Origin: Clostridiales bacterium
GTDB lineage: Bacteria > Bacillota > Limnochordia > Darwinibacteriales > B1SED10-159
Assembly: GCA_003551965.1 (NCBI GenBank)
Contig: PUOC01000290.1
Coordinates: 1 to 49,817 of the forward strand
Length of the DNA stretch: 49,817 nucleotides
Direction: 5' to 3'
Part shown: one piece after another, positions 1-49,817 of the stretch
Position numbering within the stretch: the first letter of the stretch is position 1
How the letters are laid out: each line of letters opens with the position of its first letter
Program-made: the position numbers and the translations under genes
Notes under the pieces: model-generated
Database searches by the model: none
Seen by the model: the letters and a program-made list of their open reading frames with translations, nothing else
What the model was told of the DNA's origin: nothing

Positions 1-912
1 GCCTGCGACCAGTGCCTCGGACTTGGCCATTCCTCCGGTCAAGATGACGGCATCGATCCGGCCGCGGAGATATATGCTGTAAGCTCCGATTTCCTTGGCA
101 ACCTGGTATGCCAGGGCCTGCTGGATCCCGATGCTATCCCCGCTTTCCATGGCTTCTGCCTCCTGCAGATCGTTGGTGCCTAGGTATCCCCGCAGTCCGC
201 CGCGTTGCAGCACTTCCCGCAGTGCCGCCGCCTCGTCCATGCCTTCCCGATAGCAGAGATCCAGAACGGCACCGAAGGGAAGACCACCGGTCCGTTCTGA
301 AGAAAAGGGTCCTTCATCATTGGCATTGTTGATGTCTAGCACCGTTCCGCCCTGGACTGCTGCGACACTGACACCGCTTCCCATGTGAACGGCGGTGAAT
401 CTGCATGTTTCTGGATCCTTGTTCAGTTCTGCAGCTGCCCGCCGAGCTGCCGCCCGTATGCTGAGAATGTGGCCCAAGCCATCCCGGCGAATTTCCGGAT
501 AACCGGTGGGTATGGCCAGATCGCAGCGTTCGTCCACAGATACCGGGTCCACCACGTAACTGGGCGCCCCCGCTTGATCACCGATGCGCCGGGCCAGTAT
601 GGGACCTAGGTTGGAGGGGTGGTGGCCCCGGCGCCCTTCCCTGCAATCCCGTACCATGGCGTCGTTGATACCGTATGTTCCCGCCTTTACCGGTTTCAGA
701 AGCCCGCCTCGGCCGACGACGGCATCGAATTTGCCAAAATCGGCTCCCACTTCATGGAGCCACTGTTCAATCTGCTGCAGTCTAGTTTGTTCCTGCTCCA
801 ACAACGGTGCCGAAGGGCATACCACCGGCAGCGAGATCTCTTGCCTACGGCCATGGCAGTGCAGACAAATTTTCGTTGATGTCGAACCGGGGTTAATCGC
901 AAGAATAACCAT
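1..912 (-). CDS. buk: Butyrate kinase family protein (3' end beyond window)
   Basis: The frame is open for 304 codons from ATG at 912 to the left edge, so the C-terminus (about 50 residues in a family of roughly 355) lies outside. It belongs to the acetokinase/ASKHA family: an N-terminal phosphate-binding motif NPGSTSTK (residues 7-14), then HHPSNLGP, VVDPVSVDE, HMGSGVSVA and NNANDEGPFSSERTGGLP, all in butyrate-kinase rather than acetate-kinase form. The known reaction is butyryl-phosphate plus ADP to butyrate plus ATP. Branched-chain or other acyl kinases share the fold, so the substrate is inferred. A GAGGAG ribosome binding site precedes the ATG. The gene lies downstream of the pnp terminator, so it is probably its own transcription unit. 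No phosphotransbutyrylase gene is visible. Confidence 0.85.
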   Translation of the reverse strand, partial: MVILAINPGSTSTKICLHCHGRRQEISLPVVCPSAPLLEQEQTRLQQIEQWLHEVGADFGKFDAVVGRGGLLKPVKAGTYGINDAMVRDCREGRRGHHPSNLGPILARRIGDQAGAPSYVVDPVSVDERCDLAIPTGYPEIRRDGLGHILSIRAAARRAAAELNKDPETCRFTAVHMGSGVSVAAVQGGTVLDINNANDEGPFSSERTGGLPFGAVLDLCYREGMDEAAALREVLQRGGLRGYLGTNDLQEAEAMESGDSIGIQQALAYQVAKEIGAYSIYLRGRIDAVILTGGMAKSEALVAG

Positions 913-977
913 AAAAATTCTTGTTCTCCTCTCGCTGCCTGCATCCATACGGCGAAATTCGCAAATGGCGGCAAACG

Positions 978-1010
978 TATAAAAAGCAGGTGCTCTTAAG
1001 CTACCTGCTT
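978..1010 (-). terminator. Intrinsic terminator after pnp
   Basis: On the minus strand AAGCAGGT (1010-1003) pairs with ACCTGCTT (991-984), extended inward by GCT/AGC around a TAAG loop, and is followed at once by a short T run. It lies between the pnp stop (1081) and the butyrate kinase start (912), so it ends the rpsO-pnp transcript. Confidence 0.8.
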
Positions 1011-1080
1011 CTCAACGGTGCATATCCTCTTTTCATTCCACAGCACCCTCTCATGGAATTCCCAGAAAAGGAATCCTTGA

Positions 1081-3186
1081 TTAAGAACCCTTTTCTTCCT
1101 TTGGCAGGGCTGCTTTGCGAGACAGGTTGATCCGTCCCTGCCTGTCAATCTCAATCACTTTCACCAGAACTTCATCGCCGACTTTGACCACGTCTTCCAC
1201 CTGCTTCACTCGCTCCGGAGCCAACTGCGAAATGTGGATCAGCCCTTCTTTCCCGGGCAAGATTTCGGTAAAGGCCCCGAAGTTCATAATTCGTTTTACT
1301 ACGCCCAGGTAAGTTTCGCCGACCTCCACTTCCTTGGTGTAGTTTTCCACCATTTTCCTGGCCTTCTGGCCAGCTTCACCGTCGGTGGATGCGATATAGA
1401 CGCGGCCGTCATCATCAATGTCAATGTCGACACCGGTCTCTTCGATGATTTTGCGAATGGTCTTCCCGCCGGGCCCTATGACATCGCGTATGCGGTCCAC
1501 GGGAATCTGCAGCGTAATGATCCTAGGGGCATAGGGTGAAAGTGCGGTACGGGGTTCATTAAGCACGGCATCCATTTCGTCTAGTATGATATGACGTCCT
1601 GCGGTTGCCTGCTGCAGTGCGCTGAGAAGAACGTCTCGGCTGACACCGCCGATTTTGATATCCATCTGCAGAGCCGTAACCCCTTGGCGCGTTCCTGCTA
1701 CTTTGAAGTCCATGTCGCCTAGGGCGTCTTCCATGCCCTGAATATCGGTGAGGATGGCAAAGGAGTCGCCGTACTTTACCAGGCCCATGGCGATACCGGC
1801 AACCGGCCGCTTGATGGGAACGCCGGCATCCATAAGCGCTAGGGTGCTGCCGCAGACACTGGCCTGGGAAGTGGAGCCATTCGATTCTAGAATATCCGAT
1901 ACAAGCCTCAGCGTGTAAGGGAATTCTTCCGCGGAAGGTATAACCGGCAGCAGCGCCCTTTCTGCCAAGGCTCCGTGGCCGATTTCGCGCCGCCCCGGTC
2001 CCCGCATGGGCCGTACTTCGCCCACGCTGTACGCCGGGAAGTTATAGTGGTGAATATAGCGCTTGCGCTCTTCATCGGTCAGGTTGTCAAGCATCTGTTC
2101 ATCGGACTTCAGGCCTAGGGTGCATGCAGTCAATGCCTGTGTCTGCCCTCGGGTAAAGAGGCCCGACCCGTGCACGCGCGGAAGGACACCCACTTTCACC
2201 GATATCGGACGGATTTCGTCCAATCGACGGCCATCGGGACGAAGGCTCTCTTTTGTAATCAGGCGCCTGACCTCGGTCTTGACGACAGAATCCATTACCG
2301 CCTGGAGATGCTTTTCGTTTTCCTCCGCGGCTTCTTCGCCGAATTCATCCAAGTATGCCTGTGCGATGTCTTCTTTGGCTTTGTCAATGGCGTCTTCACG
2401 GGTTTTCTTGTCGACAGTAACCAGTGCTTCCTTTAACGGCTCTGCCTTAGACTCGACCCATGTCGTCAATTCTTCACTGGGTTGATGGAGTTCAATCTCC
2501 ATTTTTTCCTTCCCAACCCGCCCCCGTATTTCCTTTTGCTGGGCACAAAGCGCTTTAATGGCCTCGTGTCCAAACATAATGGCTTCTAGCATGACGTCTT
2601 CGGGAACTTCCTGGGCCCCGGCCTCGACCATCATGACGGCCTCTTCGGTACCAGCGACAACAAGGTCCATAGCCGACCGGTCTTCCTGCTCAAGGGTGGG
2701 GTTTACCACGAACTCTTCGTCCACCATGCCTACCTTAACGCCTGCAATAGGTCCGTCAAAGGGTATATCCGAAATATGCAGCGCCGTGCTGGCGCCTAAC
2801 ATAGCAGCTACGACGGGTGAGTTGTCCTTGTCCACGGACATGACCGACGCCACAACCTGCACGTCGTTGCGAAAGCCATCCGGAAAGAGCGGGCGAAGCG
2901 GCCGGTCTATCATGCGGCAGGCAAGGACCGCGTCCTCACTGGGCCTTCCTTCACGCCTTCCCCATCCTCCGGGAATCTTTCCCACAGAGTACATTTTTTC
3001 TTCATAATCTACCAAGAGGGGGAAGAAGTCTATCCCCGGCCGGGGCTTTTTTGACATCACCGCTGTAACCAATACCACTGTGTCTCCATAGCGAACCAAA
3101 ACAGACCCGTTGGCCTGTTGCGCCAGCTCTCCGGTTTCCAAAACCAGGGAGCGACCTCCTAATGCAAGGTCAAATTGCTCTGGCAT
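1081..3186 (-). CDS. pnp: Polyribonucleotide nucleotidyltransferase (PNPase)
   Basis: PNPase of 701 residues, the normal length, a 3'-5' phosphorolytic exoribonuclease of mRNA decay. The order is: first RNase PH-like domain (about 10-140), alpha-helical linker, second RNase PH-like domain (about 315-540, with the [10 protein letters not shown]-type and [17 protein letters not shown] segments), KH domain (about 553-612, VIGPGGKTI) and C-terminal S1 domain (about 620-690, [17 protein letters not shown]). The start ATG at 3186 has an AAGGAGG site 8 bases upstream. It follows rpsO across a terminator hairpin, as in the common rpsO-pnp pair, so expression probably depends on read-through or processing of the rpsO transcript. 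Confidence 0.98.
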
Positions 3187-3256
3187 AGCATAACCTCCTT
3201 AGTATATGCAAGTGTTTCTTATTGTCCGTTCCAATGATGGCAGGCCAAGATATTCC

Positions 3257-3285
3257 AAAAAAGAGCGGGTTTCCCCGCTCTTTTT
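3257..3285 (-). terminator. Intrinsic terminator directly after rpsO
   Basis: On the minus strand GAGCGGG (3280-3274 side) pairs with CCCGCTC (3269-3263) around a GAAA tetraloop and runs into TTTTTT. The hairpin begins inside the rpsO stop codon region (stop TAA at 3286-3284). It separates rpsO from pnp and should lower pnp relative to S15. Confidence 0.88.
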
Positions 3286-3550
3286 ATCGGCGCAAGCCGA
3301 GAGAGTGCAAGACCGCACGATAACGTTCGACATCCTTTTTGGCCAGATAGTTAAGCAGGCCCCGGCGCTGACCGATCATTTTGTAAAGACCTCTGCGGGA
3401 ATGATGGTCGTTCTTGTGCGTGCGCAGATGGTCGGTCAGTTCCTTGATCCGCGTTGTCAAAATGGCAATTTGTACTTCCGGTGATCCTGTATCTCCTTCG
3501 TGGCGCTTGTGCTGTTCAATGAGCTGCTGTTTCGATTCTTTCGTAATCAC
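3284..3550 (-). CDS. rpsO: Small ribosomal subunit protein uS15
   Basis: Ribosomal protein S15, an early 16S rRNA binder in 30S assembly. The sequence carries the family signature through [30 protein letters not shown] and the LGLRR C-terminus. I prefer the GTG at 3550 ([10 protein letters not shown]..., 88 residues) because AGGAGG lies 8 bases upstream and the length matches the usual 88-89. An in-frame GTG at 3559 overlaps the ribosome binding site. A promoter lies about 100 bases upstream inside the end of ribF, and a terminator follows immediately. Confidence 0.97.
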
Positions 3551-3643
3551 GGCGTTCACCTCCTACGTTGAAATGAAATCGCCCGCATCCAAGAATGACG
3601 TCGGAGCGTCGCCAGTCCTAGAAGAGGGTTCCTTATCCACTGC

Positions 3644-4588
3644 TTATTCTAGCACAATGCGGCCCGAATGTAAACGGAGTTGATCCAAACGCATTCTTGC
3701 TTCGTCCACGTCGGCGCTGATTTGGCGACGGAGATCCTCGGCACTGTCATAGCGGCGGATATCGCGAAGTTTGGCAAGAAACTGCAGTTCCATATCATGA
3801 TGATACAGATCGCCTTGGAAGTCCAGCAGAAAGCTTTCTATCGTCCGCCGTTCACCGTTGAAGGTCGGATTGGTGCTGATGGCGGTCACGGACGGCATAC
3901 TTCTCCCGTCATCAAGAATACTCCACGTCAAGTAGACTGCATCTTGCGGAATCAGCACCTCGTCCTCCACGGTCAGATTGGCCGTGGGAAACCCTAGTTT
4001 TCGGCCTCGCCCGGCTCCTGCAGCGACAGTACCTCTGTACGCCGGATAGCGATTCAGCAGTTGCGCTGCCTCGGCAATATCTCCCCGGAGCAGGCACTGT
4101 CGGATACGGGTACTGCTCACGGCCCGTCCGTCCACCATCACCGGTGACAGTATGTTGACTTCAAAACCATGGTGGTCGCCAAAGTCCTTGAGCATGTCGG
4201 GGGTACCCCGTGCTTGGTGGCCGAACCGGAAGTTATAGCCGCAGACGACATGGTTGACTCGCAGAGCGCGAATGAGGATATCCTCGATAAACTGCTCAGG
4301 CGGCTTCCGAGCCAACTCTTGATTGAACGGCGCCCATACGACCTCATCAATGCCCGCTTCAAATAAAAGCTGTTTACGGGACCGGAAGTCACAGATCAGT
4401 TGAATGTTGCCCGTAAAGACCTGCTCGGGAGGGTAGTCGAACGTGAAAACGGTACTGCATCCCGCCGGCGGTTTGCCATCGGCCGCAGCCCTGATAAGAC
4501 GACGATGGCCTATATGAACACCGTCAAAGGTTCCTAAGGCGGCACTTCGTTCACAAAGCCCGCGGGGTTTGACCCAATGAAGCTTCAA
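3644..4588 (-). CDS. ribF: Bifunctional riboflavin kinase / FAD synthetase
   Basis: The 314-residue protein has the normal RibF/RibC layout. The N-terminal FMN adenylyltransferase half contains ALGTFDGVHIGHRRLI (about 17-32, nucleotidyltransferase HxGH) and VSSTRIRQCL (about 157-166). The C-terminal riboflavin kinase half contains GRGRKLGFPTANL. It converts riboflavin to FMN and then FAD. The start is uncertain: the TTG at 4588 gives the expected N-terminal length but has no clear ribosome binding site. A GGGGAGG about 55 bases upstream sits in the same open frame without an ATG/GTG/TTG at the right distance. It follows truB, as in B. subtilis. Confidence 0.93.
   Translation of the reverse strand: MKLHWVKPRGLCERSAALGTFDGVHIGHRRLIRAAADGKPPAGCSTVFTFDYPPEQVFTGNIQLICDFRSRKQLLFEAGIDEVVWAPFNQELARKPPEQFIEDILIRALRVNHVVCGYNFRFGHQARGTPDMLKDFGDHHGFEVNILSPVMVDGRAVSSTRIRQCLLRGDIAEAAQLLNRYPAYRGTVAAGAGRGRKLGFPTANLTVEDEVLIPQDAVYLTWSILDDGRSMPSVTAISTNPTFNGERRTIESFLLDFQGDLYHHDMELQFLAKLRDIRRYDSAEDLRRQISADVDEARMRLDQLRLHSGRIVLE
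3646..3674 (-). promoter_or_regulatory. Sigma-A-type promoter for rpsO(-pnp)
   Basis: On the minus strand TTTACA (3674-3669) and TAGAAT (3651-3646) are separated by exactly 17 bases. Each matches the -35/-10 consensus at five of six positions. The site overlaps the last codons of ribF and gives a leader of roughly 90 bases before rpsO. Confidence 0.72.
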
Positions 4589-4704
4589 TGCTAGGCACAG
4601 AACTGACCGGCATGGCGTGGAACCACGCTGCGGATCAATCTGCTTCCTCCCCTCTGTTAGCGAAGAAGTTCTACGAGGTTGTGTCCAACGGGGCGCTCAA
4701 TGGT

Positions 4705-5643
4705 CTAATTAGACGAACTTTTTAAGACACGAAACGGCTGGCAGATCAACTTTTCGCCTTGCTCAATCCGTCCGAGGGCCAGCAGGTTGCCTTCTAGATC
4801 GAACATCATCACTTCATCGCCGATAACTAGGGACTGTGGAACGGAGATCAGACCGTCTGCGTCTGCTGCATTGCCGTGGCTTACGGCAGTCTCCTGCCAT
4901 GGCGATACCGTAACCCTCGGCCAGTCGGGCAGCGCCCGTTCAATGGGCAGTACAAACCGGTAGTTTCCATCTTCGGCCATGGCCGTTATTTCCTCTAGCG
5001 TGAAACTGTCCTCCAAGGCAAAAGGACCGCTTTCCACCCGCGCCAAGAACGACATGTGCGCTCCTACCCCTAGTTGGCTGCCAATATCGTGGCAGAGAGT
5101 GCGGATGTAGGTTCCCTTACTGCACCGTACATCGAGAACGATGCGGCTGCCAAAGTGAAGATCGGTTATGCCTTCCGGCCAGATTTTGTTGACATGCAGT
5201 TCATGGATTGTGACCGTTCGTTTCGTCCTCTCTACCTCCCTGCCCTGCCGAGCAGCTTTGTACAGACGCTGTCCTTGGACGCGTACGGCCGAAGTCATGG
5301 GCGGAAGTTGATCTATTTGCCCCCGAAACTGATTCAGTGTTTCAGCCAGCTGCTGTGGGGACAGGCAAAAGCCCGTTTGCACGTCCAGGGTTTTTCCACC
5401 GCCATCTTGGGTGTCGGTATCCACTCCCAGTGTCATCTCGGCGATGTAGCGCTTGTCTTTTTCCAGCAGATAGGAAACAACTCGCGTCGCTTTGCCTAGA
5501 CACAAAGAAAGGACACCCGCGGCACCCGGATCCAGGGTACCCGTGTGCCCAATCTTCCGCATCTGCAGAACACGCCTGAGTCTGCTGACGACTTGGTGGG
5601 AGCTCATGCCAGGCGGTTTGATCACATTGACTATGCCATCCAT
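4705..5643 (-). CDS. truB: tRNA pseudouridine(55) synthase TruB
   Basis: TruB makes pseudouridine 55 in the T loop of tRNAs. The 312-residue protein starts MDGIVNVIKPPGMSSHQVV and has the catalytic motif HTGTLDPGAAGVL with Asp38, then the RCSKGTYIRTLCHDIG segment typical of the family. The C-terminal 80 residues form the PUA-like part. The start ATG at 5643 lies 4 bases after the stop of the nrnA-like gene, so the two are translated as one unit. A 116-base gap with no gene separates it from ribF. Confidence 0.97.
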   Translation of the reverse strand: MDGIVNVIKPPGMSSHQVVSRLRRVLQMRKIGHTGTLDPGAAGVLSLCLGKATRVVSYLLEKDKRYIAEMTLGVDTDTQDGGGKTLDVQTGFCLSPQQLAETLNQFRGQIDQLPPMTSAVRVQGQRLYKAARQGREVERTKRTVTIHELHVNKIWPEGITDLHFGSRIVLDVRCSKGTYIRTLCHDIGSQLGVGAHMSFLARVESGPFALEDSFTLEEITAMAEDGNYRFVLPIERALPDWPRVTVSPWQETAVSHGNAADADGLISVPQSLVIGDEVMMFDLEGNLLALGRIEQGEKLICQPFRVLKSSSN

Positions 5644-5647
5644 CAGC

Positions 5648-6622
5648 CTATCCGTCCTCCCTGTCGATGAGCTCTTGGGCAGCGGAGATCACCGCCGCTA
5701 CCCACTGATCAAAGGAACCTTCCAGCGTTGCTCCAGAAGCAAGGCGATGTCCCCCGCCTCCGAAACTGCGGGCCAAGGATCCAACATCGTAGGCGTGAGA
5801 GCGAAGCCCCAACCGTATAACCCCAGGTGTTGTTTCGCGGAATAGAATCGCGACCTTTACGCCTTCGACCATGCGAGCATATTGAACCAGCTGGTCTCCG
5901 TCGTTAGGATCTACTCCATATTCTTCGAAGTCTCGGTGACGCACAGCCATTGATACAATGTCTCCATTCTGAGTTCGCTGCATGGTGGAAAGGGCATGGC
6001 CGAGAAGCGACATGAAGTTCCAAGATTTTGTCTCAAAGACAGCCCGTGCGTTGGAGGCAGGATCGGCTCCCTTTGTGACAAGCTCCGCTCCTAACGCCAA
6101 CACGTCGCTGGTTGTGTTCGCGTAACGAAAACCACCGGTATCTCCAATAATTCCCCCGTATAGGGCATCAGCAATGGCCTCGGTTATCGGTACGTCGAGA
6201 GCCGTGAGGATAGCGTACACAATACTGGCGGTCGCCGGCTCCTCGGAATCCACATAGCGGATGTGGGCCTGCGCTTTATTACTAGGGTGGTGATCAATGT
6301 TGATGACCTTCTTGGCCTGCCTGATCAGATCAGAAGCCAGGCCGGTGCGCTCCGGTTCACAGTCGAGAACCACCGCTGTTTGAATTTCCTGGATCTGCGC
6401 TGAGGTCTGCAGGTTTTGCAGAACGGGCCAATAAAGGGGGTAGGGGAGCCGTTCGTCGCAGACCATGGCGGACTGTTTGCCAAACCACTGGAGACCCAGG
6501 TGCAGACCAGCCATGGACCCGAGGCTGTCAGGGTCCGGGTTTTCGTGACCAAAGAGTACAAAACAGTCGTTCTCTCTGAAAGCTTGAACTAACGCATCGA
6601 AGGCAGATTGCTGTGCCTTCAT
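5648..6622 (-). CDS. nrnA: DHH/DHHA1 phosphoesterase, NrnA/oligoribonuclease type
   Basis: The 324-residue protein has the DHH-family metal ligands in order: HENPDPDSLG (H26, D30, D32), an aspartate in VVLDCE (D87), the DHH triplet at 110-112 (INIDHHPSN) and GGIIGDTGGFRYANT. The DHHA1 domain ends with GGGGHRLASGATL. Proteins of this type degrade short oligoribonucleotides or cyclic dinucleotide products, and some also dephosphorylate pAp. Which substrate is used here cannot be read from the sequence. It sits between rbfA and truB, a frequent position in Clostridia. Its ATG overlaps the rbfA TGA by four bases (ATGA), indicating translational coupling. Confidence 0.88.
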   Translation of the reverse strand: MKAQQSAFDALVQAFRENDCFVLFGHENPDPDSLGSMAGLHLGLQWFGKQSAMVCDERLPYPLYWPVLQNLQTSAQIQEIQTAVVLDCEPERTGLASDLIRQAKKVINIDHHPSNKAQAHIRYVDSEEPATASIVYAILTALDVPITEAIADALYGGIIGDTGGFRYANTTSDVLALGAELVTKGADPASNARAVFETKSWNFMSLLGHALSTMQRTQNGDIVSMAVRHRDFEEYGVDPNDGDQLVQYARMVEGVKVAILFRETTPGVIRLGLRSHAYDVGSLARSFGGGGHRLASGATLEGSFDQWVAAVISAAQELIDREDG

Positions 6623-6975
6623 CGGCTGTTGTCCCCTTCGCTGCGAAGTCCTTTTAGGATCCGGTTGATCCGGGCACCGTGTTCGATGGAGGAGTCGTAG
6701 AGAAAATGCAGTTCTGGAATATGGCGTACTCGGATTCGCTTGCCCAGCTCTGTCCTGACAAAGCCTTTGGCACGGTTTAGACCTTCTGCGGTCTGCAGCT
6801 GTTGTTCTTCGTCGCCGTATACACTGAAAAATACCTTGGCATGGGAAAAGTCCCGTGACAATTCCACATCCGTTATGCTGATAAAACCTAGGCGCGGGTC
6901 TTTGACCTGCTTTGCCACAATATCGCTGATTTCACGCTTAATGTCCTCTTGCAGGCGTCCCTTGCGCTCTGTCAT
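6619..6975 (-). CDS. rbfA: 30S ribosome-binding factor RbfA
   Basis: RbfA matures the 16S rRNA 5' region and helps late 30S assembly. The 118-residue protein shows the family pattern: KREISDIVAKQVKDPRLGFISITDVELSRD split over the KH-like core, HAKVFFSVYG, and RHIPELHFLYDSSIEHGARI near the C-terminus. I choose the ATG at 6975 (MTERKGRLQE) because a GAGGTG site lies 6 bases upstream. An in-frame GTG at 6984 overlaps that site. infB ends 19 bases upstream. The small gene ylxP found between infB and rbfA in B. subtilis is absent. Confidence 0.96.
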   Translation of the reverse strand: MTERKGRLQEDIKREISDIVAKQVKDPRLGFISITDVELSRDFSHAKVFFSVYGDEEQQLQTAEGLNRAKGFVRTELGKRIRVRHIPELHFLYDSSIEHGARINRILKGLRSEGDNSR

Positions 6976-6994
6976 CGTCTTCACCTCACGTTAC

Positions 6995-9118
6995 TTAAAG
7001 GGTGCGTTGGACTTCTTTCATGGTATAGGCTTCTATGATGTCGCCTTCCTTAACGTCATTGAACCGCTCCAAGCCAATGCCGCATTCGTAGTTTTGCTGC
7101 ACCTCTCGGGCATCGTCTTTAAATCGCTTCAATGAGGCTATGGGTCCTTCGTGGATGACCACGTTGTCCCGGAGCACACGCACCTGCGCCTGTCGGGTAA
7201 TCTTGCCGTCCAACACGTAGCATCCAGCTACGGTACCGGCATTAGGCACTCTGAAGGTCTGGCGGACTTCGGCTCGTCCAAGAACCTCTTCCACATAATC
7301 CGGCTCCAGAAGTCCGCTCATGGCGGCCTTGATGTCGTCAAGGACGTTGTAGATGATCCGGTACAAACGGATGTCGACTCCTTCGCGTTCGGCCGCACGC
7401 CGAGCATTCGGTTCCGGCCGGACATTGAACCCGACAATGATAGCGTTGGAGGCGGCTGCCAGGTTGACATCGGTTTCCGATACGGCGCCGACGCCTTGGT
7501 GAATCACTTGAACCCGGACCTCATCGGTGGAAAGTTTCTCCAGGGATGCCCTCACGGCTTCCACTGAACCTTGCACATCACCCTTTAGGACCACGTTCAG
7601 ATCTTTCATCTCGCCTTCTTTGATCTTGGCAAACAGGTCATCTAGGGACACCCGGGATGTCTTCTGCTGCGAGTCACGCTGCTTGTCCTGCATCATCGAA
7701 GCGACCTGGCGAGCTGTTTGATCATCGGGTACTACCACCAAAACATCTCCGGCTGTGGGCACTGCTGTCATGCCCAGCACCTCCACCGGTTGGGAAGGCC
7801 GTGCTTCCTTTACACTGCGGCCTTTGTCATCGATCATGGCACGCACCCGTCCGGATACCGTTCCGACGACGAAGGTGTCTCCGATTTTCAGTGTGCCCGT
7901 GGATACCAAGACAGTGGCTACCGGGCCTCGGCCCTTATCCAGCTCGGCCTCGACAATGGTGCCCCGGGCGGGACGATTCGGGTTGGCTTTGAGGTCCTCC
8001 ATTTCCGCCGTAAGCAGTATCATTTCCAGCAGTTCATCAATGCCCTCAAACCGCAGGGCCGATACGGGCACGAAAATGGTGTCACCGCCCCATTCTTCGG
8101 TCACCAAATTATACTCGGTCAATTCCTGCTTCACTCGATCGGGATTGGCGCTTTCGCGGTCGATCTTGTTGACAGCCACGATGATCGGAACCTCTGCAGC
8201 CTTGGCGTGGTTTATGGCTTCTACCGTCTGCGGCATGACGCCGTCATCGGCCGCAACCACAAGGATCGCGATATCGGTAACCTGGGCACCGCGAGAGCGC
8301 ATGGCGGTAAACGCCTCATGGCCGGGCGTATCCAAGAAGGTTACCTTCTTGCCATTGTATTCGATCTGATAGGCGCCGATATGCTGCGTAATGCCTCCAG
8401 CCTCTGTTTCGGTGACCTTTGTTCTTCGAATGCCATCTAGCAGAGTGGTTTTGCCGTGATCAACGTGGCCCATGATGGTTACCACGGGGGGGCGCATTTC
8501 CAGTGCTTCTTCATCTTCTGGCCGTTCTTCGTAGACGGTTTCGGTCAAGTCGCGGTGTCTCCGGGCTTCGACACCGTATTCGCTGCACACCAAGGCAGCG
8601 GTTTCGAAATCGATGGACTGGGTAACGGAGGCCATAACACCGAGTTTCATCAGTCGCTTGATGCAATCCGATGCCGATACACCCAGTTTTTGGGCCAGGT
8701 CCTTGACCACAACCGTATCGCGCAGCTCTAGATCGCGCTTGCGCACAGGTGCAGGTTGGGCCCGCTTTTCACGGGGCCTCCCATTTTTCTGCTGTTTCTT
8801 GCCACCGGAACGCATCGGCTTCTTTCGGCGCTGGCCCGCCTTTCCGGCCCTGCGGTTTTCTTCGGCAGCCTGTCGCTTTTCAGGTTTTTGCTTGGGCTTT
8901 TCTTCCTTACGTGCCTTGGGGGGTTCTTTGACCTTGTCCTCCGCAGCGGCATTCGAACTTTCTGACGCGAAGTGCTCCCGCACCATCTCTGCGATGTCAT
9001 CTTCGATGGTGCTCATGTGATTCTTAATTTCCGCTCCTAGTTCTGACAGGAAATCTACCAACACTTTACTTTCAATGTCCAGCTCTCTGGCCAGCTCATA
9101 TACTCTGATTTTTTTCAT
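6995..9118 (-). CDS. infB: Translation initiation factor IF-2
   Basis: IF-2 is the GTPase that places initiator tRNA on the 30S subunit and drives subunit joining. From ATG 9118 the protein is 707 residues. An IF2_N domain begins [15 protein letters not shown] long Lys/Arg/Glu-rich linker follows (about 60-140), then a second IF2_N module ([16 protein letters not shown]). The G domain has [19 protein letters not shown] and NKID, followed by the beta-barrel and C-terminal domains. ATG 9118 is best, since AGGAG is 8 bases upstream. In-frame starts at 9124 and 9154 are too close to or upstream of that site. Confidence 0.98.
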
Positions 9119-9150
9119 CAGCATCACTCCTAGCTTTACTTCCCGAGAAC

Positions 9151-9465
9151 TCAAGGCGCTGGTCCGCCGAGTTCACGGATGATGCTTGCGGCAAAACCTG
9201 CGTCCGTGACCACCACCGCCGCTCGCCGCGGCCGCCCGACCCATACACCGAGGGTTTCTTTATCGGCACAGGTGTACACAGGTGTAGCCCAGCGTTCAGC
9301 CATATTCGTCAGCTTGCTCTTGGTGTTCGGCGCAGCGTCGGCAGCCAGGATCAGAAGCTTGGCTCGACCGCGGCGCATAGATGTTTCTACAGCTTCTTGC
9401 CCGGAAGCCAACCGCCCGGATCGCTGTGCAAAACCCAGAAGGCTACTCAGTTTGCGGCTGTTCAT
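9151..9465 (-). CDS. L7Ae/L30e-family K-turn RNA-binding protein (YlxQ)
   Basis: A 104-residue protein of the L7Ae/L30e/S12e/Gadd45 fold, the YlxQ family of the nusA-infB operon. The start [22 protein letters not shown] is typical, with the basic glycine segment expected to contact kink-turn RNA. It then has a [13 protein letters not shown] strand-loop. B. subtilis YlxQ binds kink turns in vitro, but its cellular role is not settled. The start codon lies 23 bases inside the end of the preceding ylxR/rnpM gene, so the two genes overlap, and its own ribosome binding site is weak. That points to coupled translation. Confidence 0.85.
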
Positions 9466-9721
9466 CGAGATAACGCTCCAATTCTTCCTTCAGGGCCGGC
9501 GGCACGCTGCACTTCAGGGCGCGCTCCAACTGCTTGCGTTTCACGGCTTGCTCCAGGCAGTCAAGCTCGGGACAGATATAGGCGCCCCGGCCGGGCCGCT
9601 TGCCTTTGGGATCGATCTCTATCTTCTCCTCTGGGGTACGCACTACTCGCATCAACTCTTTCTTCGGGCGGGCTGTGCGACAGCCTAAGCAAGTCCGGAT
9701 GGGGACTTTCCGCTTGGCCAT
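9443..9721 (-). CDS. rnpM: RNase P modulator RnpM (YlxR family)
   Basis: This short basic protein of about 92 residues has the YlxR signature near the start, RTCLGCRTARPKKELMRVVR, followed by GKRPGRGAYICPELDCL, a putative RNA-binding surface. YlxR of B. subtilis has been renamed RnpM for its effect on RNase P activity. The homology is clear, and transfer of that role is inferred. ATG 9721 has AGGTGG 5 bases upstream. An alternative GTG at 9730 immediately follows the nusA stop. It lies between nusA and ylxQ, the standard order. Confidence 0.9.
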   Translation of the reverse strand: MAKRKVPIRTCLGCRTARPKKELMRVVRTPEEKIEIDPKGKRPGRGAYICPELDCLEQAVKRKQLERALKCSVPPALKEELERYLDEQPQTE

Positions 9722-9730
9722 GGTTACCAC

Positions 9731-11281
9731 CTACTCCTCATCCTTATCTTTGTCAAATCCGAAGTCTTCCAGATCCAACATGGAAAAATCTTTGATGACT
9801 TTTTCGTCTTTTTCTTCTTTCTCATCCTTGGACTTCTTCTTTTTGGCATCGGTCTGCTGTTCTTCACTGGAGGCCGCGGGTTTGGCGCCCACAGAACCGA
9901 AGCGCTCTTCCCAAGTTTTGCGGCGTTTGATGTTTGTCAGGGAGGCCAGTTCCTCCTGTGAACCCACTCTATCCGGCCGGGACTTAGCTGGTTCTTTGTC
10001 TTCTGCGGCCTCCGCTTCCTGCACTGGGAGTTCCGGTCCCGTCGGTTCCTGGGGTTCTGCGTCCGTTGGCTCTTCCTGTGGTTCCGTTACTTCAGTGTCG
10101 TGGTGCTCGCTGGACTCTGCAGCTGCATAATCCGGGCTTTCATGGATTGGCTCTTCGGTTGCGGCGGCAAATCCTGCGTCTTCTGGCTGTTCAAGCTCCA
10201 AAACTTCTTCAGGTTCAGGCTGCTGCCAGAACTCCGGCAGCTGGCTGGCTTGGGATATGCTCTTGATATCGATTTTCCAGTTTGTCAATCGTGCTGCCAA
10301 ACGCGCGTTTTGGCCCTCCTTGCCAATGGCGAGGGACAATTGATCATCAGGTACTACGGTGCGTGCTACCTTATTTTCAGGATCCAAGTTCACATAGAGT
10401 ACTTTGGCAGGACTTAAGGCGTTAGCGATAAAATCGCGGGGATCCTCCTGCCAATGCACGATGTCAATCTTCTCGCCGCTGAGCTCGGACACTACAGCTT
10501 GTACCCGCATGCCGCGATTGCCGACGCAGGCTCCCACCGGGTCCACGTTTTCATCACGGCTGTAGACCGCAATCTTCGAACGGTTGCCCGCTTCTCTGGC
10601 CACGGCCTTAATTTCCACTTCACCGCTGTGTATTTCTGGAACTTCCAGCTCGAATAGGTTTTTCAGCAGTCCGGGGTGGGTTCTTGAGAGAAAGACTTGG
10701 GGACCTTTACTGCTCTGCTTCACTTCGTTAATATAGAACTTCATCCGTGCGTTGGGCTTATAGGGCTCTCGGCTGATCTGTTCCGATGCCGGAACCACTG
10801 CCTCCACTCGGTTGAGATCCACAATGACATTGCGGTGTTCTTGGCGCTGCACAATACCGGTTACCACATCGCCTTCCCGTTCCGAGTATTCACTGTAGAC
10901 ATTGCTGCGCTCCGCTTCCCGTATGCGCTGGATAACAACCTGCTTTGCGGTCTGGGCAGCAATGCGCCCGAAATCCGCCGGCGTCACCTCGTGTTCGACC
11001 ACATCACCTAGTTGGTAATTGGCATCTATTTTCTGCGCTTCTTCGAGGCTGATTTCCGTCGTGGGGTCTTCGACCTCTTCGACGACCACGCGTCGGGCAA
11101 ACACGTGGATTTCACCGGTGGACTCATTCACGTCCACCCGGACACTCATGGCAGAACTAGAACCATAGTTGCGTTTGTAGGCCGAGACGATAGCGGTCTC
11201 AATGGCCTCAAGAAGAATTTCCTTCGATATGCCCCTTTCTTTCTCTAATTCTGTCAGTGCCCCGATCAACTCCAAATTCAT
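9731..11281 (-). CDS. nusA: Transcription termination/antitermination factor NusA with long acidic tail
   Basis: NusA binds RNA polymerase and nascent RNA and modulates pausing and termination. The core (residues about 1-345) has the N-terminal RNAP-binding domain, S1 domain (GDVVTGIVQRQEHRNVIVDL) and two KH domains (VGACVGNRGMRVQAV; LSLAIGKEGQNARLAARL). It is unusual in length: 516 residues, against about 370 in B. subtilis. The extra 165 residues are a low-complexity Glu/Pro/Ala tail followed by a Lys/Asp/Glu-rich end. They are not the folded acidic repeats of E. coli NusA as far as I can tell. The gene sits between rimP and rnpM, as expected. Confidence 0.97.
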   Translation of the reverse strand: MNLELIGALTELEKERGISKEILLEAIETAIVSAYKRNYGSSSAMSVRVDVNESTGEIHVFARRVVVEEVEDPTTEISLEEAQKIDANYQLGDVVEHEVTPADFGRIAAQTAKQVVIQRIREAERSNVYSEYSEREGDVVTGIVQRQEHRNVIVDLNRVEAVVPASEQISREPYKPNARMKFYINEVKQSSKGPQVFLSRTHPGLLKNLFELEVPEIHSGEVEIKAVAREAGNRSKIAVYSRDENVDPVGACVGNRGMRVQAVVSELSGEKIDIVHWQEDPRDFIANALSPAKVLYVNLDPENKVARTVVPDDQLSLAIGKEGQNARLAARLTNWKIDIKSISQASQLPEFWQQPEPEEVLELEQPEDAGFAAATEEPIHESPDYAAAESSEHHDTEVTEPQEEPTDAEPQEPTGPELPVQEAEAAEDKEPAKSRPDRVGSQEELASLTNIKRRKTWEERFGSVGAKPAASSEEQQTDAKKKKSKDEKEEKDEKVIKDFSMLDLEDFGFDKDKDEE

Positions 11282-11301
11282 CCTTGGCGTCCTCCTGTTA
11301 A

Positions 11302-11766
11302 TTAAAACTCCACGTGCAGTTTGGCTTTGGCCACTTGCTCATAGGGAATATTCACGACACCGTCGTCGAGTTCCAATTGAACCATGCCCGACTCCAAACC
11401 CAGCAATTTTCCGGTGAAATTTTTGCGCTGGTTCAGGGGGCTGTAGGTTCGAACTATGACCATTTCTCCCGCAAAACGCTGGAAGTCCTGTTCTTTAGTC
11501 AATGGCCTTTCCAGGCCCGGAGACGATACTTCAAGCGAGTAGGCCTGGGGGATAGGGTCCTCTTGGTCGAGGCGATCGCTTAGCTGCATGCTGACATCCT
11601 GACAATCATCAACCCCGACTCCTTCTGGTTTGTCGATGAAGACCCGCAGAACCCATTCGGGGCCTTCTTTGACGAAGTTGACATCGACGAGTTCACAATT
11701 GCTATCTTCGACTATCGATTCAACCCATTGGCCCACCAAGCGTTCCACTCTGCTCCTTTTTCTCAC
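11302..11766 (-). CDS. rimP: Ribosome maturation factor RimP
   Basis: RimP assists 30S subunit maturation. The 154-residue protein has the N-terminal alpha/beta domain (CELVDVNFVKEGPEWVLRV, IDKPEGVGVDDC), the SLEVSSPGLERPL motif, and a C-terminal Sm-like domain. I choose the GTG at 11766, because AAGGGGG lies 5 bases upstream. An upstream in-frame codon would add a few residues without a better site. It starts the rimP-nusA-rnpM-ylxQ-infB-rbfA run. The preceding 164 bases hold the polC terminator and no gene. Confidence 0.95.
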   Translation of the reverse strand: MRKRSRVERLVGQWVESIVEDSNCELVDVNFVKEGPEWVLRVFIDKPEGVGVDDCQDVSMQLSDRLDQEDPIPQAYSLEVSSPGLERPLTKEQDFQRFAGEMVIVRTYSPLNQRKNFTGKLLGLESGMVQLELDDGVVNIPYEQVAKAKLHVEF

Positions 11767-11847
11767 AAAATACCCCCTTCCCGGCAAGCCTTATGCCGTT
11801 CGTTCCAACGATTGCATAGACAGCGTCCATAAAATAAAGTTATACGG

Positions 11848-11873
11848 CAAAAGAGTGGGCGGAACCCACTCTT
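11848..11873 (-). terminator. Intrinsic terminator after polC
   Basis: On the minus strand AAGAGTGGG (11873-11865) pairs with CCCACTCTT (11859-11851) around TTCCG, followed by TT then GCC. It lies 79 bases downstream of the polC stop and separates polC from the rimP-nusA operon. The T run is short, so termination may be partial. Confidence 0.75.
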
Positions 11874-11951
11874 CTCGGCAACTATTTCTATTCTCATACA
11901 TCATACCACACATGCAGCCTTTTGGCAAGGTTTCAGACAGGTTGGCAGGTT

Positions 11952-14900
11952 TCAGAACAGCGTCAACTGGTTGGTTTCAGACATTCCCTCCAAAGCCCCA
12001 TGGCAGCGCAGCACTGCAATGACGGTCTTCGTAATCTTAGCCCGCTGACGGAGATCTTCAATGGATTTGAACACTCCGTCGCTGCGAGCCTGGACGATGT
12101 TGGCAGCGGCGTTGACGCCGACGCCCTGAAGAGCAGCCAATGGCGGGAGGAGCCCTTCCTCTGTTACCAGGAAACGGCGATGATCAGAACGGTACAGGTC
12201 TACGGTTAAGAAGGCTATACCGCGGGCCATGGCCTCCAGGACAATTTCCAGGATAGTTACAACATTTCGTTCTTTAGCTGTGGCGTCGCTGCCTTTAGCT
12301 TCAATGGCCGCTATTTCTTCACGAGCCGCGCTCTGCCCTTTCCTGACCAGGTCTGCGTCGAACTCTCCGGCTCGTACGCTGAAATAAGAAGCGTAATAGG
12401 CCTCTGGATGATGTACTTTGAAATACGCTATCCGGTATGCCATGGTAACGTAGGCTACAGCATGGGCTTTGGGGAACATATAGCTGATCTTTTGGCAGGA
12501 ATCAATGTACCAGTCAGGTACGGCATGCTTCTTCATCAACTGCATGTCTTCTTCCTGCAGGCCCTTGCCTTTGCGGACTTGTTCCATCAACCGGAAGGCA
12601 TCACCGGGATCAAGGCCTTTTTGGATTAAGTAGACCATGATGTCATCTCGACAGGCAATTACATTGGCCAAGTCTGCGGTGCCCTGCTTGATAACTTCCT
12701 GGGCGTTTCCGCTCCAGACATTGGTTCCATGGGAAAGACCGCTGATGCGAACCAATTCGCCAAAGGTTTTGGGGCGGGTTTCCACGAGCATCTGCCGCAC
12801 AAACCTTGTTCCGAATTCGGGAACGCCTAAGGTTCCCACAGCAGTACCGATCTGTTCTTCGGTAACTCCTAGGGAGTCCAGGGAAGAAAAGATCTTCATG
12901 GTCTCTTTGTCATCTAAAGCAATATCTCGCACAGGAATCCCAGTGATGTCCTCAAGCATCCGCAGCATCGTTGGATCATCGTGGCCGAGGATATCGAGTT
13001 TGACCAAACTATCGTGAATGGCATGGTAATCGAAATGGGTTGTCACAATCCCGCTCGAGGCATCATTGGCCGGGTACTGCACCGGCGTGAAGTCATGGAT
13101 ATCCATGTTTTCGGGAACCACCATCATTCCCCCGGGGTGCTGCCCTGTGGTACGCCGTACGCCGGTGATTTTCTTAAGCAGACGGTTCACCTCTGCACTG
13201 CGGCGGTTTTGGCCGGTTTGTTCTAACCACTTCTTCACAAATCCAAAGGCTGTCTTCTCCGCCAGCGTACCAATGGTTCCGGCTCGGAAAACATGGTCGC
13301 TGCCGAACAATTCCTCGGTATAGCGGTGCACTTGTGATTGGTAATCGCCACTGAAATTGAGGTCAATGTCCGGTACTTTGTCGCCATGGAATCCCATGAA
13401 TACCTCAAAGGGTATGTCGAAGCCCAACTTTTGCGCCTTCGTGCCGCATTGGGGACAGGTTCGGTCAGGCAGATCGACCCCGGCACTGACCTCACCCCCG
13501 GTATGGAACTCTGCCCAGCTGCATGCAGAACACACGTAGTGCGGCGGAAGGGGATTGACTTCGGTAATATTGCACATGGTGGCCACCAGCGAAGAACCCA
13601 CGGAACCCCGCGAGCCCACGAGATAGCCATCGTCCAAGGATTTCTTGACCAATTTATGCGAGATCCAATACAACGGTGCATAGCCATGACCGATGATGGA
13701 TTGCAGTTCCCGTTCTAGACGCTTCTCCACCAGCTCCGGAAGTTCGGCTCCGTAGACCTGGCGTGCCGTTGCATAGGCCATGGAGGTCAACTTCTCCTCT
13801 GCGTCGGGAATCTGCGGTGGATGGAGGCCCTGTGGTACAGGTGTGAGCTCATCGATGGAATCGACTATCGCTGCCGGGTTCTCGATTACGACTTCTCTTG
13901 CCTTGTCTGGAGGCAGATACTGGAATTCATCCAGCATTTCGGCGGTTGTACGCAAATACAGGGGTGCCTGATGCTCTGTATCTTCGAATCCCTGTCCAGC
14001 CAACAGCACAGTTCGAGCCACCGCATCTTTGGGGCGGAGGAAATGCACGTCACCGGTGGCAATCACAGGCTTTCCCAGGGCATCGCCAATTTCGATGATT
14101 TCATTGTTTAAGCGAATGAGATCCTCGCGACTCCGTACCCGCTCGGTCCCCACCAAAAACTCGTTATTGCCCAGCGGTTGGATTTCCAGAAAATCATACA
14201 TAGCAGCTTTTTCCCTGGCAAGGCCATCCTGATTGAGCAGTGACTGGTAGATTTCCCCGGCCTCGCACGCCGATCCCAAAATGAGCCCTTCCCGATGCTC
14301 AAGCAGAAGGTCTCTGGGAATACGAGGCCGACGGTAGAAATGATTCATGTGCGAATCGGATACCAGACGGTATAGATTTTTCAATCCTTCGGCGTTCTTG
14401 GCCAGGATAATGATATGGAAGGGCCTGTCCTTTTCGCCGTCGGCCAGATAGCCTTCCATGCCGTACAGTATCTTGATGCCATGCTTTTGACCGGCGCTGT
14501 AGGCTTCCGGAAACGCTTGGATGACACCGTGGTCTGTAATGGCCACGGCGCGATGATTCCATGCAGCAGCTTGGGCTACAGCGTCGCCCACATCAATGGT
14601 GCCGTCCATGCCGCTCATTTTCGTGTGCAGGTGGAACTCGACCCGCCTCTTCTCCGCATTATCGGATAGGGTCTCAACGGGGGGCGCGGGATTGATCTGG
14701 TTCACCATCATGCAGAGCTCACCGTCGAAAGACTGGTACTGGACATTCCCCTTGACTGTCACCCGTCGGCCCACGGCGGTGTCGGGAACGCCGTCACCGG
14801 GTTTGGTGAAGAACTTGCAGGTGATGGAATCAGTACCGTCATAGATATCAAACAAGTTGATCTGCGTACCAGTACGGGTTTCTCGCTGATCCATAGAGAC

Positions 14901-15365
14901 GATCTCGCCTTGGAACACCACGTTGTTTTCTTCCTCGGTCACATCCTTGATGGCCGCCGCGTCTCCGGTGATCGGGGCGGTCAGGCGTGCCCGTCTCCCT
15001 TTTCCCCGTTGGCCTGGGGAGAATCCCGTTCCGCCATTGGTGTCGGGGTTTCCCGGTACAGGTTCATAATTGTTGAGCTTAGGCCCCTCAAAGTGTTTGA
15101 CTACGTGAGACATGTAGTCATCTTTTTTTTGTTCCCAACGAAAGACAACGGACTCTACCTCTGGAAATGCTTCGACAATGGTATGCTCCAATTTTTCCCA
15201 AAATTGCTGCTGCCCCTGGGGTTTGCCCATCAAATGGATGTACCAGGTCTTATCCTCTGGATGCACCTCAATTTCTTTAATTGTGATATCCTCAAGAAAC
15301 GGCTCGGACGACAGCGATGTCAGAAAATCGCTGTTGTCCGGGTAGATAACATATACCGGAGCCAT
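11952..15365 (-). CDS. polC: DNA polymerase III PolC-type, lacking the inserted DnaQ exonuclease
   Basis: PolC is the replicative polymerase of Bacillota. This one is 1137 residues; the usual length is about 1430-1440. Order: N-terminal domain (1-145), OB fold (about 146-230), PHP domain (241-510), palm/fingers with the zinc knuckle C612/C615/C637/C640, GYLVGSRGSVGSSLVAT (580-596), the catalytic pair in PDIDLNFSG (D666, D668) and helix-hairpin-helix end. The DnaQ-type exonuclease normally inserted in PHP is absent: GMEGYL (302-307) runs within ten residues into FHIIILAKN (316-324). The nine PHP metal-site positions are present: H245, H247, D254, H279, E304, H317, C367, D439, H441. The frame is continuous, with no sign of decay. 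ATG 15365 has AGGAAGGTG upstream. Confidence 0.97.
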   Translation of the reverse strand: MAPVYVIYPDNSDFLTSLSSEPFLEDITIKEIEVHPEDKTWYIHLMGKPQGQQQFWEKLEHTIVEAFPEVESVVFRWEQKKDDYMSHVVKHFEGPKLNNYEPVPGNPDTNGGTGFSPGQRGKGRRARLTAPITGDAAAIKDVTEEENNVVFQGEIVSMDQRETRTGTQINLFDIYDGTDSITCKFFTKPGDGVPDTAVGRRVTVKGNVQYQSFDGELCMMVNQINPAPPVETLSDNAEKRRVEFHLHTKMSGMDGTIDVGDAVAQAAAWNHRAVAITDHGVIQAFPEAYSAGQKHGIKILYGMEGYLADGEKDRPFHIIILAKNAEGLKNLYRLVSDSHMNHFYRRPRIPRDLLLEHREGLILGSACEAGEIYQSLLNQDGLAREKAAMYDFLEIQPLGNNEFLVGTERVRSREDLIRLNNEIIEIGDALGKPVIATGDVHFLRPKDAVARTVLLAGQGFEDTEHQAPLYLRTTAEMLDEFQYLPPDKAREVVIENPAAIVDSIDELTPVPQGLHPPQIPDAEEKLTSMAYATARQVYGAELPELVEKRLERELQSIIGHGYAPLYWISHKLVKKSLDDGYLVGSRGSVGSSLVATMCNITEVNPLPPHYVCSACSWAEFHTGGEVSAGVDLPDRTCPQCGTKAQKLGFDIPFEVFMGFHGDKVPDIDLNFSGDYQSQVHRYTEELFGSDHVFRAGTIGTLAEKTAFGFVKKWLEQTGQNRRSAEVNRLLKKITGVRRTTGQHPGGMMVVPENMDIHDFTPVQYPANDASSGIVTTHFDYHAIHDSLVKLDILGHDDPTMLRMLEDITGIPVRDIALDDKETMKIFSSLDSLGVTEEQIGTAVGTLGVPEFGTRFVRQMLVETRPKTFGELVRISGLSHGTNVWSGNAQEVIKQGTADLANVIACRDDIMVYLIQKGLDPGDAFRLMEQVRKGKGLQEEDMQLMKKHAVPDWYIDSCQKISYMFPKAHAVAYVTMAYRIAYFKVHHPEAYYASYFSVRAGEFDADLVRKGQSAAREEIAAIEAKGSDATAKERNVVTILEIVLEAMARGIAFLTVDLYRSDHRRFLVTEEGLLPPLAALQGVGVNAAANIVQARSDGVFKSIEDLRQRAKITKTVIAVLRCHGALEGMSETNQLTLF

Positions 15366-15390
15366 GTATCGTCACCTTCCTAACAAAACA

Positions 15391-15411
15391 GCTCCCCACT
15401 CTGTCGGGAGC
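15391..15411 (-). terminator. Short hairpin with T-rich tail between glycosyltransferase and polC
   Basis: On the minus strand GCTCCC (15411-15406) pairs with GGGAGC (15396-15391), followed by TGTTTTG. The stem is only six base pairs and starts at the stop codon of the glycosyltransferase gene, so termination would be weak and partial read-through into polC is likely. Confidence 0.45.
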
Positions 15412-16038
15412 CTACAGTTTCACTCTGCGAATGATTTCCCAGTACATCTTCAAGCGCTGCACGACGCCTCTCCAGAACCCATGCTTTTCTTCCTTCATGA
15501 CCTGGGACAAGTCCTGCAGATACACCACTTCTACGGGCGAATTGTTCTTTTCGGCATATCTAGAGAGGGTCATCTCGACTCCGTAGCGGCTGTCCTCCAG
15601 TTCGGGAATGACATCCCACAGCCTGCGGTGAATGGCCCGTTGCCCCGACAGGAACGGGGCGATTTTCTGGGCCAAATCCGTTGCCAGGCGGCCTTCTTCA
15701 AAGACGCCCACTGTCATGTCGGCATCTCCCTGCACCACAGGCTGCAACAGCTGATTGATGTGCTGCTGGGTCAGTCCTACAAGATCCGCATCAATAAAAA
15801 GCAGAATGTCCGCATCGGTATGGGCGGAACCTTCCACCATAGCGCCGCCCTTGCCCAAGTTTTCCTGCAAATCGATGACGGTCACCGGATGCCGCCGGGC
15901 CACCTGGGCTGTTTGGTCCTCGGACCCGTCGTTGACCACAATGACTTCGTCGATGGACTCGAAGTTCATAAGCGCTTCGGCCACTTCGCCGATTGTCTGC
16001 TCTTCGTTGTATGCCGGGATAATGGCTGCCACCTTCAT
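15412..16038 (-). CDS. Family 2 (GT-A) glycosyltransferase, soluble
   Basis: A single-domain nucleotide-sugar glycosyltransferase of about 208 residues: AAIIPAYNEEQTI at the start, VVNDGSEDQT, ENLGKGGAM and the metal-binding FIDADL. No membrane segment is evident. The pattern resembles glucosyl-3-phosphoglycerate synthase and dolichyl-phosphate-mannose-synthase relatives, but the acceptor cannot be read. ATG 16038 matches the conserved family start. A TTG at 16074 (12 more residues) has the better ribosome binding site, AAGGCGG. The gene stands between proS and polC, where B. subtilis has none. The 158 to 194 bases upstream, to the proS stop, contain no recognisable gene. Confidence 0.85.
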   Translation of the reverse strand: MKVAAIIPAYNEEQTIGEVAEALMNFESIDEVIVVNDGSEDQTAQVARRHPVTVIDLQENLGKGGAMVEGSAHTDADILLFIDADLVGLTQQHINQLLQPVVQGDADMTVGVFEEGRLATDLAQKIAPFLSGQRAIHRRLWDVIPELEDSRYGVEMTLSRYAEKNNSPVEVVYLQDLSQVMKEEKHGFWRGVVQRLKMYWEIIRRVKL

Positions 16039-16232
16039 CGACGTTCGGCGGGTTCCTTGACCACTAGAAACCAAGGCTGTTCCGCCTTCTCTCCCCTCAG
16101 TCTATGGTATTATCTGTGGGTGCTTCTTTGGGCCGACTGCTGTGCGGCCATAGAATGAACAGGTCTCTTCTGGTGGCCCGTGCTTCATGGCGTGCCGCGA
16201 ACGACGGACGGTGGAGACAGGAACGGGACACA

Positions 16233-17945
16233 TCATGTAAGCGGCTGTTCTGAAGCCAGCTTTGAGAGGAGAAGGTCGACAACCTCGCCAATGTCCACCA
16301 GCTCCACTGCCTTGGATGCCCGGTGGGTCAGTTCAACTTTGTTTTCCTGCAGGGATTTAGGGCCAATGGTCACACGGTAGGGAAAGCCTATCAGATCTGC
16401 ATCTTTGAACTTCACGCCCGGCCGTTCCAGGCGGTCGTCCAAAAGGACATCAATACCGCTGTCCTCCAGCCGGGTATACAGTTCATCAGCAGCGGCTCTT
16501 TGCTTTTCGTCTTTGTAATTGACCGGCACAATGGTAACGGAATAGGGTGCTGTGGAAACTGGCCATATGATCCCATCTTCATCGCAGTGCTGTTCGATGA
16601 TGGCTGCCATGGTCCTGGAAACGCCGATACCGTAACAGCCCATAAGCAGAGGCCGTTCCTTGCCGTTTTGGTCCAGGAACGTCGCCTGCAGCGGCGTAGA
16701 ATACTTCGTCCCTAGCTTGAACACCTGTCCTACTTCTGTGCCGCGCGCCGTGTCCAAGCCTGCGCCGCAGCGCGGACACGGATCTCCTTCTTGGCACTCA
16801 CGAAGATCCGCTGTTTTCCACAGACTGCAGTCCTTTGGAATGGACACATGGCGAACATGGTAATCTTCTTTGTTTGCTCCAACCACGGCATCGGTGACCG
16901 CAGCTGCCGCGTAGTCGGCCATGATAGGGATAGGCAGATTTAACGGCCCGGCAAATCCAACCGGGGCGCCGGTGATCTCTGCAATGGTGTGGGAATCTGC
17001 CATTTCGAGTTCACTGCACTGCAGTTCTTTCTGCAGTTTGAGCTCATTCAGGGTGTGGTCACCCCGGACGAGGACCGCTAGCGGCTTGCCGTCTGCCATA
17101 TACAAGATGGTCTTAATGCACTGCTGTGGCTCAACTGACAGGAACGAGCACACTTCCTCAATTGTACCTACACTCGGTGTATGTACTTCTTCAGACGAAT
17201 GCCTTTCCCCTTCTTCGATGGGGACCTCAGGGCAGGGGGCCTTTTCCACGTTCGCTGCATAACCGCAGGCCGGACAATGGACAATGGCCGCTTCGCCCGA
17301 ATCGGCCAATACCATGAATTCGTGGGAAGTATCGCCGCCAATGGCCCCCGAATCCGCTTCTACCGGAACAGTATCTAGTCCGCAGCGGCGGAAAATGCGT
17401 TCGTAGGCATTGTACATTCTTTGATAGCTGCGTTCTAGGGAATCCTCGTCTTGATCGAACGAATAGAGATCCTTCATGACAAACTCCCGTCCTCGAATTA
17501 CACCGAAACGCGGGCGGATTTCGTCACGGTATTTATTCTGAATCTGGTAGAGCAGCAGCGGCAGTTGTTTGTAGGAACGGACATCAGAACGGATCAGCGC
17601 AGTGATGATCTCTTCATGGGTCGGGCCAAGGCAGAAGTCGCGCTTGTGGCGGTCCTTTACTTTGAACATCTCCTCACCATAGTCTTCCCAGCGCCCGGTT
17701 TCTTTCCAAAGTTCAGCGGGCTGCAGAATGGGAAGCAGCAGTTCCTGTCCGCCCTCGGCATTCATCTCCTCGCGCACAATCTGCTGAACCTTCTGCAGCA
17801 CCCGTTGTCCCAGCGGAAGATAGGCATAGATCCCGGCTGTTGACTTCCGCATCAGCCCTGCCCGCAGCATGTATTGATGGCTCTTGATTTCGGCTTCCGC
17901 AGGAACTTCCCGGAGTGTGGGTGCGTACAACTGCGACATTCTCAT
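16233..17945 (-). CDS. proS: Prolyl-tRNA synthetase (bacterial type with editing insertion)
   Basis: Class II synthetase that charges tRNA-Pro. From ATG 17945 it is 570 residues, the normal length for the bacterial form. Class II motif 1 lies near the start; the motif 2 region is seen in GPTHEEIITALIRSDVRSY and RPRFGVIRGREFVMKDLYSF. A YbaK-like editing insertion follows (about 225-385), then motif 3 and the anticodon-binding domain (YSVTIVPVN, DDRLERPGVKFKDADLIG). The frame is open far upstream on the opposite side of ispG, but AAGGGAG 7 bases before ATG 17945 fixes the start. It lies 43 bases after ispG, with no room for a T-box leader. Confidence 0.97.
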   Translation of the reverse strand: MRMSQLYAPTLREVPAEAEIKSHQYMLRAGLMRKSTAGIYAYLPLGQRVLQKVQQIVREEMNAEGGQELLLPILQPAELWKETGRWEDYGEEMFKVKDRHKRDFCLGPTHEEIITALIRSDVRSYKQLPLLLYQIQNKYRDEIRPRFGVIRGREFVMKDLYSFDQDEDSLERSYQRMYNAYERIFRRCGLDTVPVEADSGAIGGDTSHEFMVLADSGEAAIVHCPACGYAANVEKAPCPEVPIEEGERHSSEEVHTPSVGTIEEVCSFLSVEPQQCIKTILYMADGKPLAVLVRGDHTLNELKLQKELQCSELEMADSHTIAEITGAPVGFAGPLNLPIPIMADYAAAAVTDAVVGANKEDYHVRHVSIPKDCSLWKTADLRECQEGDPCPRCGAGLDTARGTEVGQVFKLGTKYSTPLQATFLDQNGKERPLLMGCYGIGVSRTMAAIIEQHCDEDGIIWPVSTAPYSVTIVPVNYKDEKQRAAADELYTRLEDSGIDVLLDDRLERPGVKFKDADLIGFPYRVTIGPKSLQENKVELTHRASKAVELVDIGEVVDLLLSKLASEQPLT

Positions 17946-17988
17946 AGAAAAACTCCCTTCCGAATACTGCCTGATTGGATCTGTGGGT

Positions 17989-19047
17989 CTATGGGCTGCA
18001 ATGGGCTTCGATTTCTTCCATGAGAGCATTGACCAGCTGATTGGAGGGCACTTTGCGCACGATGGTACCGTGCCGGAATATGAGGCCTTCCCCGCGGCCG
18101 CCGGCAATTCCAAAATCAGCGTCCGATGCTTCGCCGGGCCCGTTGACCGCACATCCCATAACGGCCACGGTGAATGGTTGCGTGTACTCCCGCAATCGCA
18201 CTTCCACTTCTTCGGCCAAGCTTTGCAGGGGGATCTCTGTTCGGCCGCAGGTGGGGCACGAAATAATTGTCGGCCCCCGCTGCCGAAGCTCCATGGCCGA
18301 CAACAGCGCCCATGCGGCTTGGACTTCCTCGATAGGCGAGGCTGTGAGAGATATGCGAACCGTATCTCCGATGCCCTCAGCCAGTAAGGCACCGATTCCA
18401 GCCGCTGATTTGATGGTGCCGTACCAAGCTGTTCCTGCTTCGGTAATACCCAAATGCAGGGGATAGACTACCCGTTTGCTGAGCATTTGGTAGGAACGCA
18501 CGGTCAGGGGGACACTGCTCGACTTCAATGATACAACAATGTCCTCGAAGTTCAGTGACTCAAGAAGAGCCACATGGGAAAGGGCTGCTTCCACCAGCGC
18601 TTCCGGAGTCTTTCCGTAACGCTCCCGGGCCCATGCAGGTACGGAACCGGCATTGACACCGATGCGAATCGGTACGCCCCGGTCCCGGGCAGCGGCAACC
18701 ACTTCCTTCACCTTCTGTTCACTGCCGATATTCCCCGGGTTCAACCGCAGTTTGGCTGCTCCCGACCGAAGGGAGGCCAAGGCCAGGCGGTGGTCAAAAT
18801 GGATGTCTGCAACCACGGGAATCGGGCTGTGCCTGCAGATCTCAGCCAGGGCTTCGGCTGCTTCCTGATCGGGCACGGCGCAGCGGATGATTTCACACCC
18901 GGCTTCGGCCACCCCTTGGATCTGCTGCAGCGTTTCTCGGCTGCAGCGGGTGTCGGTGTTTGTCATGGACTGCACAACGATCGGATGATCACCGCCTAGG
19001 GCTGTGTCGCCGACGAGCACAGTCCGCGTCTGCTTCCGTTTTGTCAT
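17989..19047 (-). CDS. ispG: 4-hydroxy-3-methylbut-2-en-1-yl diphosphate synthase (GcpE)
   Basis: IspG is the iron-sulfur enzyme of the MEP isoprenoid pathway that converts methylerythritol cyclodiphosphate to HMBPP. The 352 residues include the TIM-barrel start (VVQSMTNTDT), CEIIRCAVP, the KLRLNPGNIG motif and the 4Fe-4S ligands ISCPTCGR and MGCAVNGPGEA. It is the same short form as in other Gram-positive bacteria. Together with dxr two genes upstream it places two MEP enzymes in one block with uppS and cdsA, linking isoprenoid supply to cell-wall lipid carrier synthesis. Confidence 0.97.
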   Translation of the reverse strand: MTKRKQTRTVLVGDTALGGDHPIVVQSMTNTDTRCSRETLQQIQGVAEAGCEIIRCAVPDQEAAEALAEICRHSPIPVVADIHFDHRLALASLRSGAAKLRLNPGNIGSEQKVKEVVAAARDRGVPIRIGVNAGSVPAWARERYGKTPEALVEAALSHVALLESLNFEDIVVSLKSSSVPLTVRSYQMLSKRVVYPLHLGITEAGTAWYGTIKSAAGIGALLAEGIGDTVRISLTASPIEEVQAAWALLSAMELRQRGPTIISCPTCGRTEIPLQSLAEEVEVRLREYTQPFTVAVMGCAVNGPGEASDADFGIAGGRGEGLIFRHGTIVRKVPSNQLVNALMEEIEAHCSP

Positions 19048-19058
19048 CGGGATCGCTC

Positions 19059-20087
19059 CTAGGAGAACCAGTCTAAGCGCATGATGTCTTGGAACGTGGC
19101 AAAGATCATAAGCATAAACAGCAGTGCCAGACCGATCATCCCCGCAACTCCCCGATACTTGGGATCCAAAGGTCTTCCGCGCACGCCTTCAATGCCCAGG
19201 AACACCAGCCAACCGCCGTCCAAAATGGGTATCGGAAGCAGATTCAAAAGACCAAGGTTCACATTGAGGATGGCGGCTAGCAACAGCAAGTTCGCTACAC
19301 CCATCCGGGCCGTTTCGCCCACAATCTGCACGATACCAATGGGTCCAGCCACCTCCGGCTCGATGGCTCCGGAGATCATCTGTTGGATTGCGGTGATAAG
19401 TTCCCTTGTTATGACGCCCGTCTGTACAATACCGGCACCGACCGATTGCAAAAACGGAAGCTGTGGCTTTTCCATGATATCGATGCCCAGACGGCCTTCT
19501 CCATTGACCACCGCCGGCGTTGCCGTGACTTCTATGATCTCACCGGCTCTGCGCACCGTTAGGACCATCTCTTCACCGGCCCGTTGGTCGATCCGATCGA
19601 TTACCTGATCTATAGAGTCTACGGGTTCACCGTCCATGGCAACAAACTCGTCGCCCGGCATAAGTCCGCTCTCGTGGGCCGGCGAATTCTGTTCGACCAT
19701 TCCGATGGTAGGCGGCACCACGACCATCATGAAATATATGGCAAAGAGGATCGCGGCAAGAAGAAAGTTCATGGCTGGTCCGGCCGCGATAGTACCCATG
19801 CGCCAGCGCAGGGGTTTGTTGCTGAAGCTTCGGGGATCATCGGAGGCGATGGTATCTTCCCCCTCCGGCTCTTCGTCCATGCCGGCCAGCTTCACGAATC
19901 CGCCCAGGGGAAAGGCGCGAATCGAATACTGGGTCTCTCCTGGCTTCCATACGGCCGCAGCCGGGCCAAACCCCAGCGAAAACTCGTATACCTTGATGCC
20001 TGCCAACTTCGCTACGGCAAAGTGGCCAAGTTCGTGGAAGAATACAATGGTACCAAATACCACTACGAAAGCGATGAACGTGGTCAC
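19059..20087 (-). CDS. rseP: RIP/site-2 metalloprotease RseP (RasP)
   Basis: This intramembrane zinc protease cleaves anti-sigma factors and other membrane proteins. The 342 residues have HELGHFAVAKL with the HExxH zinc motif in the first membrane segment, a PDZ domain (about 120-200, ENSPAHESGLMPGDEFVAMDG), and the second active-site motif NLLPIPILDGG near the C-terminus, with three to four membrane segments in all. The GTG start at 20087 overlaps the dxr TGA by four bases (GTGA), indicating coupling. Order dxr-rseP is the same as in B. subtilis. Confidence 0.96.
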   Translation of the reverse strand: MTTFIAFVVVFGTIVFFHELGHFAVAKLAGIKVYEFSLGFGPAAAVWKPGETQYSIRAFPLGGFVKLAGMDEEPEGEDTIASDDPRSFSNKPLRWRMGTIAAGPAMNFLLAAILFAIYFMMVVVPPTIGMVEQNSPAHESGLMPGDEFVAMDGEPVDSIDQVIDRIDQRAGEEMVLTVRRAGEIIEVTATPAVVNGEGRLGIDIMEKPQLPFLQSVGAGIVQTGVITRELITAIQQMISGAIEPEVAGPIGIVQIVGETARMGVANLLLLAAILNVNLGLLNLLPIPILDGGWLVFLGIEGVRGRPLDPKYRGVAGMIGLALLFMLMIFATFQDIMRLDWFS

Positions 20088-21232
20088 GGTTGTGTCAACC
20101 TTCCTTTCAGCGAAAGCGCTTGTCGTCGGCTTTCGTCCCTGACCTGGCGGTCTAGGGCAAGAATGGTTTCTAGGTCGGGGTTTTCCACCGGCGTATGCCT
20201 GGCCATCATCGTTTCCACCAGTTCAGCGATACCCAGGAAACCCAATCGACCGTCCAAGAAAAGCTCCACAGCGATCTCATTGGCAGCGTTGAGCACCGTG
20301 GGCATGCTGTGCCCCGTTCGTCCGGCGGCAAATGCCAATCCCAGGCAGGGAAACCGTTTGTAATCCGGATGTTCAAAATGAAGTCCTGTTAGTTCGGTCA
20401 AGTCCAGCGGCATGGACAGAACAGGGTTGAAGTGGGGATAGGTCAGGGCATATTGAATGGGCATACGCATGTCCGCCGCACCCAAGTGCGCCAGGTAGCT
20501 GCCGTCGGTCATGCGGATGAGTGAATGCACGATACTCTCGGGGTGAACCACAACGTCAATACGATCGTAGGAGAAACCAAAAAGCCAGTGGGCTTCGATG
20601 ACCTCTAATCCCTTATTCATAAGCGTCGCAGAGTCGATGGTAATTTTCCCACCCATATCCCAGTTGGGATGCCGGAGTGCTTGCTGTACCGTTACCGCTT
20701 CCAGATCGCCATGATATTGGCGGAACGGGCCACCCGATGCCGTCAGGACCAAAGCGTCAATCGAACTCCTGCTGTGACCCTGCATACACTGCCACAGGGC
20801 GCTGTGTTCGGAATCGATGGGAACGATCTGTTCGGCATATCCCATCACCAAATGGCCACCAACCACAAGTGTTTCCTTATTGGCCAGGGCGACCCGTTTG
20901 CCGGCTTCCAGAGCAGCCAAGGTGGGTGCAAGCCCGGCAGCACCGACTATCGAGTTGACCACGAGATCCACATCGGGATCGGAAGCCAACTGGCAGAAAC
21001 CTTCGATTCCACCCAAAACCGGCACGGACGTACGGCGCTGCAGCCTTTGCGCAGCGTCCTTATCATATAGGGCAGCCCGTTGTACGTTGTGCGTCTCGAT
21101 CTGCTCTTGCAGACGCTCATCGTTCGACCCGGCCGCGGCACTGACTACGCGGCAATCCGGCAGACGTTCTATGACTTCCAACGCTTGGGTTCCGATGGAA
21201 CCGGTGGATCCCAACAGAGCAATATTGGGCAT
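20084..21232 (-). CDS. dxr: 1-deoxy-D-xylulose 5-phosphate reductoisomerase
   Basis: The first committed enzyme of the MEP pathway, using NADPH. From ATG 21232 it is 382 residues and begins PNIALLGSTGSIGTQALEVI (Rossmann). It contains LANKETLVVGG and PIDSEHSALWQC, the metal/substrate motif SGGPFR, and NPNWDMG-type segment (HPNWDMGGKITIDSATLMNKG). ATG 21232 is preferred over ATG 21253 because GGAAGG lies 9 bases upstream. It stands between cdsA and rseP. A 109-base gap before it contains no gene I can support. Confidence 0.97.
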   Translation of the reverse strand: MPNIALLGSTGSIGTQALEVIERLPDCRVVSAAAGSNDERLQEQIETHNVQRAALYDKDAAQRLQRRTSVPVLGGIEGFCQLASDPDVDLVVNSIVGAAGLAPTLAALEAGKRVALANKETLVVGGHLVMGYAEQIVPIDSEHSALWQCMQGHSRSSIDALVLTASGGPFRQYHGDLEAVTVQQALRHPNWDMGGKITIDSATLMNKGLEVIEAHWLFGFSYDRIDVVVHPESIVHSLIRMTDGSYLAHLGAADMRMPIQYALTYPHFNPVLSMPLDLTELTGLHFEHPDYKRFPCLGLAFAAGRTGHSMPTVLNAANEIAVELFLDGRLGFLGIAELVETMMARHTPVENPDLETILALDRQVRDESRRQALSLKGRLTQP

Positions 21233-21341
21233 GTGGAAATACCTTCCTTCCATTATGGCCTATTTGCTGAGACTTGTCTACTGGCTTAAAATGGGTGCGC
21301 TCCCTCCCCACTGGGCAGGCGGTGCAGAGGCGGCATCTGAT

Positions 21342-22130
21342 TCATGCCTGCGATACCAGTGCAGTGAGAATCATATATAGGATTGGCAGGACAAAAGCCA
21401 GAGAGTCGAAGCGGTCAAGGATGCCGCCGTGACCCGGAAGGATTGCGCCGGAGTCCTTGATCTTCTGCTCACGTTTGATACTGGACTCTGCCAAGTCGCC
21501 TATCTGGCCGCAGACGGACAATACTGCGGCCAGCACAGCGGCATGGACGGCAGCCAAAGGTATGAGGCGGCCAGCGCCCAACAGTGCCCCAACCACAACT
21601 GCAGCAGCCAGTCCGCCGAAGGCTCCCTGCCACGTCTTTTTGGGACTGACATTCGGCGCCATAGGGCTGCGGCCGAAGCGTCGGCCGACCAGGTAAGCGC
21701 CGGTATCGGTGAGCCAAGTTACGGCCAGCGCGAAGAGCAGCCACATGAATCCAAAATCGTTTCGAACCAGCCACAGAAAACTGAAGAACACGGATATGTA
21801 AAGGGTGACCACCATATGATGGCTGGCGGCCAAAGAGTTTTGGCCTGTGAGGGCCGTTCGCGTCAGATAGTACACCATTTGGAGGATGAACCAGTAGGGA
21901 AAGAAACCGGGGAATGCGCCTGAAAAGAGCAGCAGAGGATAGCTGAGGCCGGTAATCCACAGATAGTCCCAATAGAGGGGGGCCGGTGCTAGACGTCCAT
22001 ATTCATGGAGGGCAAGCGTGATGAGGATGATAACCAGAGCTTGGGAAAAGATGCCCCCTAGATAGAGGAAACCTAGAAAAAAAGGTATTGCCAAGATGGC
22101 CGTGGCCGTTCTCTTTATCAACCGATTCAC
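21342..22130 (-). CDS. cdsA: Phosphatidate cytidylyltransferase
   Basis: Integral membrane enzyme that makes CDP-diacylglycerol for phospholipid synthesis. The 262 residues form about seven to eight hydrophobic segments and end with the CDP-alcohol-synthase signature region, KREQKIKDSGAILPGHGG followed by ILDRFDSL. WLTDTGAYLVGRRFGRSPMAP and SPKKTWQG are also typical. The start is either GTG 22130 or TTG 22121; the latter has AGGTG at better spacing. It follows uppS by 9 bases, the normal uppS-cdsA pair. Confidence 0.95.
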   Translation of the reverse strand: MNRLIKRTATAILAIPFFLGFLYLGGIFSQALVIILITLALHEYGRLAPAPLYWDYLWITGLSYPLLLFSGAFPGFFPYWFILQMVYYLTRTALTGQNSLAASHHMVVTLYISVFFSFLWLVRNDFGFMWLLFALAVTWLTDTGAYLVGRRFGRSPMAPNVSPKKTWQGAFGGLAAAVVVGALLGAGRLIPLAAVHAAVLAAVLSVCGQIGDLAESSIKREQKIKDSGAILPGHGGILDRFDSLAFVLPILYMILTALVSQA

Positions 22131-22139
22131 CTACTTTCC

Positions 22140-22871
22140 CTACATCTCTAAGACCCGCCCAAATTTACGGTCTCTTTGGGAGAAATCCACAATGGCGGCT
22201 TTGAAATCTTCATCGGAAAAGTCGGGCCACAGCACATCTGTGACGTGTATTTCCGTATAGGCTAACTGCCAGAGCAGGAAGTTACTGACTCGACATTGGC
22301 CTGCAGTCCGTATGAGCAGGTCTGGATCTTCGCATGGGGTCGTCAGAAGCTCTGCAGAAAGGCTGTCTTCGTCGATGTCTCCGGGTTCAATGACTCCAGC
22401 TGCTGCCTTGGCGGCCAAGGCGCGGCTGGCCAGCACCAATTCGCGCCGTCCTCCGTAATTGAAGGCAATGTTTAGCAGGACGTTGTCGTTGTCTTTCGTC
22501 AGCGACTCTGCATTGTTCCAGACTTCCGTAATATCCGAGGAAAACGCATTGCGCTCCCCAATGAAACGAATGCGGACCCCCTCTTGATGGAGTTCGTCTA
22601 TTTCCGAGGTGAAGGTCTTTTTCATGAGTTCCATCAGGAACTTGACTTCTGTGGAAGGCCGCTGCCAATTTTCGGTGCTGAACGCATATACTGTCAGAAC
22701 GGGGATGCCGTGATCGCTGCAGAACCTTACGGCCCCCTTGAGGGCGGCCACCCCTTTGCGGTGTCCGAAGGCCCTCGGCAGCGCGCGCCTTTTAGCCCAG
22801 CGGCCGTTGCCGTCCATGATAACGGCAACGTGTCTCGGCATACGGCCCGGTGGAACTCCGTCTACGGGCAT
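22140..22871 (-). CDS. uppS: Undecaprenyl diphosphate synthase (cis-prenyltransferase)
   Basis: Makes the C55 lipid carrier precursor for peptidoglycan. The 243 residues carry VAVIMDGNGRWAKRR (catalytic Asp/Asn, phosphate binding), FSTENW, NYGGRRELV, and DLLIRTAGQCRVSNFLLWQ with LAYTEIHVTDVLWPDF. One feature is odd: the residue after AG is Gln where family members usually have Glu (IRTSGE or IRTGGE); the neighbouring Arg, Arg and Ser and the later Glu are kept. ATG 22871 has AGGAGG 6 bases upstream. A 16-base gap separates it from the small gene upstream. Confidence 0.95.
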   Translation of the reverse strand: MPVDGVPPGRMPRHVAVIMDGNGRWAKRRALPRAFGHRKGVAALKGAVRFCSDHGIPVLTVYAFSTENWQRPSTEVKFLMELMKKTFTSEIDELHQEGVRIRFIGERNAFSSDITEVWNNAESLTKDNDNVLLNIAFNYGGRRELVLASRALAAKAAAGVIEPGDIDEDSLSAELLTTPCEDPDLLIRTAGQCRVSNFLLWQLAYTEIHVTDVLWPDFSDEDFKAAIVDFSQRDRKFGRVLEM

Positions 22872-22887
22872 GCTTCTCCTCCTAGTC

Positions 22888-23106
22888 CTAGCTTATGGTC
22901 CAGTCTATGGGTGCGCAGATTACCTCCAGGGGGTCCCTATCGGTTCGCACAGCAATCACGCGCAATTCTTCGCTCTCAGCCTGTTCCCGCTGTTTTTGCG
23001 GCGGTTTTGTGTGGATGAGACGATACGAGATCCCTTCTTCCTCCAGGTACTCTTCGGCGTCGGCGCACGCATAGCCGATGACCAGCTTCCAATCGATGCT
23101 GCTCAA
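22888..23106 (-). CDS. Small protein of unknown function between frr and uppS
   Basis: A 72-residue protein I do not recognise. The TTG start overlaps the frr stop (TTGA), with GGAGA 10 bases upstream, so it is translated with frr. It has no membrane segment. The pattern is an initial strand ([19 protein letters not shown]), a helix, a YRLIHTKPP strand, a charged Gln/Glu/Arg loop, then [18 protein letters not shown]. That order of strand, helix, strand and two final strands is like a single PASTA-type module, though this is only an inference from spacing. Expression within the frr-uppS unit and the codon use like neighbours support a real gene. Confidence 0.7.
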
Positions 23107-23659
23107 ACTTCAAGAATCTCCTTTTCCTTGGCTTCGGAGAGTTCGTCAATCTTCTCAATATACTTGTCTGTCAGCTTCTGAATATCGTCTAATGCCCTAC
23201 GGCATTCATCCTCCGAAATTTCGCCATCCTTCTCCAAGGACTTGACGTCTTCATTCAATTCCCGGCGGATATTGCGCACGGCTACACGGCGCTCCTCCGC
23301 CTCCTTCTTCATAACTTTGACCAACTCCCGGCGCCGTTCCTCTGTCAACTGCGGTATGGCCAGGCGGATCACCGAGCCGTCATTGTTGGGGACGAGACCA
23401 AGGTCCGATTTCTGAATGGCCTTCTCAATATCTCCAATGACCGACTTGTCCCAGGGTTGAATGAGGAGCAGACGAGGCTCAGGTGCAGAGATGTTCGCCA
23501 TCTGCGGCAGCGGTGTCGGTGCGCCGTAATATTCCACGGTAATCCGATCAAGAAGGCTGGGGTTGGCGCGTCCGGTCCGAATCCCAGCAAAAGCCTTTCT
23601 TGTCGATGCAATGACCGCTTTCATCCGTTCTTCGCCGTCTTTAAGAGTCTCTTTTACCA

Positions 23660-23660
<1 letters not shown>
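23103..23660 (-). CDS. frr: Ribosome recycling factor
   Basis: Splits post-termination ribosomes together with EF-G. At 185 residues it has exactly the usual length and family sequence: [70 protein letters not shown] split across the helical bundle, then the coiled C-terminal helix. The GTG start at 23660 shares one base with the pyrH TAG stop, and AGGAGG lies 9 bases upstream. Order tsf-pyrH-frr is canonical. Confidence 0.98.
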
Positions 23661-24430
<770 letters not shown>

Positions 24431-24442
24431 TCACGCTGCACG

Positions 24443-24470
24443 AAAAAAGAGAACACCGGGGGTGTTCTCT
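24443..24470 (-). terminator. Intrinsic terminator after tsf
   Basis: On the minus strand GAGAACACC pairs with GGTGTTCTC around a CCC loop (stem arms 24469-24461 and 24457-24449), followed by TTTTTT. The stem starts in the tsf stop codon. It is a strong intrinsic terminator within what is otherwise the rpsB-tsf-pyrH-frr cluster. Confidence 0.9.
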
Positions 24471-25122
24471 ACTGTTTGATCTGGGACATGACTTCAGCAG
24501 CGAAGTCGTCCTGCCGTTTTTCGAGCCCTTCGCCCCGTTCAAAACGGGAAAACCGCCGTATGGAGATGTTCTCGCCGATGCTGGCAATCTTTTCTGTCAG
24601 CAGATCCTGCACTGTTTTGTCAGGGTCTTTAACAAACGGCTGTTCTAGAAGGCAGATATCTTTGAAGAATTTTTCTATCCGACCTTCAACGATCTTATCC
24701 ACGATGTGTTCCGGTTTGCCTTCGTTGAGGGCTGAGGCCCGGAAAATGTCTTTTTCCTTTTCCAACACATCCTCGGGCACTTCGTCCCGTGACACATATT
24801 GGGGAGCCGCTGCAGCGATGTGCATGGCAATGTCCCTGACGAGTTCCTGGAATTCGTCGGTTTTTGCCACAAAGTCTGTTTCACAGTTTACTTCCACTAG
24901 GACTCCGATGCGGCCTCCCATGTGGATATAGGCATCGACAATGCCCTCGGCGGCGGTGCGCCCGGCCTTTTTGGCGGCCGCGGCCAAACCCTTTTCCCGC
25001 AGATAGGCAACGGCTTTGTCCAGGTCGCCCTCTTTGGCGGTTAACGCTTTTTTGCAGTCCATCATGCCTGCTCCGGTCTTTTCTCGCAGTTCTTTTACCA
25101 TAGCTGCAGTAACGCCTGCCAT
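24469..25122 (-). CDS. tsf: Translation elongation factor Ts
   Basis: Nucleotide exchange factor for EF-Tu. The 217-residue protein is the short form common in Clostridia, compared with about 290 residues in B. subtilis. It has the N-terminal UBA-like segment ([19 protein letters not shown]), the EF-Tu-contacting motif NCETDFVAK, and a single core subdomain. ATG 25122 has GAGGAGGG upstream. It is flanked by terminators on both sides, so its dosage is probably set apart from rpsB and pyrH. Confidence 0.97.
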
Positions 25123-25152
25123 TGGTGAACCCTCCTCAAGGATATCGTACTC

Positions 25153-25200
25153 AAAAAAGGAGGGGCTGGGTTCAGGTACCTTCCCGCATGCCCCTCCCTT
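25153..25200 (-). terminator. Terminator between rpsB and tsf
   Basis: On the minus strand GGGAGGGGC (about 25198-25190) pairs with GCCCCTCCT (25168-25158 side), enclosing an inner GGG...CCC stem with the palindrome AGGTACCT, and is followed by TTTTTT. It starts a few bases after the rpsB stop. Read-through to tsf is likely, as no other tsf promoter is evident. Confidence 0.8.
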
Positions 25201-25207
25201 ATGCTTC

Positions 25208-25960
25208 TTACGCTTCGCTAGCTACTTCTGCAGGTTCGTCTGTGTCGGCCTGCTGCTTCTGGGCAGCTTCAGCTGCTTCGCCTTCTTTTCCTTCAATCAC
25301 GGCGTTAGCCATGGTTTCGGTCAATAGACGTACAGCTCGAATTGCATCGTCGTTGCCGGGGATAACGTAGTCAATTTCATCGGGATCACAATTGGTGTCG
25401 ACGATGGCAATGATCGGTATTCCCAGTTTCCGAGCTTCGGCCACAGCGATCCTTTCTTTGCGGGGATCCACAATGAACACCGCGGCTGGCGGCTTGTTCA
25501 TGCCGCGAATGCCGCCGAGAAAACGGTTCAGCTTGTCCATTTCCTTGCGCAGTTCCAAAACTTCTTTCTTCGGCAGAACTTCGAAGGAACCATCCTCTTC
25601 CATGGCTTCGAGTTGTTTCAAGCGCTGAATTCTAGCGTTGATCGTCTTGAAGTTGGTCAGCATACCCCCAAGCCAACGCTGGTTGACATAGAACATGCCG
25701 CAGCGCTGTGCTTCGTTTTCGATGGTTTCCTGTGCCTGTTTCTTCGTACCGACGAATAGCACATTGCCTCCGCCCTTTGTCACGTCCCGCAGGAAGTTGT
25801 AGGCGGTTTCCACCTTGCGAACGGTCTTTTGGAGATCAATGATGTAGATTCCATTCCGTTCTGTAAAAATATACTGCGCCATTTTCGGGTTCCAGCGGCG
25901 AGTCTGATGCCCAAAGTGAACGCCGGCCTCTAAAAGCTGCTTCATGGAAATTACGGCCAT
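25208..25960 (-). CDS. rpsB: Small ribosomal subunit protein uS2
   Basis: Ribosomal protein S2 of 250 residues, the last-joining 30S protein. Signature stretches are [72 protein letters not shown] and [20 protein letters not shown]. The C-terminus is an acidic, alanine-rich tail. ATG 25960 follows GAGGAGGTG. Transcription is from the promoter at 26070-26098, with a leader of about 100 bases. Confidence 0.98.
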
Positions 25961-26069
25961 GGACGTTCACCTCCTCTCTTTTGTTTTTCCTCCACCTTCT
26001 TCGTTCAGTTCCGGGACCGGTCGGCACACCCAGATCCTGTCCAAAGGTGTGTGTATTAACACCAAAATT

Positions 26070-26098
26070 AGTATAGCACAGTGATTTCCTGGAATCAA
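26070..26098 (-). promoter_or_regulatory. Sigma-A promoter and leader of rpsB
   Basis: On the minus strand TTGATT (26098-26093) and TATACT (26075-26070) are 17 bases apart. Each differs from consensus at one or two positions. The promoter overlaps the stop of the SwrB-like gene. The transcript would start near 26063, giving a leader of about 100 bases that contains a short GGTGT/ACACC hairpin and a GACCGGTC palindrome, possibly an S2 autoregulatory site. The leader function is not demonstrable from sequence alone. Confidence 0.75.
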
Positions 26099-26565
26099 GT
26101 ACGGCTCCGGTGCATTTTTAACTGGAGAATCAATTCCACTTCGCCTTTGCCCATCTGCAGTTCCTTTGCAATGTCCTCGGGCTGCAGCTGCTGTTCAGCC
26201 AGGTCAAAAACCTGCTTGGTTCGTGTGGACGACAGTGTCCGGGGACTGCGCCGCTGGTGGGCCCATTGGTTTACGGGCGGCCCGGCTGTTTCGGAGTTGG
26301 CTTTACCCTGCAGCGGGACCACATTCCCGGTCGGCGAAACCCGTTCTTCATCTGCAGTTTTCAACCTTTCCATTTCTTCCATGGCACGCTGATATTCCTG
26401 GCGCCAGGCTTCCTGTTTGACCTCTAGCTCTTCCATAAACTGTTCAAACATCAATTCCATAGACTGGAAATTCGACTGCCCCTTGGTAAACAGTGCCGGG
26501 CGCATTACAGCACAGATCAAAACTCCCAGTGCCAGGCCGAGACTGAGTACAATGAAGTACACCAA
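26095..26565 (-). CDS. SwrB-like membrane-anchored coiled-coil protein at end of flagellar operon
   Basis: A protein of about 156 residues with one N-terminal membrane segment (YFIVLSLGLALGVLICAVM), a coiled-coil stretch rich in Glu, Met and Gln (about 35-70), a variable linker, and a short C-terminal helix-turn-helix-like motif, QPEDIAKELQMGKGEVELIL. That layout and the position between sigD/fliA and rpsB match B. subtilis SwrB, a protein that helps activate the flagellar basal body and export gate. Homology is inferred from layout, not strong identity. I choose TTG 26565, 10 bases after GAGGAGG. A TTG at 26586 lies upstream of that site. Confidence 0.75.
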   Translation of the reverse strand: MVYFIVLSLGLALGVLICAVMRPALFTKGQSNFQSMELMFEQFMEELEVKQEAWRQEYQRAMEEMERLKTADEERVSPTGNVVPLQGKANSETAGPPVNQWAHQRRSPRTLSSTRTKQVFDLAEQQLQPEDIAKELQMGKGEVELILQLKMHRSRT

Positions 26566-26582
26566 TGTCCAATGCCCTCCTC

Positions 26583-26852
26583 TCAAACACGCACATCCAG
26601 ATGAAACTCCCCTCCGTCTCTGCCGCGGTTTCCAGACTTTCTGGATCCCCTGCGCCTCTTTTCCTCTTTGTCTTGGCGCTGTAGTTCGGAGCCCTTTGTG
26701 CTGTGGGTCACTTGCTGTTGACGCTTCTTGAACTCATCACTGACCTGGGGCGCCATCTTTCCAGCTCCATGGGGTTCACCTTCCCGCTGAATTTTTGGCA
26801 GTTGGTCCGTCCGGCTCAGAAGTACCTGCATATCCGGGAATTTGATCGACAT
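26583..26852 (-). CDS. Small charged protein between fliA and the SwrB-like gene
   Basis: An 89-residue hydrophilic protein with no membrane segment. Its start, SIKFPDMQVLLSRTDQLPKI, could form one amphipathic helix. The middle is rich in Gln, Lys, Arg and Glu, and the end is the short hydrophobic strand EFHLDVRV. ATG 26852 lies 4 bases after the fliA stop, with GGGAG 7 bases upstream. I recall similar short proteins at this position in other Clostridia, but know no function. Tight spacing in the operon supports a real gene. Confidence 0.7.
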   Translation of the reverse strand: MSIKFPDMQVLLSRTDQLPKIQREGEPHGAGKMAPQVSDEFKKRQQQVTHSTKGSELQRQDKEEKRRRGSRKSGNRGRDGGEFHLDVRV

Positions 26853-26856
26853 AATA

Positions 26857-27621
26857 TCACTCCCTCACGAATATGGTCCGCAGCGATGCAATGGCTTTCG
26901 TGTGGATCTGACTGATTCGTGATTCGGAGACGTCCAAGACATGGCCTATCTCTTTGAGGGTCAACCCTTCATGGTAGTAAAGGGCAATCACGTTCCGTTC
27001 CCGATCCGGCAGGCGGTCAACGGCTGCAGCTAGTTCTTGCAGGAGTTCCGAGTCGATTAAAGATTGGATAATGTCCTGGCGGTCGTCTTCGATAGTATCG
27101 AGCATTTTTATCGGTTCGTCACTGCTGTCAGGGTTTACCACCTCGTCAAGGGATAACACTGAAGTGGTCTTCACTTCGTCTAAGAGATGATGATAGCGAT
27201 CCAAGGAAAGGCCCATGGCTTCCGCCGCTTCCTGATCCGTGGGAGAACGGCCTAGTTTGTGCTCCAGTTCTTGGATTGTTTTTTCGAAGTTGCGGGCCTT
27301 CGAACGGACACTGCGTGGAATCCAATCCATGGATCGCAGTCCATCTAGGATCGCCCCCCGGATACGGGTAGCAGCGTATGTTTCGAACTTGATGCCGCGC
27401 CCGGGATCAAACTTCTCCACAGCGTCTAAGAGGCCAAAACTGCCGTAACTGATTAGATCGTGGTACTCAATGGTGTCCGGCAGAGTCATGGAAAGCCGGC
27501 CAGCTGTGTATTTCACCAAGAACGCATAGTGCTCGGTCAGACGTTCTCGGATCTGCGGGTCTTTCGTCTTCTGATACTGCTGCCAAAGGGTATCCGTATC
27601 CACTTGTCCTGATTTCGGCAT
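26857..27621 (-). CDS. fliA: Flagellar/motility sigma factor FliA (SigD, sigma-28)
   Basis: Sigma-28 directs late flagellar genes. From ATG 27621 it is 254 residues, the same length as B. subtilis SigD. It has region 2 (HYAFLVKYTAGRLSM, DLISYGSFGLLDAVEKFDP, GIKFETYAATRIRGAILDGLRS), a region 3 segment and region 4 (LPDRERNVIALYYHEGLTLKEIG, VSESRISQIHTKAI). The frame is open further upstream into the PilZ gene, but the start 8 bases after that gene's stop is the only plausible one. No gene for its anti-sigma factor FlgM is in the window. Confidence 0.95.
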   Translation of the reverse strand: MPKSGQVDTDTLWQQYQKTKDPQIRERLTEHYAFLVKYTAGRLSMTLPDTIEYHDLISYGSFGLLDAVEKFDPGRGIKFETYAATRIRGAILDGLRSMDWIPRSVRSKARNFEKTIQELEHKLGRSPTDQEAAEAMGLSLDRYHHLLDEVKTTSVLSLDEVVNPDSSDEPIKMLDTIEDDRQDIIQSLIDSELLQELAAAVDRLPDRERNVIALYYHEGLTLKEIGHVLDVSESRISQIHTKAIASLRTIFVRE

Positions 27622-27628
27622 ATCGTCA

Positions 27629-28285
27629 TCAGCCCTTAGGTTTTTCTCCAACGAGTCCTTTGCGCCGGAGTTCCAATTGTTTCTTGAACACATACTGGAT
27701 GATGGCCTTGCGTGATTCCTCTTCGATATCGATGAAGGCAATACCATGGGCGTAGTTGTCCTCGTTGCTGTTACAAGCCCGGATCACGCGAGCGCTGCTT
27801 TCCACTACCGTATCGTCCAACTCCATGGCGATCCATATCTGGCCCTCTTCGTCCAAACGTTCGTTTGCTACGATCAAGGCGCCGCCGCCTGATAGGTTCG
27901 TTATCTGGCACGGTCTCGCGGCTCCATGACCTTCTTCCTGGAGCGGCGCGTACTGGCCGTCGAGCAGCACGTCCATGCGGACAAATCCTCGTTCTTGAAA
28001 TCGTTCCCAGTCGCTTGTCAGCCGCAGCAGCAGTTGGGGAACCCGGCCGCGCAGGCGGCTTTCGACAATGGACGATGCCCGGTACTTCCCCTGCGCCTTG
28101 ATCTGGTCAGCTTTAAAGGATACATGAAGCGCTGTGCCGACGCGAATGGGCACGATTTCGCCGTGATGGATCGGTGCTGCCACCAGCAGCTGATCGCCCC
28201 GGACATCTTCTAAGCGGGTACGATAAGTGTTGCCTGACCCATCAGCGGTCTGCAGTTCTACGATCTCATTGGGCTTGATGTTCAC
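27629..28285 (-). CDS. PilZ-domain c-di-GMP sensor, YcgR/DgrA-like flagellar brake
   Basis: The 218-residue protein has an N-terminal YcgR-like beta-barrel (about 1-95) and a C-terminal PilZ domain (about 100-205). Both c-di-GMP binding motifs are intact: RGFVR (RxxxR) and NLSGGG (N/DxSxxG). Family members bind c-di-GMP and then contact MotA or the switch to slow the flagellum. B. subtilis DgrA/YpfA is the nearest known case. The GTG start at 28285 follows AAGGGGAG. It is inserted between flhG and fliA, a place for chemotaxis genes in B. subtilis. Confidence 0.88.
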   Translation of the reverse strand: MNIKPNEIVELQTADGSGNTYRTRLEDVRGDQLLVAAPIHHGEIVPIRVGTALHVSFKADQIKAQGKYRASSIVESRLRGRVPQLLLRLTSDWERFQERGFVRMDVLLDGQYAPLQEEGHGAARPCQITNLSGGGALIVANERLDEEGQIWIAMELDDTVVESSARVIRACNSNEDNYAHGIAFIDIEEESRKAIIQYVFKKQLELRRKGLVGEKPKG

Positions 28286-28305
28286 AGCGGTCTCCCCTTA
28301 CGCAA

Positions 28306-29193
28306 TCATGTCTGCAATAGACGGTGGACCTTGTCAAAGAGCCTGCGTATGCCACTGGCTGCTTTGACCTGCGGCGCCGCTTGCCCGATGCCGGCCAGAT
28401 CTTCTGCCATGCTCTGCAGGCAGCGGCTGGCTGCAGAGTGGGGGTAGGCCAGTAAAAAAGGCCTTTGATCGGTAACCGAACGGCTCACATTTTGATCATA
28501 GTCGACGGCGCCGGCAAAATCCACATTCGTCTGCAGAAAGCGACCCGCCACCGTATTCAGTCTTTTCCACACCATTTGGCCGTCATCGGCGTTTCGCACC
28601 ATGTTGACTGCAATCTTGATGCTGCTGTCCGGGTTCTTTTGCGAAATGACCTTGATCATGCCGTATGCATCGGTTATGGCTGTCGGTTCCGGAGTGGTAA
28701 CAATCAGAATCTCGTCCACGGCCAGTACAAAACTGAGCACATTGCGGTTTAGGCCTCCCCCGGTGTCCACAAGGATGAAATCAAATTCCTCGTCCAGGGT
28801 TTCCAGCGATTGGGCAAACAAGTCCAGTTCGTACTGTCTAAGGTTCGCCAGATCATAGACGCCGTTGCCCCCCGCGATCACTTTCAGCCCGAGGGGCCCG
28901 TCCATGGCGATATCCTCGATCCGTCGCTGCCCGCGCAGTACATCGGCCAGTGTATACCTCGGCGTCAAACCGAGTACAATGTCTACGTTGGCCAAACCCA
29001 GGTCGGCATCTAAAAGCGCTACCCGAAGGCCCATCTGTGCCAAACCCAGCGCTAGGTTCACCGATACGTTCGTCTTGCCCACCCCGCCCTTGCCGCTTGT
29101 TACACAGATGACCCGAGCCTGGCCGGTGCTTTTCGCGGGGGACGATTTATGGATTTCAGCCATCTTTCGCAGGCCTTCGGCTTGGTCTCTCAT
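28306..29193 (-). CDS. flhG: MinD-like ATPase FlhG (YlxH)
   Basis: FlhG sets flagellar number and position together with FlhF and, in B. subtilis, feeds FliM/FliY subunits into the nascent C ring. The 295-residue protein has an N-terminal helix (MRDQAEGLRKMAE; the FlhF-activating segment in homologues), the deviant Walker A SGKGGVGKTNVSVNLA (about 35-50), LLDADLGLANVDIVLGL, and LVDTGGGL. It ends with a hydrophobic/basic helix that could act as a membrane-targeting sequence. It follows flhF by 3 bases. Confidence 0.94.
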   Translation of the reverse strand: MRDQAEGLRKMAEIHKSSPAKSTGQARVICVTSGKGGVGKTNVSVNLALGLAQMGLRVALLDADLGLANVDIVLGLTPRYTLADVLRGQRRIEDIAMDGPLGLKVIAGGNGVYDLANLRQYELDLFAQSLETLDEEFDFILVDTGGGLNRNVLSFVLAVDEILIVTTPEPTAITDAYGMIKVISQKNPDSSIKIAVNMVRNADDGQMVWKRLNTVAGRFLQTNVDFAGAVDYDQNVSRSVTDQRPFLLAYPHSAASRCLQSMAEDLAGIGQAAPQVKAASGIRRLFDKVHRLLQT

Positions 29194-29196
29194 AGG

Positions 29197-30327
29197 CTAC
29201 TCCCCCAAAATCATCTGTGTTATCTTTTCGGGTTCGGCTACTTCGATGTCCTCCGGGACGCTTTGGCCAGTGGTGATGAACGCAATGGGCGCTCTAGTCT
29301 TATTCGTCGCTTGAAAGAGGATCCCAAACCCGGATGTTTCGTCCAATTTCGTTACAATCAACCGGTCAATATCGATGCCTGAGAAAGCATGGATGATGTC
29401 GGAAAGATCCCGGTCTTTGGTAGTCGCGCTGACAACCAAGTGGATTTCGGCATCAATTCCGTCGAGAAAGGTTTTCAGTTCCGCCATCTGCATGCGGTTG
29501 CGATGGCTGCGGCCGGCCGTGTCAATCAAGACCAAGTCGCGGTCTTCCATGGCGCAAAGAGCATCGGTCAAGTCCTGTGGTGAATAGGCGATTCGTATGG
29601 GAACGCCGATGATATCGGCATAGGCCTTCAGTTGATCGACTGCTGCAATACGATATGTATCAACGGTAATCAAGCCGACATTCTTGCCCGCCACTAACGC
29701 GAAGTTAGCGGCCAACTTGGCTATGGTGGTTGTCTTGCCGACACCGGTGGGGCCAATCAATACAGCCCGCTTTTGTGTGCCGTCGAATTCCCAAGGGTTG
29801 ACAGTGGCGATTTCGCTTGCAACCAAGGTATTGAGGTGGTTCCATATCTTTGCCAGGTCGTGCAGTTCATGCTTGGGAATCGTCTGCAAAACTTTTTTCA
29901 ACAGTTCCTGTGCGGTCTCCTTGGGCAGGTCGCAGTCCACTAGCTGCCGGTACACGTTCCTGATTGACTCAGGCCACAGCTTCCCGGAAGCGCTTGATGG
30001 CCCTGGGTGCCGGTGTGGTTCTTCGGATTGCTGCACGGGATCGTCCCGCAGCGGCACATCCTTCTTGGGAGCAGCTTGCAGAAAGGATTCGCCGCCAGCT
30101 TTGCCGTAAGGCGGCGGGCTTTCCTTGGCTTTTTGCCCGCTCGGCCTTGTCTGTCCGTCGGGATCGATGGCGCCGATGACCTCAAATTTCTGCCGTCCGA
30201 ACAGGCCGAAAAAGCCGCCTTGTTTGATGCGCTTTGTGTGGAGAATCACGGCGTCCTCACCGAATTCGCCTTTCATTTTCGTTACCGCCTCGTGGATGTT
30301 GTCGCCGAGGAACCGCTTAACTCTCAT
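29197..30327 (-). CDS. flhF: SRP-type GTPase FlhF
   Basis: FlhF marks the site of flagellar assembly. The 376-residue protein has the B domain at the start (MRVKRFLGDNIHEAVTKMKGEFGEDAVILHTKR region), a disordered Pro/Lys/Gln-rich linker (about 55-115), the N domain, and the NG GTPase domain with GPTGVGKTTTIAKLAA, DTYRIAAVDQLKAYA, DTAGRSHRN and TKLDETSGFG. Its ATG lies within the last codons of flhA (11-base overlap), consistent with coupled translation. Confidence 0.96.
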   Translation of the reverse strand: MRVKRFLGDNIHEAVTKMKGEFGEDAVILHTKRIKQGGFFGLFGRQKFEVIGAIDPDGQTRPSGQKAKESPPPYGKAGGESFLQAAPKKDVPLRDDPVQQSEEPHRHPGPSSASGKLWPESIRNVYRQLVDCDLPKETAQELLKKVLQTIPKHELHDLAKIWNHLNTLVASEIATVNPWEFDGTQKRAVLIGPTGVGKTTTIAKLAANFALVAGKNVGLITVDTYRIAAVDQLKAYADIIGVPIRIAYSPQDLTDALCAMEDRDLVLIDTAGRSHRNRMQMAELKTFLDGIDAEIHLVVSATTKDRDLSDIIHAFSGIDIDRLIVTKLDETSGFGILFQATNKTRAPIAFITTGQSVPEDIEVAEPEKITQMILGE

Positions 30328-32386
30328 CGGGCCATTTCACCGTCCCAACGCTTTGGACTTGCATGTCCGCAGAAATTTCATTGTATGACAACACAACCAA
30401 CTTGGGTATGGACCGTTCCGTGAGCCGCCTTAAGGCCATCCGAATATTAGGGGAGACTAAAAGAACAGGGTAGGACATGGTTGTCTGCTCAATACTTTCA
30501 CTGATTTGAACCAAAAGTTGCTGCAGTAGCCTGGGATCCATGGAAACGACGATGCCCCGCTCCGTGTGCTCCATTCCCGAAGCCACAGTATCTTCCCACT
30601 GCTGATCTAAGGTAAGCACCGAAAGCACACCATTCTCGCGGTACATGCCGGAGATCTGGCGGGCCAATGCTTCGCGAACGTATTCGGTTAAGAAATCCAC
30701 ATCTTTGGTCACCGGTGCCGTATCCGCTAACGTTTCGAGAATCGTGATGAGGTTTCGAATGGGTATGCCTTCCTTGAGCAAATTCTGCAGCACTTTCTGC
30801 ACCTCACCGAGGGACAGCTGGTCCGGGATCAGCTCTTCAACGACGGCCGGGTATTCTTCCCGAAGTCCATCGACGAGGGTCTTAACTTCTTGCCGCCCTA
30901 GAAGCTCATGGGCGTGGCTGCGGATGATTTCTGTCAAATGGGTAGCCAAGACAGAGGGCGGATCGACCACCGTATACCCTGCCAACTCGGCTTTGTCTCT
31001 GGTTTCCTCATCCACCCAGAGGGCGTCAAGGCCAAAGGCGGGCTCTTTGGTCGGTATGCCGTTGACTGCTTCGGTCACACCGCCGGAGTCCATGGCAAGA
31101 TAATGGTTGATCATTAATTCTCCACCGCCCACCTCAATTCCTTTTATTTTGACTACGTACTGGTCGGGGTCGAGCTGGAGGTTGTCCCGGATTCGGATGA
31201 TGGGCACAACCATGCCTAGTTCTAGGGCACACTGCCTTCGGATCATGGTAATGCGTTCGAGCATGTCGCCGCCTTGTTCCTGGTCCACCAAAGGAATCAG
31301 GCTGTAGCCGATTTCTAGTTCAATCTGATCGACCTGCAGTAGGCTGAGCACACTTTCCGGTTTTTTTGTCTCTTCAATTTCCTCTTGGGCTTGCTCTGCT
31401 TCTTCTTCATCCTGCTGTTGTCTGGCCGTTTGATAAAGAATATAGCCCAAAGAACCCATCATGGTACTGAGCACAAAGAAAGGCAGTGTAGGCAGTCCTG
31501 GCACCACCGCAAAAAACAATAGCACCCCGCAGGCAATGAACAGTACCTTCGGATTGGAAAACAGCTGCTTGTTCAGATCCTGGCCCATATTGCCTTCCGA
31601 TGCCGCTCGCGTGATGATAATCCCTGTAGACGTGGAAATGAGCAGAGCGGGAATCTGTGACACAAGTCCGTCACCTACAGTGAGCAGTGTGTAGCGCTGC
31701 ACCGCTTCATCAAAGGCCATGCCTAACTGCCCCATCCCGATGGCCAACCCTCCGGCCACATTGATCAATGTGATGATGATTCCGGCAATGGCATCTCCCT
31801 TGACGAACTTCGTCGCACCATCCATGGATCCGTAGAAATCTGCTTCCCGCTCAATGTTGCGGCGCTTCTGCCGTGCCTCGGCCTCGGTGATCAGGCCGGA
31901 GTTCAAGTCCGCATCGATACTCATCTGTTTTCCGGGCATGGCATCAAGGGTGAAGCGGGCCGCCACTTCGGCGACCCGTTCAGCCCCTTTGGTAATGACA
32001 ATAAACTGGATGACGACCAGGATTACAAAAATGACAAACCCGACGATATAGTTTCCGCCGACAACAAAGGTTCCAAAGGCTTGTATGATCTGACCTGCCT
32101 CTGCATGCAGGAGAATCAGGCGTGTCGTCGATATGTTCAGGCCGAGCCGAAAGAGGGTGGTAACCAAAAGCAGAGACGGAAAAATGGCAACTTCCAAGGC
32201 TTCATTGACATTCATGGTCAATAGCAGTACCAAAAGCCCAAGCGTGATGTTGGTAGCCAGCAGTATATCAAGCATAGTCGGAGGAAGCGGCAGAATCATC
32301 ATAACAATGATCAGAACCACGCCTAGAACGATATAGATATCAGAATAGCGGCTCAAACGCTCTATCCGGGAAGCGGCATTGGCCAT
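30317..32386 (-). CDS. flhA: Flagellar export apparatus protein FlhA
   Basis: FlhA is the large export gate component. From ATG 32386 it is 689 residues. The N-terminal half has about eight membrane segments and the FHIPEP-family segment, including FTLDAMPGKQMSIDADL and the GLITEAEARQKRRNIE loop. The C-terminal cytosolic half forms the nonameric ring that docks export substrates and chaperones. GAGGAGG lies upstream of ATG 32386; a start at 32410 precedes this site. It follows flhB by 33 bases. Confidence 0.97.
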   Translation of the reverse strand: MANAASRIERLSRYSDIYIVLGVVLIIVMMILPLPPTMLDILLATNITLGLLVLLLTMNVNEALEVAIFPSLLLVTTLFRLGLNISTTRLILLHAEAGQIIQAFGTFVVGGNYIVGFVIFVILVVIQFIVITKGAERVAEVAARFTLDAMPGKQMSIDADLNSGLITEAEARQKRRNIEREADFYGSMDGATKFVKGDAIAGIIITLINVAGGLAIGMGQLGMAFDEAVQRYTLLTVGDGLVSQIPALLISTSTGIIITRAASEGNMGQDLNKQLFSNPKVLFIACGVLLFFAVVPGLPTLPFFVLSTMMGSLGYILYQTARQQQDEEEAEQAQEEIEETKKPESVLSLLQVDQIELEIGYSLIPLVDQEQGGDMLERITMIRRQCALELGMVVPIIRIRDNLQLDPDQYVVKIKGIEVGGGELMINHYLAMDSGGVTEAVNGIPTKEPAFGLDALWVDEETRDKAELAGYTVVDPPSVLATHLTEIIRSHAHELLGRQEVKTLVDGLREEYPAVVEELIPDQLSLGEVQKVLQNLLKEGIPIRNLITILETLADTAPVTKDVDFLTEYVREALARQISGMYRENGVLSVLTLDQQWEDTVASGMEHTERGIVVSMDPRLLQQLLVQISESIEQTTMSYPVLLVSPNIRMALRRLTERSIPKLVVLSYNEISADMQVQSVGTVKWPDES

Positions 32387-32419
32387 AATCCACCCTCCTC
32401 TCGTGTTCAAGGTTTATCA

Positions 32420-33505
32420 CTAACGTGCTCGGCGCCGGTTTTTGAGACGGTAGACAAACGCCAGCACTTCGGCTACCGCGGGATAGAGATCCGGCGGAAT
32501 TTCCTGCCCAATATCTACGCTTTTGTACAGCGCCTGTGCCAATGGCGCGTTCTCAACCGTGGCCACATGGTTCTCCGCGGCTGTTTCCTTGATCTTAAGG
32601 GCAATGGTGCCTACGCCTTTGGCCACAACCTTCGGTGCGTGCATCTCACCCATTACATATTGGACTGCCACGGCGTAGTGTGTTGGATTGGTTATCACGA
32701 CGTCGGCTTGGGGGACGTCCTGCATCATGCGCTGCGCAGCCATTTGGCGCTGTTTCTGCCGAATATGGGAGCGGATCTGCGGATCGCCTTCGGATTGCTT
32801 GTATTCGTCTTTCACTTCCTGTTTCGACATCTTTATGCTCTGCTCAAATTCGTAGCGCTGGTAGAGATAGTCCAAAATCGCTACGATAAACAGCGCCCCT
32901 CCCACAATGATGGCTAAGCTGGTAATGGACTGTCCAATCAACGCGATCGCGTGTTGGATATCCATTTGAATGAGGCCGGGAAGCCAATCCAGATCTCCCG
33001 ACACCCGCCAAAATGCCAGGTATGCCACGAGGGCAATCTTTGTCAGCGATTTGGCAAATTCCACCACGGCACGTTTCGAGAAGATCCGCTTCACGCCTTC
33101 GAAGGGATTGACCCGGGAGAACTTGGGTTGAACCGATTCGAGGGTGACACGCAGTCCCACTTGTACAGCCTGGCTGATCGCTGCCGTTACGAAGACGGCG
33201 GCCAAGAGCGGGAGTAGGATTAAGGCGCCTTCCAGCACAATAGTAAGAAACAGGGCATACACCGATTCTGTCGTGCCGTCGAATTGGCCGAGGGCGCCGA
33301 GACAATGGGCGGCCAAACCGCCGACGCGCTGGAAGAGAAAGGGTCCTAAGAAGCGCAATGTTATGAATCCCGCTAAGATGAGGGCCGCCGTTCCGACTTC
33401 ACCGCTTTTGGCCACTTGGCCTTTTCGCCGCGACTCTTCGCGCTTGCGCGGGGTTGCCGGTTCGGTTTTTTCGCCGGCAAACAGTTGGAGTTCCATACGC
33501 TGCAT
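32420..33505 (-). CDS. flhB: Flagellar export specificity switch protein FlhB
   Basis: FlhB is the autocleaving export component that switches from rod/hook to filament substrates. The 361-residue protein starts with the cytoplasmic segment GEKTEPATPRKREESRRKGQ, has four membrane segments, and contains the autocleavage site NPTH in VVITNPTHYAVAVQY. The C-terminal fragment ends in basic residues. ATG 33505 has GAGGA 9-10 bases upstream. It lies 3 bases from the fliR stop. Confidence 0.97.
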   Translation of the reverse strand: MQRMELQLFAGEKTEPATPRKREESRRKGQVAKSGEVGTAALILAGFITLRFLGPFLFQRVGGLAAHCLGALGQFDGTTESVYALFLTIVLEGALILLPLLAAVFVTAAISQAVQVGLRVTLESVQPKFSRVNPFEGVKRIFSKRAVVEFAKSLTKIALVAYLAFWRVSGDLDWLPGLIQMDIQHAIALIGQSITSLAIIVGGALFIVAILDYLYQRYEFEQSIKMSKQEVKDEYKQSEGDPQIRSHIRQKQRQMAAQRMMQDVPQADVVITNPTHYAVAVQYVMGEMHAPKVVAKGVGTIALKIKETAAENHVATVENAPLAQALYKSVDIGQEIPPDLYPAVAEVLAFVYRLKNRRRAR

Positions 33506-33508
33506 AGG

Positions 33509-34273
33509 CTATGTTCCTCCCCAGGCAGCCAGCAGGCCTAAGAACACTTCCATCAGGTAGCCGTCCCGGGCAAACAGAGAGGCCAGAAGATGCACATACA
33601 GAGGCATAACAAAAAAGACCATGACCATTCCAATGGTGATTTTGATGGGAAATCCGATCACAAAGACGTTGATCTGCGGCACTGTCCGGATGACCATGCC
33701 TAAGGCGACGTCCGTCAGTAAGATGGTGCCGGAAATAGGGATGGCAATCTGCAGTCCCAGGCGAAACACATTGCCTCCTAATTCAGTCATCAATGCTGCT
33801 GTGCTCTGCATTTCCAGCCACGAGGCAGCCGGTATGTAGTCATAGCTTCCCAAAAGCGCCTGCAGCAGCCACAGGTGGCCGTCCACGGCAAAGAACACGA
33901 GACTCGCCAGCAGGTGATAAAACTGGGAAAACAGCGGCAGTTGAGTACCAGTTGCCGGATCGAACACGGACACCAAGCCAAAACCCATGGGAACATCGAT
34001 TAACTGGCCTGCAAAATAGACCGCAGCAAAGGTGAGGATCACCACAAACCCAAGAATCAGACCTACGGCGAACTCCTGTAGAATGAGAATGGCCCATGGC
34101 CCAAACGTATCCACAGGAACCGGGACCGGTTCAGGAAATACCAGGAAGGCTAAGAGCGCCCCTAGCCCAGCCTTGACCATAAATGGCACTTGGCGGATGC
34201 TGAACACAGGCAGTAGAAATATAAAGGTGGTGAACCGGATGAATCCGGCCAGAAGCCCGCTGTATTCTTGCAT
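33509..34273 (-). CDS. fliR: Flagellar export gate protein FliR
   Basis: FliR joins FliP and FliQ in the core export gate. From ATG 34273 it is 254 residues, mostly membrane segments. It includes FTTFIFLLPVFSIRQVP and the long hydrophobic run GLILGFVVILTFAAVYFAG. It ends with FFVMPLYVHLLASLFARDG. AAGGAGG 6 bases before ATG 34273 fixes the start. The open frame continues upstream across fliQ but does not resemble FliR there. Confidence 0.95.
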   Translation of the reverse strand: MQEYSGLLAGFIRFTTFIFLLPVFSIRQVPFMVKAGLGALLAFLVFPEPVPVPVDTFGPWAILILQEFAVGLILGFVVILTFAAVYFAGQLIDVPMGFGLVSVFDPATGTQLPLFSQFYHLLASLVFFAVDGHLWLLQALLGSYDYIPAASWLEMQSTAALMTELGGNVFRLGLQIAIPISGTILLTDVALGMVIRTVPQINVFVIGFPIKITIGMVMVFFVMPLYVHLLASLFARDGYLMEVFLGLLAAWGGT

Positions 34274-34287
34274 GGGGGGCCTCCTTT

Positions 34288-34557
34288 TTATAAGACGTAA
34301 AGGTGCAGCTGACCTAAGAGGCGCTGGCCAAAGTCCAACAGCAGCCGCAGCATCCAAGGGCCGAAAATGACGATAGAACCCAGGACGGCGACAATTTTTG
34401 GAATGAATGTCAATGTTTGTTCCTGGATCTGCGTCGTGGCCTGGAAAATGCTCACAGACAATCCCACAATCATGCCCAGGCCCAATACAGGGCCGGCGGC
34501 CAGCAGGACTGTCAGCAGTGCTTCTCTGCCGAGATTTATCACCATGGTTTCGGTCAA
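34288..34557 (-). CDS. fliQ: Flagellar export gate protein FliQ
   Basis: FliQ is a two-helix membrane protein of the export gate, of 89 residues here. The signature LSVSIFQATTQIQEQTLTFI, then PKIVAV and FGPWMLRLLL, is intact. I choose TTG 34557 (MTETMVINLGREALL) because GGAGG lies 8 bases upstream and the length equals that of B. subtilis FliQ. A TTG at 34563 is too near that site. It is preceded by an unusually long 136-base gap after fliP. Confidence 0.94.
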   Translation of the reverse strand: MTETMVINLGREALLTVLLAAGPVLGLGMIVGLSVSIFQATTQIQEQTLTFIPKIVAVLGSIVIFGPWMLRLLLDFGQRLLGQLHLYVL

Positions 34558-34693
34558 TGCCAACGCCTCCCATCAAGACCAAGTTCGCGCAAGCGCACCA
34601 GTGGTTTATGCTAGAATGCCAATGCGGTGCCAAGGATTTTTCTAAGACGGGACCGGATCAACGATGCAGATAACACCCTTGGCCGCAGCCCTG
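34558..34693 (-). other. 136-base gene-free gap between fliP and fliQ
   Basis: This is the longest gap within the fliO-flhB run, where genes otherwise overlap or nearly touch. On the minus strand TTGGCA and CATAAA are 17 bases apart near its middle, a possible weak promoter. A GGGAGG ribosome binding site for fliQ lies at the end. I see no gene and no strong terminator in it. Confidence 0.35.
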
Positions 34694-35404
34694 TCAGAAG
34701 TAACTCATCAAAAGCGAACGGACCACCAAGTGCCAACCATCCACCAGCACAAAGAGCAGGATCTTAAACGGCAGCGATATCATCACCGGCGGCAGCATCA
34801 TCATGCCCATGGCCATGAGGGTACTGGCCACAATCATGTCAATGACAAGAAAAGGGACAAAAATCACAAAACCCAACTGGAAGGCAGTTTTTAACTCCGA
34901 AATGACAAAGGCCGGTATCAGTGTCAGTGTATCCACATCATCGCGAGCATCGGGAGGCTCGCCGCCCCGTGCCCCGATCAGCATTTCCAAGTCCCGTTCC
35001 CGCGTATGGGTGAACATGAACTCTCGGATAGGTTCCAATCCGGTCTCTAGGGCTGCTTCTGCCTCCAGTTCGCCGTCAACGAAAGGCACAATGGCATCCT
35101 CATACACCGTCCCGAAAACGGGAGCCATGACAAAGAAGGTCAAAAAGAGCGCTAGACCGATAATGACTTGGTTAGGAGGCATTTGATTGGTTGCCAAGGC
35201 ATTGCGGATAAACGACAAAACGATGACGCTCCTGGTAAAAGAGGTCATCAGAATAAGTATAGCTGGAGCCAAGGTCAGAATGGTCAGGAGGAACAGTATC
35301 TGCAGCGTTACCGCGACGTCGGCCGGCGATTCGGCGGCTCCAATGCCCAGGTCAATGCTGGGGATCGGCAGATTGGTCTGCAGCAGTATGCCGATAACTG
35401 TCAA
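34694..35404 (-). CDS. fliP: Flagellar export gate protein FliP
   Basis: FliP is the main pore-forming gate protein. The 236-residue protein has ILILMTSFTRSVIVLSFIRN, QMPPNQVIIGLALFLTFFVM, IREFMFTHTR, and the end FVISELKTAFQLGFVIFVPF plus MGMMMLPPVMISLPFKILLF. Like B. subtilis FliP it lacks a clear cleavable signal peptide. It has a short acidic, Gly/Pro-containing insertion (GARGGEPPDARDDVD) in the periplasmic loop. The TTG start at 35404 overlaps the fliO stop (TTGA), and AGGAGG is 7 bases upstream. Confidence 0.96.
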   Translation of the reverse strand: MTVIGILLQTNLPIPSIDLGIGAAESPADVAVTLQILFLLTILTLAPAILILMTSFTRSVIVLSFIRNALATNQMPPNQVIIGLALFLTFFVMAPVFGTVYEDAIVPFVDGELEAEAALETGLEPIREFMFTHTRERDLEMLIGARGGEPPDARDDVDTLTLIPAFVISELKTAFQLGFVIFVPFLVIDMIVASTLMAMGMMMLPPVMISLPFKILLFVLVDGWHLVVRSLLMSYF

Positions 35405-35676
35405 TGGCGCTCCTCCTCATCCGGTACAGGACGTGTATCCAGCAGCTGGATTGTCTGGTTGGTGAAGGCCAGAAAATACTGGTTCCCTTCCCATTCGATC
35501 ACATAGAGGGCTCTGCCCGTCCCCAGTGGAATTGTTTCTCGAATGGTTACCGACCGTCCGGTCAGCTGCCGGCCCGCATACCAGCGCGTTGTGAAATAGA
35601 TGGCGGGAGCTAAAGCGAGCAGAACCGCAAATACCCGTAGGAAAGACATCCAGATATCTATGTCCATTCCGTTCAT
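35401..35676 (-). CDS. fliO: FliO/FliZ-like flagellar biosynthesis protein
   Basis: A 91-residue protein with one N-terminal membrane segment (VFAVLLALAPAIYFTTRWY) and a small beta-rich cytosolic domain (RSVTIRETIPLGTGRALYVI, then GNQYFLAFTNQTIQLLD). This is the usual FliO/FliZ form, helping stabilise FliP during gate assembly. ATG 35676 has AGGGGG 8 bases upstream; a TTG at 35682 lies between. Its position directly before fliP supports the call. Sequence identity in this family is always low. Confidence 0.85.
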   Translation of the reverse strand: MNGMDIDIWMSFLRVFAVLLALAPAIYFTTRWYAGRQLTGRSVTIRETIPLGTGRALYVIEWEGNQYFLAFTNQTIQLLDTRPVPDEEERH

Positions 35677-35738
35677 CCACAAGGCCCCCTAGTCTTTCTT
35701 CGCCGTCCATGGTGCCCTTCCTGCGCCGGAATCGAAAT

Positions 35739-36674
35739 TCAGCGATGCCGAATCCGCTCTTCGGCGGGCACGATTTCCTGAATCCGGAGGCCGAAATTGT
35801 CATCAAGAACAATGACTTCGGCTTTGGCAATGGCGTATCCATTGATGAATAGATCGCAGGGCTGCCCGGCCATCTTGTCTAGCGCGATGACGCTGCCTGT
35901 CTCAAGCTCCATGATATCGCCTAACGTTATGTCCGCACTGCCGACTTCTGCTATAATCGGGAGTTTTACATCGTCTACCAAATCAATTTCCCGATCCTGT
36001 GCCGTGTCGCCGGACAATGTCAGTTCTCCAAAACTGGCGGGTTCAATGCTTACCTGCCTGTGATTGGCCCGCCGCCGGGTGCGATTGCTGGTGGGGGTCA
36101 GACGAGCAATTTCCCCTGTTCCTTGGGGCTGCTGTCCCTTGGTATCCTCGCCCATGTCCCTTCCCCCTTCCTCGACCTTTCCCTCCCACACCTGCCTAGG
36201 CAGGGCCAACCCGATAGACAAGTCACTGTGGCCCACAGTACTGGCAAACAGCAGCAGCTCCATATCGTCCCTGCAGCTGAACTTTTCCAATGCTTGACCA
36301 GAAGCGGTGGCCGGCTCGTACATCGTGCCCGAAAGGGGCTGGCCCCTTGTTGCAGATAAGGACTTCGCTGCGAACTGGGCCCATTCCCTGCCCACGATCT
36401 CCACAGCCCGGCTGGCTGTAACTCCCAGGACGACGCCCACGGACCGGGCTTCTTCCCTTGCGACGAAAATATGAAGGCGTGAACCATTGATGTCCATGGG
36501 TATTTCAAACAGCGAGGAGCCCAGGGCTTGCACGGCATCCTCATTCGTTGCGGGCCAGGGATCCTGGATGCGCACTGGCAGCTGCAGCAGTTTACTGAGA
36601 CGTTCGGCCAGTTTGTGCTTGCGAGAAGCGAACAAAGCGGCAGAAGAATGCTGGGATGGATTGTGCTCAGGCAA
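35739..36674 (-). CDS. fliN: FliN/FliY-type flagellar switch protein with degenerate CheC-like half
   Basis: A 311-residue protein from TTG 36674 (AAAGGAGG 7 bases upstream). The C-terminal 72 residues (about 230-301) are a clear FliN/SpoA domain: VDDVKLPIIAEVGSADITLG, ETGSVIALDKMAGQPCDLFI, NGYAIAKAEVIVLDDNFGLR. Residues about 14-160 resemble a CheC/FliM-middle fold in their order of paired helices and strands, as in FliY. The phosphatase pattern ExxN appears as ExxS (E24/S27) and ExxQ (E97/Q100), so CheY-P hydrolysis is unlikely. There is no N-terminal EIDALL-type CheY-binding peptide. A charged linker (165-228) joins the halves. It lies directly after fliL, where fliM would be expected. Confidence 0.85.
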   Translation of the reverse strand: MPEHNPSQHSSAALFASRKHKLAERLSKLLQLPVRIQDPWPATNEDAVQALGSSLFEIPMDINGSRLHIFVAREEARSVGVVLGVTASRAVEIVGREWAQFAAKSLSATRGQPLSGTMYEPATASGQALEKFSCRDDMELLLFASTVGHSDLSIGLALPRQVWEGKVEEGGRDMGEDTKGQQPQGTGEIARLTPTSNRTRRRANHRQVSIEPASFGELTLSGDTAQDREIDLVDDVKLPIIAEVGSADITLGDIMELETGSVIALDKMAGQPCDLFINGYAIAKAEVIVLDDNFGLRIQEIVPAEERIRHR

Positions 36675-36701
36675 TCGCGCTCCTCCTTTCTCCAACACTC
36701 C

Positions 36702-37184
36702 TTATTGCAGCACCAGGTCAATGAAATAAACGTCGACCACCTCACCGTGGATCAGGAGGTCGTTGATGGACGACACGATTTCTGTCCGCAGCGTCTCCAA
36801 ACCTTCGGTGCTGTCAATCTGGGCGGCGGTCTTCCCGCGCAGCAGCGTGATGATCCGGTCCCGCAGTTGCGGGTGCCTGTTTTCCAACTCCGAACGCAAG
36901 GAGCGATCATCGCTGATCTCCAGAACAATGCCGGTGCGGACAAAGCGGCTGCCGCGGGCATCGGAATTTTTGACGTTAACCGTGAACTCACCGACTTCAT
37001 AGACGGGACCCATAGATCGGGGTGTGTTGCCCTCTGTGTTACTGCCGCTGCCACTCCCGGCTAGTTCCGCTACGCCCCCTCCGAAGATCAGAAAGGTCGC
37101 AAAGGCACTGCCTACAGTGGCCAGTATAACCAGGGCCACGGCTACAATCAGCAGTTTGAAATCGACCTCTACTTTTCTGGCCAT
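36702..37184 (-). CDS. fliL: Flagellar basal body-associated protein FliL
   Basis: FliL surrounds the stator and raises motor torque. The 160-residue protein has a short cytoplasmic start, one membrane segment (LLIVAVALVILATVGSAFAT), a Gly/Ser/Asn linker and the periplasmic domain with VYEVGEFTVNVKNSDARG, ELENRHPQLRDRIITLLRGK and the ending VVDVYFIDLVLQ. CGGAGGG lies 8 bases before ATG 37184. It follows motB by 17 bases, an order common in Clostridia. Confidence 0.95.
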   Translation of the reverse strand: MARKVEVDFKLLIVAVALVILATVGSAFATFLIFGGGVAELAGSGSGSNTEGNTPRSMGPVYEVGEFTVNVKNSDARGSRFVRTGIVLEISDDRSLRSELENRHPQLRDRIITLLRGKTAAQIDSTEGLETLRTEIVSSINDLLIHGEVVDVYFIDLVLQ

Positions 37185-37201
37185 TTGATGTCCCTCCGTT
37201 A

Positions 37202-37927
37202 TCAGTTGGGCTCCCGTTGGGCAAGCGCTTGGTGCATGATGACAATGTCAACGCGCCGGTTCATGGCACGATCATCGGGGGTCTCATTGGGCCGAATCGG
37301 CCGATGCTCGCCGTAGCCGGCCGCTGAGAGGTTGTCCGGGTCAAATTCCTGTTCCTCGACTAAGTATCGCACTACCCGGGAGGCTCGGTGTGTAGAAAGC
37401 TCCCAGTTGGACGGAAATTGGGAAGTGCTGATGGGCAGATTGTCCGTATGTCCTTCGACGCGGATGGGGTTGTTTACTTGGCGCAGGAGTTCGGACATGG
37501 GTTTGAGGATCTCCATGGCCTCCTCTTTCAGTTCCGCACTGCCGAGATCAAAGAACACTTGGTCGGCGAAACGCACAATCAATCCCCGTTCTTCTTCCAT
37601 CTGCAGCTGGACCGTATCCTGCAGGCCTTCCCGTTCAAGATAATCGGTTAGCTGCCTTTCCAATTCATACAACTGCTGCATGTCGATCTCTGCCGTAGCT
37701 TCTTGGAAGGACGGCTCTTCCGTTACGGTCCGTCCGCCGTCAAGAACCGCGGAACCCCCTTGAAAGGCCGACATGATCTGCTGAAACTTCTGCATATCTA
37801 TGGAAGAAAAGGCATACATGAGTACAAAAAAGGCCAAAAGCAGTGTCACCATATCAGCATACGTCGTCATCCAATGCGGTGAGCCGCCTTTTTTACCTTC
37901 GCTGCGGTTGTTTGTTCTCCTAGGCAT
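37202..37927 (-). CDS. motB: Flagellar stator protein MotB
   Basis: MotB anchors the stator to peptidoglycan. The 241-residue protein has a basic N-terminus, one membrane segment with the ion-binding Asp25 (TTYADMVTLLLAFFVLMYAF), a plug/linker region, and an OmpA-like domain (about 135-235) with VEGHTDNLPI, WELSTHRASRVVRYLV and RAMNRRVDIVI. Its ATG overlaps the motA stop by 8 bases (ATGCCTAG), ensuring coupled synthesis. Proton or sodium use cannot be read with certainty. Confidence 0.96.
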   Translation of the reverse strand: MPRRTNNRSEGKKGGSPHWMTTYADMVTLLLAFFVLMYAFSSIDMQKFQQIMSAFQGGSAVLDGGRTVTEEPSFQEATAEIDMQQLYELERQLTDYLEREGLQDTVQLQMEEERGLIVRFADQVFFDLGSAELKEEAMEILKPMSELLRQVNNPIRVEGHTDNLPISTSQFPSNWELSTHRASRVVRYLVEEQEFDPDNLSAAGYGEHRPIRPNETPDDRAMNRRVDIVIMHQALAQREPN

Positions 37928-38717
37928 TGGAGGTCACTTCCTCGCCGGTTAGCTGCCCGCTTTCCTCGGTCCGCTGCTCAGGAGACAGAAAGGCCCTCAG
38001 TTTCTCTTCAACAATACGGGGATTTTCGCCCGCTTGAATGGATAAAATTCCTTCAATCATGACCTCGCGTATAAGGATCTCTTCGGCGCTCTTCACCTGC
38101 AGTTTGCCGGCAATGGGCAGAAAGACTAAGTTGGCTATGACAGCGCCATACAGTGTGGTCAACAGGGCTACGGCCATGCCGACCCCCACCTGATCCGGAT
38201 CATCGAGTTCCTGCAGCATCTGAATCAGTCCGATCAACGTACCGATCATGCCGAAAGCTGGTGCAATGGTTCCTAACTGGCTGAATATCTGCTGTCCTGT
38301 CTTGTGCCGCTGCTCTAAGAAGGCCAGATCAATTTCCAAAATACTTCGTACCAGCTCGGCATCGGTGCCGTCAACTACTAGTTGGATGCCCCGCTGCAGG
38401 AATTCCTCGTCGAGGCTCTGCGCCTTTTCTTCCAGGGCCAGCAGGCCTTCTCGGCGCGAACTTTCGGCAAAGTCGACCAAGGTGTCGATGACCTTGCGGG
38501 GATTGCGGGCGCTGTCGCTGAAGGCCACTCGGACCAATGGCAGGACTCCCACAACATTTTTCATGGGAAAGTTGACAAACAAAGCGGCAAAGGTTCCTCC
38601 GAGAACAATCATCAGTCCGGCAGGATTCCAAAACAACCCCATTTCTCCGCCCATAACGATTGAGCCCATCAGAAGACCGGTACCCAATGTAATGCCTAAT
38701 AGGGTGGCTAGATCCAT
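37920..38717 (-). CDS. motA: Flagellar stator protein MotA
   Basis: MotA forms the pentameric ion channel around MotB. From ATG 38717 it is 265 residues with four membrane segments (first LLGITLGTGLLMGSIVMGG; second LIVLGGTFAAL-like; third QLGTIAPAFGMIGTLIGLIQ; fourth VALLTTLYGAVIANLVFLPI). A cytosolic loop lies between the second and third. The C-terminus is rich in Glu and Arg. The ribosome binding site is weak (TGGGG). It is preceded by an 11-bp hairpin after flgE. Confidence 0.95.
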   Translation of the reverse strand: MDLATLLGITLGTGLLMGSIVMGGEMGLFWNPAGLMIVLGGTFAALFVNFPMKNVVGVLPLVRVAFSDSARNPRKVIDTLVDFAESSRREGLLALEEKAQSLDEEFLQRGIQLVVDGTDAELVRSILEIDLAFLEQRHKTGQQIFSQLGTIAPAFGMIGTLIGLIQMLQELDDPDQVGVGMAVALLTTLYGAVIANLVFLPIAGKLQVKSAEEILIREVMIEGILSIQAGENPRIVEEKLRAFLSPEQRTEESGQLTGEEVTSNA

Positions 38718-38752
38718 CACGTCAGCCCCATTTCTGCCTTGGTTTTGGCTAA

Positions 38753-38777
38753 GGGGCCGGACCCTTGGTCCGGCCCC
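38753..38777 (-). terminator. Perfect 11-bp GC-rich hairpin between flgE and motA
   Basis: On the minus strand GGGGCCGGACC (38777-38767) pairs with GGTCCGGCCCC (38763-38753) around a three-base loop, followed by TTAGCC. The stem is very stable but the T run is poor, so it may attenuate, pause, or protect the upstream mRNA 3' end rather than terminate fully. It lies 10 bases after the flgE stop. Confidence 0.6.
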
Positions 38778-38787
38778 GGACAGCACA

Positions 38788-40164
38788 CTATCGCTTCAGA
38801 TTCACCAATTCCTGGAGCATTTCGTCAGACGAGGTAATGGTGCGGGAATTGGCTTGGAAGCCCCTTTGGGTGATGATCATGTTGGTGAACTCCTGGCTTA
38901 GGTCAACGTTGGACATTTCCAATGAACTAGGGGCGATGTCGCCGAATCCTCCGGTCCCGGCGGTGCCTAACATGGCCTGTCCGGAGTTGCTGGACTCGCT
39001 GAACATGGTTTCGCCATCTTTGTTCAATCCAGCAGCGTTGGGGAAGCGGGCCATTCCTACCTGGCCTAAAGGCCGAGTTAATCCGTTGGAATAACTACCA
39101 GTGATGACTCCCCGCTGGTCGATGGTATAGCTTTCTAGGGACCCACTGGCATATCCGTTTTGATCCCGCACGGCGGCCGTGGATTCTTCGGCATAGTTGG
39201 TGAAATCGGAGAAGTCCAGAGAAATCTCCAGGGGATCCACGCCCGAACCGCCACCGAAGTCGAATGTAAAGGTAGTGTCTACAGGATCCACCGACTCGTA
39301 GGAGCCGTTGTTGTCAAAGGCAATACTTCCCACGCTGGGTCCGTCTAAAGACGGTTCCGTACCGGTGACGGTTTCAAATTCGCCATTTTCATCATAGAAG
39401 AAAAGATCGCCGGGGTCGAGAGCATCAAACGGATCTTCGTTGCCGTGGATATCCTCATGATAGACTTCAAAGCTGCCGACTCGAGTCAGATGATAGCCCC
39501 ATTCGCCGTTTTCCTGACGAAAGGCGGCTTCCACCGGCACGCGGTTTCCTTTGGAGTCATAGGCGTTTACCGAGCGGCTGATGGTTTCGGCCCCTTCCCG
39601 GGCGTCGAGATTACCGCTGTAGCGAATCCGGTTGGTTGCCTGCGGGTTGATGGTATCGGTGGTCGGGATATAGATGGGCTGCATGGCTTGATTGGTGTCA
39701 ATGTTGCCCTCTCCGTCGGCACGATATCCCATGACCCGCATGCCGTTCACTTTGCTGACCAGATTGCCAGTGGCCTGCGCTTCGCTGCCTTCAATGGTTT
39801 CATCGAGGCCGAACATGCCGGCTCGGGTATAGACGTCTTGGTCACCTTGGGAAAGAATAAAGAAACCGTCGCCTTCAATGGCCAAATCTGTGGTATTTCC
39901 TGTTGATTCCGTATTTCCTTGGCTGTGCATCACATCGATGCTGCCCAGCTGGACCCCTAAGCCTACCTGCTGGGGATTGGTTCCCCCGACGGTTTCTGTG
40001 GGGGCCGATGCTCCCTGGATGGTCTGGCTCAGCATTTCTTGAAACGACGCACGCGAACTCTTGAAGCCATAGGTGTTGACATTGGCAATGTTGTTTCCGA
40101 CGATGTCCATACGCGTTTGGTGCGTGCGCAGGCCTGATACGCCGGCAAACATCGACCGCATCAT
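38788..40164 (-). CDS. flgE: Flagellar hook protein FlgE
   Basis: FlgE forms the hook. The 458-residue protein has the N-terminal rod/hook motif (MFAGVSGLRTHQTRMDIVGN NIANVNTYGFK), the D1 motif LAIEGDGFFIL, acidic central domains with a Gly/Asp-rich stretch, and the C-terminal motif SLEMSNVDLSQEFTNMIITQ with GFQANSRTI. ATG 40164 has AAGGAGG 9 bases upstream; a second ATG follows. It is followed by a hairpin. flbD, often found next, is missing. Confidence 0.96.
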   Translation of the reverse strand: MMRSMFAGVSGLRTHQTRMDIVGNNIANVNTYGFKSSRASFQEMLSQTIQGASAPTETVGGTNPQQVGLGVQLGSIDVMHSQGNTESTGNTTDLAIEGDGFFILSQGDQDVYTRAGMFGLDETIEGSEAQATGNLVSKVNGMRVMGYRADGEGNIDTNQAMQPIYIPTTDTINPQATNRIRYSGNLDAREGAETISRSVNAYDSKGNRVPVEAAFRQENGEWGYHLTRVGSFEVYHEDIHGNEDPFDALDPGDLFFYDENGEFETVTGTEPSLDGPSVGSIAFDNNGSYESVDPVDTTFTFDFGGGSGVDPLEISLDFSDFTNYAEESTAAVRDQNGYASGSLESYTIDQRGVITGSYSNGLTRPLGQVGMARFPNAAGLNKDGETMFSESSNSGQAMLGTAGTGGFGDIAPSSLEMSNVDLSQEFTNMIITQRGFQANSRTITSSDEMLQELVNLKR

Positions 40165-40248
40165 AGGCAGATTCCTCCTTCGTTTTCAAAGCTCCCCATC
40201 GATCACTCTGGCGGAGCTAGGGCCTCCTTACGGTCCAGCCCTGGTGAA

Positions 40249-40653
40249 TCATGAATCGTCCCTTGTGACTACAGCACTGTCAATATTGGTGAACACATTA
40301 TCCTTTACACTATCGCCGTCCATGGCTGTGATCACTGTCCGGTTTTTGACACTGACCACAAAGGCCAGATCATCGACCAGTACCAATGATTCCCGTCCGC
40401 CCCTATCGGCGGCTTGGTTTACTGCCTTTTGGAGGGCCTCGATCTGTTTTGGTGAAAGCTGAATGTTCCGGGCGGCCAGTCGCTTCTCGGCATGCGCCGA
40501 GAATTTGACCTCATCCTGCTGCAGGTGCTGCTTCAAGAGCTCTTGAAACTCCGTCGCTGACGAACTGTCCGTCTTACTTGGTTTCTGCTTGGGTTGGATT
40601 TTCTGTCCAGGCTGAATGGGAAGTCCGCGCGGTACGTGGAAGTTATGATTCAT
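40249..40653 (-). CDS. Flagellar operon protein of the TIGR02530 type
   Basis: A 134-residue hydrophilic protein found between flgD and flgE in many Gram-positive flagellar operons, function unknown. The diagnostic part is [18 protein letters not shown] followed by [20 protein letters not shown] and [15 protein letters not shown], then a [13 protein letters not shown] ending. It is likely cytosolic, and a role in hook assembly is often assumed from context only. ATG 40653 overlaps the flgD end by 11 bases and has GGGAGGGG upstream. An 84-base gap follows before flgE. Confidence 0.88.
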
Positions 40654-41110
40654 CGCGAGCCCCTCCCTGCTGTATGCTGACAACTTCGGTGAAATCATAT
40701 AACTGCCCGTCCACCTGCAGAAGGGGCCAGTCCTCTTCAAAGCGGACTCCTTCCACCCGTCCGCTAAGGGCTTCTCCCTCACCGGTCAAGAGTTCCACAT
40801 CTTTTCCTAGCATGTTCATGGCTTGCCCGAGCGCCGTCAACTGCTGCTGGGCTTTCATCATCTGTCCCATCGTGCTGTTGAGATTCTGCATTTGTTCGAG
40901 ACTGCTGAACTGGGCCAGCTGGGCTACGAACTCCTGGTCTTCCACGGGGTTAATGGGGTCCTGATAGCGAAGTTGTGTAGTCAGCAATTTGAGAAAGTCC
41001 TCTTTTCCCAACGTCTGATCCTCGCCAAAAACTGCCGGGGTACTTTCTGGGTGGGCTCCGGTACCCTTATCGGCATTGGCTGTCATCAACGATTGCGGGC
41101 CGTAGATCAT
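40643..41110 (-). CDS. flgD: Flagellar hook capping protein FlgD
   Basis: FlgD caps the growing hook. The 155-residue protein has the exported N-terminal part with the [20 protein letters not shown] motif and [21 protein letters not shown] short C-terminal beta part follows ([20 protein letters not shown]). It is shorter than E. coli FlgD (about 230) and like the reduced Gram-positive form. ATG 41110 follows an AGGAGGTG site. It lies 14 bases after fliK. Confidence 0.93.
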
Positions 41111-41124
41111 CTGGTCTTCACCTC

Positions 41125-42969
41125 CTATGCTCGAAGATTGACGCTTCCGTCGGTATGGATTCCTGCCGGCCGTGCCGGTTCGGCTCCGACTGGCGTTATT
41201 TCATCTTCCCCGGCAATCCCAGAATGGGAGCTGTGGTCTGGTTCAGACCATGGGCCCTGCCCGGAAAAGCCTCCATCGCCTCGGGCCTCACCGCCGCTGA
41301 CATCTACGGAAACGCTGTCCACCTCCAATCCCATCTCTTGAAGTTGCGACCGTAGCTGGCCAAGCTGCGATTGGATAATTTCCTTCACCGTCGGGCTTTC
41401 CGCTGCAAACTGCGCCGTGACAACGCCCTGTTCCACCACAACACGGATCCGAACTTCACCGAGGTGGTCAGGCTGCAGTTGGATTCGGACCTCGCCGCGC
41501 TCTGCATTGGAAACCATCTGCATCCGGTTGACAATCTGGGCCGTAATGTCCTCTGGAAGGACACTGCGGTTGGTTTCGGGGGCCGCATTCCGCACCATGC
41601 CTTCGTTTAGCTGGGCCTGCTGGGTTTGAGCGGGCAGCGGTCCCGGTGTTCGATCATCGACGGCAGCCTGTTTCTGCGAATCCGAACCGGCATGGGTTTG
41701 TTGGACCCCGGCGCTCCGAGCAGCATTGGCCGTCGGATTGGTGTCCGTGGGCGTCTGGAGACGTCGCACCGCACTGTCTTGGTTGGATTCCCCGTTTTCT
41801 GCCGTAGGCCGGGAACCGGTGATGCGCCGGCCTTTTTGCTCCGAAGCTTCTTCTGGGCCGGAGGAAAAGGGTCCATCGCTTTGCAGGGACGATTCTGCCT
41901 TATCCCGGTGAGCTGCCGCTAAAACATTGGTGCTGTTTTTCTGTGCGGCTGCCATGGCTGTACTTTTTTCGGGAGTTTCAGTGTCTCCGATGAATGCATC
42001 TCCATCAGGCTTCCACCAGTTGTCCGGGGTCAGCAAAGGCAGTTTGATGCGCTCAAGCCCATCAAGCAGTGGCAGCTCCGCCGGAATGCCTCCTGGTGCT
42101 GTTGGGTGTGCGGGCAGCTTGGGGATCAGGAACCGGTGGTGAAATGACCCGTCTTCCTCTAGCAAGCCCGGCCATGGATCGTCATTTGCTGCGGCGGTTG
42201 CGTTAGCAAGTTCTGGGGCCTTCGCTTTGGCGACTGCAGTGCCTAGTTCATGGCGTATGGAGGAATCTTGGTCCTCCGCAACGCCGGACCAAGGAAACAC
42301 TTTCTGCTGGAAAAGACGGGTCCAACCGTCGGTTTGGGCCGAGGAGCCAGCAGAAACTGCACTTCCTCCCTGACCTCCGTAGGTGCTTTTTTGGGATCGG
42401 CCTTCTGTGTATGGCAGATGGCCATTGCGGCGCTGAAGGGCCTTCTCTGTGTATGCTGCCTCCGCAGCATTCTGCGACACCGGCTGGTAGACCCGTGGGC
42501 CGTGGGCAGTGTTGGGCTGCCTGCGTGTGAGATCAGTGTCTTCTTGGTTCCCTCGGAGTGCAGCTTCCTCACCGGACGTCTCCTGGGCCTCAGCCGCGGA
42601 AGGCAAATGTTGTTCTAGAATCTGCTGTAATTCCTTTGCCGCTTCATCCGATGCCATCCCATGGGAGCCGAGGTGGTCTTCGATTGTGCTGTGAAGTTCT
42701 TCCAAATCCACGAGGCCTGCTTGAAATCTGGCAATCAATTCCGACCACATGCGGCCGGACAGCTCCGCTTCACCAAGGACAGACAGCAACTGGCCGCGGA
42801 CAATCTGCGGTGCTGGAAGAAAACCGATCGATTGCCCGATATTGTCCTGCAGGAGTTCGAAGAATCCACCTGTGCCACAAGACGCTTCACCTCCGCCGAG
42901 CGGCTCGCCGTCCCCTTTGTGTTCGGTGATCTCTTTGGCTGCGGCCATCAGCAATTGGTTGATCTGCAA
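41125..42969 (-). CDS. fliK: Hook-length control protein FliK
   Basis: FliK measures the hook and triggers the FlhB switch. From TTG 42969 (AGGAGG 6 bases upstream) it is 614 residues. The first about 480 residues are Gln/Ala/Glu-rich, low in hydrophobics and probably disordered, as in other FliK rulers. The C-terminal domain (about 485-575) has [20 protein letters not shown] and [20 protein letters not shown]. The final part is Gly/Ser-rich. It lies between ylxF and flgD, the standard order. Confidence 0.93.
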
Positions 42970-42996
42970 ATTATCACCTCCTTTCGGGCACACTAT

Positions 42997-43569
42997 TTAT
43001 TGACGCCCCTCCGTCAGCTGCCGGCTGAGTTGTGCGGCCAGATCGGGGTCCAACTCCGCCATGATGGCCGAAGAACTCCTTGCATTCATGGCCCGCAGTA
43101 TGTTCAGGGCCACATCCAGATCCAACCGTTCAAAAATTGCTGCAGCCTCCGTCGGGCGCATCTCGGAGTACATGTCTGCTAAACGGGAGATGTTCTCTTC
43201 CTCCGCCTGCAGCCCTTTGACCTCCGCCCGCAGATGTTCGATTTCCTGCCGGCGATTTTCTAACTCTTGTTCCCGGCTGTCCAGAGCCGCAGAACGGTGG
43301 TCTAGTTCACGCTGTTGCTGGTCAAGCTCTTCCCTCACAGTCTCGAGGTCGTCCCACGCGGCAGCAAGTTTCTGCTCCTTGGCTTCCATGGCCGCTTCCA
43401 CGTCTTGGCCGCGTTCATAGGTGCGAAGGTATGCGGACCAGCGGGGATGGTCCTCGGCATAGGAAAGCACCCATGTTTGCGGATGGATTACATCCGTGAT
43501 TGTGAAGACGACCAATGCGGCCGCCAGTGCAGCAAAAAGGGCTAGAACAGCCAATACCCACTTCAGCAA
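42997..43569 (-). CDS. ylxF: YlxF/MotE-like membrane coiled-coil protein
   Basis: A 190-residue protein with one N-terminal membrane segment (WVLAVLALFAALAAALVVFT), a long coiled coil (about 55-130, Glu/Gln/Leu/Arg-rich) and a C-terminal MgtE-N/FliG-like helical domain with YSEMRPTEAAAIFERLDLDV and ALNILRAMNARSSSAIMAEL. This is the YlxF/MotE form found between fliJ and fliK. In other systems MotE-like proteins chaperone the stator. The role here is inferred. TTG 43569 has AGGAGG 7 bases upstream. Confidence 0.9.
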   Translation of the reverse strand: MLKWVLAVLALFAALAAALVVFTITDVIHPQTWVLSYAEDHPRWSAYLRTYERGQDVEAAMEAKEQKLAAAWDDLETVREELDQQQRELDHRSAALDSREQELENRRQEIEHLRAEVKGLQAEEENISRLADMYSEMRPTEAAAIFERLDLDVALNILRAMNARSSSAIMAELDPDLAAQLSRQLTEGRQ

Positions 43570-43593
43570 TATTCTTCCTCCTCACCGGATTGT

Positions 43594-44019
43594 TTACAGG
43601 GATTGGGCATTCTTGGCTGCATCATCGAGCAAGTTTTGCTCCTGCCGGAGTCGTTCGGCGCTGTGTTCTTCATACTGTTTTTCCTTCAGTTTGTCCAACG
43701 ACTCCCTATCCTGCCGAGCCTCGATCCACCTTTGGCGTGCCGTCTCTTCCCGGGCATCGGCTTCGGAGACAACTGTCCTTTGCTGGGCAATCCGCCGATC
43801 GAGAACTGATATGTACTGGTACATGGCCGTACGCAGTTCTAAGTCCATCTGTCCGTAACCAAAGGCTGCTGCGTCGCTGCGTTCGCTTTCTAGGCGCTGC
43901 AGTGCCTGGTGCTGCAGCTGGGCATGGTCCCTGGCTTGGGACCAATCTCTTTGGGCGCGATCTTCTAGATGCTCTCGAATTCTGCGGACGCGTTCAAGAC
44001 GGAAATGGAACGGCTGCAT
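43594..44019 (-). CDS. fliJ: Flagellar export chaperone FliJ
   Basis: FliJ is the coiled-coil stalk of the export ATPase. The 141-residue protein is almost wholly helical with heptad-like spacing, begins PFHFRLERVRRIREHLEDRA, and contains many Gln, Arg and Glu, as expected for a family with low identity. Position between fliI and ylxF supports the call. ATG 44019 follows GGAGG. It ends 24 bases before ylxF. Confidence 0.88.
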   Translation of the reverse strand: MQPFHFRLERVRRIREHLEDRAQRDWSQARDHAQLQHQALQRLESERSDAAAFGYGQMDLELRTAMYQYISVLDRRIAQQRTVVSEADAREETARQRWIEARQDRESLDKLKEKQYEEHSAERLRQEQNLLDDAAKNAQSL

Positions 44020-44031
44020 GGGTGCGCCTCC

Positions 44032-45345
44032 TTACTGCTGTGAAGCTGTGACACTGTGCAGGTTCTTCTGGACTTCGTCCCATGTGGGCTGCTCATGGAC
44101 ATCCTGTTTCATGAAGCGGATGATCCCATCGATATGGGCTATGGCTTCATCAATTTCGGGGCTGCTGCCCTTGGCGTAGGCGCCGATATTAATCAGATCT
44201 TCCGAGTCGCGGTATATGGCCAAAAGGGAGCGGAGTTTTCCGGCTACATGCTGCTGCTCCGCCGACGTAACTTCCGGCATGACTCGGGAAACGCTGCTCA
44301 AAACGTCGACAGCTGGGTACTGCTGCCGCTCTGCTATCTTCCTGCTTAGAACGATGTGTCCGTCTAGGATGCCCCGTACGGCATCGGCAATCGGTTCATT
44401 CATGTCGTCGCCATCGACCAGAACGGTGTAGAATCCAGTAATGGTTCCTTTTTCCCCGGGACCGGTGCGTTCCAAAAGTTTCGGCAGTGCTGCAAACACC
44501 GACGGCGTATAACCCCTGGTGGCTGGCGGCTCACCGGCCGCTAGACCAATCTCCCGCTGTGCAGCTGCGAAGCGTGTCACGGAATCCATCATGAACAAGA
44601 CATCGGAACCTTGGTCGCGGAAATATTCAGCAATGGCGGTGGCGACGAGAGCTCCTTTCAGCCGGACCATGGCCGGCTGATCCGATGTGGCGACCACGAC
44701 CACAGAACGTGCTAGACCTTCCGGGCCGAGATCCCGCTCTAAGAACTCACGCACCTCACGCCCCCGTTCGCCGGTTAGAGCGATGACGTTGATGTCCGCG
44801 GCGGTGTTGCGTGCCATCATGCCCAGGAGTGTACTCTTTCCTACTCCAGAGCCGGCAAAAATTCCGAGCCGCTGGCCTTTTCCGCAGGTTAAAAGGGCAT
44901 CAATGGCCCGCACACCTACGGGGAGAGGCTCCGTAATCCGTTTCCGTGCCAGGGGCTGTACGGCCTGGCCCGATATGGGATAGGCATCTCGGCAGTTTAG
45001 GGTCCCCCGCCCATCCATGGGCCGCCCGAGGCCATCTAGGACCCTTCCCAGCAGCCGGTTGCCCACAGACACTTTCAGCGGGCGTCCCGTGGCCGTAACG
45101 TAACTTCCCGGGCCAATGCCCGTCAGATCGGCCAAGGGCATCAGCAGAATACGCTGATCTCTAAACCCCACGACTTCTGCATGGATCGGCTTACCATTCT
45201 TAGGGTGAACGAGGCACAGATCACCGAAATTGGCATTGGGTCCATTGGATTCCAACACCAAACCAATGACCTGGGTCACGCGTCCCGTTTCTCGGAAATC
45301 ATCTGCGCCCTGCAGGAGCTGTCCATAGTATTCTGCCCTATTCAT
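44032..45345 (-). CDS. fliI: Flagellum-specific export ATPase FliI
   Basis: FliI is the hexameric ATPase of the type III export apparatus. From ATG 45345 it is 437 residues. It has an N-terminal beta-barrel, Walker A GIFAGSGVGKSTLLGMMAR, ALTGERGREVREFLERDLG, Walker B DVLFMMDSVTRFAAAQREIG, and EPPATRGYTPSVFAALPKLL. The C-terminal helical domain closes the protein. Its ATG overlaps the fliH end by 8 bases (GATGAATAG). The open frame extends far upstream within fliH but is not related there. Confidence 0.97.
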   Translation of the reverse strand: MNRAEYYGQLLQGADDFRETGRVTQVIGLVLESNGPNANFGDLCLVHPKNGKPIHAEVVGFRDQRILLMPLADLTGIGPGSYVTATGRPLKVSVGNRLLGRVLDGLGRPMDGRGTLNCRDAYPISGQAVQPLARKRITEPLPVGVRAIDALLTCGKGQRLGIFAGSGVGKSTLLGMMARNTAADINVIALTGERGREVREFLERDLGPEGLARSVVVVATSDQPAMVRLKGALVATAIAEYFRDQGSDVLFMMDSVTRFAAAQREIGLAAGEPPATRGYTPSVFAALPKLLERTGPGEKGTITGFYTVLVDGDDMNEPIADAVRGILDGHIVLSRKIAERQQYPAVDVLSSVSRVMPEVTSAEQQHVAGKLRSLLAIYRDSEDLINIGAYAKGSSPEIDEAIAHIDGIIRFMKQDVHEQPTWDEVQKNLHSVTASQQ

Positions 45346-46090
45346 CACCTTCAAACACCACTTCCAACAGGGACTCAGCCAGCTTCCCCAAACGCTGTTC
45401 CAGGCTGGCATCGATAGCTCCAAACTCGGTCTCAAACAGCATGGTGCCCCGTTTGAGCGCTTCGTCGGGTTCAAATTGCAGTCGGCCGCGATAGTCCGAA
45501 AACTGCAGTTCGCTATCGCGTATGGGCAGATAGTCTTTAGGGTGAATGCGTACGGTGATCGACTCAGCAGCTCCCAGGCGTTCTAGGGCTTCCTCAACAA
45601 TCGGTTTAAGCCACAGCGGGTCTTCGGCAATCTGTCTTCTAATAATCTTTTCGGCAAGTAGGACCGACAGCTTTAAGAAATCAGTTTCCAGTTGCGCCAA
45701 AGATTCGGTGCGTGCTTGTACGGCCTCGGATACCGCATGCTCCAAAGCCTTGATTAGCTCTTCAGAATGCTCGACAGCTTCATCCCGACCCGTCTTCTGA
45801 CCCTCGGCGTAGCCCTCATTCCAACCTTCCTGTTTGGCTTGAAGGCGAAGCGTTTCGCTTTCCTGGCGTGCTGCTTCCACAATCTGTTCTGCTTCCCGCT
45901 GGGCGTCGTCTATTATGGATTCAGCCTTTGCGGCTGCGGTCTCCAACGAGCTGGCAGCCTGTGCCAAAGGGCCGCGGCGTTCTGCGTGCTCTGTTTCGCC
46001 GTTGGCTGCACCCCTTTGGGACCGGATTATTTTCTCGTCGTTTTCGCTGAGGATAACAGCCAGTTCGGCTGCCTTGATAATTTTAGACAA
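45338..46090 (-). CDS. fliH: Flagellar assembly protein FliH
   Basis: FliH is the stator-like regulator that tethers FliI to the C ring. From TTG 46090 it is 250 residues. It begins SKIIKAAELAVILSEN and has a long helical middle with GxxxG-like and Ala/Glu-rich repeats (AKAESIIDDAQREAEQIVEA), then a C-terminal domain (LLAEKIIRRQIAEDPLWLKP, ITVRIHPKDY). GGGGAGG 9 bases upstream fixes TTG 46090 over a GTG at 46111. The gene overlaps fliG by 8 bases. Confidence 0.93.
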   Translation of the reverse strand: MSKIIKAAELAVILSENDEKIIRSQRGAANGETEHAERRGPLAQAASSLETAAAKAESIIDDAQREAEQIVEAARQESETLRLQAKQEGWNEGYAEGQKTGRDEAVEHSEELIKALEHAVSEAVQARTESLAQLETDFLKLSVLLAEKIIRRQIAEDPLWLKPIVEEALERLGAAESITVRIHPKDYLPIRDSELQFSDYRGRLQFEPDEALKRGTMLFETEFGAIDASLEQRLGKLAESLLEVVFEGDE

Positions 46091-47090
46091 CGATTTCGTC
46101 CTCCCCTCCACGCGAAATTACGATCTCGCCCGCCTCTTCGAGACGACGGATAACGCCAACGATTTTCTGCTGTGCTTCTTCGATCTCCCGGAGCCGCACG
46201 GGGCCCATGAACTCTATATCTTCCTTCAGCATCTCCGCGGCCCTTTTGGACATATTCTTATAGATCCGGTCGGCTACTTCTTCGCTGGATGTTTTCAGCG
46301 CTTTCGCCAGTTCTTTCGACTCCACTTCCCGTATGATTTTCTGGATCGAGCGGTCATCGAGGCTGATGATGTCCTCAAAGACGAACATACGCTTGCGGAT
46401 TTCCTCAGCTAGTTCGGGGTCTTCCTCTTCTAGTGCATCAATGATGGTCCGTTCCGTGGAACGATCCACTTGGCTCAAGATCTCCACAGCTGAATCGATG
46501 CCGCCGGCCATGGTGTAATCATCGACAGCAAAGGCAGAAAGGCGCTGCTCTAAGGTGCTTTCAATTTCATCCAAGACTTCCGGCGTTGTCCGGTCTAGCG
46601 TTGCCAAGCGTTTGGCCACATCCACCTGCTTCTCCGGCGGCAGGGCCGACAGAATCATGCTTGACTGTTCAGAATTAAGGTAAGCGAGGATCAGGGCAAT
46701 CGTCTGCGGATGCTCATTTTGGATGAAATTGAGCAGTTGGCCGGGATCTGTTTTGCGGGCAAAGTCAAAGGGGCGAACCTGCAGCGACGCAGTCAACCGC
46801 TGGATAATTTCATTGGCTTTGTCGGCACCTAAGGCTTTTTCCAGCAGATCCCGCGCGTAATCGATACCGCCTTGATCCAGATAGACGCGGGCTGTATACA
46901 TGTCGTTGAACTCCTGCAGCACTTCGTCCCGCGTCTCTGGGTCTACCCTGCGCATACTAGCGATTTCCATGGTCAGTTCTTCAATATCTTCATCGCGCAG
47001 ATGCTGAAAGATTTGAGAAGAGAGTTCCGGGCCGAGGGAGATCAACAGTATGGCCGCCTTTTGCTTTCCTGTGAGCTTGCGCACGCTCAT
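46083..47090 (-). CDS. fliG: Flagellar motor switch protein FliG
   Basis: FliG links the MS ring to the C ring and receives torque. The 335-residue protein has the N-terminal FliF-binding domain (KAAILLISLGPELSSQIFQHL), the middle domain with the FliM-binding EHPQ motif (NEHPQTIALILAYLNSEQS), and the C-terminal torque helix region (MFVFEDIISLDDRSIQKIIR) with charged residues. It keeps the EHPQ site even though no fliM is in the window. ATG 47090 follows AGGAGG. Confidence 0.97.
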   Translation of the reverse strand: MSVRKLTGKQKAAILLISLGPELSSQIFQHLRDEDIEELTMEIASMRRVDPETRDEVLQEFNDMYTARVYLDQGGIDYARDLLEKALGADKANEIIQRLTASLQVRPFDFARKTDPGQLLNFIQNEHPQTIALILAYLNSEQSSMILSALPPEKQVDVAKRLATLDRTTPEVLDEIESTLEQRLSAFAVDDYTMAGGIDSAVEILSQVDRSTERTIIDALEEEDPELAEEIRKRMFVFEDIISLDDRSIQKIIREVESKELAKALKTSSEEVADRIYKNMSKRAAEMLKEDIEFMGPVRLREIEEAQQKIVGVIRRLEEAGEIVISRGGEDEIVV

Positions 47091-47102
47091 ATTGCTGTCC
47101 TC

Positions 47103-48620
47103 CTACTCATCGGTCAACCATGTTTTTACCACTTGGGCGAAATCTTCCGGTTTGTCCTGGGCAAGGCTGTTAACCTGCTGGCGAAGCGCCTGCCGTTCTT
47201 CTTCTTCCTGTGACAGCGGTTCTTCCGCCGGTTCGGCATCGCCTACGGCATAGTCAATGGTTTCACCGGTACTCTCGGCTGCGCGCCGCCGCCGCCGAAG
47301 TATCAGGGCCGTGGCTGCCAAAAGGACGGTCAAACCGGCCAGGATAACGTAGACCCACCAAGGTATATAGGGTTCCGGCTGCGGCGGTTGGGGCGCCAGC
47401 GGTTCCATATCCGCTGCGAACTCCATGCTGTCTACGAATACCTGATCGCCGCGATCCACATTCAGACCAACGGCACGGCTGATTGACTCTTCCAATGACG
47501 TTGCCTGTGCCGGTTCTAACGCACCGTCTACCCAGACGGAAACGCTGAGTTGCCTGACATCACCTGGGGCAAAGGTTTGGTGACGCTCAATTCGGTTGAT
47601 TTCGTAATTCATGATGGCTTCCTGGCGCTCGTATTCGCTTTCTGCACCCTCGATGGCTTCAACGTAGCCGGGAACATTGGCGTCGACGCCGGGTGCACCG
47701 CCGGGTCCGATGTCTGTCCCGCTGAACAGTTCGGTTACGGTCTGCTCGCTGCGGACAATGCCATCGTCGCCCACCACAGGTTCAAATCGTTCTTGGTATT
47801 CCTCAACGACGTCGAAATTCAGGTCTGCCCGAACCCGAGCCACCACATGGCCGCGGCCATAAACGCGCTCCAGCATGGTTGTCAGGCTCTGTTCCAACTG
47901 CTGTTCATAGGCGCGTTCCAATTCCAGCCTTGTGGCAATGGACTCGCCGTCCATGGCCAAATCGCTGGACTGCTGGTTGAGGACACTGCCGCTGCCGTCA
48001 ACGATGGTTACATTATCCGGATCGAGGCCTTCTACGCTGGTCGCGACCATGTGCGCAATACCAGAGACTTGCTGTCGTCCAAGCTGCCTCCCGGGGCGCA
48101 GCTGCAGCAGAACAGAGGCCGTAGAAGGACGCCGTTCCTGGATAAATAGAGATTGCTCGGGCATAACAATATGTACGCGTGCATCTTCCACTTCCCGCAG
48201 TTCTCGGATGGTGCGCGTCAGTTCTCCCTGTAAGGCCCAGAGAAATCGCAGTTGCCGGTCGGCTTCGGTTTCGCCGAGCCTTGTCGACTCAAAGATTTCG
48301 AATCCGACGATGCCGCCTCGAGGGAGGCCCTGGCCGGCTAGGGTTAGCCGGAGCTCATGCATGCGATCGCCGGGGACCAAGATCGTACTGCCGTCATCGG
48401 CTAGTTGGTAGGGCACATTGCTCTCTTGGAGGGCACTCACCACAGCGGACGCGTCCTCGGCCGCGAGATCGGTATACAGCGGCTGATAGTCAGTGGACGA
48501 AAGCAGTGCGAACAAAACCAGGGACAAAAAGACGCCGCCGACTAGAACACTGCCGCCGATTTTTATCGGCAGTGACATCTTATTCCATTGTGCTTTCACG
48601 GTTTCTATCAGCGCGTTCAT
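47103..48620 (-). CDS. fliF: Flagellar MS-ring protein FliF
   Basis: FliF forms the MS ring. The 505-residue protein has a first membrane segment (IGGSVLVGGVFLSLVLFALL, about 21-40), the periplasmic secretin-like ring domains (IVMPEQSLFIQERRPSTASV and later), a low-complexity region, a second membrane segment (WWVYVILAGLTVLLAATALI, about 427-446), and a C-terminal FliG-binding helix (KPEDFAQVVKTWLTDE). ATG 48620; stop 12 bases before fliG. Confidence 0.97.
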   Translation of the reverse strand: MNALIETVKAQWNKMSLPIKIGGSVLVGGVFLSLVLFALLSSTDYQPLYTDLAAEDASAVVSALQESNVPYQLADDGSTILVPGDRMHELRLTLAGQGLPRGGIVGFEIFESTRLGETEADRQLRFLWALQGELTRTIRELREVEDARVHIVMPEQSLFIQERRPSTASVLLQLRPGRQLGRQQVSGIAHMVATSVEGLDPDNVTIVDGSGSVLNQQSSDLAMDGESIATRLELERAYEQQLEQSLTTMLERVYGRGHVVARVRADLNFDVVEEYQERFEPVVGDDGIVRSEQTVTELFSGTDIGPGGAPGVDANVPGYVEAIEGAESEYERQEAIMNYEINRIERHQTFAPGDVRQLSVSVWVDGALEPAQATSLEESISRAVGLNVDRGDQVFVDSMEFAADMEPLAPQPPQPEPYIPWWVYVILAGLTVLLAATALILRRRRRAAESTGETIDYAVGDAEPAEEPLSQEEEERQALRQQVNSLAQDKPEDFAQVVKTWLTDE

Positions 48621-48642
48621 GGCTTACTCACCCACCTACTGA

Positions 48643-48939
48643 TCACACTTGCATACGCATGATTTCCTGGTATGCATCCATGATCTTGTTGCGGACCGAC
48701 ATGGTCAGCTGCAGGGCCAAATTGGCTTTTTCCGTGGTGAGCATGGCATCGTGAAATTCGATTTCACCGATAGCCAGCTGTTCAGCGGCGCCATCTGCCC
48801 TGTGCTGCATGTGATTGACATCTCCGAGATACTGCTGGATTGTCTGCAGAAAGTCCTCCTCTGGTCTAGACTCGATTTGATGGGCTCTAAACTGGCTCCC
48901 CTGCAGCCCTGACGGGGGCAGTTCCTTCGCTATCCGCAC
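48643..48939 (-). CDS. fliE: Flagellar hook-basal body protein FliE
   Basis: FliE connects the MS ring to the rod and is the first exported subunit. The 98-residue protein has a variable start and the conserved C-terminal helices: MTTEKANLALQLTMSVRNKI-type (LTTEKANLALQLTMSVRNKI) and MDAYQEIMRMQV. The GTG start at 48939 has AAGGAGG 9 bases upstream. It follows flgC by 48 bases; that gap holds only a short imperfect hairpin. Confidence 0.94.
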   Translation of the reverse strand: MRIAKELPPSGLQGSQFRAHQIESRPEEDFLQTIQQYLGDVNHMQHRADGAAEQLAIGEIEFHDAMLTTEKANLALQLTMSVRNKIMDAYQEIMRMQV

Positions 48940-48987
48940 CGTATAACCCCTCCTTACTGTGGTGGCCCATGGACCATGCCCACAACA

Positions 48988-49446
48988 CTAGCGGCCAATC
49001 TCCAGTGCCTTCTGGGCCATGGATTTGGCGGAGTTGATTGCGGTGATATTGGCCTCATAGGCTCTCGCTGCCCCGATTAGATCTACCATTTCCTTGACCA
49101 CATGGACATTGGGCATTTCAACATACCCCTCGGCGTTGGCGTCGGGGTGCTCCGGATCGTATTTAAGCCTCGGCGGACCGGTATCCTCTTCAATACCGAC
49201 GACGCGGACTCCGCTTCCTACGGGACCGCTGCCTGCGGCTTTGACACCAAAACTGTGCTGGGAGTTTCGGCCTGGAGCAGCCGATTCTTCCAATGGCGCA
49301 AACACCGGGAATTGGCGGCGGTACGGTTCGCCGTCCTCCGTCCTCGTCGTATTGGCATTGGCCAGGTTATTGGAGATGACGTCCATGCGCAGCCTTTCAG
49401 CCGTTAGTCCCGAAGCACTGATGCGAAACGATTGGAATGCTGACAT
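48988..49446 (-). CDS. flgC: Flagellar proximal rod protein FlgC
   Basis: FlgC is a proximal rod subunit. The 152-residue protein has the N-terminal rod motif (FRISASGLTAERLRMDVISN, then NLANANTTRT), the conserved segment YDPEHPDANAEGYVEMPNVH, and the C-terminal helix VDLIGAARAYEANITAINSA. ATG 49446. It lies 8 bases after flgB. Confidence 0.97.
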   Translation of the reverse strand: MSAFQSFRISASGLTAERLRMDVISNNLANANTTRTEDGEPYRRQFPVFAPLEESAAPGRNSQHSFGVKAAGSGPVGSGVRVVGIEEDTGPPRLKYDPEHPDANAEGYVEMPNVHVVKEMVDLIGAARAYEANITAINSAKSMAQKALEIGR

Positions 49447-49454
49447 ATCTTTAG

Positions 49455-49817
49455 CTACCTCCCTTCGCCTATGACGCTGCGCAACTCTCCCAGACGGCGA
49501 CTGGCCAATTCGGACATGGCTTGGTAGTGCAGCTGGTTTTCCATGATCTTGACCATTTCACGGTCAGGATCGACATTGTTGTCATCGTTGCGCATGGTGG
49601 TTGCATCGTCGGTCGTGACGCGAAACCCAGCAGTGTCAGACGGTCTATGTATGCTGCCGGAGAAATGGCGTCGGTGTGTCAGGAAAAGCCCTATGCCCCT
49701 TCCTTGTTCTTGATGGGCCGAAAGCTGGGAAGTAAAACTCACGTCGGATCGTTTGAAACCAGGCGTGTTGACATTGGCCATGTTGTTAGCCAGCGTGCGC
49801 TGCCGCAGCGAAGCTCC
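49455..49817 (-). CDS. flgB: Flagellar proximal rod protein FlgB (5' end beyond window)
   Basis: The frame is open from the stop at 49455 to the right edge, with 120 codons present. Reading from the edge gives GASLRQRTLANNMANVNTPG, the N-terminal rod motif of FlgB, so only about 20 residues and the start are missing. The C-terminal half has the ENQLHYQAMSELASRRLGEL helix. An internal ATG at 49781 is not the real start. It leads the flagellar operon, so the operon promoter lies outside the window. Confidence 0.95.
   Translation of the reverse strand, partial: GASLRQRTLANNMANVNTPGFKRSDVSFTSQLSAHQEQGRGIGLFLTHRRHFSGSIHRPSDTAGFRVTTDDATTMRNDDNNVDPDREMVKIMENQLHYQAMSELASRRLGELRSVIGEGR

Follow-up and report, generated by a model that had tools for sequence, protein, structure and literature searches.

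The protein encoded between fliL and fliO in this flagellar cluster, which we call FliY', is in our reading the leftover of a fliM-fliY pair that was displaced from this slot, and would now be a non-catalytic structural subunit of the FliN type, an explanation to which we give a probability of roughly 0.7. The gene is real and well conserved, and the system to which it belongs combines known parts in an unusual way without being a new machine. Because a canonical FliM and a catalytic-type FliY are encoded in the same genome, FliY' is a third SpoA protein; our analysis points to a structural FliN-type subunit as its most likely identity and, judging from its residues, it is apparently an enzymatically dead relative of FliY.

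The open frame was confirmed, with a strong Shine-Dalgarno sequence (-11.9 kcal/mol) in front of its start codon, and an alternative GTG start at 36698 would give a protein of 319 aa (features are collected in Table 1). The gene sits inside a large flagellar cluster where Pfam names fliG, fliJ, a gene for a coiled-coil MgtE_N protein, fliK, flgD, flgE, motA, motB, fliL and fliO, along with ParA-type, PilZ and sigma-factor genes; further genes we take, from position and translation, to be fliF, fliH, fliI, fliP, fliQ, fliR, flhB, flhA and flhF. The coiled-coil protein with an MgtE_N-like end is encoded between fliJ and fliK (42997-43569, minus strand) and is possibly MotE/FliG-chaperone-like. 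The fliR open frame (33509-34633, minus strand) is listed from a TTG; its codon 121, an ATG near 34273 with a Shine-Dalgarno energy of -11.1, is likely the true start, as FliR-like sequence seems to begin there.

Table 1. Features of the window, that is, of the whole 49,817-nucleotide stretch of DNA that was analyzed.
Feature	Position	Strand	Detail or basis
Gene for third SpoA protein (FliY')	35739..36674	-	311 aa, TTG start
C-terminal FliN-type SpoA domain	35769..35981	-	PF01052; TIGR02480
Predicted N-terminal CheC/FliM-middle fold, residues 9-169	36168..36650	-	AlphaFold model and fold comparison
Internal ATG in frame (codon 174), candidate start for a FliN-like product of 138 aa	36153..36155	-	
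17-base purine run containing a Shine-Dalgarno core (36163-36170) at a spacing of 7 bases to the ATG	36157..36173	-	
fliL, conserved neighbor directly upstream of the FliY' gene	36702..37184	-	
fliO, conserved neighbor directly downstream of the FliY' gene	35401..35682	-	
fliG, sole FliG found in the genome	46083..47090	-	

The two halves of FliY'

A sequence-only reading of this DNA had described the N-terminal half as a degenerate CheC-type domain, and our data fit that description. In the AlphaFold model, block-mean pLDDT is at least 90 over residues 11-130 and 141-160 and 80 in the block 131-140; it is nearly everywhere below 50 over residues 170-234, and lies at 54-73 in the SpoA part, with 48 at the very end. 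The input alignment held the window protein and 14 proteins from named public contigs, four of which (L043, L055, L059, L052) are other FliY-like proteins that could lend their fold to the prediction. When the predicted model was compared with solved structures, residues 5-169 matched the CheC/FliM-middle/FliY fold, with VIA Z scores of 15.1 for the FliM middle domain of Helicobacter pylori (159 residues, 3.2 A), 14.2 for CheC of Thermotoga maritima (1xkr; 14.4 for the other CheC match) and 13.9 for T. maritima FliY. These matches span 152-165 residues and stand well above unrelated rows, Foldseek E values go down to 1.6e-10, and no unrelated fold was predicted for residues 14-160. The model thus predicts with high confidence that the N-terminal part of FliY' has the FliM-middle/CheC/FliY fold. 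An attempt to prove the CheC fold by sequence alone failed, as the profile match of the whole N half came mostly from peptide and linker: with these trimmed, comparison with the N half of canonical FliY gave 17.9 and 16.0 against shuffled maxima of 16.4 and 16.3, which is not significant, and comparison with the degenerate FliY set (24.0 against 12.9 shuffled) and with the pooled set (28.1 against 22.6) stayed above the shuffled scores, but weakly. Since sequence alone, once trimmed, shows no demonstrable match to canonical FliY, homology rests on the fold, on gene position and on the peptide found in relatives.

Both ExxN pairs of phosphatase-type FliY are missing from the window protein, whichever register is chosen. 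Counted by eye, 21 residues separate the catalytic E of FliY from the strand after its helix, and counting back 21 from the model strand that starts at 34 leads to A13/A16 as the first pair. The VIA alignments to CheC, which start with model residue 3 or 4 at chain residue 2 or 3, place it at 13-14, given the catalytic residue numbers of CheC. The first ExxN position thus falls at residues 13-16 (A..A) or 14-17. The earlier claim that the two pairs read ExxS and ExxQ holds as far as the loss of both is concerned, but its ExxS (E24-S27) lies in the next helix; the ExxQ (E97..Q100) is plausible as the second catalytic position, as it agrees with the same 21-residue count from the strand at 116-118, and the corresponding column reads E..N in 5 of 33 aligned orthologues. 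These five are the orthologues from genus g4 (L019, L021, L022, L023, L024), which at positions 13/16 have E..Q (L019, L023, L024), D..Q (L021) or Q..Q (L022); with E..N second pairs, and three E..Q first pairs, some activity is possible in the g4 proteins. The CheY-binding peptide of the EIDAL type, already reported as absent, is indeed missing here and present in 23 of the 27 uncut orthologues of the order (the 27 include the window gene; the full set of 33 also has 5 genes truncated at a contig end and 1 masked gene). The view of the protein as structural rather than catalytic also fits our data. The GGxG motif of FliM, which binds FliG and is present in 22 of 22 FliM proteins of the order, was sought in the window protein and is absent, and PF02154, the FliM middle domain, gave no match there up to an E value of 1.

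The C-terminal SpoA domain is the only Pfam domain above cut-off in the window protein (PF01052, 73.5 bits against 23.8). The protein also passes the FliN family TIGR02480 (86.9 bits against 84.05) and, in its 319-aa form, fails the FliY family NF005995 (93.2 bits against 218). With 311 aa and a folded N half, it does not have the shortness of a FliN that lacks a CheC-like half; FliN size is found only in its predicted 138-aa internal product, discussed below, and in three orthologues (L007, L008, L130).

FliM, FliY and FliY' across the order and the class

A second locus in the same genome, on contig C226, reads cheW-fliM-fliY-cheA-cheY-cheC-cheD-cheB-cheR, where the che names are those that we presume from the translations. 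Its FliM scores 278.4 bits on TIGR01397 (cut-off 219.6) and its FliY 366.3 bits on NF005995 (cut-off 218), the latter with both ExxN pairs, EIGN and EAMN. The closest relatives of both proteins by BLAST score come from two genomes of the same family, to which FliM is 78% and 75% and FliY 64% and 62% identical; contamination was rejected as the source of C226 because of this closeness, and because the third gene and fliM share one contig in 8 related genomes. Two flagellar systems in this genome are likewise not supported, since a single FliG was found, and one FliG probably means one flagellar motor.

Among the 36 genomes of the order, the third gene is present in 33, FliM in 31 and the FliG middle domain in 34, and SpoA matches number three in 28 genomes, two in 4, one in 3 and none in 1. 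The search for FliM in the 33 genomes with the third gene came back empty in 4 (G019, G021, G032, G035), all of them drafts, which could reflect assembly gaps or a real absence. The third gene has fliO downstream in 33 of 33 cases and fliL upstream in 27, with 5 of the other 6 cut by a contig end. The fliM-fliY loci read in the order adjoin cheA or cheW in 22 of 22 cases, and fliL or fliO in none of the 22; the first ExxN motif is found in 22/22 of these che-linked FliY (one reads EIGT) and EAMN in 21/22. The N half is kept by 24 of the 27 uncut third genes, and the orthologues that keep it, full-length or cut, are 23-29% identical to the window protein. The other three have just the FliN part: L007 and L008 (139 aa), from the family of the window, and L130, from a distant family. 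Their grouping as one clade is rejected (p-AU 0.0044) and the presence of the N half over the slot rows needs four changes, the best reading being that it was lost separately in at least two lineages of the order.

Our survey of the class took in 58 genomes at least 90% complete, in which 20 loci at the slot and 20 further loci were read. In families f6, f7, f8 and f16 the slot holds a fliM (GGPG) and a fliY that matches neither ExxN pattern (9/9 loci read). Beyond these two, no SpoA match was found in 8 of the 9 genomes, the exception being G038 with a weak third one (30.6 bits). In f7, f8 and f16 that fliY product (L161-L167) is the only FliY found in the genome, and the class may for this reason include motors without a FliY phosphatase. 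One genome assembled as a single contig of 3.8 Mb (G062) carries both such a slot pair between fliL and fliO and a pair linked to cheW/cheA (L168, L169). In f12 and f13 the slot on the fliO side has a fliY' with the peptide in 5/5 loci and a decayed FliM-like gene upstream of it in 4/5, and no fliL appears in the stretches that were read. The decayed FliM-like SpoA proteins (L150, L156, L157, L159) lack GGxG in the two f12 genes and have a GGxG-like string in the two f13 genes; a second fliM-fliY pair is also present in those f12/f13 genomes in which one was read (G053, G055, G057). In f9 and f10 the slot holds fliY' alone, without peptide, behind fliL (10/10), and in f11 and f14 a FliN-sized frame of 115-163 aa behind fliL (5/5). 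Outside the order, second-pair FliY proteins show the first ExxN pattern in 4/10 and EAMN in 8/10, and cheW or cheA lies beside 6/10 of these pairs; for the f11 and f13 second pairs, neither gene occurs within the 4 kb read, and these were placed in the che group with no adjoining che gene seen.

In a quick FliM tree (16 of 22 FliM of the order, 18 of 61 reference FliM), 26 second-pair FliM fall on one side of a branch, apart from slot FliM (SH-aLRT 86). In the SpoA tree, built on 103 columns from 19 of the 33 third proteins and 16 of the order's 22 che-linked FliY along with the other sets, second-pair FliY fall on one side (86/90), as do the slot proteins of the order (98/87); all 40 slot proteins taken together are not a single group (6 changes). 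The separation of second-pair from slot proteins of the order in these trees has modest support. The SpoA tree does not favor a recent duplication of the order's own che-linked FliY as the origin of FliY'. In the simplest history, the che-linked pair displaced the slot pair, and erosion then occurred repeatedly. A fliM-fliY pair would once have filled the fliL-fliO slot, with the FliY' gene as its surviving fliY member, and the second pair, between cheW and cheA, would now be the source of FliM and of FliY as CheY-P phosphatase. Of the slot pair, FliM would have disappeared, and FliY would have lost its CheY-binding peptide and its catalytic residues and kept its CheC-like fold and an intact FliN-type SpoA domain. 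The class, in fact, shows such steps side by side: full pair, non-catalytic FliY, peptide-less FliY, bare FliN and possibly a dual-product gene. A call of "missing FliM" made from one operon can mislead, since a working fliM-fliY pair may lie, as here, in another locus.

Proposed roles of the two halves and a candidate internal start

As a leftover subunit, FliY' would dimerize through its SpoA domain with FliM and FliY in the lower C-ring, where it would also help dock FliH, and its N half would be a dispensable, non-catalytic add-on; the direction of this history, the position in the ring and the docking of FliH are what we infer. In three close pairs from family f4, w is 0.04-0.06 for the SpoA half and 0.19-0.23 for the N half, with dS near saturation, and this stronger constraint on the SpoA half fits a structural FliN-type role. 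Beyond these pairs, w is 0.55-1.09 for the N half and 0.24-0.50 for the SpoA half in the 10 pairs of lowest dS, all of them saturated, and the N half of the window protein is too diverged from its best partner (L137; 10% identity, w 1.09, saturated) for constraint to be judged. The SpoA part looks like the essential part of the third protein, since three genomes of the order keep it without the N half, and FliY' seems to be turning into a simpler FliN.

It is rather unlikely, although worth weighing, that FliY' is more than a FliN because its N half has retained a separate, non-catalytic function, such as docking FlhG/FlhF or CheY or tuning the diameter of the ring. The N half folds confidently in the model, is still constrained in the three close pairs and is kept by most uncut genes of the order; in addition, the cluster contains a ParA-type gene resembling flhG, and FlhG is reported to act with FliY in Bacillus subtilis (PMC12327844). 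However, the N half is absent in two separate lineages of the order as well as in those f11 and f14 loci that were read, and the low identity between the window protein and the orthologues that keep the N half also argues against such a job.

The leftover gene might also give a second protein. With a Shine-Dalgarno energy of -11.4, the internal ATG at 36155 is the strongest among the 315 internal in-frame ATGs of the 43 window genes on our list and tied for first among all 897 internal in-frame starts, with the next internal ATG (in the fliR frame) at -11.1, and its purine run is one of two of at least 17 bases on the minus strand of the window. This energy is reached in 6670 of 20000 synonymous draws, so that the amino acids alone favor the signal. 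The ATG precedes the SpoA domain by 57 residues, as against 58 for the GTG starts of L007 and L008, and GGAAGGGGGA six bases before the start is common to L008 and the window. An internal start conserved across the family was not found: among the 24 uncut genes of the order that keep the N half, a Shine-Dalgarno energy of -9 or stronger occurs in the linker of the window's gene only, and such a signal is seen in 3 of the 25 remaining slot genes and in 1 of the 22 che-linked FliY, none at -11. Two products from one gene, the second a predicted 138-aa FliN read from this ATG, would be plausible. The broader proposal, in which the gene is midway from FliY to FliN and makes both FliY' (33.9 kDa) and the 138-aa FliN (15.1 kDa), with slot-pair replacement and erosion running in parallel across the class, we regard as tentative and somewhat improbable. 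If true, the ring would consist of FliM, catalytic FliY and two products of one leftover gene, and in the sister genus the front half would have been deleted up to the same start signal, so that the internal start became the only one.

We consider it very unlikely that the real gene starts at ATG 36155 and that its upstream half is no longer translated, as the strong Shine-Dalgarno sequence at this ATG and the same-family relatives that have this part alone would suggest, but the N half is open and models with high confidence, and the upstream TTG has the slightly stronger Shine-Dalgarno sequence. Hardly credible is the proposal of the sequence-only reading that FliY' is a FliM/FliN hybrid replacing both, its N half binding FliG and its SpoA domain forming the lower ring: the N half does match the FliM middle domain best (within a tie of CheC and FliY), the slot is the position of fliM-fliY in other families and 4 of the 33 genomes with the third gene yielded no FliM, but replacement is contradicted by the canonical FliM and ExxN-bearing FliY encoded in the same genome, by FliM in 29/33 of the genomes with the third protein, by the absence of GGxG and PF02154 matches and by the three genomes of the order that dispense with the N half.

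Comparison with known systems

FliN and FliY tend to be regarded as alternatives. Our literature search found no paper on the C-ring of Limnochordia, a class of Bacillota. The leftover subunit that we favor resembles the phosphatase FliY of the Bacillus type (NF005995) in its CheC fold followed by SpoA; Bacillus FliY also occupies the same operon slot. The window protein differs from it in having neither ExxN pairs nor the EIDAL peptide, and in its score far below that family's cut-off. As in FliN (TIGR02480), its SpoA domain passes the cut-off, but a CheC-like half of 170 residues stands in front.

The FliY of epsilonproteobacteria is similar in several respects. According to PMC6946799, FliY of Campylobacter jejuni and H. 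pylori has, like FliY', a SpoA domain and no phosphatase site, and coexists with FliM and another FliN. For H. pylori, PMC8809382 describes the C-terminal domain of FliY alone as restoring the C ring, so that the N half can be removed without ring loss, and its C-terminal half as binding FliM and FliN in FliH-associated complexes. On this precedent FliY' would serve as a structural subunit of the FliN type. In contrast to these proteins, the window protein scores 62.8 bits on NF006272 (cut-off 219), has as partner an ExxN-bearing FliY and not a FliN, and its gene sits alone between fliL and fliO.

With regard to a possible second product, SctQ/SctQ-C of injectisomes (Spa33) is another case where a single gene has been proposed to encode two SpoA products, one long and one short; Spa33, however, has two SpoA domains, as stated in PMC4832279, whereas the front half of the window protein is CheC-like and its short product is a prediction. 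The same paper indicates that T. maritima fliY seems to give a FliN-like product, FliN*, from an internal start behind a purine stretch. T. maritima FliY has the same domain order as FliY' and keeps EIGN and EAMN (4hyn); the window protein has neither motif and is a third SpoA protein in its genome.
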